Source: Mayamaea pseudoterrestris
Taxonomy: Eukaryota; Bacillariophyta; Bacillariophyceae; Sellaphorales; Sellaphoraceae
DNA: 64,000 nucleotides
Direction: 5' to 3'
NCBI GenBank assembly: GCA_027923505.1
Contig: BROI01000004.1
Span: 868,001-932,000, forward strand
Under the pieces are notes generated by a model that was not told the origin of the DNA, did not search any database, and was given only the letters and a program-made list of their open reading frames with translations. Below, in pieces: positions 1 to 64,000 of this stretch. The translations under genes and the position numbers were made by a program. The number at the start of each line of letters is the position of its first letter. Positions within the stretch are counted from its first letter, which is position 1.

Positions 1-1307
1 AAGAGGACCGTGTCACCAAGCTGAATCCATGTTGCCGCCGATGATCCTCCTCGAAAACTATAAGTGCCACCGGGAGAGTCTCTGGCACTCAAATACACCT
101 CGGTAATCAAGCGGGAGTTGCCGGTCAAGTCGTTGTCTTCGATCGGTTCATGTAAGAGTACCTTGCCCTTGGCTTCTAATGAATGCCCTGCGTCGGCTGG
201 CTGCGGGCAAAGGACCACAATGCCAGTGACCCCGCAAGCAACGGCATCGTGAAACTTGACGCTACCCTTTGGTTTCAACGAAACTCGGCGAGCACTTAAT
301 CGCCTTCGCCCATGTGGCTCACCTCCACCATTGGCTTCGTTAACGACGAGAAACTTCATTTCTTGACCTTCCTTGAGCACGAGGTCACCATCACCCAACG
401 CACGCTCCGTATCGTCCATGTCAATGGTCGAGTAGTGAAAATAGATTTCTTCACGTCGCTTGTTCGACAAGAGAAATCCATACTCGCCCTTGAGCGAGGT
501 GACGACTCCAACTTCTTCCGTCGCTTCAGCCAGCATTTTCGTCTCCTGCTCATGACGCACCCGGTCTCTTTCAGATAAAATCAAGCTTATGCTTCTAGCA
601 AATTGATTCTTGCTGCGCCGGTCTGTCACAATGCTAAACTCAACCAAGTCACCCTTGAGCAGTCGATTTGGCTGTCCCCTTCGACCGTCAGATATAATCT
701 TGGCGTCCTCGCCGTTCAATGGCTCTGGTTCGTCATGCTGCTGCGTTGGCTGATAGTCATTTTGACGAAAATATAACTCTGGTCCATCGGACACGATCGC
801 CGCGACGTCCTTTCCATCACGCTGGTCGTCGAGCAAGCGAATGGTGCCATCCAGCGTTTGGCCACGCTCAAACCGAGTCGGTCGATCCACCAATCCCCGA
901 AAAAGCTTTCCAGGTTCATTTTCCGTCTCCCATGCAATTGAGCCAGGCTCCAGTATCCGCACTTGGTAGGCATTAAGCTTGTCGTTGCGTGTTCCAATAC
1001 GAAACTCCACTTCGGCATCGAGTTGCAGTGAGTCTACTGGTTGCAGTGATTCCGAGTAGTGGAAAAATACTTCCTCCGGTCGATCAGCGCAGTAAATGAA
1101 ACCAAATGATTCCTTGAGACTACAAATGACGCCTTGCTCCAATGGCAATTGCGAGTGATCGGGTGCTTGACGCTGTTGTCTGCCTCCGCGATTGTTGTTG
1201 CTGCGACTGCCGCCGTCGCGATTATTGTAGCTGCGATCTCTATTGTTTCCTCCTTGATTATCAAAATATGACGATTGTCGCGACGAGTTGTTACTGTAGC
1301 TTGTCAT
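1..1307 (-). CDS. Cold-shock-domain RNA-binding protein, UNR/CSDE1-like (partial)
   Basis: The reading frame is open without a stop from the ATG at 1307 to the left edge, about 435 codons, so the C-terminus lies outside the window. After an Asn/Arg/Gly/Ser-rich head (residues 1-55) come repeated cold-shock-like domains. The first begins GVICSLKESFGFIY (about residues 59-72) and contains EVFFHYSE. A later one begins GVVTSLKGEYGFLL (about residue 263) and contains EEIYFHYS. The alternation of complete domains with degenerate ones matches the UNR/CSDE1 family, cytoplasmic proteins that bind single-stranded mRNA and control translation and decay. The mRNA-control role is inferred from the family. 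The gene is divergent from the membrane-protein gene at 1725. The alternative is another multi-CSD protein not orthologous to UNR. Confidence 0.8.
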   Translation of the reverse strand, partial: MTSYSNNSSRQSSYFDNQGGNNRDRSYNNRDGGSRSNNNRGGRQQRQAPDHSQLPLEQGVICSLKESFGFIYCADRPEEVFFHYSESLQPVDSLQLDAEVEFRIGTRNDKLNAYQVRILEPGSIAWETENEPGKLFRGLVDRPTRFERGQTLDGTIRLLDDQRDGKDVAAIVSDGPELYFRQNDYQPTQQHDEPEPLNGEDAKIISDGRRGQPNRLLKGDLVEFSIVTDRRSKNQFARSISLILSERDRVRHEQETKMLAEATEEVGVVTSLKGEYGFLLSNKRREEIYFHYSTIDMDDTERALGDGDLVLKEGQEMKFLVVNEANGGGEPHGRRRLSARRVSLKPKGSVKFHDAVACGVTGIVVLCPQPADAGHSLEAKGKVLLHEPIEDNDLTGNSRLITEVYLSARDSPGGTYSFRGGSSAATWIQLGDTVL

Positions 1308-1724
1308 GTTTGGTCGATGAATGAGGCGTAAAAATATTCAGTCTTTCGAACAAGAAACTTGCGAAAGATTTGGGTGTGTATTACTTGGCTCCTCTAGTAT
1401 CTACCCCGAGAGCAAGTTTGCAATAGCTTAGAATCCGCTCAGAGACACAATTGCTTGACAATCTCCGACTCCCAATCGATGCCGATTGATGAATCGAGAG
1501 TTGTGAAAGGATGCAGCAGCAGTTTCGCTTTTGCTTTCCATGGCGCGCGCTTGGCTCATGATCATAAGTCTGGCCGTCTATCGTCCGTGAGTACCGGTAC
1601 GTCGTCCGTTGCTACCGTTCCCAGTCCCGCTACGACAGCATACGATCGCCGAAACGACGACCGCGAACCTCGCTCCGACGAACCTCAGCCTCCAACAAAC
1701 AACAAACATCGGCACTGCCCGACC
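1308..1724. other. Divergent intergenic region, 417 bp
   Basis: This is the shared upstream region of the cold-shock protein (minus) and the membrane protein (plus). It contains a GTACCGGTAC palindrome at 1591-1600. An open frame continues upstream of the plus gene's start from 1455 but has low-complexity, untranslated-leader-like content. No other gene is seen. Confidence 0.5.
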
Positions 1725-2907
1725 ATGGGCGTTAACCACCGCAAACGAAGACGGACATGGTCTTCTGCCATTGCATGTTGTTACACTACAATATATTCAT
1801 CCTGGACGACAATTATAGTTCACGCAAGCAGCGACTCGACTGTAACGAAAGGCTCGCTTGACGTTCAATCAACATGCAACGCTAATAAAGTCAAAGTCCG
1901 CAAGTTTATACTTCTTTGTGACAGTCCGGGAGCATATTACTATGGGAGTAATACATATCGAAACTCTCGAGTCTGCATGTCAAATGACAAGGCGAACATT
2001 CAAATAAACTGTGAGTAGTGCATGAGCTGTTGGATGGATGATGTAGAAATCGGCAATGAGAATTATCTAGCTCACTCTAGTACCACCATCTTCTTTCGTT
2101 TGCGAATGTCTACATTCATCATATTCTGGTGCTGTATTGTTTCGCCAATTTATATGAAACGATTCACAATTAACAGTTACAATTTCAGAACGCTACAAGG
2201 GCAACGGCAATGTCCGTGTCACCCTACAGGCCGGCATTTACAATACATACACCACTATTCTCGATAATGTTCGTGTTTGTCAGCTCGGAGTAGCCGGGGA
2301 TAATGCGTATAAATGCCCGAAACCTGGCGACTATGTGCTCAAAACATACTTTTACGTGCCAGCAATTCGCGATTACGATTTTCACTATACACCCGATGTC
2401 AAGCTCACCTTTATGGATGGCGACGGCCAAGACGACAGTATACTAGGATGCTCCGCCACTGGAACCATGGCACTGCACACACGGGCCACGCGCAAGGCGC
2501 AAAGAGGACTGCTCGCACTGGGCTTGTGTACGTTTAGTTTTTTGCTGGTCTTTGGTGGTTTGCTGTGTGCAAGCTATCGACGAAAGAAAGAGATTCAAAA
2601 ATACTTGCATGAGCTCAAGACGAGCCGATACTATATTCAGACCATGCCGAATGGTAATGTTGTGGTGAATGATACGGACGAAGAATATGAGGAGCAGCAA
2701 ACTGGACTGCCCCACTCATCCGTTCGATTAAAAGCAAATGAGCATAGCAGCCAGTATCATGGCAACCTGCAACACCAACTACACGATCAAACGCCGACAA
2801 ACATGGCGGCATTGCATTATGATACTGACGACGATGCTCGACGAATGCTTGACATTCGCAACCCAATCCACAACGAGTCGCAAGTTCCGATGCGTCCGGT
2901 CATATAG
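1725..2907 (+). CDS. Type I membrane protein of unknown function
   Basis: Two exons, 1725-2010 and 2177-2907, give 338 residues. The GT-AG intron is phase 1. Splicing at the AG at 2175-2176 keeps the frame and makes an N-glycosylation sequon (NFT), whereas the next AG would create a stop. The start ATG lies in an ACCATGG context. An N-terminal basic-then-hydrophobic segment looks like a signal sequence. It is followed by a cysteine-containing lumenal domain of about 200 residues (CNANK, NSRVCMSNDK, NVRVCQLG, YKCPKPGDYVL, ILGCSAT). A transmembrane helix follows (LLALGLCTFSFLLVFGGLL), then a YRRKKE stop-transfer and a cytosolic tail of about 110 residues. The lumenal domain faintly resembles small beta-sandwich lipid-binding folds, but I do not recognise the family and assign no function. 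Confidence 0.7.
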
Positions 2908-3046
2908 CACAAACTTGACTACATGGTATCGCTACATCCATAAATATTGTAAATAGAAGAAGATGCTGCCGGCTTTTGGTTGTTCATATCGTTAAATTGG
3001 CCTTTTCCAAGCTACTTTTGTCAGCTCGTTACAACTTGCAACACCC

Positions 3047-3661
3047 TTACTTTTTCGCACTAATCATTAGCATTTGCATTTGCTGTATCAAATTGGCTGC
3101 CTGTATATATGACTCAAGCGCCTGTTTAGCTTGCGCTTGGGCAGCGAAAAGGTCTCGGGGTGGGAGTGCTCCTCCCAACAGCTGCAATGGATCTGGAATT
3201 GACGAGGCTGCTGGAGTGTCGTCTACCGGTAGTAACTCTTCCTTAGTCATGGATGGCTTGGTTTCGTCATTCTTTGTCGAGTAATCCGACTTTGAGTGGC
3301 GATTGCGTAATCCAGTCGTGTTCTCGTTGTCGCCAATAGCTGCCGTGGAAGTTGCACTCGGAATAGTAGGTGTTGCTGCAGCATTTTCCTTTTCCAGTGG
3401 GTCCTTCTGAGTGACATTTATCAAGGAAAATTGCTCTTGCACCAAGCATGGTTCCTCCTTCAATGATTCTTTCATACGCAGAATGGGTTCAAGGTCCAGG
3501 CGAACATCGGAGGCTCCAATCCCCGGCTTTTCGCGTCGGGCTTTGGTCAAACTCCACATGGAAGCCTTTAGTGAAGCGTTTCCTTGCAATTGAGCAGATT
3601 GGTACGCATCCAGCAATAGAAGAGTATCAAGCGTAGGAGTAGCAGTACTGCTAGGAGACAT
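3047..3661 (-). CDS. V-ATPase assembly factor Vma22/CCDC115-like
   Basis: Single exon, 204 residues, starting at the only in-frame ATG (3661). The N-terminal helix LDTLLLLDAYQSAQLQG is followed by a segment resembling the family's short 'leucine, then (S/T)xxR' motif (MWSLTKARREK). A low-complexity Ser/Thr/Glu-rich linker follows. The C-terminal helix begins DPLQLLGGALPPRDLFAAQ, which matches the DPLRWFG...P..LR.AQ block of CCDC115/Vma22. Proteins of this family act in the ER to assemble the V0 sector of the vacuolar proton pump. The call rests on the two short conserved blocks and the right size (family members are about 180-200 residues), so it is probable rather than certain. It is convergent with the membrane-protein gene ending at 2907 and divergent from the plastid gene at 3899. 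Confidence 0.6.
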   Translation of the reverse strand: MSPSSTATPTLDTLLLLDAYQSAQLQGNASLKASMWSLTKARREKPGIGASDVRLDLEPILRMKESLKEEPCLVQEQFSLINVTQKDPLEKENAAATPTIPSATSTAAIGDNENTTGLRNRHSKSDYSTKNDETKPSMTKEELLPVDDTPAASSIPDPLQLLGGALPPRDLFAAQAQAKQALESYIQAANLIQQMQMLMISAKK

Positions 3662-3898
3662 GAAGGTGGAGCAATAGAGTAAAACAGGCTGCGTGGATCG
3701 TCCTAAACAATGCAATGAGCGGCTCTGGTCGTACTTGTATCGCCATGGCGCATCCAACGACGCATTTTTGGTACCGGTACGATGCTTGTTCGGCCAGTAC
3801 CGATGCGAGGGATGGAATCTCGCGATCGACGACCATGGTGCTTTTGGCCTCTCATCGGCTCACAACAGTCGGCTCCAACGCGACCTTCTACTTTTGCC

Positions 3899-4702
3899 AT
3901 GAGATTTTTGCTCCTTTATGTGTGCTTGGTGACGAGTATTATCGAGCTTGCATCGTCTTGGGCGCCTTCGTCTCGCCATCTCGGAGGAGCCAGAAAATTT
4001 TTGTATTCACAATCAGCATCTACTGGTAGACAACATCAACATGCGCAGTCCATACAGCTATTGACACAGGTTCGGGTGCCATACAGCTCCATTACAACTT
4101 TTCACTCCTCCGTACCATTCTCCGATGAGAGTAATAACGACCAGTCCCATGCTCCCATGGAACTGCCGCCTCATTCATCTCCTGCTTCAACCAATCAGCC
4201 AACATCATTGGACAACACGTTAACGCCACTGCCACAAGGCAGCAGTTTTATTCAAAGAGTCAAATCTTACCTAAAAGCACCATCGGATGGATTGACCTTT
4301 CGTCAAAGACTCGCCAAGCTTGGTTTGAATGCTGTCCTCAGCTACGGCTGGGTGAGCAACATGAGCTACAGTGTTGCTGTGAGTTTAGCCTGGTACATCT
4401 TCTCCAAACAAACGGGCAAATCACCGCTAGCACCTGGTCAGTGGAAGGGATTCTTGGCCGTATATGCTGGCTTTTTCGTTTTTAACAATTTGGTTCGGCC
4501 AATCCGCATGGCACTGGCCGTGGGAGTGGCACCTGCCTTTGATCGCTTTGTTGCCAGCATTCAAACCAAGTTGAAAGTGAATAAAGGAACGGCTATCTTC
4601 ATCACAGTCATGCTAACGAATCTGCTGGGGTCGATAGTGGCCATGAGCTCTGGTATTTTGCTAGCGGCGACCTTGGCAGGTGTGCCAGTCTTTGCGAAAT
4701 AA
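3899..4702 (+). CDS. Plastid-targeted DUF1279/FAM210-like membrane protein
   Basis: Single exon, 267 residues from the ATG at 3899. An upstream in-frame ATG exists at 3782, but the start at 3899 places a signal peptide (MRFLLLYVCLVTSI) directly before an ASSWAP sequence. That is an ASAF-like cleavage motif, as expected for import into a four-membrane secondary plastid. The first 120 residues are leader and low-complexity linker. The conserved part runs from FRQRLAKLGLNAVLSYGWVS through SLAWYIFSKQTGKSPLAPGQ to the C-terminus, with two to three membrane segments. Plant and algal relatives of this SKQTG..PLAPGQW family are chloroplast membrane proteins of ill-defined role. The assignment to the FAM210/DUF1279 superfamily is by motif resemblance only. 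Confidence 0.7.
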   Translation: MRFLLLYVCLVTSIIELASSWAPSSRHLGGARKFLYSQSASTGRQHQHAQSIQLLTQVRVPYSSITTFHSSVPFSDESNNDQSHAPMELPPHSSPASTNQPTSLDNTLTPLPQGSSFIQRVKSYLKAPSDGLTFRQRLAKLGLNAVLSYGWVSNMSYSVAVSLAWYIFSKQTGKSPLAPGQWKGFLAVYAGFFVFNNLVRPIRMALAVGVAPAFDRFVASIQTKLKVNKGTAIFITVMLTNLLGSIVAMSSGILLAATLAGVPVFAK

Positions 4703-5198
4703 TAGCGACATGGACTTTCCTGGTTGAACGGATGATACAATATTCACCTTTGATACTTGATACAATATGATGCTAAAGATAATAATGATGATTAAATCAT
4801 GGCTAAAAAGTTTGCTTGTCGCTAAACAATTTAGTGCTCACTCGTTGTCATTTAATTTCTTTGGCTCAGCTCGTTACATGAATGATGCTTGCTGGTCAAG
4901 CTCACTGTCACAGTCAACTAAACTTTTATTGATACAATACACGAAACAAAGCCTGGACAAAGGTGACAAAGCTATAAATGGTTAGGGCGTGCAACAGTCA
5001 AGTCTTGGGTAGCTAACATCAGTTCACTCCATCCCTAATTACCATGGATGACGTCGATGCGACATGGATCTTCTCCGCTCGAAACCGTCGGTGCGAGTCG
5101 TTCCAGAACAAACCAGCGGCCGATGCTGCCTCGAGTGTGTCTGAAAAATCGATAGCAAAGAACTTGAAGTAGAGAGAAAAGACAATAAAATTGTCAGC
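4703..5198. other. Intergenic region, 496 bp
   Basis: This lies between the plastid membrane protein and the large USP, both on the plus strand. It is AT-rich near the 3' end of the upstream gene. A CRE-like TGACGTCG sits at 5049-5056, about 145 bp before the USP start. A minus-strand frame through 5019-5402 overlaps the USP leader and first intron and shows no recognisable protein. Confidence 0.5.
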
Positions 5199-8100
5199 AT
5201 GGCGGAGTTTCCGGCGGAACCGAATATTGCTATGGAAAAGTTGTGGGTTGATGTGCGAAATAATTTGGAGGAAAGCAAGAATGGTAAGCGCGCAGCGAAC
5301 ACTAGTCATTGTGCACGTGGAATGTATATATCGGCATGGAAGTTTACTAATAGTTTCACCGTCGTATATTCTTTTGTTTGGATTTAAGTCATCTGGAGGC
5401 ATGCAGTGTCGTCGTTAAAGTTTGGCTACAAATACTTTTTGACGCATCCACCTGCTCGAGCCTTTGTCCAAGACTGCATGCATCAAATATGTTCAATTTT
5501 ACTGGATCAACATTTCAACCGAACTGGTCTCGAGGAGCGCGGCTGCATTCAAGAATCAATACTTTTTGCAGTTTCCATAGTTGCTGCTGATTTAAAGTTC
5601 CAGGTCGAGCACAAGCAAGAATGCAAGCTGCTGTCCACGTTGGAATTGATTTTGGACAGGTCCAAGATTTACTACAAAGGCATAAAAGGGACGTGGCACG
5701 TTGGTTCGCCGGGATCTCCAGAAGTGAGAATGAATGCGATTGAAGAGTTTCGTAATTTGAAGGGCTTCGATCACCTTGCCGATTACCTTACGTTTACGAC
5801 GAGTCTCACGCAAACGAGATTTATCGCACCATCTCTTTCGTCGAACGATATGAACGAGTCGACGGCGGCAGCTGCTAACGCTGCAGTAGATGCACCTGTT
5901 GTTGCTATTCCTCCGCCATCACTGGTCCTCCTGCGTCACGTCGTCATTGCGTTGTCTGATGGCATGAAGCTTTTGCCTTCCGATCCTCGAAACTTTCCAT
6001 ATGATGTAAGCCGTCAACGTTCCGAGCAAGCGCAAGTGTCTCAAGCCGACGCGATTTCATTTGGACAAGCTGTTATGCGTTACATTTACTCGGCCAGTGA
6101 TGACACGTTGAAAAGGTTTTCGACGGATCAAATAACTGAACTCCAAAGCGAATTGCGAATGGTGTTTGACACGTTTGTTAGCACGCCTAATAGTCGGCAA
6201 CACCGGCCAGTCACCATGATGTTTTATCAGTCTTGGCGAGATTTTTGTTGGAGACTGATCTCGTCAGGTTCATTGCCTTTGAAACTTTTTGGTTGGGAGC
6301 AGTTGGCCGACATTTTGGAAGCATGTGCGGCGCATCGACCACCGCCGCGTTACTATATCTGTTCTGGCGCGGGAAGTACTATCTGCGATGGACGCTACGA
6401 TTTTCATGGATCAGTGACGGATGATGGATACGTAGTACCAAAGGAAGGGATATCGTACGTACACATTGTTCCGCCGTCGGTATACGCTGAGGAAATGTTA
6501 AAGGTTGAGTCTCTAGAGCGAGATGCATATGCGTCGCCATTAAGTAGAGCGAAGCCTACCAAAGTTCCAAAGAAGCTGACAATCTTTCGCTGCACTATGC
6601 GGTCACGACACAAGTGGTGGTTTTTGTCGGAAGCGGATGAACAACAGCCTGGAACCGACAAAGATGTCGACTACTACCAGCACAAAAGCAACGAGACGGA
6701 GGAAAGCCAACCACCGAGCACTGGTTGGATTACATGCCGTAACGCAGGAGCCGATCCACCCCCATTTTTGCAAGCGTGTGGGTTGATGGTGCCACCGGGC
6801 GAAGAATATAATACATTGGAGCATCAGTTAGCCAAGTGGGCTATCAAGAATGAAATTGTTGAGCAAGTCTTGGGCGACACAACAATTCATCGGGAGGTCG
6901 TTGCGCGATCGACGGTGCTAATCAAGTTTTTGGCGTCCATGTGTGATCGGTATCTCACTGTTCCGCCGGATGTTGCGCCGCCAGTGGAGATTTATTGCTT
7001 GCTGTCGTCGCATCTTTTGTTCGCCTGGAAAACTTGTTTGCGAAAGGCAGATGCAGCAGTGTCGACGCAGGTGTACCAGTTGCTAGTGTCTGTGCTTCCT
7101 TTATGTCCGGTAGATCTGGCAAACCCTTTGCTTCAGGCTGTTCAACAATCTCTACAAGAAGATGAAGATGATGAGCGAAATCATCTTTTCGAGGTGTCCG
7201 AGTTTTGCTCGGCGCTGGCATCTGGAATACTCGATGCGAAAGCGGATGATGTTGTATTTATGAAGGATGAAGTTCGTCGAGAAGTTTTGAACCTTCTTTG
7301 GTCGGTGCTGACGCATCCGGCGGCTTCTTCATTGCGATCATACGAGACAATGAAGCGATATGTCACCCATGAATTACGCGTCGAGCCAAACGGTAGGGAG
7401 CATCGGGATAATTTGATACGGACATGCTATAAAGCATTAAGCGAAAGCGCTAGCACGATGAAGATTGGTGGGATCGACGAGGTGCAGGTTTTGCGGATGG
7501 TGGAATTGACCAAGTTCATGTTGGATGCGTGCCCTCGAGAGCAAGCAGTTACCATTGTATCCAATGGTAACGGCGAGCTGCCGTTGTTATTGCTGCGAGA
7601 ACTGACAGCTTTTTTGAAGCGAAAGCGTGCAGCCGGGTTCTCTTACAGCAAGAGCTTGCCAGCGACCCATTTAGTCGAAGATGAATTCAAGATGCCAATG
7701 CATGCATTGCGCGAGCGATTACGCGTAGTACGTCATGTCTATGGGCTTTGCGATCCATCGTCACCTTTACAACAGCCTTTGTCGTTGGAAGTTGACGTGG
7801 TGAAAGATCTTTGGGAATTGTGCGATGCTCCGGATGACCGAGAAGCTTTGATGGTATTCATTGCGCAAGCCTCTCGCAGCGGTAAGGTTTCACAATATTT
7901 TTCAGTGTCGACGAGTGGGAGCCAAGGGATTAACAGCGCAGAACCGGTTCTTTATGCTGCGTTTACTCGAGAAGTTGCTTCTGCGGTGTTTCTTGACCTG
8001 TTTTGCTCCTCCACTTTGATGGATCCTGAGTATCTCAGCGACGCCGCGTACAAAAGCTTCCAAGATCTGTTAGCTTCGACAAAAATTGTACCGTCTAGAC

Positions 8101-11100
8101 ACGACGATTTTCCGGTGTTAAATGCCGTTATTGAAGCTCTTTGGCGAATAAGCCTCGTAGTGGCTGATGACAATGTCGCAGCATTGGCTATGAAGGATTT
8201 GCTCAATATGCACGTTGCTACCGCCTCCCCTGAGACGAGCTCGTCCTGGAATGTTTCGTTTAATAATCGGTTTGACGATTTTCGCGATCGAGTTATCAAA
8301 TGCTTCACGATGGTAGAGCGAGAAATAAATTTAAGCTCACGCACTGCAAAACGGACAACAGAGCGCTGCCTTCGGATTGTGAACGCTTCTATTGGGCAGA
8401 GTGGATTTGATGATGTTTCTGTATGCTCATCAACGCTGACTCGATTACAAGGGTTGGCTTTTAACGCGACCCTCGATGATGTTTCAAGGATCATTCCACA
8501 TGGTATGCGAGGGCAGGGCAGTTACCGACGAGTAGGCATTAAGGCCAATCAGGCCAAATGTACATTGTCGCAGAACCAGCTTGAAGCCGACCAGACTGCG
8601 AGACCGAGTAATGTAAAATTTGCGCTCGATCTTCATCCTCTGGAAACACTTGAATCTGTGAAGATAAAGATTGCAACGCACTGTCAATGTCCAATTTCTT
8701 TCGTCAAGCCAATCCAGGTCGACGGCCGAGCAGCTCGTCAGATTGGATTTGATTCCTCTCAAACCTACAGTTCAAATCTAAATATGATGCCTGAAGATAC
8801 GTCTGTGGATGAAATTGGTATCGTTGACGGGTGCGAGCTTGTGGTGGTAATTGTCGAGCCGCGGCAGCTGAGCAGTGTTTCCTCGACGCCAACACTCGCG
8901 ACTCGCGGCGACAAATGGCATGACCTGAGCGATGTTTTCTTTGAGCATAATGGCGAATTTTCGGATCGACTGTTCGGCGTTTTAATGAATGTGCTTAAGC
9001 TAATGTCTTGGAAAGATACGACAAACGGGGAAACCGAAGCTTTGCAGTCTGTTGACACCCATCAATTGGTTTGGGAATTTCTTCTAGCGGCGCCCACCAA
9101 CAGTGTAATATGTGCGCAAGTCAAATCAGCCGCTGCCTCTGGTGACGCTCTGGCGTCAATAGGGACGGACACGATACCTGACGAAAATAATGGAGTGGCT
9201 TGGTCGTATCTCTTGGACTTTGCCGATTTCGACCGTTCAGTTTATGTTCTGTTGACCATCGATGCTCTGTTACGTCCGGCAGGTGAATCGATATCGATTT
9301 TGCGGCCACCTCAACGGGAACAATTCATGCTTGGAATGGAATCGGAGGCTGCAGAGTTTCGAGCCTCTTTCATAAAGGCTGGCGGCTTCCAGCATGTCAC
9401 GCGGTTTTTTTCTGCTGCTGGGGCTGCCGATAAGTCGCGTCGTGGCAAGACGCGCAGAGGAAATGCTGTCGCTTTGCGAATTTTGAAGTCGTGTTTATTT
9501 GGAGACGCTGCTACTTTGGATGGTTTGCACGAAGACTCACTCGACAACAATGGCCGCCAGCTCTTGGAGACGCTAGTTGATGCGCAAGGCTTGCTAACAA
9601 GCTTGTTGGCAATGGTGGTCGACGATGCTGGTATATCCTCTTCTGTTATTGCGGACGTTATCCGGTTTTTGATGCTTGTGTTTCAGTCTTCAAGCTCATC
9701 TGCAAGCGTTGAAGCACTTTCTGGGAAAATGTGGGAAGCTTTTATCATTAAATCGTTGACGCACGAGGTAGTTTCTGATAATGCGTGCTCCAGCTCGATA
9801 ATGAATGCAGCTATGCGCGTGCGGCGAAGCGCGCGTGACCTCATCCTGCAAACAACGCAACTCGCCGATAATGCTGTGCCTTGGCTCACTAAGGCGGTTG
9901 CGAATATTGATGTTGGATCTGAGTGTTCCGAAGAATGCTTTGACGTCCTCGGAAAATTAATAAGTGGGGGCGATTTCAGCGGCAACCGCTTGCTATCTTC
10001 AAATGAAGATGACTTTGCTAACCTTGCAGCGGTCGTTTGTCGGAAGCTCGTTGAATGTCCAAGGCCTCGAAGTGAAAGCGAAGCACTCGAGGTTTCTACT
10101 AGCGTACTCTGTGGCTGCCTGAAATTGCTTCGAGCTCTTGTGGAACGCGGCAGAGCTCATGCCCTCGCTTCTGGAGTGGCGTGTCTTCTTGCTGCTTGCA
10201 GTGTTCCGGGATGGTATAATAGAGCCGAGGCGGACGCAGACGAACACTATATAAATTTGATGGGTGTCATGTTTGATGCATTTCTTTCGCCTGTTGGCAC
10301 TTCGTCAGTCGCTGTGTGCTGCGATAAAGAATCAAGGAGACTTGGTTTTGACATCGTCGAAGCGGCTGCCAGAGCTTGCTCGGGGGACGAAGGTTACAAC
10401 CGACTGATGTTGCATATTAATTCACTTATAGCAGTCGCAGCTCCAAAATTGAAACACCGTTGGGGCCAGTATGGGGCGAGCAGTCATGAGCTGAACATAA
10501 GAACACGATGCGCATCCAAATACTCTGGTCTGAAGAATGCTGGTTGTACGTGCTACATGAATTCGGTTTTGCAACAGCTATTTATGATGTCGGACATCCG
10601 CGAATCTTTATGCTCTGTTCCCTTGCCGTCGGCTCTCCGAACATCCGGTGATGCTTTGCCTAAAGGATTTGAGCTGGTCGGCAAGACGATTTCATTGCAT
10701 TGGGAGACGGGTGCTTCTTATGAAGCGATGGTCGAAGCTTTTGACGAATCGACTGGGACTCATTGTATTCGATATTGTCCTATCAAGCGCGCACTGGCGG
10801 ATCCTAAAGTTGATGACGACGTTGCGAAACTACCCCGCAATCTTTTTGAAGAATTTGTTTTATCTGAAGGACGAACAGGGAAAGAAACTGGAGTATATCA
10901 AATTGTCGTGGAAAGCACAGAAATGGAAGCGGAGACGTGTGCCGATCAGACGATTTTAGCTGCCAACGATGAACTTGTTGAAACCGACGACGAACGTGCT
11001 TCTCGTCGCCTGCTGGAAGAAGTTCAAAGGACATTTATTCATCTCGATGAAGGTGCTCGCGGGAGACATTTTGATCCGAAAGCGCTCGTTGAAGCATGTA

Positions 11101-14100
11101 CCTGTTTGAAACTCGAGTTTGATGTATGGCAGCAGAACGATGCTTCCGAGTTTACGACTAAGCTTCTCGACCGGCTTGAAGTGTCGCTCAGGAAATGGGC
11201 ACCCGCACATTTTCGATATCTGGACCACATGTTTGGAATTAAACAGATTAAGCAGAAGATCTGCCGAGAATGTGGTTTGAAGTCGAACCGCGAAGAGAAA
11301 CTATTGAACATCGACTGCCAGATTCGAGGAAAGACAGACATTCAGGAGGCCCTGGCTACGTTTACGGAGACGGAAATTATGGAAGGTAGCAATCAAGTCT
11401 TCTGCGAAAGCTGCGACAAGAATACAGATGTAAGTTACACAATACCAGAATTATGTCATCTCCTATGTATACTGACCGCGTATCATTCTTTCGATAGACT
11501 ATTTTGCGTACTGCCCTATCAACGCTACCAAATGTGCTCATACTGTCTTTGAAACGATTTGATCTGGACTTTACAACTTTTGAGACAGTAAAATTGAACA
11601 GTCGGTGCGCTTTTGGGCAGACTTTAAACATGAAACAATTTACACTCGAAGGAATTGAGGCCAAGGAGAAGGAAGTTGCCGCTGCCGACAACGTGTTAGA
11701 CACCAGCGACACTGAAAAGCAACGCAGCGAGAGTAATGAAAATGATGAGATGAGCTCTGACGTCAAAGATTATGAGTATCGCCTCGCTGGTGTCCTTGTT
11801 CATGCCGGAGTGGCACAAGGAGGTCACTACTATAGCTTTATTCGAGAAAGGAACGAGGGAGCCGATGACAAATGGTATCGTTTTGACGACGAAGACGTTA
11901 CACCATTTGATCCTGCCAATATTGAAACGGAGTGCTTTGGAGGGCGAGTGAAAAAGGAGACGAAGTGGCCGAATGGGCAAGTTCATACAGTCGAGCAAGA
12001 GCAATTTGCAAATGCGTTAATGCTTTTCTATGAGAAGGTTGAGCCGTTAAAAGTTCCCGCTGATGCATTGGAAAGATCGCAAAATGTGGACTGCATCAGG
12101 TCCTCGGGATACGACGTTTTCAAAGATGATGTGCTCCAGTCAAATGCTGCTCATAGATGGCAAGCCTTTCTATTTGACTCCGAATTCCAACTTTTTTTGA
12201 AACGACTGCTCGGGCATTGCGCGGTACCAAGTCCTCGTGGGGTTTCGCCACAGGTATGGCGTGAGCCGCTACTCCTTATGCTCCTTGAATATTTCTTTGA
12301 TGTAATGCCTTACTCTGTCGATCGCGGCTGTGTTCACGATTGGGTGAATACACTGGAACAAGCACTGTACATAGACGCCAGGAGCGCTCGACGGTTCGTT
12401 CATATTCTTGCCAAGAAGACGAGCCAAATATCGTCCAACTGGTACCGAACCTTTTTGGTCGAGTGTCCGGACCAAGCTGCAAGAAGTGGAGCTGTCCGCG
12501 TCTTTGGTGCCGGTATTCGTTCCTGCTTATCTTTTAACGACGAGCAGCGTGAGCTGGCAGCATGGGTGGATGCATGGTCGCAACAATCGCAGTCATTACA
12601 GTTAAATGGCCCGATACCTATCCCTGCCATTCTCACTGAGCGATGGGCTGCTCATGAAGATATTGAAACATTAGAACGCGGCGGTTCATCTAGTGTGGGG
12701 ATATTAATTTCTTCGCTCAATGTCTTCTTAGATGTGTTGCCTCGATGCTGGCGCATGAATTCGGAGCTTTTCTTGTTGATTCGTCAACTGGCTGTTATGC
12801 AAATTGAACAAGTCTCCATTCTACGTAAATCGCTTATAGCAGCTCTGATCCCCATGCGCTTGCTTGGCATCATCTTACGTGACCGGCTCCAACCTATTGA
12901 TTTACAGGATGCATTTCCAGGTGCTTGCGTTTCATTGGAGACTGCGAACTCACAGACTCGTCCAGAATCAGGCCATGGCCATAGTATTTCGATGACCGGA
13001 AATCACATGAATTCGAACGACAGTGGTCGTGGTCCTAATATAGACTACTTGGTTCTTTTTGAATGTTTGTCCTGCATTGCTTCCCTACCAGGCGCAGTCA
13101 AGGCAATTCTTGTAGTTGATTCGGGCGAATTGATACGAGGCCGTCGACGCTATATTCTAACGGACGCAGCAGTTCAGGCGCTCACTGCTGTTTTTCACGA
13201 GCACTGCCCACAGGGATCGTCTGGCATGGCTCGACGCGATTTGGAAGCTTATTTGAGTCAATGCGGCGCCGAGACAGTCCACACCATAAATCAGAGGGTC
13301 TCTGACATGATGAAACGGTCTGCGATCGACGACACGGCGCACGGCCCAAAGTACCTGACTCTAACCGGATTCCTCGCGTACTATCGCGATGTAGTACAAA
13401 ACGACGATTCGCAGTTGCGAACGGATCTGCATTTTTTAGGATTTCGACCGGATTTGTCACGCCGCTCTTTCGTTTCGAGAAAATTGCTGCGAGATGGTCG
13501 GACTTCGTATCGGGAACCCGCCGAAAGTATCGCCATTGATGTTGGCGAATTTTTTTGCGATTCGTCAGCCAGCTTGGGTGTTATGGCTGACTTGGTCATG
13601 GGGTACACGTTATGGCTCTATGATCTTGCTTTTAGAGTATCTGAAGTACATGCACTCTATCTTCTTGCTGCCGTGACATACCAACGTGACATAAGTGACT
13701 TGCTGAATCGGATACTGCAATCAATTTCAACGAATGCAGCAGATTGGCCAGGTAACGAGAGAGTTAGCATCATGACACAGGCTTTAAAGTGTGTTGCTGC
13801 TGTCCAAGACCGGAACCAAAATAGGAATATTTTTATCATCATGGAGTCGCAATGGCGGCCAGGGAGTGCTGACAACGAAGTGGGTCTGCTACCGATGTTG
13901 CGCAACGTGAAGAGGGCTTTAGGCTCGAATCCATATAGTCAGGAACTTCAATGGATCCGTAGTCGTTATATTGCAATTCTGAGAAATCTGCTCAAGTCAG
14001 CATGTATTCTGCAATGGATGCAATTGAATAAGTCAAATTGGGCGTTCGTCGAACGTGATTTGACCGACGACCGGGTGATTACCCACCAGGTGCGCGACGA

Positions 14101-14734
14101 TTTTATGGGGCGCGACGATATAGGAACGTACGGGCCACGCCAAATAGGCGACCGCAGTATCAGTCAGACAGATGTTGATATGGGGAATATGAACGAGGAA
14201 TCGGAGGACGACGACGATGACGAGGAAGAGTCGCGGTTTGGTGATCAACTGTTGAATGATGATTTGATGACAAACGATGATCAGGATAGCACAATGTATC
14301 TCGAGCCGGATCAATCCAGAATTGAAATTCAAGGCGCAGGCTCTGACGAGGTCAATGGTGTTTATCGAGAGATGAGATATCATGACGGCCATGGTCGGTT
14401 CTCACGACGTGGTATATATGACGGCAAGAAGGTCATGTTTTGGATATGTCTCTGTAACGTGAGCAACAACACGCGTCATTGGTACATTTCTATTGTTCCG
14501 CATAATAAAAGTCCTGGCACATCCAATGACATTGACTTTTACCACGCTCCATGTGATGCGGCATCGCCCGAGATCCCTCCCAGAAGCGGATGGGTTGCCG
14601 CGACGACGGGAAAACTTCCGGCTCCGTATTTGAATTACCTTGATGGTCCTTCGCCAGTGGAGGACGACGACGAATCTTTCGGTAATTATGATTCAACGGG
14701 GCTGAGCGACGATATTAATTCATCGCTCGCATAG
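5199..14734 (+). CDS. Giant ubiquitin-specific protease, USP9X/USP24/USP34-like
   Basis: Three exons, 5199-5283, 5407-11429 and 11498-14734, encode 3114 residues. The exon joins preserve frame (phase 1, then phase 0). The peptidase C19 catalytic core is split by the second intron. The Cys box GLKNAGCTCYMNSVLQQLF has its nucleophile at about residue 1744 (codon 10551-10553). A zinc-finger-like CRECG...CESCD pair follows. The His box LVHAGVAQGGHYYSF has its His at about residue 2146, followed by KWYRFDDEDV. Before the core, about 1700 residues of helical repeat-like sequence enclose a ubiquitin-like fold (about residues 1097-1180, ending VDGCELVVVIV). The C-terminal region has an acidic DDDDDEEES run. 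Size and order match the USP9X/24/34 group, which removes ubiquitin from substrates. Which paralogue cannot be decided here. Confidence 0.93.
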
Positions 14735-14863
14735 ATAATATTAGACGACACCTGACTAAATCGATTAACATACTCTGTTCCGTGATGCTATTGTATTATT
14801 GATCGAGAACAGGCGCAAGCGCAGTAGCTATCCAGTACTGTATAATGCCAGCCCTCGTCATGT

Positions 14864-16198
14864 CTAGATGCCTTTGTCGACCATTCCGGTAATCCTTTTG
14901 TTTTGTAAATCAACCAACAAATTACTTAGAAAGGCGAGATAAAGTTGCTTATCAAACGATCCACGGAAAAAGTTGCAGCTCAAATTTGTTTCGAGCAGAC
15001 AAATGGGTAGTGTCGGGTCGTTAGAAAAGACTACATCCCATCCGGCGAGCGGCACGCGCGGGCAAAGCTGCAAGTGGCTCTTTTCTACGAGCGAAAGCAT
15101 GCCTTGAATGTCCGGCACAATGCTGCCCGTCACTTCAATATTGCCATCCGGATGATGTTCGTAACTATGCGACGACCGCCACGCGCACTTGAAAGGTTCC
15201 GTCAAACCTAGCTTGTACCAGTGCTGGTTCGTTGTGCCTTTTCGAATCAATCCTGTTTCAGTGTCAACGTCGAACAGGATGGAGTCATGATCCGTCGCTG
15301 CTCCCTCCCGACCGGCTCGAAAAACGCACGAAAGTGCCGTTACGTCCGACGGCCGCGCCACCTGGTCCATGTTACAGGCTGCCTTGCTGCATGTAATGAC
15401 CCGAAATGTTGACAGTGGCGCATTTGGCGGCAATAGCGACTGGACCCATTCGCTGTTTTGCAATCGCTCCTGGATGATCCAGTCTCCTCCGTCTGTGGCA
15501 TTCTTGTAAAAGTAAATTCCCAACCCCCCTTCCTCGTTGCGATGCTTGACTACAATGCCTGGCGTCTTCATGTATGGACTGACAGGAACGCCTCGCTCCA
15601 ATCCAGTTTCCAAAAAAGTCCACTTGTTCTCCATTTGGTAGTCTACCGGCATGTTTTTTGTTACTGGGTCCGTATTCAAATATGAATGCAATCCAACCAT
15701 GACGCAGTTCAGTCGCCAATAAGTGAACCAGTCATCTGGCGCCAACAAACGAATCGAGTACTCCTTGACAAGAGAAACATCTTTGCATGTCAACTTTTTG
15801 TGCACACTGGCCATCAAGGCAATGACGGGGTAGCAAGTTAGCAAGCAACCGGCTGCTAAGTAGCGATTTGAAGCGACAAGACTCAACGGAAATCCCGTGC
15901 CTGGAATGGCCACATTGCGTAGATTATCAAGTAAATCGTCGCGATAGGTCCCCTTGCGATAATGCGGCTTATCGTACAAGTAAAAGTTAGCTGTGAGAGT
16001 ATACAAGTGGATTCGAACGTGCTGTTTGAATAGTTTTTGCATGGGAGTGTCGGTTGGTTTGTTTGGGAGAAATGTCGCTTCATCGCCAGTCAAAAAGGCT
16101 CCACTACGACCTGCTCCACATAGATAGTAGAAGAAGCCATGGTAGTAGGTCTTTGTATGCTCCAAGAGCTCGGCGAACGAAGATAGCTGGTTCCCCAT
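14864..16198 (-). CDS. ATP-grasp superfamily protein (sugar-transfer-associated type)
   Basis: Single exon, 444 residues. The ATG at 16198 is the first ATG in the frame and lies in an ACCATGG context. It gives MGNQLSSF, a good N-myristoylation signal. After a helical N-terminal domain, an ATP-grasp-like region begins around NKWTFLETGLERGVPVSPY. It contains GIVVKHRNEEGGLGIYFY, WIIQERLQNSEW and a late metal-binding-like stretch GWDVVFSND...CLLETNLSCNF. This order fits the Pfam family called sugar-transfer-associated ATP-grasp, related to alpha-L-glutamate ligases. Substrate unknown. A myristoylated, membrane-attached enzyme is an inference from the N-terminus. It is convergent with the USP gene, with 129 bp between stops. 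Confidence 0.7.
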   Translation of the reverse strand: MGNQLSSFAELLEHTKTYYHGFFYYLCGAGRSGAFLTGDEATFLPNKPTDTPMQKLFKQHVRIHLYTLTANFYLYDKPHYRKGTYRDDLLDNLRNVAIPGTGFPLSLVASNRYLAAGCLLTCYPVIALMASVHKKLTCKDVSLVKEYSIRLLAPDDWFTYWRLNCVMVGLHSYLNTDPVTKNMPVDYQMENKWTFLETGLERGVPVSPYMKTPGIVVKHRNEEGGLGIYFYKNATDGGDWIIQERLQNSEWVQSLLPPNAPLSTFRVITCSKAACNMDQVARPSDVTALSCVFRAGREGAATDHDSILFDVDTETGLIRKGTTNQHWYKLGLTEPFKCAWRSSHSYEHHPDGNIEVTGSIVPDIQGMLSLVEKSHLQLCPRVPLAGWDVVFSNDPTLPICLLETNLSCNFFRGSFDKQLYLAFLSNLLVDLQNKRITGMVDKGI

Positions 16199-16439
16199 GG
16201 TGATGAATGATAAATGTGCCAGGCGTGACAATCGAAAAAGGAAGCGCAATAGCAATCGTCAGAGTCTTAGCGGTAATGACAAAACCAGTGCGACAAGTAT
16301 CGAGAGAGCTTGCGCGAGCCACGAAATCTTTTGAAAATTGGCCATGACATTCGATTTGTTCCTTCATCCGGAGCCTATTGCAGCTATAACCAGCTTTCGC
16401 CTTTAAAAAACTGTTTGAACACATTATTGAACAATCATC

Positions 16440-16850
16440 ATGTCAGTGAACGAAGTGAAATTGAAGCGGGCAACCGAGGCATTTGCAATTAAAGGAACAG
16501 GCCCACCCACCTCACGAACCATAGTCTTGGGCGATGAGGATCACACGCTTGGAAATGCGCTACGACATGTTCTACTGGCATCCGACGCTCAAGTCGCCTT
16601 TGCGGGCTACTCGGTTCCTCATCCAGCGGAACCAATTGTTCAAGTGAGAGTCCAGACGACTGACAAGACGACGGCGCTAGATGCCTTTGTTACGGCATGT
16701 TCGACGTTGCAAAATCAATGCGACATTTTGCTGGAAAAGCTTGAGGAGACGCTTCCTGAAGTTAAAGAGGATCGAATTAAAATGGAAGAGCTGCTACTGG
16801 AGGAAGGGTATGGGCAGGAAGACGACGATGAGGAGGAGCAAGATGAGTGA
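16440..16850 (+). CDS. DNA-directed RNA polymerases I and III subunit RPAC2 (AC19)
   Basis: Single exon, 136 residues. It contains the alpha-like dimerisation motif GDEDHTLGNALRHVLL, followed by VAFAGYSVPHPAEP and the helix TTALDAFVTACSTL, which is diagnostic for AC19/POLR1D. This subunit pairs with AC40 in the assembly platform of RNA polymerases I and III in the nucleus. The acidic tail (EEDDDEEE-type) is an addition seen in several eukaryotes. Length is normal for the family (about 130-140). It is divergent from the ATP-grasp gene, whose start lies 241 bp away, so they probably share a promoter region. Confidence 0.92.
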   Translation: MSVNEVKLKRATEAFAIKGTGPPTSRTIVLGDEDHTLGNALRHVLLASDAQVAFAGYSVPHPAEPIVQVRVQTTDKTTALDAFVTACSTLQNQCDILLEKLEETLPEVKEDRIKMEELLLEEGYGQEDDDEEEQDE

Positions 16851-17142
16851 GGCGACGTAGGAGTTGCTGTTATATGAATCCGTTCGCTTCGACTACTTGT
16901 ACACACAAAACGGAGAATAGACACTACTCTGTTATATCCATTATAGTCTGAACATGTAAAACTAACACTAGTAAATTAATTACAGTTTTGATCATGTAAA
17001 ACCAACTATTGGATAGCATCTTGTAGACATTACAGTCATCTCTATTCTATTACGCAAAGAATGAAACTACCATAATGCAAAAACACATGTTCTTCTCTCT
17101 CATTTTATAATTCAACCAACAGAGACTCGACACGATTTTCAA

Positions 17143-19381
17143 CTACCAGTGACCCGCTCCAAAGTTACCAGAGCCTCCGCCTCCGTAACCACCGCCTCCG
17201 CCATAACCTCCAGACTGCCCGCCTCCGTAGCCGCCAGACTGCCCGCCGCCATAACCACCAGACTGACCACCACCACCGTCGCGACCACCATTACTGTAGC
17301 GGTAATCCACAGATCCAAATTGTTTGCCTCCACCGCGTCCGCCACGATTGCCTCCACGACCACCGCGATGGCCACTGAACTGGCACATACTATTCAACCA
17401 CTGCGGAACCTCCTGCTCGTTCTCATCAAGCAAGTCGCGGAGCTCGCGAACGACGCCAGAGTTCTTTTCATTGACAAAAGAAAGAGCTGATCCAAGGTTT
17501 CCGGCGCGACCAGTACGTCCAATACGGTGGACGTAGTCGTCAATATTCGTCGGCAAGTCGTAGTTGATAACTTGCGTGACATTGGGAATATCCAATCCGC
17601 GACTGGCCACGTCGGTTGCCACCATGACCGGAGTTTCGCCTCGCTTGAAGCTCTTCAAGGCATCCTCACGCTCCCGCTGCGTCTTGTCGCCATGAATCGA
17701 GCAGGCCGGGAACCCCTGACCGCACAAGACATCCTCCAAATAGTCACAAGAGCGCTTGGTTTCAACAAAGATAAGGATCAAGCCATCCTCAATCGTCAAG
17801 AGAAACTTCATGACGGCTTGCAACTTGTCGCGTTCCTCCACGTATTCAACGTGCTGCGAAACATCCTTGGAGGCTGACCCGACGCGACCAACCGTCAAAA
17901 AGACATAGTCCTTCATAAAGTCTCCAGCCAAGCGCTGAATCTGCGATGGAAAGGTTGCGCTAAACATCATCGACTGACGATCATACGGCATGCCTGACTC
18001 AAGGACAATGTTGCGAATCTGCGGCTCAAAACCCTGCAAAAGTAAAAAATGGCTGTGTTAGTTTCACTTGACCTAGAGCAACACTCCAACAAACTAAACA
18101 AAGCTAAGACATACCATATCCAACATTCTGTCCGCCTCGTCCAAGACCAAGAAACGCACTGCTTCCATGCTCAGACGGCCCCGTTCGACCAAATCAACCA
18201 ATCGGCCGGGCGTCCCGACGAGCAAGTCACATCCCATGGAGATTTGACGCAACTGGTCGCGCACGTCGGCACCTCCATAGATGCAAACCGTTGCAATACC
18301 CGTGCGATAGGTGAATCGTTCCGCTTCCACGTGAATCTGCTGGGCCAACTCGCGCGTCGGCGCCAACACCAAGGCTTCCGGATAGGTGGTGTGACTGCGC
18401 CGACCTGGAATGGGTGCGGACGGGTTCGACGGGTCGTTGCTTAAAGCGGCTCCACCATGCTGAAGCATACTCAAGATGATTGGAAACAAAAAGCCAGCCG
18501 TCTTGCCTGATCCCGTCTGGGCGCACGCCATGACATCGCGACCAGCCGAGGCAATGGGCACCGAGTACTTTTGCACGGGCGTGGGCTTGTCGTATCCGCA
18601 AAGCTGCGTGTTGCGATACAAGTCTTCTCCAATCGTTTCGATACTGTACGAGTCAATTGGATCCGGAATGTTTTCACCCGTGACTTCAATGGGAATCTTG
18701 TCGTAATTGTCAAAGTTGATGCCAGTCGTCTGCTGGTCCTCGGCGTGAAAGAGACGCGACTCCAGGCGCTTGTCGGGTAGCACATCACCATGGTAACCAC
18801 GCTCGTTCACCTTGGCGTAGCTTCCTCCTCGTCCACTCGAGTAGTTTCCGCCACCGCCGCCGCGGCCTCCTCCACGACCACCACCCGCGTATCCGCCACC
18901 GCCAGCGTCTCCAACGTTGGACCAGCGCGAGTTGGACGCCTGCGGAGGATTTCCACCGCGCTCATAGTGGTTTCCTCCAGCATCAGCGCCGCGAGTATCG
19001 TTTCCGTAGGACGGCTTGGAGTAACTGCCACGACCTCCTCCGCCGGCTCCTCCCGCGTAGCCTCCGCGACCGCCGCTGTTATTGTTGTTGTTGTTGCTTG
19101 TTCTACCACTGCTTCCACCTGAGTTTCTCAGATGTGGTGGCACATATTTGCTTCCTGATCAACGCGAGTGAGATAAAAGGGTGAGTGATGCGCCTACAGA
19201 AAAAAGGTGCAAGGCCAACAAAGCAAACGAGGCGAGCAGCTGCTCGGCAGTCGTCTAATGTTTCGAATTTCTTCTTCGCCAAGCCTTGTCAAAACTCTAC
19301 CACACCGACCACTCTATATCATCCTTTTTCAATAATCAAAAACATTCTCTCATTTGTCTAGACAAACGTACCATTTTGCAT
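17143..19381 (-). CDS. DEAD-box RNA helicase, DDX3/Ded1 type
   Basis: Predicted exons on the minus strand are 19372-19381, 18115-19154 and 17143-18033, giving 646 residues. The main exon lacks an ATG. Its frame begins [10 protein letters not shown], the conserved DDX3 N-terminal block. A 10-nt exon (ATG plus two codons and one base) with a GTACGT donor at 19371 supplies the start in phase. Helicase motifs are in order: Q-motif TPVQKYSVP, Walker [22 protein letters not shown] box [18 protein letters not shown], and HRIGRTGR. Both ends are Gly-rich, with RGG-like repeats at the N-terminus and repeated GGYGGGQS at the C-terminus, which would bind RNA and favour condensates. The family acts in translation initiation and RNP remodelling. 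The identity is firm; the first exon is inferred. Confidence 0.92.
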
Positions 19382-19815
19382 TACAGGTAAAAAAGTCTTG
19401 TCCAAAGGATGGAACAAAAAAGTTGTGTGGTTGATCCAAGTCGTCGCGCGCCTTCGCGCGGCCAACCGTTTTCCGTCGTGCGCGTCTCGGGGCGGACAGA
19501 CGGTGCAAAACAGTCTTACCGGTATTAAAGCACTTTTTATCCTAGAGTACTTAAGTTCACTCTTTAGCTTACTGTAGGTTCATGGTCGTTCCGGTACTCG
19601 GTACTATTGCGACTTGATTGAGAGACTCATCTGCTTCGTTGTACTTTTGACTTTTGACCATGGGATCCCCAGCTTTCAGAGTAATTACAAAGACCATTTG
19701 GCTGACCTTTTAGTGAACGTGTTTTCACATTGAAAATATCGAGCCACCTGCACTGATCAGCAGAAAGTTGACGCCACGTCTGCATCTTTAGCTGCTTTGA
19801 TAAGCAAGCTGCAGA
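19382..19815. promoter_or_regulatory. Divergent upstream region, DDX3 helicase and Ada1-like gene
   Basis: 434 bp separate the predicted helicase start from the Ada1-like start. The region holds a TACCGGTA palindrome at 19517-19524 and a GC-rich patch (CGCGCGCCTTCGCGCGGCC) near 19446. No open frame of interest is seen. The regulatory role is inferred from position only. Confidence 0.4.
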
Positions 19816-22800
19816 ATGCCTCGCGCAACTCGCGGCGGCGGACAGAAAGGCAAGAAAGAAGCAGATTCAGCTGCGACAGCCGAAGAGCCGAATCCAACGA
19901 TCGCTCGAGCCAGCAGCCGCAATCGAGGCAAGGCAAAGGTCGAGGAAGCGAACCCACTGCAGGCTCCAGTCGCAGCAGTTGCACAGGCGTCAGCTCCGTC
20001 CACTCGACAACGAGCAACGACGCGAAAATCGAAAAAGGCTACGGTAGCAGACCAATGCGAAAAGAGCTCTACAAACGAGGAGGAGGCTCCATTGAAATTG
20101 GAGACTAAGCGAAGAGGTCGCAAGCGAAAGGGAGATCAAGTCGCGCAGCACGAAGAATCTGTCACAGATGCTTCCATGTCAACCGATAATGTTCCGTCTA
20201 CCGGTAGACCGACTCGCCGACGACGCAAGGGAAGTGCAGATTTGGATGCTGCATCAATAAAGCAGCAAGAACAGCCATTTGCACAAGCGAGCGACGAGCC
20301 GAAAGAATTTGATAATGGCCAAGCTGATGGAAGTGAATTCGAGGATACTGACCGAGCAAACGACGCAAACATTCTATCGCCATCTACGCCAAAAAGTGTT
20401 TTGAACGAAGCTGAGGCAGCACAACTCGTTTCGGATGTTTTGAATTCTTACTCGAAGCGAAACAGCAGCAACAACTTGAGCGGTGATGGAGGCGGAAGTA
20501 GTGGTTCACCGGCGTCATCGAATAGAAAACTCGCAACTAGTCAAACGCTTGCCGAAGATCACGCCTTAATATGTTCTGAAAGTCAAATTGACCCAGTGAG
20601 GTTGTCGCCTCGGCACGAGACAGCTGAAGCGTCCAACAACGACCATTATTCAACAGCATTCACAGCAAAAAGTTATCACGAGCAAGGTGCATCAAAGATT
20701 GAACTTGATATCATGGCACTTTCAGATGAGATTCATAATGAAAGTATGGTTGCGTCACCTCGCTTTCATCCGGAACACGATACAGGCAAGACGACAACAA
20801 TGCGGTCCACCATTGAGCCTCCCACATCGGCACCCGCGGGGCCACCCGCCTATCAAATGTCTCCTCTTGAGTTTCTGGCTCGGTCGGCCGTTGCGGCCAT
20901 GAACTTGATTCCTGCCTACGCGCCACGGCTGGATGACGATGATGATGACGACGGCGAAAATGATGATGCGATAGTTTCTCGCTACGTTGCTCGCAAACGC
21001 AGCGGCAGCAGCAACTCTGCTCATGATGCACCAATTTTCGAGGTTAACGAGTCGCAAGCCAATTACCAGCCAATGATATACAGGGAGGATCCAGTCGTGA
21101 CGCAAGATGTTGCGCAAGACGCGGAGGAATTAGTTGTGACGCAAGATGTTGCGCAAGACGAATACAACGAGCAAAATGCGGAGAAATTGTCTTCATTGCC
21201 GGAGCTAATTGCAAAAGAATGTATTTTGGCTGTTTCTGAAAAGGATAACATTGCTATTACACCATGCATTGCCGAAGGCGATGACCCTGGACCAGGGGCC
21301 TTTTCTCGAAATTTTCCCGAGCAATCCGACGACGCCGATCCTCCCTCGACCTCTACATTGCAGGCGATTTACGAAACCCAGCCTGCAACAGAAACAAAGA
21401 CGCCAGAAGCAGCAGCATGCACAAATGTTGAAGCAATGACACCTTCCAATGAAACAAATGCTGATCAATCTAAGGCGATGCAGACCGATTTCTCGTCACC
21501 GCTAGAAAACATGCATCTTGATGATGGGGCGACGGCAATTGACACGATGGATGTTGACGAAGATCAGTTCGCTGCGAAGTCGGAAGTCGCATCAATTGAC
21601 GCAGACGCTGACATGGCGCAGCATGAAGTGCCACCAGAGGCGATGATGATGGCGGTTACGGCTCACATTGACGAGACGAGGGACGGAGAAAAGGAGAGTT
21701 TTACGGGCAATGGGACGGTATTTCCAAATGTTGGGGCAGTAGAGAGCTCGAACAAGACTGGTGTGGAAGTATGGGAGAATACTCCTTTAGTTTTGAATAA
21801 AGAGGTCGGTGCGATGGAGTCTAGCAAGGCGACCTGTGACGGAGAAGAAATAGCTACAGAAAACTCGCAAAAGAGTGGGATAACTGAACAGAACGTTCAG
21901 AACGTTAAAAATCAAAGCGTATCGGAACAGTCATTTGCCGAACCCTCCACATGCGCCGACGATAACAATGAAGCGTTCGTACCGGAAGCAGGTGACATGG
22001 GCACTGCTTCTCAGCTAACTGAAGTGATCACGCCGCAGAAAGAAATACCAGTGTCGACAGAGTCGGACGTCACGAATAAGCCTCAGATCAGCAGTATGAA
22101 TCTTACACAAGAAAAACATCTCAACGAGACAGTACCAATGGAGATTGATGATGCTGCGTCGAACAATGTGGACGCGACTACAACCTCTCCCTTCTCAACG
22201 CCAGGCCCGGAACGCGTTACACACAGCGATTCTGATAGCCATGGCAGCGCAGATGCAGAATTACCGGGACCCGCAAATGCACAATCGCCCATTGATGACT
22301 TTTACGAACATACTCTGCATCATGTTGATAATTTGATCTTTCCTCCCATCATACCTGAATCATCAGCTAATGTTGTGGATTCTTGGCCAGCAAAGACCTT
22401 CCGGATACTCAACCTCGACCGCTTAAAGCTGAAGCTATACATGGAAGGTCGGCGCACGCACCAATGTCAGGAATACGAACGTCGATTTAGTAAATATTGG
22501 GCTGCATTATCTATAAGGCTAGAGGAAGAGCTCTCACCCTCTAATGTACACAAATGCGAAGCGATTTTGCAAAACTTTCTCACAACAAAGAAGTTGCGCA
22601 GACTGCACAACAAGCTCATACTGGGTAAGGAGACAATATTTATTGGCATTTCGCTCCGTATTTTTGCATCTTACAAGTTTCGTATGCATTTCAGGATTAA
22701 TGGAACGCTGCTTGCGGCCCTATACGTTGGTAGACTTTGTCGATGAGGGCTTTCCCGCTGCTTGGAAAGATCGCGTCCAGATCACCACACTTGAACGCTT

Positions 22801-24166
22801 GCATGAAGGCTCTGGGCAGCCGGTGACGCCGACTCCTTCTGTTGTGGCGGCGCAAGTCAAAGAACCTTGCGAAAAACCCGCACCTGCCGCGGTAGACTTT
22901 GCCTATCACTTGATTGAACACGATACACCTTTGATCATGGAGTTTGAGGCGGCGAAAGCTTCCACAGTATTGCCAGTTTCTGCGTCATCACGTCTTCCGG
23001 GCGCATTAGTGGTTGACCCATACGTTCGCTCGCTGTGCACATCAAAGAACATGAAGGTATCCGAGAACGCTGTCTGGCTGCTGGTTATCGCCATTAAACA
23101 CTTTGCAGCTGACTGCCTTACTCAAGCATTGGAAGCATCGAGAACCGTCGAGGATTTGCAGCTATCATTGCCCGATGAACACACAAGCCTTAACCTCGGG
23201 GACACGCGAAAGTTTTCCACTGAACATGCGCGATGCCCGCACAAACAACAGAGGAGTGAGCAAAAGTGTCGCCTTGGGGCCGCCGATTTTCACTCACTTT
23301 TATTTGGAATGCCTTTCAAACAATCTGTCGTCAACTCGCATTCACGTGTTGCATTCGAAGGTAGTTTGCACTCCTCGTTGGACCAATATGCCGGCCAAGA
23401 TATTTCTGGCATGGACATTGTCAAGCGATTCTTGACTGATAAATTGTCCGTGTTTACGCCGGCGCAGGAGAAGCATCAGCCAAGCACGCCCGCAATTGTT
23501 TCTAGTGTTGCTTGTCCGGCCCTGAGCGAAGAACGCACAAGCACTCCCGTTGCTTCGGGTGGCCTTGGTCGCGGAGCCAAGGATCTTGCCTCATTGAAGG
23601 CGAAGACTTCAAAACCCGAGGCACCTGGGAAAATAACCAGTCCCTTTGCTACAGCCACCGAAGATGCTGCTATAGCGAGACCTTTATCATCTGAGACAGC
23701 ACCAATTGCTGCCATTGCAGATGCAAACGATACTCCATTCACATCTTCCCCTGGCGACAAGTCTGACGGAGGTAAACAGTCAGGGAGGCGAGGCAAAGGC
23801 TTTGGAGTCAAGAACCTGGCAGCCATGCGTGCTCGAAGTGTCACGTCCACGACGGACGAGAACACTATCAAGGCGGCAGCTGTGGTCACGGCGGCGGCGG
23901 CGGCAGAAGATGATGATGATAATGAAGAATTTAAGGGCGATATTCAGGACGAGAGCACTATCAAGGCGGCAGCTGTGGTCGCGGCGGTGGCGGCAGAAGA
24001 AGATGATAATGAAGAAGAAAAAGAAGAAGTTAAGGATGATATCCAGGCTTCAGCAGGTGTGGATGTCGATGGTGATGCAGAACTAATTGCCGAAGTTAAT
24101 CTGTCGCCTGCTGCCACTGAACAACTGCCTGCAGCACCCAACGAAACTCAGAGGAACGTTGAATAG
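19816..24166 (+). CDS. SAGA subunit Ada1/TADA1-like, with long disordered N-terminus
   Basis: Two exons, 19816-22624 and 22695-24166, encode 1426 residues; the intron is phase 1. The first 850 residues are low-complexity, acidic and Ser/Thr/Ala-rich. At about 880-945, ERRFSKYWAALSIRLEEEL, then TKKLRRLHNKLILG and, across the intron, LMERCLRP, follow the SAGA-Tad1 pattern (Y-W..L...L....F......L.......LHN.LI). About 1005-1080 (AYHLIEHDTPLI ... VSENAVWLLVIAIKHFAAD) fits the histone-fold-like part that pairs with TAF12 in fungi and animals. The C-terminal 350 residues are again low-complexity and include two 31-residue tandem units. The role in the SAGA co-activator is inferred from these two blocks. 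Typical Ada1 proteins are 300-500 residues, so this one is unusually long. Confidence 0.6.
21097..21160 (+). repeat. 39-bp tandem repeat inside the Ada1-like gene
   Basis: The 25-nt sequence starting GTGACGCAAGATGTTGCGCA occurs at 21097 and again, identically, at 21136. It encodes VVTQDVAQD twice with a 13-residue period. The lack of silent differences over 25 nt suggests a recent duplication. Confidence 0.8.
23855..24035 (+). repeat. 93-bp tandem repeat inside the Ada1-like gene
   Basis: Two copies, starting about 23855 and 23948, encode the unit DE(N/S)TIKAAAVV followed by an Ala run and an acidic stretch. Most differences lie in the Ala and Asp/Glu codon runs. The period is 31 residues. 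Confidence 0.8.
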
Positions 24167-24432
24167 TAACGTATTCTGTAGCTGATTACACTTCTGCATT
24201 AGCATTAGCACTGTAGCTGGGAGCATTACGTATCTTTTGATTGATGGTAGCAAAATGAATGCGAGCGTCGCTGCGACATGGAGCTATAACGATACGACAC
24301 AATGACGTTTTAATTAAAATCTAGCGTACGTCACCTCGCTGGACCGCTTCCTTGAACCGCTCATTCGCAAGCTTCCCACACTTGCCTTGCAGCAACGAAA
24401 CGAGCCTGGCATTGACAAGCATTATAGCAACC

Positions 24433-25880
24433 ATGGTGGGATATACCGAGACGTTGGACTCTGTTGGAGATTCTATTTTGGCTTGGGCGGATCCGGAGGG
24501 TCAATTTCGCGGACACACGCAAGTACGTTTCGTTTCGTGTCATTGTTGCATTTGTTCCTTCGTTCACGCTACGCACACGACAACGATTTGACGGCGGCTA
24601 CTAAAGATGGGTGAATGCCAAGGAAAAGAGATCATGGCTCTTTTTTGAAAGTAATTGGAGAAAACTGGAGAAGATATTATGATTTCTTTGCTTGCGCCTT
24701 TCCATGAGCGTACATTGTACATTTGACCGAATGATGTGCGATCTGTGTTATTGCGATTGTTTGCATCTACCGGCATGGATGTGCCGATGGCGCCAATCTC
24801 TAATGGAATGTGATGGGCCGTGTTAGCATGCAAGTGAAGCGCTTGCCATCTGCCGTTGGAGGACATGCGCATATGACGCTCGATGACATAGGCAGGGCAG
24901 TCTTTCATCTTTCACATATAACATTTCTCACACAACGCTTCCTTATTTGTAACTCAGGGATGGTTCTTGACGGATTTTGCAACGGCCTTCAACATTGCAG
25001 CGGCATACTTTTGCATGGTGGTGGTTGGAAGCGTCATTATGAAGCTTGGCGTTCCGGCAATGGATCCGTATCCCCTCAAGTTCATCTACAACGTGTCGCA
25101 AATTATGCTGTGCGCCTACATGACAATCGAGGCTCTTTTGCTGGCTTACCGAAACGGATACCATGCCCTCCCCTGCAACAAGTACGACCAGTCAAATCCG
25201 GCGCTAGCGAATCTTCTGTGGCTCTTTTACGTCTCCAAGGTTTGGTGAGTTGAGAAGGCTGAGTACAAAACGTCTATTGTAATCTGGGAATGACATACTC
25301 AAATGCAATATGCATTTCTTTCTATAATTTTGGCTTGCAGGGACTTTTGGGACACGCTGTTCATCATCTTGGGCAAAAAGTGGAGACAGCTTAGCTTTCT
25401 CCACGTTTACCACCACATTACCATCTTTCTCTTCTACTGGCTCAATAGTCACGTCAACTATGACGGAGACATTTACCTTACCATTGTACTGAATGGATTC
25501 ATTCATACGTAAGTCCTTTTGAATAGAGGTGGCGCGTACGCGAAGTTCCTCGGCTCACAGACCCCATCGTATTTACTTCTGACATCAACAGCGTCATGTA
25601 CACGTACTACTTTGTGTGCATGCACACCAAGGTTCCAGAAACTGGAAAGTCGCTTCCCATTTGGTGGAAGTCAAGCTTGACGTCGTTGCAGCTGGTGCAG
25701 TTTGTCACCATGATGTCGCAAGGCACATACTTGCTTGGAACCAATTGCCAAACGACGTCGTTGCGAGTCGTCGCTGCCTACGTGGTTTACATAATGTCGC
25801 TGTTCATCCTGTTTGCCCAGTTCTTTGTGCAATCCTACGTCAAGCCAAAGAAGGCGTCGGAAAAGAAGAAGCGATCGTAA
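24433..25880 (+). CDS. Fatty-acid elongase (ELO), delta-6 PUFA type
   Basis: Four exons, 24433-24522, 24958-25244, 25341-25508 and 25592-25880, encode 277 residues; all joins keep frame. The protein is a multi-pass ER condensing enzyme that adds malonyl-CoA-derived two-carbon units to long-chain acyl-CoA. The family signature is intact: VSKVWDFWDTLFIILGKKWR, the His box LHVYHH (H147-H151), HVNYDGDIYLTIVLNGFIHT and MYTYYF. The lysine-rich C-terminus (KPKKASEKKKRS) is a dilysine-type ER retention signal. By memory of the family, sequence and length are closest to diatom delta-6 elongases that lengthen C18 polyunsaturates on the route to EPA. The substrate is therefore likely but not proven. The 435-nt first intron is the longest confirmed in the window. 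Confidence 0.93.
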
Positions 25881-26118
25881 AATTACTTGTAAGGCGCAAG
25901 TGCACCCAACGAAACCCAGTGGTACAGTACTAATACAAATTTTTAGTATAGTACAGTACGCGTCAAGTCCGCTTATTTATCTTTTTCATAACGGTCAGGC
26001 AGTACAGTGCTGTGGAATTTATATTATGCCGCACAACGGTTCCACTTCGCCATAACGGCGTTGCAACATTGCTTGACTCGTACTCTACATTTGCAAAACC
26101 AGAACGTTATTCACAAAC

Positions 26119-26828
26119 CTACAAATCCAGTGACAACTGCGCCTTGGTCTCGCATGGCTGCTGCGGCTGAAGTAGCTTATTCAGCGTGGATCGTGTTTTC
26201 CCAAACATGCCACGTCGCTGATTCATCATCGGCAAATCTTGGACCGGAATCTCGGCACCAACGGCCGCCGTAACATTGGTCATGACGTTCAGTAAAAAGA
26301 ATGCCAACAGCGGAGACAAGTCGAGGCCAAAGACTGGTGGAATGAGACCGCGGAACAAGTTCAAGTATGGATCAGTCACAGCGAAAATAGGCTGGAGCAC
26401 AGCAACACCCTGGGCTTGAGGAATCCACGAAAGGAGGACGCGAGCCGTAATAATGAGATTGTAGAGCGATAGAAAGTTGGCAAAGCCGCCTGTTATAATA
26501 ATGAGAGGAGGTGTACGCGATAGAGTGAGGTGCTGCATGATCACGTTTCACAAGTTCCTACATGTCACAACGTACCAACAACAACTTGCTCGGCAATGCC
26601 ATATCCCGGAATCGCCATGGCAGTCGCTCCTCCACTATTCTTGGTCCGTTGTGCATTCAATCGTAGCTTGGTTCGCTGGGTCTGGCTCATGCGCGACGAC
26701 CAAGATGGCTGCTGCAGCCGCAAGGACGAATCCGTGACAACGGCCGAGTGAGGCAGAAAGACGGACGCTGACGCCATTTGAATGACGAGTAGCGGAAATA
26801 GGATAGAGAGACAGGAATGGAGGTTCAT
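26119..26828 (-). CDS. Plastid YGGT/YlmG family membrane protein
   Basis: Two exons on the minus strand, 26576-26828 and 26119-26489, encode 207 residues (phase 1 intron). The N-terminus is a signal peptide ending near ASASVFLP, an ASAF-like motif, and then a hydroxylated basic transit-like stretch (SRMSQTQRTKLRLNAQR). The mature part has the YGGT features: first helix LYNLIITARVLLSWIPQ, then TDPYLNLFRGLIPP, then a second helix LSPLLAFFLLNVMTNV. YlmG proteins act in cyanobacteria and chloroplasts in nucleoid organisation, division and cytochrome maturation; which role applies here is unknown. It follows the transportin gene head-to-tail and is convergent with the elongase. Confidence 0.85.
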
Positions 26829-27118
26829 CTTGTTACTGTCAGAGTAAAAAAATGTTTTAAGTCAGTTGACAGTTTTGAGGGTTGGCGCGGATCAGATAAT
26901 GGCCATGGTGAAGATCGCGATCCGTTTCGTAAATCGCGTGGTCGATGAGGTGGCCCAGTGATGGTGCGACAGTTTCGATTACTGATGCGACATTAGCTTT
27001 TGTTGGCACATGCGTTACTCCACGGGAGCATCTTTTGTTTCCCATGTAACGAACAATATATGTAGCGAACAATATAATATCTTAAAGCATGCAGACAATG
27101 GGGGTTTCCAGTAGCGTG

Positions 27119-30100
27119 CTATGTATAGTAGTACTCCTTTAAAAGCCGTCGAACGTTCACAGGTAAACCCTTCTCCACTGCGAACCACGTCTCGTCGCCG
27201 ACGGAAATTTTCATGTCCTGCACAAGCTTGACCAACGCGGCTCCGAGCTCTGCTTCTTGGGGTGGAAACGGACGGAAACTGTAGTCACCAGTCAGCAAGG
27301 CAACGCCCTGGCCATCTGAATCTGGAGGCATATGCCACGTCAAAATGCAGTACAAAATTGACCCCAACACTGTCGGCAAGTCACCACTGCTAGCAGTCTG
27401 CTGGATGGCTTGCGGATTGGCATAGACAGTCTTGACAAAGCCTTGAAAGGCGTCCCGGCGTTCAGTTTGATCGACGATCTTTGCCATGCCATCGCACCAC
27501 CCCAACAAGAAGCGAGGAAGGTCTGGGGCGACAAATTCGGGATTCACCTTTGCCAATCGACCAACACAAGCGGCAGCGTTCTCAACCAAACCTGGAATGT
27601 CTGAGCCCCGAGCGCCATTGGTTCCATTACCCATCAATAGAGCAATCAAATTCTGCATCAGTGAGTTAGCAAAAGGTCGCAGCGGAGCATCGTTTCCTTC
27701 ACATCGCACGCAAATCTCGCCGGCTGCCCATACCGCATTGGTGCAGACTGTTGGATGCGTAGGATCCATTCCGGTAATCGTTTCTTGCAGTATCAGAGGC
27801 AGAGCCGGTTCAATGACGACTGGAGCCTTGCGAGCCAAATCTCCAACCATGGCCAAGGCACTCATTCGAACCGATGGAATTTCATGCTTGCACAGCAAAT
27901 GGACAAACATGGTCAGAAACTGCTGGCCATACCGTTGACTGGACGCAACCAATGCACCAAAATTATCGCCGAGTGCTTCCACTAGCGCATCAAGCAAGTC
28001 TGTTGCGCAAACAATTGGATCGACCTCTTCCTCGTTCAAAATCGCATCACCTGGCGTTGCCGTCACAACTAGCGTCACTGACTCAATGATGGACATGGCG
28101 AGCTCAAACGTCTCCAACGCATACAATTGGTAATTTGTACCGGATGCTAAAACAATGCTCGCCAAGCATTCCATCAATGGCAGCAGTGTCCGATCCGTCG
28201 AGTCATTCTTAGCCAAAGCGTTCCACAGGCGTAGTAATGGTGGCACATACATTGCAGGCAAGTCATGCTCGGCTGTGGCAGGCCCGCAGCAGTTGGCAAG
28301 TATACCAAAGCAGTCAAACACCATTAGTAGACTCCGGCCTTGATATTTAGACAACATTGTCACTAACGTTCGGTAGACTGGTTCGAGGTAGGGTACCATT
28401 AAATCTTCCGCCGCTTCAGCAATGGCACCGAATGCGGAGCAGCATGCGACTTGGATTCTTCGATTGTTGTCGTACAGACGATCCATAAAAATCTTGGTCA
28501 TTTCACCAAGCAACTGACCTTGCGCACCCGTCTGGACCTGCTCCACTGCCCAAGAAGCGTAACGGCTCACTGTCCAAGCCGTAATGACGACTAGCTGCGG
28601 CAAGACGCTGCCATTCGTAGCCGCTAAAACGTTCAAGAGACACGGGTAGAGTTGTGCCATGCTTGCATTTAGCTCCAGCATGCAACCATCCGCGACGGCA
28701 CCAAGCGCTAAAATTGACGCCTCCTGTATCCAAGGGTCGCTACTGACAAGACCATGTTCCAGCGCCGGCAGTAGACATGGTAAAATGTAATCGGCTCCGT
28801 AAAGTGTCGCGAGGCAGTCTAGGGTGGCAGCCGAGCACTTACGCAAAGTCCATTCACCATCATCGTCATCCTCTCGATCATCGTCGTCGTCATCAAAGTC
28901 AGATTCACTCTCGTTTCCGGCATCTTCCGACGCGTTGGCATGACCAATCGCTTCTCCATTAGATTGACCTCCGTGCTTGGATCGACTCTTGTGAAAGAGT
29001 GGTTTCATACTTGTTAGTTGTTGTTGTTGCTGCTGCAGCTGCTGCTGCTCCATCTCCAATTCATTCAGAGCCATAAGTTCCCTTTGCTTGTCCATTGTAT
29101 ACACCATGTTGGTCAGCAAGATGGGAACAAGCTGGGGAAGTAGGACTTGCACCGTTTCAGCCATGTCTGGCGTACAGGCTTCCTCTTCCAAATGGCAAAA
29201 TGTCCACCAAAAGTCACATGCCTCAAAGGCAACGTTGGCGTCCGCGTCGTCTGACAATGCCTGTTGCTGCTGTTTTGCGTTCGTAACATTCATTTGCTGC
29301 AGCATGAACTGACAAAGCGATGCCATGTGAGGTCGAATGTACTCTGTCCGAAGATTCAATAGGGCGACAATGCTTCGACAAACTAAAGTGCGAATCATAG
29401 CCGGCTTGGGAGGCGTTGCACTCGCCAGTGCACTCAATGAGGCAAGGTAATTCGAAAAATGCAAGACTAATGCGTTCGGCATGTAATCAAGGCCAACTAT
29501 ACTGGCAATAATGGCGTGAAGCGAGGCAATGACGAGTTTTTCATGAGGAGACGAAAGATATTGAACCAGCAATGGAATAATCGCATCAACTTGTTCGTGA
29601 CTCAATTCACCCGGTCCATCCTCCAAAATTTTGCGAATTGTTAAAAGTGATCCTTCTATTGTATGTAAACTTGTTGCTTGGTTGTTTTGCAGTGGGTGTA
29701 GCAAGGCCGGAATGAGGGTCGGCCATGCGTGAATCGATAGTGCAGGTTGAATGGAATCGGAGCAAACAGCAGACGTTGCAATAATCGAGCTTGCCACTGC
29801 ACGCAATTCACCATGCTTGCAGTTCAATGCACAAATAAGCGTCTCTTTTAAGTGATTTGAAGTTGGAGGTTGAATGTACAGTACGCCATGAGCGTTCCCC
29901 GCCGTCACAGCATGCATCGGAGGTCGAAGTAGCACATTTTTTAAGATGAACCCCGCTGTTTGCCCGAATGCTAGCCATAGACTCGGATCATGCTGCAGTC
30001 TAAGTACTGAATGATGATCCGTCTGCTTCCATATATCCAGCTCACGCGGATCAATTTGATCAAGCATGCTTTGAGGGTCGTCACTCCCAACGAGAGTGTA

Positions 30101-30265
30101 GGCGAGCTGAAGGCAGAGTGAATTGTAGCTTTCATTAGATGAACTTAACGCGTCATCTCGAGCACGAATCGCTTGGACATGCAGCGCATGATTATCTGGA
30201 TTGGACAAGGCGCTAATGAGCGACAAGGCTTGTCCGCTTGGAGCTGGTGGACGCGTCGCTGCCAT
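27119..30265 (-). CDS. Transportin-1 (karyopherin beta-2) homologue
   Basis: Single exon, 1048 residues of HEAT-type helical repeats. Around residues 455-490 there is a long acidic loop (DDDDDREDDDDGEW) followed directly by TLRKCSAATLDCLA. That is the H8 loop arrangement unique to transportin-1/Kap104, used to release cargo when Ran-GTP binds. The C-terminus (RRDAFQGFVKTVYANPQAI ... VGDETWFAVEKGLPVNVRRLL) also matches transportin-1. The protein imports PY-NLS cargo such as RNA-binding proteins into the nucleus. It is slightly longer than the human protein (about 890-898 residues), mainly through Gln-rich and low-complexity inserts near the acidic loop. The start ATG lies only 77 bp from the start of the divergent QCR7 gene. 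Confidence 0.88.
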   Translation of the reverse strand: MAATRPPAPSGQALSLISALSNPDNHALHVQAIRARDDALSSSNESYNSLCLQLAYTLVGSDDPQSMLDQIDPRELDIWKQTDHHSVLRLQHDPSLWLAFGQTAGFILKNVLLRPPMHAVTAGNAHGVLYIQPPTSNHLKETLICALNCKHGELRAVASSIIATSAVCSDSIQPALSIHAWPTLIPALLHPLQNNQATSLHTIEGSLLTIRKILEDGPGELSHEQVDAIIPLLVQYLSSPHEKLVIASLHAIIASIVGLDYMPNALVLHFSNYLASLSALASATPPKPAMIRTLVCRSIVALLNLRTEYIRPHMASLCQFMLQQMNVTNAKQQQQALSDDADANVAFEACDFWWTFCHLEEEACTPDMAETVQVLLPQLVPILLTNMVYTMDKQRELMALNELEMEQQQLQQQQQQLTSMKPLFHKSRSKHGGQSNGEAIGHANASEDAGNESESDFDDDDDDREDDDDGEWTLRKCSAATLDCLATLYGADYILPCLLPALEHGLVSSDPWIQEASILALGAVADGCMLELNASMAQLYPCLLNVLAATNGSVLPQLVVITAWTVSRYASWAVEQVQTGAQGQLLGEMTKIFMDRLYDNNRRIQVACCSAFGAIAEAAEDLMVPYLEPVYRTLVTMLSKYQGRSLLMVFDCFGILANCCGPATAEHDLPAMYVPPLLRLWNALAKNDSTDRTLLPLMECLASIVLASGTNYQLYALETFELAMSIIESVTLVVTATPGDAILNEEEVDPIVCATDLLDALVEALGDNFGALVASSQRYGQQFLTMFVHLLCKHEIPSVRMSALAMVGDLARKAPVVIEPALPLILQETITGMDPTHPTVCTNAVWAAGEICVRCEGNDAPLRPFANSLMQNLIALLMGNGTNGARGSDIPGLVENAAACVGRLAKVNPEFVAPDLPRFLLGWCDGMAKIVDQTERRDAFQGFVKTVYANPQAIQQTASSGDLPTVLGSILYCILTWHMPPDSDGQGVALLTGDYSFRPFPPQEAELGAALVKLVQDMKISVGDETWFAVEKGLPVNVRRLLKEYYYT

Positions 30266-30342
30266 GGTGAAAAATGTGACGAGCAGAACGAGTGGTCGAG
30301 TTTTAGTTAGTCGCGATACGACATATTGGTACCGAAGCGACT
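30266..30342. promoter_or_regulatory. 77-bp divergent promoter, transportin and complex III subunit
   Basis: Only 77 bp separate the two start codons, so this short stretch plus the leaders must serve both genes. It holds a GGTACC site but no recognised core element. The promoter call is inferred from the gene arrangement. Confidence 0.5.
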
Positions 30343-30890
30343 ATGCTACTGTCCGTCCGTCGTTTCACTCGCGACGTCACCACGGTCTTTCGTTGCGCCG
30401 TCGCTCGATTCCACACCTCAAAAGTCACCATGGCGCTCGAACTGCTATCGAAACGAATTGTTGGTGCCGCCTCGGGCATGTACAAGAAGGCGCTTAGCAG
30501 TGAGCTTAATAAAATGGGTGAGTTATTGTCGCAGTGGGTTGTGAAACATCAAGCACTTTAGGATTGTCCGTTTTGCTCCTGGCTTGCTGAAAATAAAAAA
30601 TAACTCACGTCAATCTTTCCGCATTATCTACAGGCCTTCGATACGAGGACATTCTGAATAACGAATTACCTGCTGTCAAGGAGGCTCTTGAATTGGCTGA
30701 TCCTGATATCGTCAAGGGACGCATGCGTCGATTAAAGCTGGCATCGGACCTAACGTACAAGGGAAAGGTGCTGCAAGACTACGCACCGGACTTAAAGCTG
30801 GATCCATTCAAGTTTGAATTGTATGAGGATATCGAAAAGATCAAGGCGAGAGATGAGGAGATTCAGCTCTTGAACTTGCACAAGATGTAA
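30343..30890 (+). CDS. Mitochondrial complex III subunit 7 (QCR7/UQCRB)
   Basis: Two exons, 30343-30517 and 30634-30890, encode 143 residues (phase 1 intron, donor GGTGAG). The N-terminus (MLLSVRRFTRDVTTVFRCA) is Arg-rich and free of acids until residue 11, as in a mitochondrial presequence. The body has LRYEDILNNELPAVKEAL, the strong QCR7 signature, then RRLKLASDL and a C-terminal helix rich in Glu and Lys. QCR7 is a matrix-facing structural subunit of the cytochrome bc1 complex, near cytochrome b. A second ATG (MALELLSKR) inside the exon is a less likely start because it would remove the presequence. Confidence 0.9.
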
Positions 30891-31298
30891 TTGACGGATG
30901 TGTGTGCAAAAGAGCTTGACTTGCTTATTGTTGTTGCTTGAACTTTGTTTCACTGTGAGAGTAAATAATAAGCATATTATATCTTGCACTCAAACGATAT
31001 AATGTGCATAGGCTTGTAGCGTGATATTTGGTGATTTCTTCGTTGTCGTTATGAGAAGACTATTTGAAGGTCGATAAGTACCATTGAACTTCAGTCAAAC
31101 AGTATAATCGTTCACTTCTGTTGCCTACCGGTATTTCCAGTACATGCACAAGTTGATTTAATAATACTAAACGTTTTTTCGCATGGATCTTAACATATAG
31201 AAGGCATGATCGCTCACGTAATCTCGGCATTTCAATTTCTCTAAAACCATAACTTCCATTTAAGCCAGATGAACCTGGCACCATCCCAGTTATACTCC
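30891..31298. other. Convergent intergenic region, 408 bp
   Basis: This is the region between the 3' ends of QCR7 (plus) and the CHY/RING ligase (minus). It is AT-rich with a TACCGGTA palindrome at 31126-31133. No gene is seen. Confidence 0.5.
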
Positions 31299-32684
31299 TC
31301 AAGCCGATCCACTCGTCGCATCTCCACTCTGTCCCTGCGGAGGTCCAGCACTCACCACTTGCTCCACAACAGTGTTGAACGAGTTGCATCGCGGACACTG
31401 AATGCCCAAAAAGTGCCAGTCGCGATTGGCGCTTTTGGTTTCGCAATCATTGCACATGATATCCACAATCCGCATCAAGTCAGACGGCATTGGATGCTCG
31501 GCAATGTCGCGAGCACGCGCTTCCCAAGCAGCCGCCATGCTCTGCTGACTCACCACCGTCTTTTTGCAAATGGGACAGCGATAGTCAAAGCCTGCCAGCT
31601 TGCGAAAGCAATGCGCGTGAATGGCATGTCCGCATGGCAAGTCTTGGGGAGACTGTCGACTCGAAAACATGTCTTCGCGACATACTGGACAATTGTTCTT
31701 GTACTTGTCGCGAAAGCACTGGTGCGTATTAAAGACGCTGACGGAAATGCACATGCAGCACTCGGAGCAGTGGCGAAAGGCTTCAACGCCTCCGACGCGG
31801 CAAAATCCACATTGAGCGCAATGAAACGGCTTTTTGGACTGTCGCAAAGTGCGAACAAACGTTTATTGATGCGGGTGAGCAGCTGTTCCTTGTAACATAC
31901 AGTGGCAATCGCGCAATCGCACGCGAGCACACAACGACGTACCATGGACATCCAAAGGTTGCAAATGTTGCAGTGATACTCTCCAAATACTGTCTGGCAA
32001 GTGATGCATTGATTTCTGAAGAAGATAAGATAAATGAATGAGTAAAATGAGTCAAATCAGGGATGGTGTCATTGTGCGCGACACGATCGAAGCCCAATCT
32101 CTACCTCGCATTGCTCCATTCACCCATTCTCACTCACAAACAAATATAAAGCCAATTAATTGCTCTACTTACCCAGCCGGCTGTCTCGTATTGCAATTCT
32201 TGCAAACCACTTCGCGAATCATGAACCGATTCATCGGCCCATGACCCGTCGGCGACAGTTCATCGTGACAAATCCGACAACCAAAGACTCGGTCACAGCA
32301 GGGCGCCACAATGTTGCAGTTGCGCTCATAGTGGACGCAGGCCGCGTTCGCTTCGGGAACGGCCAGCACGGGTGGAGCTGGTGGAGCCACGTGGGTGCGG
32401 CCGCCGCTCATGAGATTTTGAATGGCGCGATTCTTGTCCTCCTGCGTCATGGCGGTGTTGCGCATGATCTCCTGAATGGCGCGGCGGCGAGCAAGAGCCG
32501 CATCCTCCTCGATTGGAGCGGGGGGTTCGTCGGCATTCATGGCGTCGTCCTCATGGTCATCCTCGTCCTCAAGGTCTTCATCGTCGTCGTCCGAAACGTC
32601 AATGTCTTCGTCGTCCGATCCAGCGTCTTCCTCCAAATCCATTTCGTTTTCTTGATCGTAGGGATTAGATGGATCAGCGCTCAT
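31299..32684 (-). CDS. CHY zinc-finger/RING E3 ubiquitin ligase, RCHY1 (Pirh2) type
   Basis: Three exons on the minus strand, 32173-32684, 31943-32015 and 31299-31838, encode 374 residues. The joins are phase 2 and phase 0. An acidic head (residues 1-75) precedes the CHY zinc finger. That finger starts CVHYERNCNIVAPCCDRVFGC and runs across the first intron to NQCITCQTVFGEYHCNIC. The CTCHY part is KPFHCAQCGFCRVGG ... HCSECCMCI. The RING-H2 finger is CPVCREDMF...LPCGHAIHAHCF...CPICKK. A zinc ribbon closes the fold (MCNDCETKS ... IQCPRC). All four zinc modules of RCHY1/Pirh2 are present in order. The family transfers ubiquitin from an E2 to nuclear and cytoplasmic substrates; plant members act in stomatal and iron responses. 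Confidence 0.93.
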
Positions 32685-33399
32685 CTTACAGATAGTAGTA
32701 CTATGCCTTGGAAACTGCCTTGCTCTCGACCTTTAACGTGGCAGTCGAATGTAGCAACCGAACGCTAGTGTCAAGTCTCAACTGTGAGATTTGCAACTGT
32801 GTATGGCCGTCAAGTCTGCTGGACTTGTGGAACGCTTCAATCTAGAATGCAAAAAACTTTATGTACTGTACCTGCTGCGGCTGTCTAAGACTAAGGCAGA
32901 AGATACCGCTGCAGCTGGTAGGTTTGACAGGATGATCGACTCCGCAAAGAAAAAGCAGCCGCAGACGATTTGGATCGAAGGATCGAAAGACCCGAGGCGC
33001 GGCGCGGTGCCGCGTTGGAGCGACCTTCAAGTCGGTGACCAAGGGCTATAGTAAATGCCAGTCATGCTTTTCTCCGCGTCTTGATTGCCGATTCGAAGTT
33101 TTTCATTGGTTGAGACGATGGATTGCCACGTCAATTGGCTTTAGTTTTGCTAGCTACCGGTATCTTACCAACACCAATCTGCACTTTCGAGAGATGCAAC
33201 AAGCTCGAGGCAATGACTGCTGCATACACAAGAGTGACAAGTAGATACGTGGTGTAAAGCATTTTTTGCCTTGTTGAGCTGCGTGCACCTCTTTGAAGCG
33301 AGCAGTTCAAAAAACTTCCTTCTCTTACGTGCACGATTCTATTAATACTACTACTGCCAGCAAGAATTTCTGAAACATTGATTAAAATCTCTATAGCAT
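32685..33399. other. Intergenic region, 715 bp
   Basis: This lies upstream of the CHY/RING ligase and downstream of GMP synthase. A plus-strand frame from 32791 to 33051 (86 codons) and a minus-strand frame 33131-33409 show no recognisable protein. TACCGGTA is at 33155-33162. I see no gene here. Confidence 0.4.
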
Positions 33400-35120
33400 T
33401 TACTCCCACTCAATCGTCGCCGGGGGTTTGGAGCTAATGTCATAGCACAAACGATTGATCCCTCGGACTTCATTAATGATTCGACTCGACATGCTGTCCA
33501 TCACTTCATACGGCAAATGGTAAAAGTCGGCAGTCATAAAGTCTGTCGTTTCAACGCATCGAACGGCAGCAACATTCTCGTAAGTGCGACCGTCGCCCAT
33601 GACGCCAACACTCTTGACAGGAAGCAGCACGACAAAGGCTTGCCCAATCAAACGATAGTGGCCAGACTTGTGAAGCTCCTCAATCATAATCGCATCAGCT
33701 TCTTGTAAAATCTTGACTCGTTCGGCAGTCACTTCTCCAATGATACGAATGGCAAGGCCTGGGCCGGGGAAGGGGTGACGCCATACACTTAGTTCGTCAA
33801 TGCCAAGTGCCAAGCCGAGCTCTCGCACTTCATCCTTGAACAGTTCGCGAAGAGGTTCAATCAGCTTCAAATGCATAGATGCGGGAAGGCCACCAACATT
33901 GTGATGCGTCTTGATCGTCGCCGACGGACCCTTGTACGATATGCTTTCAATGACATCCGGGTAAAGCGTTCCCTGCAGCAAGTAGTCGCATGTGCCAATG
34001 TCATCAACAATCTTCTTAGCTTCCTCCTGGAACACATCAATAAATGTTCCTCCAATAATCTTTCGCTTCTTCTCCGGATCCGTTACTCCCTTGAGCAGCT
34101 CCAGGAAACGTTCTGACGCATCCACGCACCGCAGGTTCACACCGCAGTCTTCTCGCAATCGCTTCACGACGGAAACGGCTTCATCCTTTCGGAGGCAACC
34201 ATTGTCAACCATGACGGCATGGAACCGATCGCCAATCGCTTCCTTCATCATGACAGCCGCCACTGTGGAGTCGACACCTCCACTCACTGCTCCCAATACA
34301 TGGCCATCCGGCCCCACCGTTTCCCGAACACTTTGAATAAACTCCTTTGCGTAATCGGCCATGACCCAATCCTGCTTGGCGCCAGCTACACCCACGCAAA
34401 AGTTTTCCAAAATTATTTTACCAAGTGGTGAGTGTGTGACTTCAGGATGAAACTGCAAACCCCAGGTGCGCGTCTCCAAGTTTTCAATTGCGACATATTC
34501 GGCATTGGCCGTGGCAGCGACTGCTTCAAAACCCACCGGAAGTTCCTTCAACTTGTCACCATGCGACATCCACACTTGGAACTCCTGCGGCATGTTTTGA
34601 AAGAGAATGCTGCTACAATCGGATCGCGTCCGATGAGCCATGGCCTTGCCATACTCGTGAAAGAGTCCCTGCTCGACACGTCCACCAAAAACGTGCGCCA
34701 GTTCTTGCATGCCGTAGCAAATACCTAGGACGGGAATGTTTCGCGACTTGATCAATTCCCACACTCCTTGCGACACATGTGGAGCTCCTTCTTCGTAGAC
34801 CGATGATGGTCCACCCGAAAGAATGACAGCAGTGATTTCGTGCTTGGAAAGCAAGTCGGCGTCGACCAAGCACGAGTAGAGTTCGCAGTAAATATGAAGC
34901 TCCCGAACGCGGCGAGCAATCAAATGGGAATACTGCGACCCGAAGTCGAGAATGGCGATTTGAGGCCTGCAAGAAGAGAATTATAGTATTTGGATGAGTT
35001 AGATGCCAACGAACTGCCGTTACAACAAAGCGAGTGCTATTTACTCTACATTTGCGCGTACCGATCCAGGTTTCCCAAATTGGACGCTTGTTGTAGATAC
35101 TCAGGCTCTTCAGGTGGCAT
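33400..35120 (-). CDS. guaA: GMP synthase (glutamine-hydrolysing)
   Basis: Two exons on the minus strand, 35062-35120 and 33400-34966, encode 541 residues. The exon 1 start was chosen because ATG-CCA-CCT... reaches a GTACGC donor in the phase that completes the conserved PQIAILDFGSQYSHLIARR. The enzyme makes GMP from XMP, ATP and glutamine, the last step of guanine synthesis. The glutaminase domain has the nucleophile in GICYGMQ (Cys103) and the HPE pair in LQFHPEVTHS (His193, Glu195). The synthetase P-loop is SGGVDST (about residues 248-254). The dimerisation domain carries RHPFPGPGLAIRI and ends PPATIEWE. Length and content are complete. It is divergent from the plastid PNPase gene. Confidence 0.97.
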
Positions 35121-35541
35121 ATTTATTAGATTCTACAGTAGTTTCGTCTTCGTCGTTGCAAGGTATACCGGTTGAGGCCAGTTTCATGTTCTTTGGCAAC
35201 CAAATGAAGCGATGATCGGATGGTGGTCGGCGGTCAGTCGATAATGTCTTTTCAATCCCGCCACATTTTGTATCTGAAACGTCCTTAAATCTGACCGGTT
35301 TTGAACTGTCACTGACGTGCTCCGTTTTCTTCGGCTCCACACAACGCACTCGTCGCTATCAAGTTGCAGGCTCCATCTACCTATCTCAGTTGTCACATCG
35401 TTGCAGTCGCGTACATGAGAATACTGATTTTTACTACAGAACAAATTCGGTAGACAAGACTTGTAGTCGTGTGATTTTCAGACTAGCAACTTCACGCTTG
35501 CTTAGCTATACTCCATCTTCCATCTGCCGACATCGGACATC
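35121..35541. promoter_or_regulatory. Divergent upstream region, GMP synthase and PNPase
   Basis: 421 bp between the two start codons. A partial palindrome TACCGGTT occurs near 35166. No coding sequence is convincing. The regulatory role is inferred from the divergent layout. Confidence 0.4.
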
Positions 35542-38139
35542 ATGATAAAATTCTTTGCATTGGCGTTTACTCTTTGTCTCTTGACGCCCATTGACTCCTT
35601 TTCCATTCAGTCTGGCAATGCATGTCGATCGAGGATACCTTCCTTACTGCGAGCCTCCTCGTCCAAATCATCTCCTTACTATTCCATCGAAACATCCTTG
35701 ACAGGACCAGGCAATAATCCAGTTCATACATTGACCTTTCATAGTCTCCCTCATTCAGAAACTGATGAAGTACAGCATGCAAGCAACGACGACGAGGTCA
35801 TTCATCCATTACAGTCTGCAATAAGCAACACCCAAGCCATTGTCATTGAAACAGGCAAAATTGGTCGACAAGCAGCAGGAGCCGTCACACTCACAAGAGG
35901 TGATACCGTCTTGTACGCAACAGCAGCTCGCGAAAAGGACGCCAAGGAAAGTCTAGACTTTGTTCCACTTTCCGTAGACTACCAGGAGCGCTTTAGCTCA
36001 GCTGGTTTGACGAGTGGATCCTTTCACAAGCGCGACGGTCGACCCGCCGAGCATGAAATATTGACGGCCCGACTCATGGATCGGCCGCTTCGACCACTGA
36101 TTGCGCCGTCATGGCGACACGAAACGCAACTACTAGCGTGGGTGCTGAGCTACGATGGAGTCAGGTCGTGTGATACATTGGCTGTTGTCGCGGCCTCGAC
36201 AGCCATGTACTTGTCGGATATTCCACTGCTAAAGCCAGTGGCGGCGGTGCAAGTGGGAATGATGGAAATGGAAGCAACAAGTGATGCCAGCGGAAAGGGG
36301 TACAAATTCATTCTTAACCCGACGATGGAGCAAATGGAGTCATCGAGACTGAACTTGGTCATTGCCGGCACCGAAGAAGATGTCCTCATGATCGAGGGCG
36401 CTGCTGACTTTTTGCCAGAGGAAGTGTTCCTGGAAGCTATTGAATTTGGACAGGACGTCATTCGAGTGCTATGTCAGGGCATTCAGGAGTTTGCCGACGT
36501 CGTAGGGACTGAACCTAAAACGATGCAAAGCAGTGATGACTTGTCACAAACATTGGCAAACATACAGCAGCGCGTTAATGAAGTCATGACGGAGCAAGTC
36601 GATGCCATGTATAGTACTGATGGCGACAAGGCAGCCAAGGGGCAGCTCATGAGTGAGTGCTACGCATCTGTCATTGAAATTCTCGCAGACGAATTTCCCG
36701 GTCAGGAAGTGGCCATCAAGTCAGCTTTGAAGGAGCTGCTGAGTCGACGCATGTACTATCGCGCCAAGAAGGAAGGTCTTCGCTGTGATAATAGACAGCT
36801 TGATCAGATTCGCGATCTATATATAGAAGCTGGTCTTTTGCCCCGAGTGCATGGGTCGGCTCTTTTTACGCGAGGAGAAACGCAAACGATCGCCACAACA
36901 ACCTTGGGCGACGCTGGAATGCGACAAAAGATTGACAAGATTGACGGAATGACCGAAAAGCGATTTTACTTGCAGTATACCTTTCCACCTAGTTGCGTCG
37001 GCGAGACTGGTCGCGTGGGCGCACCTGGAAGACGTGAAGTTGGGCATGGAAATCTGGCAGAGCGGGCCTTGATTCCAACGCTACCTTCGGAAGCAGAGTT
37101 TCCCTATACAATCCGCCTTGAGTCACTCATCACCGAATCTCATGGCTCGAGTTCCATGGCGAGTGTTTGTGGAGGCTGTTTATCGCTAATGGATGCTGGG
37201 GTGCCGATCAAGCGGCCGGTGGCAGGTATTGCCATGGGTATGCTTCTTGACCACAAGGACAGTTCGTCGGACGAAGGCATTATTTTGTCGGATATATCGG
37301 GAACTGAGGATGCGCTTGGAATGATGGACTTTAAAGTTGCTGGAGACCGCGACGGAATTACTACGTTCCAGCTGGATATCAAGTGCGAAGGCTTAACGCT
37401 GTCAACTATGCAGAGGGCCTTAGAGCAAGCTCGAGTCGGCCGCCTACACTTGCTGGACGAAATGGAAAAGGCTCTGCCAGCAACGCGAGACCAATTGCCA
37501 TCAACAGTGCCGAAAATGGCTACCTTCTTTATTGCGCCAGATTGCGTCGGTAAGCTCATAGGTCCTGGAGGAAAGCAGATCCGTGCCGTAATCGAAGACT
37601 TTAGCCTAGTTAACCTGGACGTGAACGATGTGGGTCGCGTTCAAATGTCATCTTTCGACAGCTCCAAGCTCACAGAAGCCGAGGAATTTGTCAAAAAGCT
37701 CGTCGAGGCCAAGGGTGGTCCCAAAGAGAAGAAGGAACGAGCTGCGTATCAAGGCCCACCGCCAGTAGAGGGAGAAATCTATACTGGCAAAATTACTGGT
37801 ATCCATGCCTTTGGGGTCTTTGTCGAGATATTACCAGGTGCCGAAGATGGTTCATATCCCGGCTTGGAAGGTCTATGTCATGTCTCTGAGTTGGCCAAAG
37901 ACCGTGTCCGAAACTGTGAAGCATATATCAAGAGCATGGGCGTGGAAGAGCTCACCGTTAAATATATAGGGACAACAAAAGGCAAGGTTCAATTGAGCCG
38001 AAGAGCTACTTTTGATGATCGTAGTGGCAGTAGCCGAGGCCAGGAAGGAGATGCGCCGCCGAACGGTGCCCAAGGCAAAATGAGCGACGATGAAGCGGCA
38101 ATTATCGCGAAAGCCATCGAAAAGGTGGCCGAGCTATAA
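35542..38139 (+). CDS. Polyribonucleotide nucleotidyltransferase (PNPase), plastid-targeted
   Basis: Single exon, 865 residues. A signal peptide (MIKFFALAFTLCLLTPI) is followed by DSFSIQ and a Ser-rich basic stretch, the pattern of bipartite plastid leaders with an S-F motif. The mature enzyme has two RNase PH domains (first near GKIGRQAAGAVTLTRGDT, second from about residue 435 with GRVGAPGRREVGHG). A KH domain begins near residue 660 (GKLIGPGGKQIRAVIED) and an S1 domain near 743 (GEIYTGKITGIHAFGVFVE). The enzyme degrades RNA phosphorolytically and can add heteropolymeric tails; organellar forms mature and turn over organelle mRNAs. Plastid rather than mitochondrial location is inferred from the leader. 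Confidence 0.94.
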   Translation: MIKFFALAFTLCLLTPIDSFSIQSGNACRSRIPSLLRASSSKSSPYYSIETSLTGPGNNPVHTLTFHSLPHSETDEVQHASNDDEVIHPLQSAISNTQAIVIETGKIGRQAAGAVTLTRGDTVLYATAAREKDAKESLDFVPLSVDYQERFSSAGLTSGSFHKRDGRPAEHEILTARLMDRPLRPLIAPSWRHETQLLAWVLSYDGVRSCDTLAVVAASTAMYLSDIPLLKPVAAVQVGMMEMEATSDASGKGYKFILNPTMEQMESSRLNLVIAGTEEDVLMIEGAADFLPEEVFLEAIEFGQDVIRVLCQGIQEFADVVGTEPKTMQSSDDLSQTLANIQQRVNEVMTEQVDAMYSTDGDKAAKGQLMSECYASVIEILADEFPGQEVAIKSALKELLSRRMYYRAKKEGLRCDNRQLDQIRDLYIEAGLLPRVHGSALFTRGETQTIATTTLGDAGMRQKIDKIDGMTEKRFYLQYTFPPSCVGETGRVGAPGRREVGHGNLAERALIPTLPSEAEFPYTIRLESLITESHGSSSMASVCGGCLSLMDAGVPIKRPVAGIAMGMLLDHKDSSSDEGIILSDISGTEDALGMMDFKVAGDRDGITTFQLDIKCEGLTLSTMQRALEQARVGRLHLLDEMEKALPATRDQLPSTVPKMATFFIAPDCVGKLIGPGGKQIRAVIEDFSLVNLDVNDVGRVQMSSFDSSKLTEAEEFVKKLVEAKGGPKEKKERAAYQGPPPVEGEIYTGKITGIHAFGVFVEILPGAEDGSYPGLEGLCHVSELAKDRVRNCEAYIKSMGVEELTVKYIGTTKGKVQLSRRATFDDRSGSSRGQEGDAPPNGAQGKMSDDEAAIIAKAIEKVAEL

Positions 38140-38464
38140 TTATAGAAATTGCAAAAATGGTGTAAATTTAGTAACATTCATTCGATCGTAAGTGTCTTTT
38201 CAAATCCTTTCTGCCGCAATATGCCTGCATTCGAGTGTCAAGTGCTCGTGAACCAATACATCATTAAAACGCGTTGTGTCTACCGACCACCTTGAAGCTT
38301 GTGCCTCGAACAATGTTTGCAGGCGGAGTCCTGTCATCCTTTATTCAACAAATCATCGAGTCAGCGCGCAACGCCCGTCATGCCGCTCAAAGGAACCCAT
38401 GTGCCAAGGTCGTACCAACTAACATTTGGCAGCTAACCGTCTCGTGAAACATTCTAAATAGTAG
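38140..38464. other. Convergent intergenic region, 325 bp
   Basis: This lies between the 3' ends of the PNPase (plus) and the DUF6824 protein (minus). No gene or strong repeat is seen. Confidence 0.5.
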
Positions 38465-39688
38465 TTATCTTCTGCATACACTCTGTGATATTTCAACTAT
38501 GTCGGGCAATGAGCTGACGGAGCTATCGTAAACTCTCCAAATGGGAGGAGGAGACGATGGCAATGAGCCGGGCGAATGAGGCTCCGATTGAGGCCGCTTC
38601 AGCGGCGGTGGCAGACTCGACGTTTGGTGTACGTGCGAAAACGGCGTCTCAACCGGAAAATGCGAGATTGTACCATATGGCGACTCTGGCGACATGGGCA
38701 ATGGCGCATGGCATGCGCTGGTCGGCGTGACTCGCTGCTGATGCTCATGACTCCGGTATTGAGACGACGATGCCATTTTTCCCTTTGGCTTTCGCCGTTG
38801 GCTTATACACGTTGGAATAGGCTGTGGTGTTGCTTTGCGAAACACATGTTTCAAGGACGGCGGCACAAATACTTGCTGCATGCAAATCGAATTGTTGGAT
38901 GCCGGCGTGGTTGATACCGACGCCAATGACTCGGAAACAACCGTCGGAGCAGCCGACTTGTCTTCCGTAAACACAGACAGTGATCCAGTGTCGCTCGTAT
39001 GCGAATGATTCGATGCATCCATTTCTCGAAACGCTTCAAGCGTCCTGTCAATGCTTTTCGTCACGCCAATGTCGTTCCACAACCCCGTCATGGAGTCTCG
39101 CACGAGAAAGCGACCAGGCGGCTTGGCAGAGTGAATCAAGTCCACAATGCTTCTCGCAAAATCTTGTCGTTGCTTTGTGGATAGACGAACGTAGGCGTCT
39201 CGATTCGCAGCCACCAGCGCCCGAAGGTTGCGATTACCCACGTGCTGGCTCGGACAATCACTGCTGCCGCCGCTTCGTTCGTGAGCTTGCTGCGTCCCAC
39301 GACTGCACAATACGTCGTTGCAATGAATGTGGCATGTTTCAATATTGTTCATTGGTAAAGACGATGCTTTGGAAGCTGCCTGCTGCGAGTCTTGTTCCGA
39401 AATGGGCATGAAAATGTATGATTCGTCGTCGTCATCTTGCTCGTAAACGCTAGAACTGCTTGCTGGAGGCGTGACGCAGCTCATGATGGGTGACATGATG
39501 CCGTGCATGAGCGTCTGCATGTTTTTGGGTATCGAGTAGGATGTGGTGGGTGACTTGACGGTGTTGTGGAATCGGTCTCGCCAATTAAATGTTGGAGAAC
39601 GTTCAGCGGACGATTTCATGTCAATAGACGAATTTCCACACGACAGTGGAGACTGATCTCCACATCTCCACCATGATTGTGTCGGCAT
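38465..39688 (-). CDS. DUF6824-domain protein
   Basis: Single exon, 407 residues from the ATG at 39688. The frame stays open for 148 more codons upstream to an ATG at 40132. That extension has leader-like composition (it translates a GCTC microsatellite as SLARSLA), so the shorter start is preferred. The recognisable domain starts at HCNDVLCSRGTQ. It continues with NRNLRALVAANRDAYV, RQDFARSIVDLIH and GRFLVRDSMTGLWNDIG, and ends in an ALREA-like helix (RTLEAFREM). This is the DUF6824 pattern, a domain greatly expanded in diatoms and other stramenopiles. Its biochemical role is not established. Low-complexity Ser/Pro-rich regions flank it, as in transcription-associated proteins. Confidence 0.8.
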   Translation of the reverse strand: MPTQSWWRCGDQSPLSCGNSSIDMKSSAERSPTFNWRDRFHNTVKSPTTSYSIPKNMQTLMHGIMSPIMSCVTPPASSSSVYEQDDDDESYIFMPISEQDSQQAASKASSLPMNNIETCHIHCNDVLCSRGTQQAHERSGGSSDCPSQHVGNRNLRALVAANRDAYVRLSTKQRQDFARSIVDLIHSAKPPGRFLVRDSMTGLWNDIGVTKSIDRTLEAFREMDASNHSHTSDTGSLSVFTEDKSAAPTVVSESLASVSTTPASNNSICMQQVFVPPSLKHVFRKATPQPIPTCISQRRKPKGKMASSSQYRSHEHQQRVTPTSACHAPLPMSPESPYGTISHFPVETPFSHVHQTSSLPPPLKRPQSEPHSPGSLPSSPPPIWRVYDSSVSSLPDIVEISQSVCRR

Positions 39689-40563
39689 GCTTGAGCTTAC
39701 GTTTCGTTTGCTTTCCGTTTTTAGCGACAATACCGCTGGTGGAGGTGTGTGACTCGTGAGTTGATGATGAGCGAGCGAGCGAGCGAGCGACCCGAAGAAA
39801 ATGACAGTTATACAACAATCAAGCCAGAAAGTTTGTAGGCCAATGAATGTTTCCACTTGTCCAGGGTAACTAATTGATGTTTGAACCTTTCTTCTTGCAT
39901 TCTGGTGGTCGTGGAGAGGAAACATTTCGGGATCGTCGCACATGCGGGCATCAAAATTTCGTCGGAAACACGACCCAATGTCGGAGCGCGACTGCAAAAT
40001 GCTAGGAGCGACGATTCGACTTATTTTTATTTTTATGCTAGGGCAGTCTTTTACCGACCCTTTCGCGCAATTTACCTGTACTTGTACTACGGATATAGCA
40101 TCTTTCGTATCAATGGGTGCATAACATGCCATTACAGTAGCCTAAGCAGCATCTACTTCCAACAAGTGCACATGAAGATGCATTAAACACCAAATCATCG
40201 ACACGAACTTGTCTTGCTTCCGTTCCGGCAATTCACTTTGCCGCTACATGATATGCATCGCACATGAAGGCACTCACGTTTGTCATACCATCGAATATTT
40301 TTATACCCGGTTGGAGAAGCCTGCTGCGACTTGCCATGGGCCACTCGGTTCGATTACCGATTCAAGGTGCGAGAATGATAAATCGTCCAGTCAGTGTCGT
40401 AGATGAGCAACGCGCCATTCGAATCCGCAACATCATTATTGTGTGGCTAGTTTCATTCGATTTGGGGGAACTGATACAAATTATACTTTCCATTGCAAAC
40501 TTATATTATTTACAAATTCAATTCCTGCCCAAGCTCTACGGAAAAAGCACTAGCCAAACTCGC
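39689..40563. other. Intergenic region, 875 bp, upstream of DUF6824 gene
   Basis: It includes the probable long leader of the DUF6824 gene, with a (GAGC)n microsatellite at about 39771-39790, and the 3' flank of the multi-pass protein. A plus-strand frame 40264-40767 overlaps the neighbouring gene and shows no recognisable protein. Confidence 0.4.
39771..39790. repeat. GAGC microsatellite
   Basis: The tetranucleotide GAGC is repeated about four to five times in the putative 5' leader of the DUF6824 gene. Confidence 0.8.
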
Positions 40564-42756
40564 TTAGAAATTGTCCAAAAGACTTCCTACCATGCGGCCA
40601 CCAAGCTCCTGCAACTCCGCTTCCAGCTCCTCGTCACTATCATGCTCCTCCTTCAAGAAAGGATTGTCGGGCACCGTTTTATGCGTCGAATCCAAACACA
40701 TAGTGTTGTACGAGCGTGGCTGCGGCGCAAACTCACGCGAAGAAGCAGTGCCCAATCCTCCGTATGATCGCGATGGCGGCGGCAGCAATGCAAAAGTGTT
40801 TCCTGTATTGCTAGACTCCAGCGATGATGGACCTAGGCTAGGCGTGCCGACACCATTGCCATCTCGCTGCTGCGTCGGAATTTCGCAAGAAATTCCTGGA
40901 GGCGGCGGAAAGTCGCTGTATCGTTGCGGGCTTGGCGTTAAGATGCTGCTATTCCATACGGAAGGAGAATCAGAAGTGTGGATGTTTAAGTAAGACGTGC
41001 CCTCCGCCGCTGTCGAAGTATAAAAGCCCAAATCACAAGAGACGGGAGTTGCAAATGGCGAAGAAATTGCATTAATCTCATTTTCCTGCGATGGGCTTTT
41101 CCAAAGAGTATTCTCTGCATTCACACGCAAAGGAGAAATGGATGGTACTGGCGATGAAAGAGCCATGCGGACCTGGTTTGCCTCGAGATATGACGAAACA
41201 GGCGGATACTCCGATGCAAATGACAATATCTGCTTATTGTCGTTTGGCGGCGTCGGTGCAACGGGCAATCCAGGTGGAGTTGACACTGTGTTTCTTTCTT
41301 GCCAAACTCTCGACTTTGTAGGAATAGCCGTTGTTGCATGACTTGTCTTGCGAGCCTGTTTTCGTTCCAGCATTCGATGTGGTGTGACTGCTCGACGGGC
41401 TTGATTCGAACGGTGCGCAGTCGTTCTTCCAAGATCTAGCGCCGTAGGAGCAACCTTAAAGTTGTTCCTTGCTGATAATGACTGGTCCGCTGTACTCTTT
41501 GGCGGCGTACTGCAAATCGCCGCTCTACTGAATCCTGGTGGCGGGGGTATATCGACTGCTTTAGTTGGTGCTTGAAACCGATCGGATACGCATGAACTCG
41601 GCTGATATGTTGTTGTTGTCGTTGCTGCGTCGTTCAATGTAGGAAAGTTCGATGAATGCCAGGCTGATTGGGATGTGCTCGTTGCTCTGGCGTGCGTCTC
41701 AGCTGGTAGTTCCTTCGGGGATGACGAAATTTGTGGCTCGTTGGACAAATCGACAGACAATGGCGATATCCGTGCCGATTCATCCGACAGCGTGGGCAGT
41801 ACTTCGTCATTGTTTGATAGCTTCCTTTCATTAATAAGTAAGACGTTTGCAACAGTCTTAGCGAGTGGTTGTGACTGGAATGGCAAAGGTGGTGCATCAC
41901 GACAATCGATGGGCATGTATTCAAATGTTTGAACATTCTCTTGCCTTGCCGCAGCATGCTTATTCGAGCACGGCCGTAATCGATTGTTGACTTTTGGTCC
42001 ATGAGATTTCTTTCGCCTTCTCTTGCCATGTTTATGCTCGGTAGCGTCGTGATATTGAAGGTGCAGTTTAGGTCTGGGCGATAATGCCCTATGCAAAACG
42101 TAGGCAAAGCCAAAGAGCCCGATAAACACACTCGTTGCCATGATGGTAGAAAGAATGGTTCCAAAGTTATTGACGAGTATAGACCAGACCGTCGAAGACT
42201 CCCTAATCGCTATGACCACGCAATCGCTACGAGTGGAAGTAAAAAAGTGAGATTACCTGTACAGACCACGCAACTTCCTCCCATTCTCCACGTCAACACA
42301 ACTAAACATCAATGTCAATCTCACTCACCCAGCCCTTCGAAAAATAATCCACGTATATCCCTCTGGCTGTAGTACAATGGCGACGACTGTCAAGGATGCT
42401 AGGAGCGTCAAGGCTGGCGGCCATGCGTTGAAGTATTGCGGAAGGTCAATGATAAATTGCAGCGGCAACGATAGTAGTCGCAAGAGCTCAGCATGCCAAA
42501 CACAGCCAGCTGTTATAAAGGAGACCAAGACGGATGATGAAAGGGCTTCCCAAATGTCAATGTATGGAAGAGACAAAGCCATTGGCTGTTCTTCATTCGT
42601 GCATGATGTTTCCAACCCATCGTCGTCGTCATCATCATCGACATCTTCGTCCCAAGAAACGGTAGTCGTAGGCGATGCTCGTTGCAGCTCCTCAAAGCGC
42701 AAGATAGCATCAGAAGATTTTACCGCGTCGTCCGAGGCAAAGGAGGTGCGACTCAT
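40564..42756 (-). CDS. Multi-pass membrane protein with long disordered tail, unknown
   Basis: Two exons on the minus strand, 42329-42756 and 40564-42226, encode 696 residues. The donor GGGTGAGTG and acceptor CTCGTAG join in phase 2 and restore an open frame (FRRAGDCVVIAIRES). Exon 1 starts at ATG 42756 in a CACCATGA context and carries an acidic run (DEDVDDDDDDD). It is followed by two hydrophobic helices (SSVLVSFITAGCVW; ALTLLASLTVVAIVL). Exon 2 begins with an amphipathic stretch and one more helix (MATSVFIGLFGFAYVLH). After that comes a basic patch (GKRRRKKSHG) and a 480-residue Ser/Pro/Thr-rich tail. I do not recognise the family. Alternatively exon 2 could be a separate gene starting at its own ATG 42141, but the phase-matched intron argues for one gene. 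Confidence 0.6.
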
Positions 42757-43361
42757 GGTGCACCGAGGTCGTTGCGAGCGTTGGTGTTCAGCACCAACAA
42801 CTACTCCAGCAATCTCGGCAGGTTTTGCGACGTTTCGCACTTTCAAGACTTTACAACGTTTCAACTGAAGCAAACAGTAAACGCGTAGGGCGAATTTACT
42901 AAAAAAAGAAAAGAGGCTGTCGTCACAGAGTTGATGCCGACCAAGAACTATGATGGCAATTGTTCCTCCGCGCATCCACACCAGGGTTTCGTCTCACATC
43001 GGGAATGAAAAGGAGTTTCATTCTCATGACGCATTTTTCACTGCTTTTTGACGCATTTTCGTAGTATTTTGTAAAGCCTTTCATTATTACTTGTTTCATG
43101 CAATTGCCTTATGACGCACTTTTCACTGCGTGACAGAAGAGCGCGGTCTCACTCGACGTCGCCACCATCATGAGCGCAGCTTTTCAGCTAATTCCTTCGG
43201 TATAGCCTGTAGATCACACACTAGAAAGGGCTCTACTCGCTTGCAAGTGATTCAAGTGATTTGCAGTGTAGACATCTATATTTTCGTTCGAAAAACTAAA
43301 GTTACGAACAACTTTTCGACCTGCGCGCTTTTACATCGATAGGCCATCCGAAATCCGCATA
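42757..43361. promoter_or_regulatory. Divergent upstream region with TGACGCA repeats
   Basis: 605 bp between two divergent genes. It contains an imperfect direct repeat, TGACGCATTTTTCACTGC at 43027-43044 and TGACGCACTTTTCACTGC at 43112-43129 (17 of 18 identical), plus TGACGCATTTTC at 43049-43060. TGACGC matches the core of bZIP/CRE-like sites. Function is inferred. Confidence 0.5.
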
Positions 43362-44236
43362 ATGTCGGTTCTTCGCGACTGGATTCTCATGCCAACCATG
43401 TCTCCCCTTATGAATAACATATGTGTGTCGCAGTTGCATCTAATATTGTATAAAATTGCCTTCGTGAGGCTTTCGCAACGACGGAGCAATAGTCGACCTT
43501 ACAAAATGCATCACGTTTCGCGAGAATTGCTGCAAATATTGTCGGGAGCAAGCACCGTCATGCTTTGGCCACTGTATGATACGAGCGACGATTGGAGTTG
43601 GAGGTTGAATGTCATTCTTCCTTGCGTCGTGGCTGCGCGGCTGTCTTACAAGGTATGACATTATTATGATTCATTCGCAACAATGTGACAGAAGACAGAA
43701 GGCAGCAGACTCTTGCAGACGAAGCATCTTGGCTCACTCTGTCTTCTCCTTTTTACCTATAAAAGGGCTATTTTGTAGCATCCAGTGATGATGTGGAAGT
43801 GCAGCTTGTTTCCCGCAGTTCATCGCCTTCGGAACTGCTCTTTGGTCCGCTCCATTTTGCTCTCATCCTCGTTTGGCTCGGCTTGTACGAGTTTCGTACG
43901 CTTCATTCCGCAATCATTGTCGCCGCAGTTGGAATTGGAGACGCGCTCGCTCCAATTCTTGGGCATTGGTGCGGGAGACATTCGTATCAGTCGCCACTGG
44001 CTGCACGGAAGACCATGGAGGGAAGTTTATGTGGTGTTTTTCTCGGAACTGTGACTGGGAGTTACCTGTTTCTGTACGCAAATAGTTTGCCATTGCCGCC
44101 GCTGCGGATTGTGCTGGTATATGGCTTCTTGGCGGCTTTACTGGAGGGTACAGCTTGGAAGGGGATGGACAATATGGTTGTGGCCGTGGTCATGCACTTG
44201 GCCATTAACAAAATTCAAGATTGGATGCCAGCGTGA
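43362..44236 (+). CDS. Dolichol/phytol kinase-like CTP-dependent lipid kinase
   Basis: Two exons, 43362-43652 and 43766-44236, encode 253 residues. The acceptor AAAAG at 43761-43765 is chosen over the nearer-looking GTAG at 43775-43778 because only it keeps the conserved frame (SYKGYFVASSDD). The protein is hydrophobic with about six membrane segments. The family signature is present: GIGDALAPILGHWCGRH, then a spacer and RKTMEGSLCGVFLGTV. This is the GD.......G...G.......KT.EGS pattern of the phosphatidate cytidylyltransferase/dolichol kinase/phytol kinase (VTE5) superfamily. Such enzymes phosphorylate a polyprenol or prenyl alcohol with CTP. Which lipid is used cannot be decided. The N-terminus (MSVLRDWILMP) is not a clear plastid leader. 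Confidence 0.75.
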
Positions 44237-44988
44237 CGAGCCTGAATGCTAGTGCTTACCACGTCGTGTAGTACAATGCGGTGGGAGACTAATAGTTTAC
44301 TCTACCTTGACCACATTTACTCTACCGGTATATACGCTCGTCATTGCTTTCACTTACACCCGCTCTGGCAATTGGGGAATCGAGACTTTACTCGTTAATT
44401 GCCCGGTTGCATCGCTACGCCCTTGTAGATAAGCATCGAACTTTGTTCTTACATCAGCGAGTCTCGTTGTTCGCTCTGTGCTACGAGCGAGACTATTTGG
44501 TAATGCAGGAGCATGCTGTTCAGTCGCCACTTGTATTTCGGTGGTACAAATTGGTTCTTCCACCGCCGCTGCGCAGCTATTGTCGGCAAGTACCATAGCG
44601 TCATTCTTCTGCACTAGGAGAATCATTTTGAAGAATGTTTCGCGGGAGGATGTGGGATGATTGCGAAGCGATTGCGGCTTGAAAGTCTGTCGTTAGAATC
44701 GGAAAACAATAGTAAACACTTGATCTGGCCGTCAATTGATGTTGGTCCTTTTCAGTTATTCTCTCGTGATGATGGAAGCTACAGAAACAACCTTACAAGA
44801 TGCATTCAAATGCAATCTTTAGAATGGAAATGGGTCGCTAGGTTCTTGCTCGCGTTCTTCGCGTGCCGTCACGACGTCATCACTGACACCCTACGTCACA
44901 CTCCAGCAAAAAGTACGCTATATTTCTCAATCCGGGTTTCAGACGTTCGGTACTGCCACCCCAGAACCGCGCAACACACAAATCCACC
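44237..44988. other. Intergenic region, 752 bp, upstream of trehalose gene
   Basis: It contains TACCGGTA at 44323-44330 and a possible small minus-strand gene at 44354-44626. Two CRE-like sites lie shortly before the trehalose gene (CGACGTCA at 44872-44879 and ACGTCA at 44893-44898, about 110 and 90 bp before its ATG). Confidence 0.5.
44354..44626 (-). CDS. Possible small protein, 90 residues, unrecognised
   Basis: An ATG-initiated frame of 90 codons on the minus strand with balanced composition and a helical C-terminal part (LADVRTKFDAYLQ). A nearby alternative is a spliced form: a MHL exon ending at a GTAAGG donor in the trehalose leader region, joined in phase to AAG-AAT at a GTGCAG acceptor. 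I recognise no family. The opposite strand is also open here, so it may be chance. Confidence 0.22.
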   Translation of the reverse strand: MILLVQKNDAMVLADNSCAAAVEEPICTTEIQVATEQHAPALPNSLARSTERTTRLADVRTKFDAYLQGRSDATGQLTSKVSIPQLPERV

Positions 44989-47900
44989 ATGAGCGGTTCC
45001 GCCTCGTTGAACACGGACTTGGAGGCTGGTTTGGTAGCTAGCGCTACCTTTCGCGTCCGCTGCGAGCGATTGGGGCATGGTGAAAATGTTTATCTAGTGC
45101 CAGATGAGCCGCAGGGAATGGAAAAGGTGAGTTTTGACATGTTCCATGTTTGATTGTGTCTTGATTGGTATGATAGTGGCTCTTTCCTGCAAGTGCGGAT
45201 GCACGCGTTTGCACGGCTATGGGAAATTGAACTTATATTATTAAGACGCTTATGTTTCGATTAGATTGAATGAAACGGTGGTTCATGATCTTTTAGTTCG
45301 TCGCATTTCTCGAAGCATTCTGTCACGGAGGAAGTGTAGTCGCCTGCAAATTTTTTTAATTGATATCTTTTTTATTTAAAAACACAGAAGGTCCCTTTGT
45401 ATACGACGGCCGCGCAGTTTCCTTGGTACAAGACCGTCAGCCCCTTGACATTGACGCTTCCAGCTCGCAACATTCACGGCTCGCCACGCAAGGAGATTAA
45501 ATTTATCTATCGCTACGCCATTTTTAGAGCTGGAGTCTTTTATCGATGGGAGAATGCTATGGATGCTCCTACTACGACTACAAATGCAGATGGCATGCCC
45601 ATGGAAACGAGCGCTCCGCCACCGCCACCTCCCTCGTCGGCAGGCTTGATGCAGGTTGATATAACGAGTTCGCATGATGATACTCCGAAACCAACACTTG
45701 GAACACACTCGCTCCACTTGCATCTGTTGACGAATCGGGAAGCTTACGTAGTTTCCAACGTTCTCGGTTTGATAAAGACTGCCGGGAGCGATGTTGAGCA
45801 TGTTCCAGCTCCAACACGACCTGTGTACACACGCGCCGATGCCTTGCACTCGCGCTCCGCTAGTGCATTGGATAATGCCTCTGATCTAATTGGTGCGTCG
45901 CCGAAACCAACCGGCCCAGCTGGTACTGCGATGAGTACGCCAAGCACGCCGAGCGCCAGCCGCAAAAAGTCGGTGGGCTTTGCTCCGTGGCCACCGCATC
46001 ATAACACGGCAGCGACACCTACCAAGCAAGCAGTACATTTGAACTCGACGGACGGCTTGGTCGTAGTCAGCATTTTTCTGCCTGTCCTGTTACATCGGAC
46101 GACGGAGCCGTCAACTGCGGGTTCTTCAATGCCTTGTCAAGTAGTTTGGGTTGCCGAGTGGGACTATGAAATGCTTTTGAGCATGCAGACGCATTTGCGC
46201 GTGACAAGGGTCGGAGTGGTGCGCATTCCAGCGGGCATGACGAGCATTCCTCGCAAGGAGCGACCATTGGTCGAAGAGTGCTTGCGTGCGTTCCACTGCG
46301 TGCCAGTTTGGATCGAAAACAACTTGTTTTCGGAAATGTATGGAGGTTTCTGCAAGGGTGTACTATGGCCGGTGCTGCACAATGTGACTTCTGTGTACAC
46401 GCAAAAGTCGGACGATGATGACGACGTACTCATGGGTGAAGCTTTGAATCAGCCGCAGCATCAGCATCGTGGCGAGTACGATTCACAGTTTTCCGAATAT
46501 AGCCGGGACGACATTGAACAAGGGCCGCTGCATGGTGGACGAGGGCACGAAGCGCGACTATGGGGTGCTTACAATACGGTCAATCGCTTGTTTGCTGAGC
46601 GAGTAGTTCAATGCTTTAACGAAGGCGATTTGGTTTGGATTCACGGTTTTCATTTGCTCATCTTACCTTCGTACTTGACGCGCCGCATTCCCATGGCCAA
46701 GATTGGCATTTTTCTTCACACGCCTTTTCCAAGTTCAGAGATTTTTCGAACGGTTTGGTGCCGCGAAGATTTGCTGCGCGGCATGCTCAATGCCGACCAG
46801 GTTGGATTTCACTTGTTTGAATATGCTAGACATTTCTTAACGTCTTGCCGCCGACTGCTTGGGCTCAATTACGGCATGATTCCAGACTCGTCGGGCGGAC
46901 ATACATTGGCAGTTGACACGAATGGACGACATGTGGTCATTACATCCATTCACGCTGGTGTTGAACCGCCCATTCTTAACCAGATTCTTGCTCATCCGAG
47001 TACTATAGAAAAGTCGAAGACAATTCGCGATCGTTATGAAGGCAAGACAATCATTTGCGGCATTGATCGATTGGAGTCGCTGAAGGGCATTCCACTCAAG
47101 CTTTTGGGATTGGAGCGGTTTTTGCAGCGGCGGCCCGAATGGGTGGGGCGAATTGTGCTCATTCAAGTTGGTATCTCTGCCCCAGAGCGCGGTGAGGACT
47201 ACCATAATGCGAAGGCGGAAATCAGTAAGCTTGTTCAAAAGATAAACGGTATCTGGCCAGGCACTGTTCAGTTTCAAGAATGCCAAGAAGCTGAGATGCG
47301 CTTGCCACAGCGAGTGGCGCTGCTACGAGCATCGGACGTTATTGTCATGACAACGATTAGAGACGGACTGAACTTGTTTCCACTAGAATTCACGATTGCG
47401 CATCATGATGCACTGAAGGAGTATACGCCACCTGGAGTCACGCCGCGGAAGCGAGGCATGTGTATCCTTTCCGAATTTTCGAGCTGCACGCGAGTGATGA
47501 GAGGAGCTCTGCATATTAATCCTTGGAAGATATCGGAGATTGCCAATGCCTTTCACCAAGCGCTGAACATGTCCGAGGAGGAACGTTTGCGCCGGATCAG
47601 CATTGCATCGGAGTTTGTGACTAGGGTGACGACGCAGCGTTGGGCCTTAGCCGTAATGCTTGATTTAAAGGGCGTAAACAAGAATCTCAATCCGGCGCAT
47701 TACTCCGGCGCAGGTCTCGGACTTGGATATCGCCTGCTGGGCATGGACATGGGTTTTCTTTCGCTCGATACAAACGTAGTCGTCAAGGCGTACAAGAATG
47801 CTCGCGCCAGGCTAATTCTGATGGATTATGGCGGTACTATCGTCAACAACGATAATGTAAGTGCATCGGGTCGACTTTGCCCCTATACAATATACCTATT

Positions 47901-49088
47901 TCCACATCCCCTTACGAATAACATGTTGTTTTACAGCTGGACAATCTTACGAGATTTCAAATGGTAAAGGAAAGGAGCGCGCCGTCGGAACCTACTAATC
48001 ACATGCTTCAAGTCATCAAGGAATTATGCGAAGACAAGCGCAATACAGTGTTCATCGTGAGCGGCAAGGAGCGACACTCGTTGACTAAGTCACTTGGAGG
48101 CATTCCTAACCTTGGCCTCGCAGCGGAGCATGGTATGTTTATCTCCTGGCCGACGAGTAAGGCGAATGTCAAGCGTCGGTGGGAGACGCTCGTACCTGAA
48201 ACGGATCGCACTTGGCGTTCTCTTGCCATGTCGATTATGGAAGTGTACGCTTCACGAACCCATGGAAGCTATATTGAAGAGACTGAAATGAAGGTATTGT
48301 GGCAATATCGCGACGCCGATACCGAGTTTGGATCTCTGCAAGCGAAGGAATTGGAGGATCACTTGTCGAAATATTTGCGAAGTTTTCCGGTCGACATTCT
48401 TCATGGTGGCGTCAAGGAGGGCGGTTACGTCGAGGTTCGCCCGAAGGGAGTCAACAAGGGTGTTTTAGCAATGCGTGTCCTCAAGCGATTTCCTGATATT
48501 GCTCAGAAGGATAGAGTCGACTTTGCGTTAATATTAGGTGACGACCACTGCGATGAACCCATGCTTTCCGTCATGCGACAGGTAGGTCGTCGAGTGTCCT
48601 CGGCTCGTCGAGCTATGCGGGGAGAGGAGCCTCTACCAGATTTATCAGCTAATATTCAGCTGGTAGACGTTTCTCCATGCGACCCGTACGTGTCACCCGA
48701 TATGTCTGTATTTACAGCTACTGTGGGAAAGAAGCCAAGCGCTGCAGCCAATTACTTGCACGATGTGGACGAAGTACAGGAGCTTTTGGAGAGTTTGGTA
48801 AAGGTGTCAACAAGAGACCAGCGATACTACTCTTCGGTGGATCTTCGCTCATATACAAGCACGCAGCTATCATTTGGTAATCTGTCGCTCTCGCATGATC
48901 AGAATGCTAGTCCAGCGGGATTGGGCGTAGAGTTTAGCGGTCTGGCGAAGTCTATTAGCATGGGTCAGCATATGCATGCCGCCACGGGCGCGGAAACCTT
49001 TCGAGGTAGACGGGTGAGTGCGAATCTGAATGACTTTCTTTCACCGATTGAAGACGCTGAAGAAGAGGAAGACGCTGTTTTCTTTTAG
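44989..49088 (+). CDS. CBM20-trehalose-6-phosphate synthase/phosphatase fusion
   Basis: Three exons, 44989-45126, 45388-47856 and 47937-49088, encode about 1252 residues. Residues 20-100 form a starch-binding CBM20-like domain (FRVRCERLGHGENVYLVP ... PRKEIKFIYRYAI), split by the first intron. The GT20 synthase follows with VWIENNLFSEMYGGFCKGVLWP, GDLVWIHGFHLLILPSYL, GIFLHTPFPSSEIFR and IVMTTIRDGLNLFPLEF, as in UDP-glucose-dependent TPS. The third part is a HAD phosphatase: LILMDYGGTIVNNDN (a DYGGT version of the DxDGT start), then VFIVSGKERH and LGDDHCDEPM. Together it would make and dephosphorylate trehalose-6-phosphate. The first HAD Asp (in MDYGG) is present but the second, catalytic acid/base position is Gly, so phosphatase activity is uncertain. 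The tail is Ser-rich and acidic. Confidence 0.93.
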
Positions 49089-49377
49089 CAAACGGGAGAT
49101 GTATCAAGGTGCTCGGCGATAATTTATGATAATGCGTGCAAGCCGATACGATAGATTGTTTTTACATATACAGCTATGCATGCCTGGCACAGGTGGACGT
49201 TTATCTACTAGTTAGTTTAAATCCGACACAGCATGAAATAAGCTTTATGTTTTTTTATTGAAAATATGCATGAGTGGTCACTTGTGTATGTGTATTTCTC
49301 CTGGGGTTGTCTGTGTTGAAAGACTGAAACAAAGCGTATGATTTGCTTTCTTGCACTTTCTTGTTCGCCATTGCGTC

Positions 49378-51042
49378 TCAAGGTGACTGCATGCGACGTT
49401 TCTTGCTGCTTCCTGCCGTTTGGTTGCCAAGCGCCGTATCGACGAGTTTTTCGTCGTGGACTCCATAGGTCGTCATCTCGGGATGAGTCGCTGCAAACGC
49501 ACTTCTTGTCGAACCCGGCGTCACGCTAGGAATCAAGTCGTAGTATCCGCTGGAAGCTGGAGTGTCACATGGCGTGGATCCATCCTCAGTCGGGACACGC
49601 GGAGTTCGAAGACCACCTAATTTTGAAGCCCCGCCATGGCCGCGCAAATAAGAATCAAAGTCCGAAAGTGGCAAAGGACTAACCATGTCACGGCGAGCGG
49701 CAGATGCGCTCTTGCTAAGCCCACTGTTCTTCTTGCGGCCAATCTTGACAGTCACAGTTGCTCCCACAACGTCGCCGTCCACACCGCCGTGAACATTATC
49801 ATAGTCATCATCTTGCTTGACAATGGCGAGTTCAATCGAACGTCGATTGTGCAAACCCATGCCTGCAAGATGCACACTGACCCAGCCATTCGACCACTTT
49901 TCGACAATGCCTTGTTGATGCTTCATGGGGCCTGCCAGGATGGACACGAGCTTGCCGCGCCACTGATCAGAGGGAATCATGCTGAGCAAAAAGTACGGCG
50001 ACTCGGCGTGCGTTTCAGCCAACTTGCTGGCCCGACGGCCGCGTGGCGTTTTGGTGAGCAGCTCCGCACTGGTCAATGGCGATGGAACGAGCTTGGACGA
50101 CGCCAACGTGGCAGCCTTGTCCGTGTTGGAATGTTGCAGCTGCGACAAAGGCCACTGTTGTTGCTTTTCCTTGGAGTTGGCTGCCTTGCTGCGTCGGGCA
50201 AACGACGTTTCGCCGCTCACTCGCTGTACGCCAACACCATGACTCACAGCAGTCGTTGAAGAGTGCAAGTTGCAGAAACTTGTCCCTTCGACTGCCACAT
50301 AGGCGCAGGAGCGTCCGCGCGTCGTGGTAGCCTTGCAGCAAACTTGGTGCAAAAGGCCCGTGAATCGCTTGTCCTGGCGATGCATATTGGCGGCGCTTGA
50401 CGTGTTTGTTTCCTCTGCTGGTTCCGCCAATCGCGGCGCACCCCCGACTTGAGTCTGATGCATCTTGCAGTAAACTTGACCCTTGGGACAGTACCGACGG
50501 CAGGGTGCATTGTTGCGAGCCATGCTGCCCCGACACACCCCCGTGGTTTCCTCCGAGCATCCAGCGACCGACTCGCTACTACTGCCCAAGGTTGACAGGT
50601 CGGATGGCGATTCCTCATCTGCTGCTGCGGCAGCATCAATGGTAAGATCAATGTCTGTATTTTTGAGCGTTGGAGGAACATGCGCAAACGACCGCGCGTG
50701 GAGCGATAACAGTGACAGCTTGGCATCATGTTCCTGCTCAATCCGAGGCAAGAGCGGCAGTAACGTCTGCGGAACTCGCGCGTAGTAGCGATAATGATCA
50801 TCCAAGCGCGACGGTACTGTCGAAGCAGTAGTGGTAGCTGGAGAACCGGATGACGCAGCCTGAATGAGGGCGAGAGCGGCCAAGGTTTCGTCGGCGCTTG
50901 GAATTGACTCATTTTTGTGCCATGCGGGTGAAACTCCTGCTGCTGCGAGTGAGGAGTGCGAGGTGATTCGCTTCTTCAATGGCAGCGATCCTCGACGATG
51001 GTGCAGCTGACGCTCGGGAAGGACAATAGCTCGGATATCCAT
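49378..51042 (-). CDS. Cysteine-cluster protein with KOW-like segment
   Basis: Single exon, 554 residues from ATG 51042, the first ATG in the frame. Two similar cysteine clusters are visible. One is CRGSMARNNAPCRRYC...YCKMH; the other is CCKATTTRGRSCAYV...FCNLH. Both follow a C-(x)9-12-C-(x)8-C-x2-H spacing typical of a small zinc-binding module seen in diatom proteins. A later segment, GKLVSILAGPMKHQQGIVEK, resembles a KOW motif (RNA/ribosome-binding turn). The rest is Ser/Thr/Ala-rich, and the C-terminus is basic (SSKKRRMQSP), as in a nuclear signal. I cannot name the family. A nuclear, nucleic-acid-related role is an inference from the two motifs. Confidence 0.65.
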   Translation of the reverse strand: MDIRAIVLPERQLHHRRGSLPLKKRITSHSSLAAAGVSPAWHKNESIPSADETLAALALIQAASSGSPATTTASTVPSRLDDHYRYYARVPQTLLPLLPRIEQEHDAKLSLLSLHARSFAHVPPTLKNTDIDLTIDAAAAADEESPSDLSTLGSSSESVAGCSEETTGVCRGSMARNNAPCRRYCPKGQVYCKMHQTQVGGAPRLAEPAEETNTSSAANMHRQDKRFTGLLHQVCCKATTTRGRSCAYVAVEGTSFCNLHSSTTAVSHGVGVQRVSGETSFARRSKAANSKEKQQQWPLSQLQHSNTDKAATLASSKLVPSPLTSAELLTKTPRGRRASKLAETHAESPYFLLSMIPSDQWRGKLVSILAGPMKHQQGIVEKWSNGWVSVHLAGMGLHNRRSIELAIVKQDDDYDNVHGGVDGDVVGATVTVKIGRKKNSGLSKSASAARRDMVSPLPLSDFDSYLRGHGGASKLGGLRTPRVPTEDGSTPCDTPASSGYYDLIPSVTPGSTRSAFAATHPEMTTYGVHDEKLVDTALGNQTAGSSKKRRMQSP

Positions 51043-51897
51043 GTTGTTGGTAGAATGGTTGCTTGGAGTAGGCGGGCAAAATGAGAATGGCAAGGAATGG
51101 AGCTGAATCTCGTCGTTGAATATTGACTGTCAATATGCAATCCAAGCAAGCTGTAGCAGCAACAAAATGAGGCAGCTGCGACAAGACTAATGGAGCGTTC
51201 AATGCGTTGACAGACAGTGGTGCAGTCTTACGCCGTCGTCGGTTGAGCTCCTTCACTGCAAAAGCTGGGAGCTTGATGCGCGTGTATGTGGAAGTGAGCG
51301 TGCGTTTTAGTCTCCGCAAAGATTCGAATGATGTAATGGACGAAGGAGGAAACGGATGCTTTGAGTAATGTAGAGCGAGATAATCTTTCTGTAGGATAGC
51401 AAGACGAAGTGAGCCAAGACAATAATTTGAGGTGGCAGGCAACCCTGGATACGGTGCAGCGGTCAATGAGCCTCCCGTTCGCTCTCAAGGCTTTCCAATT
51501 CCATTTGTTCCGTCAAAACCAAGCAAGGTGCGCCGTACATTTTTACAATGCGTTCTCTCTCATGCCGTTCATGCAAGTCTAAGTCGTCAAGCACTTACCA
51601 CTGACTGATTGGAGAGGACAAAGGACAATGCATACGTAACCTTTCAACTGCTGCATAACTGCGTGCAGTCAAAATCAACCAAGCAGCAGCGAGCAGTGAT
51701 GGGAAAAGGATCAAGCATCTCCGGTCACGCATCACGTGTCTGCACGCGGCGGAAAGTGGAATCGCTCCCATTGGCTGCTTGGAAACGAGCGATCCATGAC
51801 GTCGATGCTGCATCCACCGGATACGTTCTTGTCGTAGCGTTACACATGACGTCATTTTTTGTCGTAGCGCAACTCCTTCAGCACTCGCCTCGCCACC
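51043..51897. promoter_or_regulatory. Divergent upstream region, 855 bp, with CRE site
   Basis: It separates the cysteine-cluster gene (minus) from the WW-glycosyltransferase gene (plus). A full palindromic CRE, TGACGTCA, lies at 51847-51854, 44 bp before the glycosyltransferase ATG. It is flanked on both sides by a direct repeat TTGTCGTAGCG, and TGACGTCG occurs about 50 bp further upstream. Frames on both strands here show no recognisable protein. Confidence 0.5.
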
Positions 51898-53142
51898 ATG
51901 GCGTTCATCCTCAAAACGAGTCATTCATTTCGCTCCATCATTTCCACCATGTCCGACTCTAGCGGCTCTGAATCACTTCCACTTCCCAATGGATGGAGCA
52001 AGGGATTTTCCAAGTCGCAGAATCGTCCATTCTACTTTCATGAAGCGACAAAGACGACGCAGTGGCACTTTCCGACGGCTTCCGAAGCGCTCGATCCTAG
52101 TAAAGCCAAGCAGCGCGTCCAAGCGAACATTGAACGAGAGGAAAGCAAGAGAAAACAGCAAGGAAACAATAATAGTCATGATGGAAAGCGACTGCGCGTT
52201 GAAACTAGCGGTGACTCTTCGTTGTTTGATCTCGCCGATAAAACCAACGTTGCAATCATTGTCCCTTTTCGAGACTTGCATACAGAGCAAAAGCGGTCGG
52301 CACACTTGAAACAATTCGTTCCACACATGCATTCATTCTTGGCAAAACTTAAAGCATCTGGCAAAGTCTCCAACTATCACATTTACATCATTGAACAATC
52401 CGACGATCAACGCAAATTCAATCGAGGCAAGCTCCTCAACATTGGTTTTGATTTGGCGCGCAAGGCGCAGCGCAAGCACGACGTTTTCATTTTTCACGAC
52501 GTTGACTTGTTGCCGCAAAATGACTTGCTCGTTTGGTACAGCAAGTTTCCAGTCAAGCCGCTACACATTGCTCGCGTCTGGGATCGCTACTCGAACAATC
52601 CAAAATACTTTGGAGGCGTCGTTAGCTTTTCGGCGAGTGACTACAAGCGAATCAACGGATATCCCAATACTGTGAGTATACGAGTGATGGCTTGTCGTTT
52701 TGTGACTACAGGCAGCAGTAATCAATCATGTCACGTCGAAATTTAAGGTACTCACAGCAATTGCAATCTACCACGTTTGACATGACCACAGTTTTGGGGC
52801 TGGGGCGGCGAGGACGATGAAATGCAGCGACGACTCGAGCGGCTGGGCATTCAGTTTGACATGCCTGACAAGGGCACGCTTGTCGACTTGGAGCAAATGG
52901 ATTTGACGCAAAAGCTGGCCTTTTTGCGCGAGCACAAGTCGTGGAAGTGCATGGTCAAGTGGGAGGCGGCCGATGAGCACGCCGCAACGTGGAAGACGAA
53001 TGGTTTAGCGGATCTTCAGTATCAGCTACTGGAAACAAGGCCGTTGAATGAGCAAAAAACTGCCACCATGTATATGGTTGATGTGCAACTCAATGGCACT
53101 CATTGGGCGAACGACAAGGCTGGAGTTGACTGGGTGGGGTAG
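51898..53142 (+). CDS. WW-domain beta-1,4-galactosyltransferase-like protein (GT7)
   Basis: Two exons, 51898-52671 and 52792-53142, encode 374 residues (phase 0 intron). The start at 51898 lies in GCCACCATGG; a second ATG is at 51949. A WW domain occupies about residues 26-58 (LPNGWSKGFSKSQNRPFYF ... TTQWHFP). After a charged linker comes a GT7-like glycosyltransferase domain: NVAIIVPFRDLHTEQKR, RGKLLNIGFDLA, the metal-binding DVD in IFHDVDLLPQND, FGGVVSFSASDYKRINGYPN, then FWGWGGEDDEMQRRL across the intron. The catalytic motifs are complete. There is no clear ER signal or membrane anchor, unlike Golgi galactosyltransferases, so the location is open. The N-terminal extension could be a weak targeting peptide. 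Confidence 0.85.
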
Positions 53143-53313
53143 GCGGGCGCCGAATGGATCACTGAAACACTACTAATAGATGCGAGGGCTGTTTTGTCGC
53201 CAAAGGCGTTTGATGCACAAAGCCACATTTTTTGTACTGAATCAATAGTATTGTAAAATAATGCTATGTGTTGAAATTACTGCTCGAAAACTAATATTGT
53301 ACTTGATCCGTGT

Positions 53314-53329
53314 GCCATTGAGAAATGGC
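53314..53329 (-). terminator. Histone-type 3' stem-loop of H2A
   Basis: On the minus strand the sequence GCCATTTCTCAATGGC forms a perfect 6-bp stem with a 4-nt loop (TCTC), 37 nt after the H2A stop. Its shape equals the replication-dependent histone mRNA 3' hairpin that binds SLBP. A matching hairpin follows H2B. It is preceded by ACC and followed by ACAC, exactly as at the H2B site. Confidence 0.75.
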
Positions 53330-53365
53330 GGTTATTTATTATGTTTTGGTCGTCTCTTGATGAGC

Positions 53366-53938
53366 TTAGTAGTCCTGCGACTGACTCTTGCCACCCTTTG
53401 CTCCAGCAATGGCCTTTCCAGTGCTCTTAGGCAACAAGATTTGGTGAATACTAGGGAGCACTCCACCCGATGCAATGGTTACGCTGCCGAGGAGCTTGTT
53501 GAGCTCCTCGTCGTTCTTGATCGCCAATGTTAGGTGGCGGGGAACGATGCGTGACTTCTTGTTGTCGCGAGCGGCGTTGCCAGCAAGCTCCAGGATCTCG
53601 GCGCACAAGTACTCGAGGACAGCAGCGAGGTAGACGGGAGCGCCAGCACCCATGCGGGTGGCGTACTTGCCCTGGCGCAAGTAGCGGCCGATACGACCGA
53701 CGGGGAACTGCAATCCTGCCTTGCTTGACGAAGTCGTCGACTTCTTCTCTCCACGGCCTCCCTTGCCCTTTCCCTTGCCTCCGGTAGTTGCTGCTGTATC
53801 AAGAGGAAGACGTAAATGGTAAGATATTCTGTTCGGTGTCAAGCGCTCGCGTATTTTTGTCGACTTGTCGTTCGACTCAATCATTCACTTGGATAAACTC
53901 GTTCCTTCATTCAGACATCACTTACCCTTTCCGCTCAT
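53366..53938 (-). CDS. Histone H2A (H2A.X-type C-terminus)
   Basis: Two exons on the minus strand, 53926-53938 and 53366-53793, encode 146 residues. The 13-nt first exon (MSGK plus one base) joins in phase 1 to [13 protein letters not shown]. The histone fold is complete: [60 protein letters not shown], and [20 protein letters not shown]. The end, SQSQDY, carries the S-Q-(D/E)-aromatic motif that DNA-damage kinases phosphorylate in H2A.X. It is divergently paired with H2B, 390 bp between starts, and followed by a histone stem-loop. The pairing and hairpin point to S-phase expression. Whether the organism has another H2A without the SQ motif cannot be seen here. Confidence 0.97.
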
Positions 53939-54328
53939 GTTGATAGTGGTTTCGTAGTTGGTGAGTGTGTAATCGTTTGCGTCTGCGATGCTTTTTGTGA
54001 GAGAATCCCATGTTGGAGAGGATGGACGAGGCCGAAACCTTCAGGACTACTTTAGCTTCTCGGGTTCGAAACGGACGAGCCAAAAGCCGACTTACTTAAG
54101 CCCAGCTCCCATGCGAGCGAGCCAGGATCTTGAAACGTTCGAAATCAATGACATTCTTTAGCCTTTTATCTGAAAGTAAGTGGGTTTTGTACCATGATCC
54201 ATTGGTAAGTTTTGCACGTAGAAATCTGTTCGTCGTGACATTTCGACCTTACCCACAAAAAGCAGCAGCATCCAAGCCTCTTCGCATCCTCTCATCCAAC
54301 TACCAAAACAAACCACCAACTCGCAACC
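53939..54328. promoter_or_regulatory. Divergent H2A/H2B promoter region
   Basis: 390 bp between the two histone start codons. The head-to-head arrangement is the classic one for co-regulated H2A/H2B pairs. I see no certain named element in it, so the promoter role is inferred from layout. Confidence 0.5.
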
Positions 54329-54688
54329 ATGGCAAAGACACCATCCAAGCAATCCGCCAAGGCACCCAAGAAGGCTGGCGAGACCAAGAAGCGTAACAAG
54401 CGTACCGAATCGTACAGCTCCTACATCTACAAGGTCTTGAAGCAGGTCCACCCTGACACTGGTATCTCCAAGAAGGGCATGTCCATCATGAACTCGTTCA
54501 TTAATGACATTTTTGAGCGCATTGCCGGAGAGGCTGGCAAGCTTGCCACCTACAATAAGAAGGCGACGCTCAGCAGCCGCGAGATCCAGACGGCAGTCCG
54601 CCTCATGCTCCCCGGTGAGCTTGCCAAGCATGCTGTCAGTGAAGGTACCAAGGCAGTCACCAAGTTCTCGTCCAATACAAGCTCGTAA
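54329..54688 (+). CDS. Histone H2B
   Basis: Single exon, 119 residues. The Lys/Ala/Pro-rich tail ([18 protein letters not shown]) leads into the histone fold: [78 protein letters not shown], and TKAVTKFSS. Length and core are canonical. The lysine in AVTKFSS is the usual monoubiquitination site of H2B (human K120, yeast K123). It pairs head-to-head with H2A and is followed by a histone stem-loop. Confidence 0.98.
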
Positions 54689-55536
54689 ATACGCTTGATT
54701 CGCAACATTTACAGCAACAAACCGCCATTTTTCAATGGCACACTTGAAATAGAACGAACCACACTATTCGATACACTAAAATGAATTTAATTAGCAACAA
54801 TTGAAATACGTACAAGTTATATCTTTACAAGTATGCTATAAAGAGCGCAGTTGTCAAGGTTTCTGGCGACAAGACAGGCAATTATGATAGCACCATTGCC
54901 CCTGTCCAGCATTCCCATGGTGCGCATCGAGCAAGCGATCTGACCGGTTCTCGTTTCGTGTCTCACCAAGAATGACGAAATTCTTCGTCACAAATCGCGG
55001 TTCAAACGCTCCTTCGCAACTTATCGGTAAAGTACGAAAAACAACTTAGTTGATCTATCTCCCAGGTGCGCCTGTGATACAAGACGAGAGTCCAGCTCCA
55101 CGGTCTTTACGTACTGTTCATAGTTACATCGTAGTCGTACATTGCATTGCACAAGCGAATACCAGTTGTAGTCACACACGACGCAGTACGGTTCACAATC
55201 TACCGGATCGCCAAATACAACCCATTCTCACCATGATTGAGTCAAACTAAAGACTATTCGCACCCATTATTAGAAATTCCACAACAAAATGACGTATAAG
55301 GCAACAAAGCCAAGTCGACACTGGCTGTTTGCTTGTCACTGGAGAAGGTGTTTCGCAACGTGACCACCACTTGCCAAATCATATATTATTGGTAGTCTTG
55401 TAGTATTAGTCTCGAAACAAGTTTTCTTTAACATTTCTAATTTATATTCTCTATATATGCAATTTATAAACACAAAAATGGGGACTGGATGCTGCGCTGG
55501 CGGCATAACTGGGTGCAAGTCGAAGCAGCTGCAGCA
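54689..55536. other. Convergent intergenic region, 848 bp
   Basis: After the H2B hairpin there is AT-rich sequence up to the 3' end of the trypsin gene. Short frames exist on both strands but none has recognisable content. I see no RNA gene. Confidence 0.5.
54724..54739 (+). terminator. Histone-type 3' stem-loop of H2B
   Basis: GCCATTTTTCAATGGC forms a 6-bp stem with a TTTC loop, 36 nt after the H2B stop. UUUC is the commonest loop of the metazoan histone hairpin. The stem is identical to that after H2A, and the spacing to the stop is nearly equal. It is preceded by ACC and followed by ACAC. Confidence 0.8.
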
Positions 55537-56857
55537 TTATGGCGTAAACGCCTTTCTTGCAGAGCGTCGAAACTTTCCTGAAAGAGTGACTAAGGATCTG
55601 CTGTCAGTTTTGATCTCAATAACGCTGTTGCCTTTGCCCTTCATGACAAGCTTGTGCTTGTGTCCTTTAATCAGTTGCAATGTAACCGACATGAACTTGT
55701 TCTTGGCAAAGTATGTTCGGGCAGGGTAATTGGCCACTCGCTTGCCTGTCACCGTATCGACAATGCTCCAGGACATGGGAATCGCATCGTACTGTACATT
55801 GACAGTCGCTGTCACGTACGTGTCGGACGACGGCGACTGCACCGGTGTTGTAACGTCGGCTCCTCCGTTGCACCAGCTTGGTGGTGTTGCACTCAAGGCG
55901 CAAACTTGCTGATTGATCCAGTCAGTGGCACCAGATACTCGTGCGTATACACCCTGTTGACGAGAAGGTAAAATTATTGTAAGAAATTGTTTTGGATAGT
56001 GGTGGGCACGTCAAGAAGGCTTCAAAGCACTTACCGGTCGGTTCGCTCGAGCGCAACCATCTCCCCAAGAGACAACACCAACCTGCAAGCCATCTGAGTC
56101 AAACAATGGGCCGCCCGAGTCACCCGAGCATGAGTCTTTTCCGCCCGTAAGTGGCCCAGCGCACATTTCAATCGCTGTGTTTCGAGGACCGTACGAAGCG
56201 TCGCAGGTCGCTGGGGCAATGTACGGAACCGTTACCTTGCGTAGGGCCGAAGTCAAGGAGGTACCGCCTTCAGACGTTACACCAAACCCACACACCTCCA
56301 GATCTTGGTTCACGGCGGGGTAGGCAGGGTCAGTATTCAGAGGCGAAGGCGTCTTGGTGGATGGTTCGATTCTGAAGACCATAAAGTCGTTGGTTGATTT
56401 AGTCGCATCATAGCTTGGATGTGCCTGCAACGGGCTTAGAATGTTGCGCCATTCACCACCTTGGTCGGTGCTCCCTAACTTCATGGCGCCAACGAGGACT
56501 CTGGCTCCAAAACCGCTTGCCTGAAAATGACAAAACATTGTGCGTTAGTTTACGGTGCTATGCGGTCAGCGCGGCATTGCCAATTACGGGATGCTGCTGC
56601 ACACTTACTTTGCAATGCGCCGCTGTGAGGACAATGTCCGTATGAATAAGGTTGCCTCCACAACCACCTCCCAACACGAATGAAGGAAAGTCACCTTGTG
56701 CGGCGAGTGAACCACCGACAATGAACGACTCTGTTTCGCGTCTTCTGAGGTTTTGGGTTAATGCAGCTGTCGTATTGGTTGGTACTCGCGCCGACGGCTG
56801 GTCAGCGGAGGTGCTCTGCACAAGGGCAGCAATGATGATCGAGGAAAGAAGCTTCAT
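55537..56857 (-). CDS. Secreted trypsin-like serine protease (S1) with C-terminal domain
   Basis: Three exons on the minus strand, 56609-56857, 56035-56520 and 55537-55953, encode 383 residues; both introns are phase 0. A signal peptide (MKLLSSIIIAALVQSTSA) precedes a short pro-region and the activation-like site FIVGGSLAAQ. The triad is complete: His81 in TAAHC, Asp128 in NDFMVF and Ser218 in DSCSGDSGGPLF. Asp212, six residues before the Ser, predicts trypsin-like cleavage after Lys/Arg. GVYARVSGATDWIN closes the peptidase domain. About 110 extra residues follow, with alternating hydrophobics (VTATVNVQYDAIPMSWSIVD), resembling a beta-sandwich found after diatom secreted proteins. The role of the extension is unknown. 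An extracellular or vacuolar protease is expected. Confidence 0.92.
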
Positions 56858-57229
56858 GTTGAGAGTTTATGATTGAAGCCGATGCTTTTTTAATTTTATG
56901 GAACGATATCGATTTGATGCGATCGAACGTTTCGTCGAAGAAAATGTGAACCCGAATTCCAAATGACTCGAATGACTGTTTCACCAAGACCAAATAAGGT
57001 CACGGAGTGGAGATATCGGAGCAACTTGGTCCAGGGCTTATCACAGGCCCAACACTCATGCAAGACCAAGAGTGATGATGAGTGAGTCACTTGAAGATTT
57101 CGGCAAAATAGTGTCAAAGTTCGACAAGGCCCAACGCCCAAGCAAGACCAAGTGAAGGTGCGCTTATTACATCGGCGGAATAGGTTCACAGGCAATAGCA
57201 AAGAAGCAAGACCAAGACCAAGAGGCTTA
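56858..57229. other. Intergenic region with CAAGACCAAG repeats
   Basis: This flanks the inverted-repeat element on its left. It has two copies of an AGGCCCAAC...GCAAGACCAAG unit (about 57042-57071 and 57128-57153) and a further AAGACCAAGACCAAG near 57208-57222. No gene is seen. Confidence 0.5.
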
Positions 57230-58068
57230 GGGGCGGAATTAGCGGCGATTTTTTTCGATGTTTCGTTGCACGGTGATGCACGGTGCATCAAATCACCCGG
57301 AACTCACGTTGCACGGTGCATCCGGATCAACGAAACATCGAACCCTCGTTGCACCGTGATGTTTGGTGATGTTTGGAGCCTCTATCTTCACTTTGGAGCT
57401 TGATCCCGCAGCCATACTTTGCATGCTTCATCGTTAGTATATAAAGGACTCACATAACAAATTTTAGCATGATCCCGCGGCTATTTCTGCCTCTAGAGCC
57501 ATTGAAATCCGCATCCTTCCGCGTCGTGGTTCGTCGACCGTCCTGTTGGCACGAGTGAGACTCCATCTACAACCAAACAGTCCTCGGAACCCACGCTACT
57601 ACATGCACAAGACTTTACAATATTGAAAACCTTTACTTTACTAGTAGCTTCGTTATTTATTGACATTAAACTACTGGTATTGATAGAGGCAAGCAATGGA
57701 CAAGGCGGAAAGGAAGGACTGGCGAGGCGCACCATTTTGTGGGTAGGCTGCAGCAATAATGGAATACTCTCATTATGTCTCTCTTTTCCATATAGTCCTT
57801 TGACTCATGAAGAAGCCATCTGCAGAAGAGAATGGAATTTGGTGGCTATCTAGGTAAGCTATGCGCTGGTTTCTGGGGGATCAACCATGGTGGTTTCGTC
57901 TTGAGTTGCATCCGCGACGAACCGCTACTGGAGACTTAAAGTTGGGGTTTGATGACGTGGTTGCACCGTGCAACGAAAATTGAAAGCCCGCTGATTGGTT
58001 ATTGCACCATTGTTTCATTGCACGGTGCAATGAAACAACGAAACATCCGCCGCTAGTTTCGCGCCTTA
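57227..58068. mobile_element. Non-autonomous inverted-repeat DNA transposon, PIF/Harbinger-like
   Basis: An 836-bp segment (57230-58065) is flanked by TTA on both sides (57227-57229 and 58066-58068). Its ends are inverted repeats. The left end begins GGGGCGGAATTAGCGGCG; the reverse complement of the right end begins GGCGCGAAACTAGCGGCG (15 of 18 identical). A shared GATGTTTCGTTG follows on each side, offset by a short T-rich insertion on the left. Just inside lie several copies of a palindrome-like TTGCACGGTGCA/TTGCACCGTG, up to three per side. The 3-bp TWA target duplication and G-rich termini are typical of PIF/Harbinger MITEs. No transposase-like frame is visible inside, so it would need a partner element for movement. 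Family assignment is by these end features only. Confidence 0.65.
57266..58040. repeat. Subterminal TGCACGGTGCA palindromes
   Basis: On the left are GTTGCACGGTG and TGCACGGTGCA (about 57265-57288), GTTGCACGGTGCA (about 57308) and GTTGCACCGTGATG (about 57349). On the right are GTTGCACCGTGCAACG (about 57961) and ATTGCACGGTGCAAT (about 58017). Such clustered subterminal repeats are typical transposase-binding regions of MITEs. Confidence 0.65.
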
Positions 58069-58471
58069 TGAACGAAAGTCATTTCACGAATAACCGGCTT
58101 GCCAATGTCCCGGTCGCTAGGCAACCCGATACTAAACGACTGTTAGTGGAACTAACTTTTACCTACCAAGGCTTGCCCTACGACAAAACATCTACTCCAA
58201 GTCGTACATGCAGTTTAAGAAGGATAAATTGCGACAACGACTATCGAGCTGCGAGACGTGTGTGGATGAATTCGTCATGGTCCATGACATATTACCATCC
58301 GACTTAAACGTTGATATAAATGCAAGTTGCTCCAACTACCCTTAGATTACGGATATTATTTGTAGTATCATACTGTATCATAACATAGAAGGGAATAATT
58401 AGGTTTACGCGAGCAATATTATGTACCAGTATGCAACATGCAAGTTTTCTCCCCTTCCTTGGCTGAAGGAG
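58069..58471. other. Intergenic region, 403 bp
   Basis: This lies between the inverted-repeat element and the 3' end of the large membrane protein. It is AT-rich and no gene is seen. Confidence 0.5.
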
Positions 58472-60613
58472 TTATGTCGCCCATGACAAACGTCGATGGC
58501 TCGCTCCCTTTATCGTCTCGATATTCGATGGTGCCCATGATAAGCGACGTTGGCATGCGTCATGCGCAGAGGGTAACTCTTGAAAACGTCCGCGCAACAT
58601 GTAATGTTGACCTTTGACCAGTGTCAGAAAACCAAGCACAACCTGCACCGCTCCAAACACACCAAGCGGCCGGGTTTGCAGAATCTCCATGCTGCAGGCA
58701 CATTCTGCTGGGTCCATGGCATAGCGCACAATCATGACGATACAATACAGTATGCCGGCGCGGACGACAATAAACTTGACCATGCTCGGTGACACCCAAG
58801 ACTGTTTGAGATACGGATTCACCCTCTGCTTGTTAGCGGAATAAAGAATGGGAGTATTAGGAATGGGAGTACTTGCTCGCATTTTCAATGAGCTTTCGAG
58901 ACTTTGGGACCACGACGAATAACTCTGTAGACTCGAGCAAAGGCTGCTGTTAATGGACGTGTCATCGTCAAGACGACCGTTGATGGCTTCAAAGGACTGG
59001 TTCGGCGAGACAGCCGTTGCATATAGGAACGCATCAAGCACGCCAGGAGCCGTGGATAGAGGATCTTCCATATCGTGCGACTCTTCCGTGAGGGCCATTT
59101 GTGGTACGACGCAGACGGAACGACGCTTGACGACGTTCTTTGCTTTCGGTGTCATGTGACTCTGTTGCGTGGGACTGACTAAAGCCGCTGGTGTAATTGC
59201 TGTGCTTAGCTCGTCATCTGATGCGCCACGGTTCAAGGATTGGGTTTGCTTCGAAAGCTGAGCGGCATACTCCATGGCTCGCTTTACAGAGTCATCAAGA
59301 TCGACACCGTCCACCGTCGGTTCCTCCACCACCTTTTCCATCATTTGAATCGCAGGCGACTGTCCACGCTTGGACTTGCGTATGCGCGGAGCCAAAGGAT
59401 TGGTCCGCTCAAGCAGCTTTTGAATGCGAGGATTCATCAAAATCTTTTTGCTCATGGCAACGACCCGATTGTGCGAGTAACCCAGCGGAAGGGCGACCAT
59501 GATTTCACAAGGAGATATTCCTACCGTTTCTTGCGTCATGACATCTTCGTAAGCTCTAACGGGCGTTTCGAGTTTGGTAAAGTCTCGTGCTCTTTTCTTT
59601 GGACGCGTCAAGCCAATGTACTCTTGGTTGGCAAGGTCCGTTTGCGTGGCATTGCATGGAATCGCACGAAGTAAGTCACCGACTGTCGTTGTTTCCACGG
59701 CAGAAAAGATGAGCTGAATGAGCTCAAATATCTTTTGTTTTGGCTGCACCAGCAAAACAAATATTTTGACCGAGTCTCCATCAAGTGCGATGGAAGTTGC
59801 TTCATCGTCGTGCGCCTTCTGCTGCATCTTGATGGAGATGCGAGACTTGCGGCGCATATCCTTGCTCATGGAGCGAACACCGGAGTCTATAAAGTATTTT
59901 ATATTGCGCAGCGGCGATCCAGGTGTGATGCTGGATGACGAGATTGGAGAAGCAGTGTTACGGCTCGCCGTCGGCATGTGATACATCTTGTCGAAAGCAG
60001 TCGACTCCGGCTCGACAGACTTGATTGATACGGAACCACTCGAAGGCTCTGTCGGTTCAAATTCTTCATCGTCGCTGCTCCATGCGCTTTCAAAAACTGA
60101 TTCGTTGGCAGTCGCCTGCTCAAAGACAATTTCTTGAACAGGGTCATTCGACGATTGAGCATTCTTGCGAAACCGACAGGGAATCCTCTTGCTTACACTC
60201 TTTGAAACGGATGACGATTTGACGGACTCGACAGGTTGCGTATCCATGGAGTGATCGTCACTTCCATCTTGAAACAAGCCGCTTAAATTGCGGCGTATGG
60301 AAGGGGCGTCATCAATGCGAATCTGATGGTCGAGGCCATTTTCAGTCTTGCTGGCGCTGGCGCTCTTGGAGGGCGAGAAGACGCGTCGCAACAGAGAGAC
60401 GGAAGCTTTTGTAGGTGGTGTGACTTCATTACCAGCCTTGGTGACTCGCTTGCGAAGCAAGGATGGGCTGCTGTATGTGGATGTGCATGACGATACATCC
60501 GCTGTCGCCTTCGTTGCCGGCTTTGATGACGGATATTGCTCCGAGATTGACTCGTCTCGCACCTCTGGTGAAATCATGACGGCAGACGAAATTACTCTTT
60601 CCGTATGCTTCAT
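58472..60613 (-). CDS. Large protein with C-terminal membrane hairpin, unknown
   Basis: Single exon, 713 residues from ATG 60613. The first 270 residues are Ser/Thr/Lys-rich and probably disordered. A folded region follows (about 285-410): VKIFVLLVQPKQKIFELIQL, then TTTVGDLLRAIPC, EYIGLTRPKKRARDF, and a ubiquitin-like-sized ending CEIMVALPLGYSHNRVVAMS. The beta-strand-helix pattern suggests a ubiquitin-like grasp fold of about 100 residues, but I am not sure. Near the C-terminus two hydrophobic helices (KFIVVRAGILYCIVMIV; LGVFGAVQVVLGFLTLV) form a likely hairpin, with both termini cytosolic. The tail repeats HRRLSWA/QRRLSWAP twice, possible kinase or 14-3-3 sites. I do not recognise a named family. 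Confidence 0.7.
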   Translation of the reverse strand: MKHTERVISSAVMISPEVRDESISEQYPSSKPATKATADVSSCTSTYSSPSLLRKRVTKAGNEVTPPTKASVSLLRRVFSPSKSASASKTENGLDHQIRIDDAPSIRRNLSGLFQDGSDDHSMDTQPVESVKSSSVSKSVSKRIPCRFRKNAQSSNDPVQEIVFEQATANESVFESAWSSDDEEFEPTEPSSGSVSIKSVEPESTAFDKMYHMPTASRNTASPISSSSITPGSPLRNIKYFIDSGVRSMSKDMRRKSRISIKMQQKAHDDEATSIALDGDSVKIFVLLVQPKQKIFELIQLIFSAVETTTVGDLLRAIPCNATQTDLANQEYIGLTRPKKRARDFTKLETPVRAYEDVMTQETVGISPCEIMVALPLGYSHNRVVAMSKKILMNPRIQKLLERTNPLAPRIRKSKRGQSPAIQMMEKVVEEPTVDGVDLDDSVKRAMEYAAQLSKQTQSLNRGASDDELSTAITPAALVSPTQQSHMTPKAKNVVKRRSVCVVPQMALTEESHDMEDPLSTAPGVLDAFLYATAVSPNQSFEAINGRLDDDTSINSSLCSSLQSYSSWSQSLESSLKMRASTPIPNTPILYSANKQRVNPYLKQSWVSPSMVKFIVVRAGILYCIVMIVRYAMDPAECACSMEILQTRPLGVFGAVQVVLGFLTLVKGQHYMLRGRFQELPSAHDACQRRLSWAPSNIETIKGASHRRLSWAT

Positions 60614-61018
60614 TGCTTTACTTTCGTGATGGTTTGGCTACGTTTCAGAATGCAATGGAAACGTTTCTTGCTTCATTCATGGTGGTCGGCCGCTGATGTT
60701 GCTGTGTGGCGTCTCTCCTTCGGTGACGAATTTCGTTGCCGTGCGTCATTTGAATCCTTTCCAGCCAATCGGAGCTTTCCAAGAGGTGCGGCCGGCTCGT
60801 TTGGCGCCACTGCGTTCCGATGTTTAGCTATCCAGATCACACAATGACCTACGGTAGGACAATATTGTTCCCGCCGTCAACAAGAAACAGCAAAGCCAAT
60901 AGGTAGAGTGTAATAGAGCAAGACTAATCATTTAGGAACTAGCTTTCCATGCTACTGCAAAACTACCCACCAGATACCTTGCCGCCAATACTGATTGAAA
61001 CAAGCTGCACTATTTTAG
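60614..61018. other. Intergenic region, 405 bp
   Basis: Upstream region of the large membrane protein (minus) and 3' flank of the adaptor sigma gene (minus). No gene is seen. Confidence 0.5.
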
Positions 61019-61844
61019 TTATCGTCGTCCACCACCACCTCCACCAGTCCGACGACCTGGAGTGCGTCCCAACTGAAACTGCTCCTGGAACGAGAGCCCA
61101 TCGTCCAACTGAGAGGCAGCGTCCTCTCCAGGCTTGGTCAAGTCTTCCACCAGTTCTTCAGCTTCAACAATGTTTTTCAATACTTCACGCTTGTTGTTTT
61201 CGCAAAGCATGCCACCTACAAACATTTCAAATAGAATCAATAGCGACTTGTGCAAGGAAAAGACAAGATCCAATTCACAAACTGCAGCGTCGAGTTGATT
61301 GTGGCGACGAGGGCGAGGAAAATAGAGAAGATGGAACAAATGGCAAGGTGAGATTCCATGACTGTAAACGCATCGCTACCAACGATATTTGATCTGCTAC
61401 TAATACCGATAACCAATTTTTGCACTCCAGTTACGCCAGCAATCATCACCATGCAAACAATTATCAGCAGCAGCGTGGCTCGCACTCACCCGAATTAAAA
61501 TATCCATCCAGCGCCTCGACAAACAAGTGAATCTGCTCCAAAACAATCAACTCATTCATTCCGTCCGGAACTCCTACCACAAAGTACAAGGACGCGTAGC
61601 GCCGGTACACGAGCTTGTATGTTCCCTTGCGGTCCGACTTTTCAATAATGTTGCACATTTTCGGAGCCCGGGGCAAAACGTCACTGACAATCTCGCGGAG
61701 GATGCGCTTCTTGTCGGAATCCGAGTATTGCGTGAAGAATTCAGAGAGTCGCACCTTGCCTTGCCGACTCACCAAAACGATAAAGTTCCATCCTGTGTGA
61801 GAGAAAGCGTGTGTCAGTGACCGCCGAGTTTGAAACGAACACAT
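61019..61844 (-). CDS. Clathrin adaptor sigma subunit, AP-1-like
   Basis: Two exons on the minus strand, 61490-61844 and 61019-61281, encode 205 residues; the intron is phase 1 and lies inside FNS|VCELDL. The longin-like sigma fold is complete: WNFIVLVSRQGKVRLSEFF, REIVSDVLPRAPKMCNIIE, LVYRRYASLYFVVGV, NELIVLEQIHLFVEALDGYF, and VCELDLVFSLHKSLLILFEM. The PKMCN and RRYASLYF spellings are closest to AP-1/AP-2 sigma, which helps coat vesicles at the trans-Golgi or plasma membrane and reads dileucine sorting signals. The start is uncertain: the conserved frame runs into a CACACAG acceptor-like site at about 61799, so a short upstream exon could replace the first 17 residues. The Gly/Arg C-terminal tail (TGGGGGGRR) is an unusual addition. 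Confidence 0.85.
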
Positions 61845-62248
61845 ACATAGTCATTCATAGGCTTCTTAATACATGCCTACAGCGGCCGTTGCGGAGCTAA
61901 CGGCTTCGCCAGTTATATCCGTCGGCATTGCAAATACAGTTAAAGACGCTTTGCTACGATAGCAGCGTCGCGCAAGGGATGAGCGGCCGAAACGTCATGG
62001 TCGCGAGGGACGCGTCGCGACGGAGCTTTTGTTTCTCCGATTCCTTCATGCAACGCTGCAAGCAAGGTTCCACATTCCGCCGCTATTTCCATGGAGGATG
62101 ACGTGGCCGGAGAAATAGATGCGCGCGGGGCCGTCACCCCATCCTCATCGGTTCGAATTCGCCAAGAGCTTCTTTGTTCGATGCTTGCTTCTTGTCACAT
62201 TTAAAACTGCATCCGTTCTGCAACTATTGCACTACCTTAGTTACCGAC
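61845..62248. promoter_or_regulatory. Divergent upstream region, 404 bp
   Basis: It separates the sigma subunit (minus) from the TPR protein (plus). It contains a GGTTCGAATTC stretch at 62150-62160 that looks like a tRNA B box but has no matching arms. The regulatory role is inferred from layout. Confidence 0.4.
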
Positions 62249-63445
62249 ATGGAAGCCATTCACCTTTCATCCGACTATCGCACCGACAAGCTCGCTATGA
62301 GCAAGCAACGAGACGATTCATCATCAACGACTCCGACATCCGCAATCGACGATTCATCCACGTCCATCTCATCGTCACGCACACCTTTGCCTACAACAAC
62401 AAGGTCGCTTCCCAATCAGTTGGAGTCAGCCTTGTCAAACAAAACTATACGCAAGCGCAGCGTAAGCCCTTTACCTCCTCGATCTCCTCCAAGAATAGCC
62501 ACCACCGCGACGAGAGAGCAAATTCCAGTCCAAGATCCATTGGAGATCAGCACCGTGGAAGAATTGTCAAATGTTTTGACACGCTACCACCGCAAGTTCG
62601 GCAAGCATTCGGTTCAAGTAGCCCATGTTCATAATTTGATTGGCAATGCATACTTTCGTCAAGGTCAGTATGAAGCGGCGCTGGATGCCTACAAGCGAGC
62701 CGTGCAGTGCACTCCAGGCGAACCTCTCGGAGACTCGTATGCAAACATTGGAACTGTGTACTGGACCATTGGTCAAGTGGACAATGCCATTGACTTTTTG
62801 AAGCGGGCACATGATGTGCACGAGTTTACGGCGGTGGCAAACAGTCAGAATCCAAAAGAGTCACTGCTAATTGCCACGGTAGCTTACCAGCTCGGCATTG
62901 CTTACACGCTCAAGACAAACTATCGCAAGGCACTCAAACACTTTGCCGTTTGTCAGGATATTCGTGAGCGAGTGTTGCCGGCGAATCATATTGACATTGC
63001 TCGCGTCATGGATGCCACTGGCAAGGTCTATGGCTTGCGCAAGCGTCCGGGCGATTTGGAGACGGCGCTCAAATATCACGAGGAAGCCTTTCACGTCAAG
63101 CATAGCCTCCCGAAACGCAAGCGCGATGCAGCCATGCTAGTCACGACCTTACAGTCCATTGCGGCCTTGCACTTGCAGCTTGCCGACTGGGAATCTGCCA
63201 CGTACTCGCACCAGCTTTTGCTCAAGATGCAAAAGAAGTTGCTGCAGAGTAACAAGAGGCGCAGCAATAATCATGACGATTCGCTTCGCAGTGACATTCG
63301 CAGTGACATTCGCGATACATACATTACGCTGTGGCGGCTCTATCAGACGATTCAAGACTTCGAGCAAGCCAAGTGTATACGTCGAGAAGCCTGCCTTTAC
63401 TTTAAGGATGATTTCAAGTGCGACAGCTGGTCTGACAATGAATAA
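62249..63445 (+). CDS. Tetratricopeptide-repeat protein
   Basis: Single exon, 398 residues from ATG 62249, the first ATG in the frame (another in-frame ATG is at 62297). The first 90 residues are Ser/Thr/Pro-rich. From about residue 100 there are five to six helical pairs of TPR/kinesin-light-chain type. Examples are VAHVHNLIGNAYFRQGQYEA, GDSYANIGTVYWTIGQVDNA, LLIATVAYQLGIAYTLK and VTTLQSIAALHLQLADWES. They would form a protein-binding superhelix. There is no enzymatic domain. A short duplication (SDIRSDIRD) sits near residue 350. A partner cannot be named. It is convergent with the OGFOD1-like gene, with only 56 bp between stops. Confidence 0.85.
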   Translation: MEAIHLSSDYRTDKLAMSKQRDDSSSTTPTSAIDDSSTSISSSRTPLPTTTRSLPNQLESALSNKTIRKRSVSPLPPRSPPRIATTATREQIPVQDPLEISTVEELSNVLTRYHRKFGKHSVQVAHVHNLIGNAYFRQGQYEAALDAYKRAVQCTPGEPLGDSYANIGTVYWTIGQVDNAIDFLKRAHDVHEFTAVANSQNPKESLLIATVAYQLGIAYTLKTNYRKALKHFAVCQDIRERVLPANHIDIARVMDATGKVYGLRKRPGDLETALKYHEEAFHVKHSLPKRKRDAAMLVTTLQSIAALHLQLADWESATYSHQLLLKMQKKLLQSNKRRSNNHDDSLRSDIRSDIRDTYITLWRLYQTIQDFEQAKCIRREACLYFKDDFKCDSWSDNE

Positions 63446-63501
63446 TTGTGTTAAAACCATATCTCAAGGATAATTTATAAACATTTTTTTACACCTAAAA
63501 T

Positions 63502-64000
63502 TTACTCTTCATACTTGTCGTCGCCCTCCTCCTCTTCATTTTCTATTTGATATTCCATTGCCACGTCCCAACGCGAACTGGGCGCTTTTGCGCTTAAATA
63601 CTTGACAAACCGCAATGTTCCAGGATCTCGATAGACGATTGAAAGGGTATTAAAGCCAGCCGACACACTGAGAAGCTCCGTGTCATCGTCCTGGTTATAC
63701 TCATCAGCTGGAGTAGATCCTTGCCCATTCTCGTCCTCGTCATCTTCCGCTTCAATGTAACACTCAAATCCTCCCACGTCGCCCGATTGCCACGCCACAT
63801 CCGCTTCATCCAGCGGTGCACTTGTTTTCTTCACAGTGTCATTCTCATCACTCTCATCATTGTCGTCCATGACTTGCTGCTTGCCCGACCCAGCGACAAA
63901 GCATAGAGTCACATCCAGAACGGCCGATTCGGTGAGCAGACCATGGTGCGCCACAGTGTAGTCGAGCCCCGGCCGAAAACGACGAATATGCCCCTTGCAG
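63502..64000 (-). CDS. OGFOD1/Tpa1-type prolyl 3-hydroxylase, C-terminal part
   Basis: The frame is open from the stop at 63502 to the right edge, so only the last 166 or so residues are present and the N-terminal catalytic half lies outside. The visible part begins CKGHIRRFRPGLDYTVAHHG and continues with VLDVTLCFV. After an acidic insert come WQSGDVGGFECYIEAEDDED, ELLSVSAGFNTLSIVYRDPG and SRWDVAMEY. These are the conserved blocks of the C-terminal double-stranded beta-helix domain of OGFOD1/Tpa1 (CTDD). In yeast and animals this 2-oxoglutarate oxygenase hydroxylates a proline of ribosomal protein uS12 and affects translation termination. The C-terminal domain is not itself catalytic. An exon junction may lie right at the edge. 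Confidence 0.9.
   Translation of the reverse strand, partial: CKGHIRRFRPGLDYTVAHHGLLTESAVLDVTLCFVAGSGKQQVMDDNDESDENDTVKKTSAPLDEADVAWQSGDVGGFECYIEAEDDEDENGQGSTPADEYNQDDDTELLSVSAGFNTLSIVYRDPGTLRFVKYLSAKAPSSRWDVAMEYQIENEEEEGDDKYEE

Follow-up and report, generated by a model that had tools for sequence, protein, structure and literature searches.

A histone-type 3' stem-loop and a gene for its probable binding protein in a diatom genome

The closest described counterpart of the element studied here is the metazoan histone stem-loop with its binding protein SLBP (Rfam RF00032, Pfam PF15247), in which, by the animal rule, U occupies positions 1 and 3 of the loop. The system is known from green algae as well. 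A survey by Davila Lopez and Samuelsson, published in RNA in 2008, is said to have described histone stem-loops together with SLBP in protists and to place the origin of the system before that of animals. No report of a diatom histone stem-loop or SLBP stood among the literature matches listed, judged by titles and the opening lines of abstracts; the main 2008 survey lay outside this search, and we do not claim a first report. The passages returned from chromatin papers on a diatom, a stramenopile and a brown alga held no mention of a histone mRNA stem-loop.

Excerpts of published work place the stem-loop and SLBP in protozoa too (PMC12819152, PMC6723414); dinoflagellates are described there as having no such stem-loop and Perkinsus as having it (PMC6723414). 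The histone hairpin of C. elegans, according to the retrieved part of its description, has the loop CTTT or CTTA and is bound by the SLBP homologue CDL-1, the mRNAs ending past the hairpin (PMC1924863). In the excerpts on animals, SLBP is stated to require G at stem position 7, contacted by Arg181 in the sole base-specific contact (PMC10388802), and replicative histone genes are stated to be intronless (PMC7807067, PMC5636114).

Hairpins at histone genes in the window and in the genome

The window, by which we mean the whole 64-kb stretch of DNA that was analysed, contains two divergent histone genes (Table 1). The plus-strand gene encodes a protein recognized by Pfam as a core histone, and it was judged to be H2B by inspection of the sequence. 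The product of the minus-strand gene matches PF00125 and Histone_H2A_C and comprises 146 aa if the 13-nt first exon is joined to the second across the predicted intron. We call this gene H2A.X-like because the terminus of the protein, SQDY, fits the SQ-acidic-aromatic ending that we take to be the H2A.X-type motif. Both the intron and the H2A.X-like character are additions to the original prediction. The interval between the two start codons is presumably the promoter region. Other open reading frames in the window include one at 51898-52746 (+) that combines a WW domain with group-7 glycosyltransferase (galactosyltransferase) domains, a pairing that looks unusual, and is transcribed towards the H2A.X-like gene; a second one, at 56011-56538 (-), encodes a trypsin-family serine protease (101.5 bits).

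Table 1. Coordinates of the two histone genes of the window and of their 3' elements
Feature	Window position	Contig position	Strand	Basis
Extended element, AACC-stem-loop-AC, at the H2A.X-like gene	53312..53333	C4:921312-921333	-	genome pattern search
Histone-type stem-loop GCCATT-TCTC-AATGGC, 3' of the H2A.X-like gene	53314..53329		-	pattern search, folding
H2A.X-like gene, exon 2 with stop codon; protein end SQSQDY	53366..53793		-	ORF, Pfam
H2A.X-like gene, predicted GT-AG intron, 132 nt	53794..53925		-	predicted from sequence
H2A.X-like gene, exon 1 with start codon	53926..53938		-	predicted splicing
Interval separating the H2A.X-like and H2B start codons (divergent genes), 390 nt	53939..54328		.	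coordinates
H2B gene, single open frame, 119 aa	54329..54688		+	ORF, Pfam
Extended element, AACC-stem-loop-AC, at H2B	54720..54741	C4:922720-922741	+	genome pattern search
Histone-type stem-loop GCCATT-TTTC-AATGGC, 3' of H2B	54724..54739		+	pattern search, folding

The pattern GCCATTNNNNAATGGC occurs in the window exactly twice, once past each of the two genes; dinucleotide shuffles of the window yielded on average 0.02 matches, and two were reached in 0 of 100 shuffles. The original prediction of two hairpins on opposite strands, each with a 6-bp stem and a 4-nt loop (on the gene strand, TCTC at H2A and TTTC at H2B), was confirmed, these being the sole GCCATT-N4-AATGGC matches in the window. 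The same applies to their positions, the stem starting at the 37th nucleotide past the stop codon of H2A and at the 36th past that of H2B, and to the common ACC/ACAC flanks, given that AACC precedes and ACAC follows the hairpin in each copy. RNA folding returned both hairpins as drawn (-6.8 kcal/mol, z about -2.2), only modestly better than shuffled sequences, 5 and 7 of 200 of which equalled the respective hairpin.

The genome was searched as a 30.6-Mb assembly of 41 contigs. The flanked pattern AACC-GCCATT-N4-AATGGC-AC has exactly ten matches in it, all of them located just 3' of histone stop codons. With mismatches allowed, one more place was found with one mismatch (on C11, a contig without a histone match), none with two and 25 with three, which makes 36 in total versus 5 for the reversed pattern. 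The bare GCCATT-N4-AATGGC occurs at 16 places (versus 2 for the reversed pattern), histone genes being present at ten of them. The hosts of the exact element are distributed over six contigs: an H4 gene on C1, the H2A.X-like and H2B genes of the window, a divergent H3/H4 pair on C10, an H3 gene on C12, an H2A and an H2B gene on C19, a truncated H2A gene on C30, and one H1 gene (linker histone, PF00538). The original prediction called for a search near the stops of H2A, H2B, H3 and H4 genes, and the element was found at all four types and at H1 in addition. The survey of histone genes covered core histones, and the single H1 gene entered it through its hairpin. Gene names beyond those provided by Pfam were judged by eye, and six PF00125 matches (C36, C2:2767824, C8, C15, C9 and C24) were left out as resembling, again by eye, histone-fold transcription factors.

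The stem and the AACC/AC flanks are invariant in the ten copies. The loop has the form U-N-U-(C/A), so that two of its four positions are variable. The gap between the stop codon and the stem ranges from 34 to 51 nt: 36 nt for the H2A.X-like gene, 35 nt for both H2B genes, 34 nt for H2A and for its truncated relative, 51 and 39 nt for the H3 genes, 42 and 46 nt for the H4 genes, and 48 nt for H1. The truncated H2A gene (C30:173994) kept the hairpin and the 3' flank of the C19 H2A gene. Both H3 genes have a common stretch, ACGAGCATACTACTGTAGCAATCCAT, at an equal distance of 21-46 nt past the hairpin, which may reflect either a recent duplication or an H3-specific signal.

Eight further histone genes were identified, namely, a second H4, an H2A.Z-like, an H2A-like and five H3-type genes. 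In regions of about 3 kb (about 1.5 kb either way), none of these eight loci has a hairpin of its own whose 6-bp stem is fully paired and begins with G and whose loop has the form T-N-T-N. Hairpin-free core histone genes, which the original prediction regarded as evidence against itself, do therefore exist; seven of the eight look by eye like variants, and the eighth, the second H4, counts against the prediction. One of the three H4 genes is thus hairpin-free, and the only hairpin nearby belongs to the neighbouring H4 gene. These tandem H4 genes (C1:1787358 and C1:1788542) are about 1.2 kb apart, have the same intron position and encode proteins with a one-residue difference. The hairpin is present at the downstream gene only, which makes them a natural pair for the comparison of two types of 3' ends.

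Two eukaryotic histone clusters, L109 and L110, retrieved by a search for H4 in bacterial and archaeal genome records, were used as controls; L109 is animal-like by eye. L109 also contains U1, U2 and 5S RNA genes. The presence of such clusters in records named as bacteria points to contamination of these records. The control hairpins have the same architecture with paired changes in the stem, and G7-C20 is present in 9 of 9. Out of 19 hairpins from three lineages, 17 distinct ones were aligned, the truncated H2A copy and the H3 hairpin of L110 being dropped as identical rows. All 102 cells of this alignment are paired, and four of the six pairs are changed on both sides; slid controls pair at 13-43%. 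None of 500 shuffles equalled the observed covariation score or percentage of paired cells, while 45 of them reached as many doubly changed pairs and 90 as many pair types. The diatom stem is invariant within the genome, and the covariation, which comes from three lineages, supports a common architecture and is no measure of selection.

Rfam model RF00032 (gathering score 34 bits) listed none of the ten diatom copies even at E up to 10; for the control hairpins it listed 9 of 9 with 26.9-37.5 bits, four of them above the cut-off. Applied to the window and the genome, it produced no match over the cut-off, and the four weak matches that it gave in the genome, where 75 of 3043 candidates were scored, are situated away from the histone genes found.

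Viral contigs and phage records were searched as well. The pattern CCGCCATT-N4-AATGGCAC was found in 21 stretches of viral contigs; tblastn gave a histone match for 0 of the 21, and they were taken as chance occurrences. The search of viral contigs for H3 retrieved a single contig with distant, virus-like histones; its H2A-, H2B-, H3- and H4-like segments are divergent and lie near one another, which recalls the histones of giant viruses. Judged by eye, its 6-bp hairpins include none similar to the histone element. No relative was found in viral contigs with either the diatom SLBP or an alignment of three SLBP sequences, nor was H4 found in phage records.

SLBP and stem position 7

The SLBP RNA-binding domain (PF15247, cut-off 27) was detected at one locus in the genome, in agreement with the SLBP homologue expected in the original prediction. 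Exon 1 alone scores 67.4 bits; the exons joined over a predicted GT-AG intron score 83.5 bits and cover profile positions 3-70 of 70. When the protein was compared to those with solved structures, the best matches were named histone RNA hairpin-binding protein (E from 6.3e-14 to 1.9e-9): 4tux and its relatives, which we take to be fly SLBP, and 4l8r, presumably human SLBP. The genome also has ten matches to the silicon transporter family PF03842 (nine over the cut-off, the best with 659 bits) and therefore belongs to a diatom. This is consistent with the predicted secondary-plastid alga, the secondary plastid of diatoms being established knowledge.

In the animal numbering, the stem consists of the pairs G6-C21, C7-G20, C8-G19, A9-U18, U10-A17 and U11-A16. 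Position 7 is C, and the second pair C-G rather than G-C, in all ten diatom copies. In the diatom SLBP, Gly occupies the column of human Arg181, located by counting from Thr171 of the TPNK motif; in two programs the column is gap-free in alignments with the solved human and fly sequences. Thr-Pro of this motif is kept and Asn-Lys is changed, and an Arg is found one residue past the Gly (N-G-R-F). The Gly is encoded in exon 1, upstream of the intron, and hence the call is independent of the predicted splice. The original prediction is supported in part: the hairpin is histone-type, accompanies H1, H2A, H2B, H3 and H4 genes on six contigs and co-occurs with an SLBP gene, and the lack of a poly(A) tail stays a prediction. 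Neither the C at position 7, which breaks the animal rule, nor the Gly replacing Arg181 had been anticipated.

Judging from the two sequences, the G7-Arg181 contact appears to be lost in the RNA as well as in the protein, and recognition should therefore differ in detail from that in animals. We suggest, tentatively, that the diatom SLBP and its RNA gave up this contact jointly, the pair being flipped to C-G and Arg181 replaced, without a recognisable U7 snRNP. If true, this would be a case of natural altered specificity in an ancient pair of one protein and one RNA. With the contact gone, specificity would reside in the stem shape, in the loop uridines, in the flanks or in some other residue, for which the Arg next to the Gly is a candidate. 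There is also a fair chance that the flip of position 7 and the Arg181-to-Gly replacement are coincidental, or that the alignment is shifted by one residue and the contact is made by the neighbouring Arg. The immediate vicinity of Arg and Gly is in line with this explanation, as is the scope of the comparison, which covers one diatom genome and reference SLBPs of two types. On the other hand, neither program inserts a gap anywhere from the conserved TP to the conserved W, and G7 is kept in both control clusters, known here from their hairpins and not from their SLBPs.

Formation of histone mRNA 3' ends

Given that the ten exact copies are all located at histone genes and that the genome encodes an SLBP domain, the hairpin is very likely the 3' stem-loop of replicative histone mRNAs, that is, the histone stem-loop/SLBP system in a diatom. 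SLBP would bind the hairpin and recruit a putative CPSF73-type cleavage machinery; the pre-mRNA would then be cut a few nucleotides past the stem without addition of poly(A), and the histone mRNA would accumulate mainly in S phase. We consider it probable that the histone mRNAs end in this way, at the hairpin and without poly(A).

Introns of 76-132 nt are predicted in four of the nine full-length hairpin genes (the H2A.X-like gene, both H3 genes and one H4). Both H2B genes, the C19 H2A and the other hairpin-bearing H4 read through without an intron; H1, open throughout, was assigned to neither group. The search for U7 snRNA, which is weak for divergent RNAs, gave no match over the cut-off (best 17.7 bits versus 34; 65 of 2982 first-look candidates scored). 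Downstream of the hairpin, no shared element was detected at eight of the ten loci (two near-duplicates were omitted), the best k-mer counts being within the range of 15 mononucleotide shuffles per word length, in a comparison likewise weak for divergent RNAs. Cleavage is left unexplained by U7 snRNA or a downstream motif, and the processing may be U7-free or involve a divergent U7.

The same two observations, the introns in four hairpin genes and the U7 snRNA and downstream element not found, would suit a real hairpin in mRNAs that are mainly polyadenylated downstream, with the role of the stem-loop limited to mRNA stability, to translation or to a minor isoform. In the excerpts at hand, human H2AFX yields both stem-loop and poly(A) mRNAs (PMC7807067), and Phaeodactylum H4 mRNA served as a qPCR reference (PMC4247016). 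We regard predominant polyadenylation as rather unlikely, since neither the stem nor the AACC/AC flanks vary among the 10 copies, which were found at histone genes only, as expected for the main 3' end signal, and since the element is common to H1 and all four core types.

Two other explanations of the element have a very low probability. A signal acting at the DNA level, e.g. a palindromic protein site, agrees with a palindrome that is identical on both strands save the loop, but it is hardly compatible with the asymmetric AACC/AC flanks, which follow the sense strand of the gene in 10 of 10 cases and on both genomic strands, nor with the narrow range of distances to the stop codon and the presence of SLBP. 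Least probable of all is a functionless relic of histone 3' ends that were duplicated or underwent gene conversion, as the likeness of the two H3 genes further downstream and the origin of the truncated C30 H2A as a copy of the C19 H2A 3' end are opposed by 3' regions of H1, H2A, H2B, H3 and H4 that otherwise differ and have no downstream motif in common, by variation at two of the four loop positions next to a constant stem and flanks, and by the retention of the SLBP gene.

Comparison with known systems

If the element is the histone stem-loop, an animal-type ending of histone mRNAs is hereby documented in a diatom at the scale of a whole assembly. The element may serve as a simple marker separating hairpin-bearing, probably replicative, histone genes from the others. 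It is missed by RF00032 and may have been overlooked in related algae. It would also provide a natural experiment on SLBP-RNA recognition, in that the contact which animal SLBP is described as requiring seems to be missing from the RNA as well as from the protein.

The diatom element resembles the metazoan one in the 6-bp stem, the 4-nt loop with its uridines, the A-rich 5' flank and the AC 3' flank, as well as in the short gap past the stop codon, the absence from other histone genes and the presence of SLBP. It differs from it in the C-G second pair instead of G-C, in Gly for Arg181 and in not being recognised by RF00032; moreover, in the diatom four hairpin genes have predicted introns, and U7 snRNA and the downstream element were not detected in the searches described above. 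With the protist stem-loops and SLBPs reportedly covered by Davila Lopez and Samuelsson in 2008 it shares the same idea, that of a stem-loop/SLBP pair older than animals. The system itself is known, and what sets the diatom case apart is that position 7 and Arg181 appear to be changed together, as observed in a single genome.

As far as the consulted part of the source goes, human H2AFX is likewise an H2A.X gene with a histone stem-loop, its dual 3' end being described for human cells (PMC7807067). In C. elegans, the hairpin is followed, according to the excerpt, by an AATCC element, which is conserved, and by a poly(A) signal, whereas no shared downstream k-mer was found at the eight diatom loci compared; like the diatom hairpin, that of C. 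elegans shows deviations of its own from the norm (PMC1924863).
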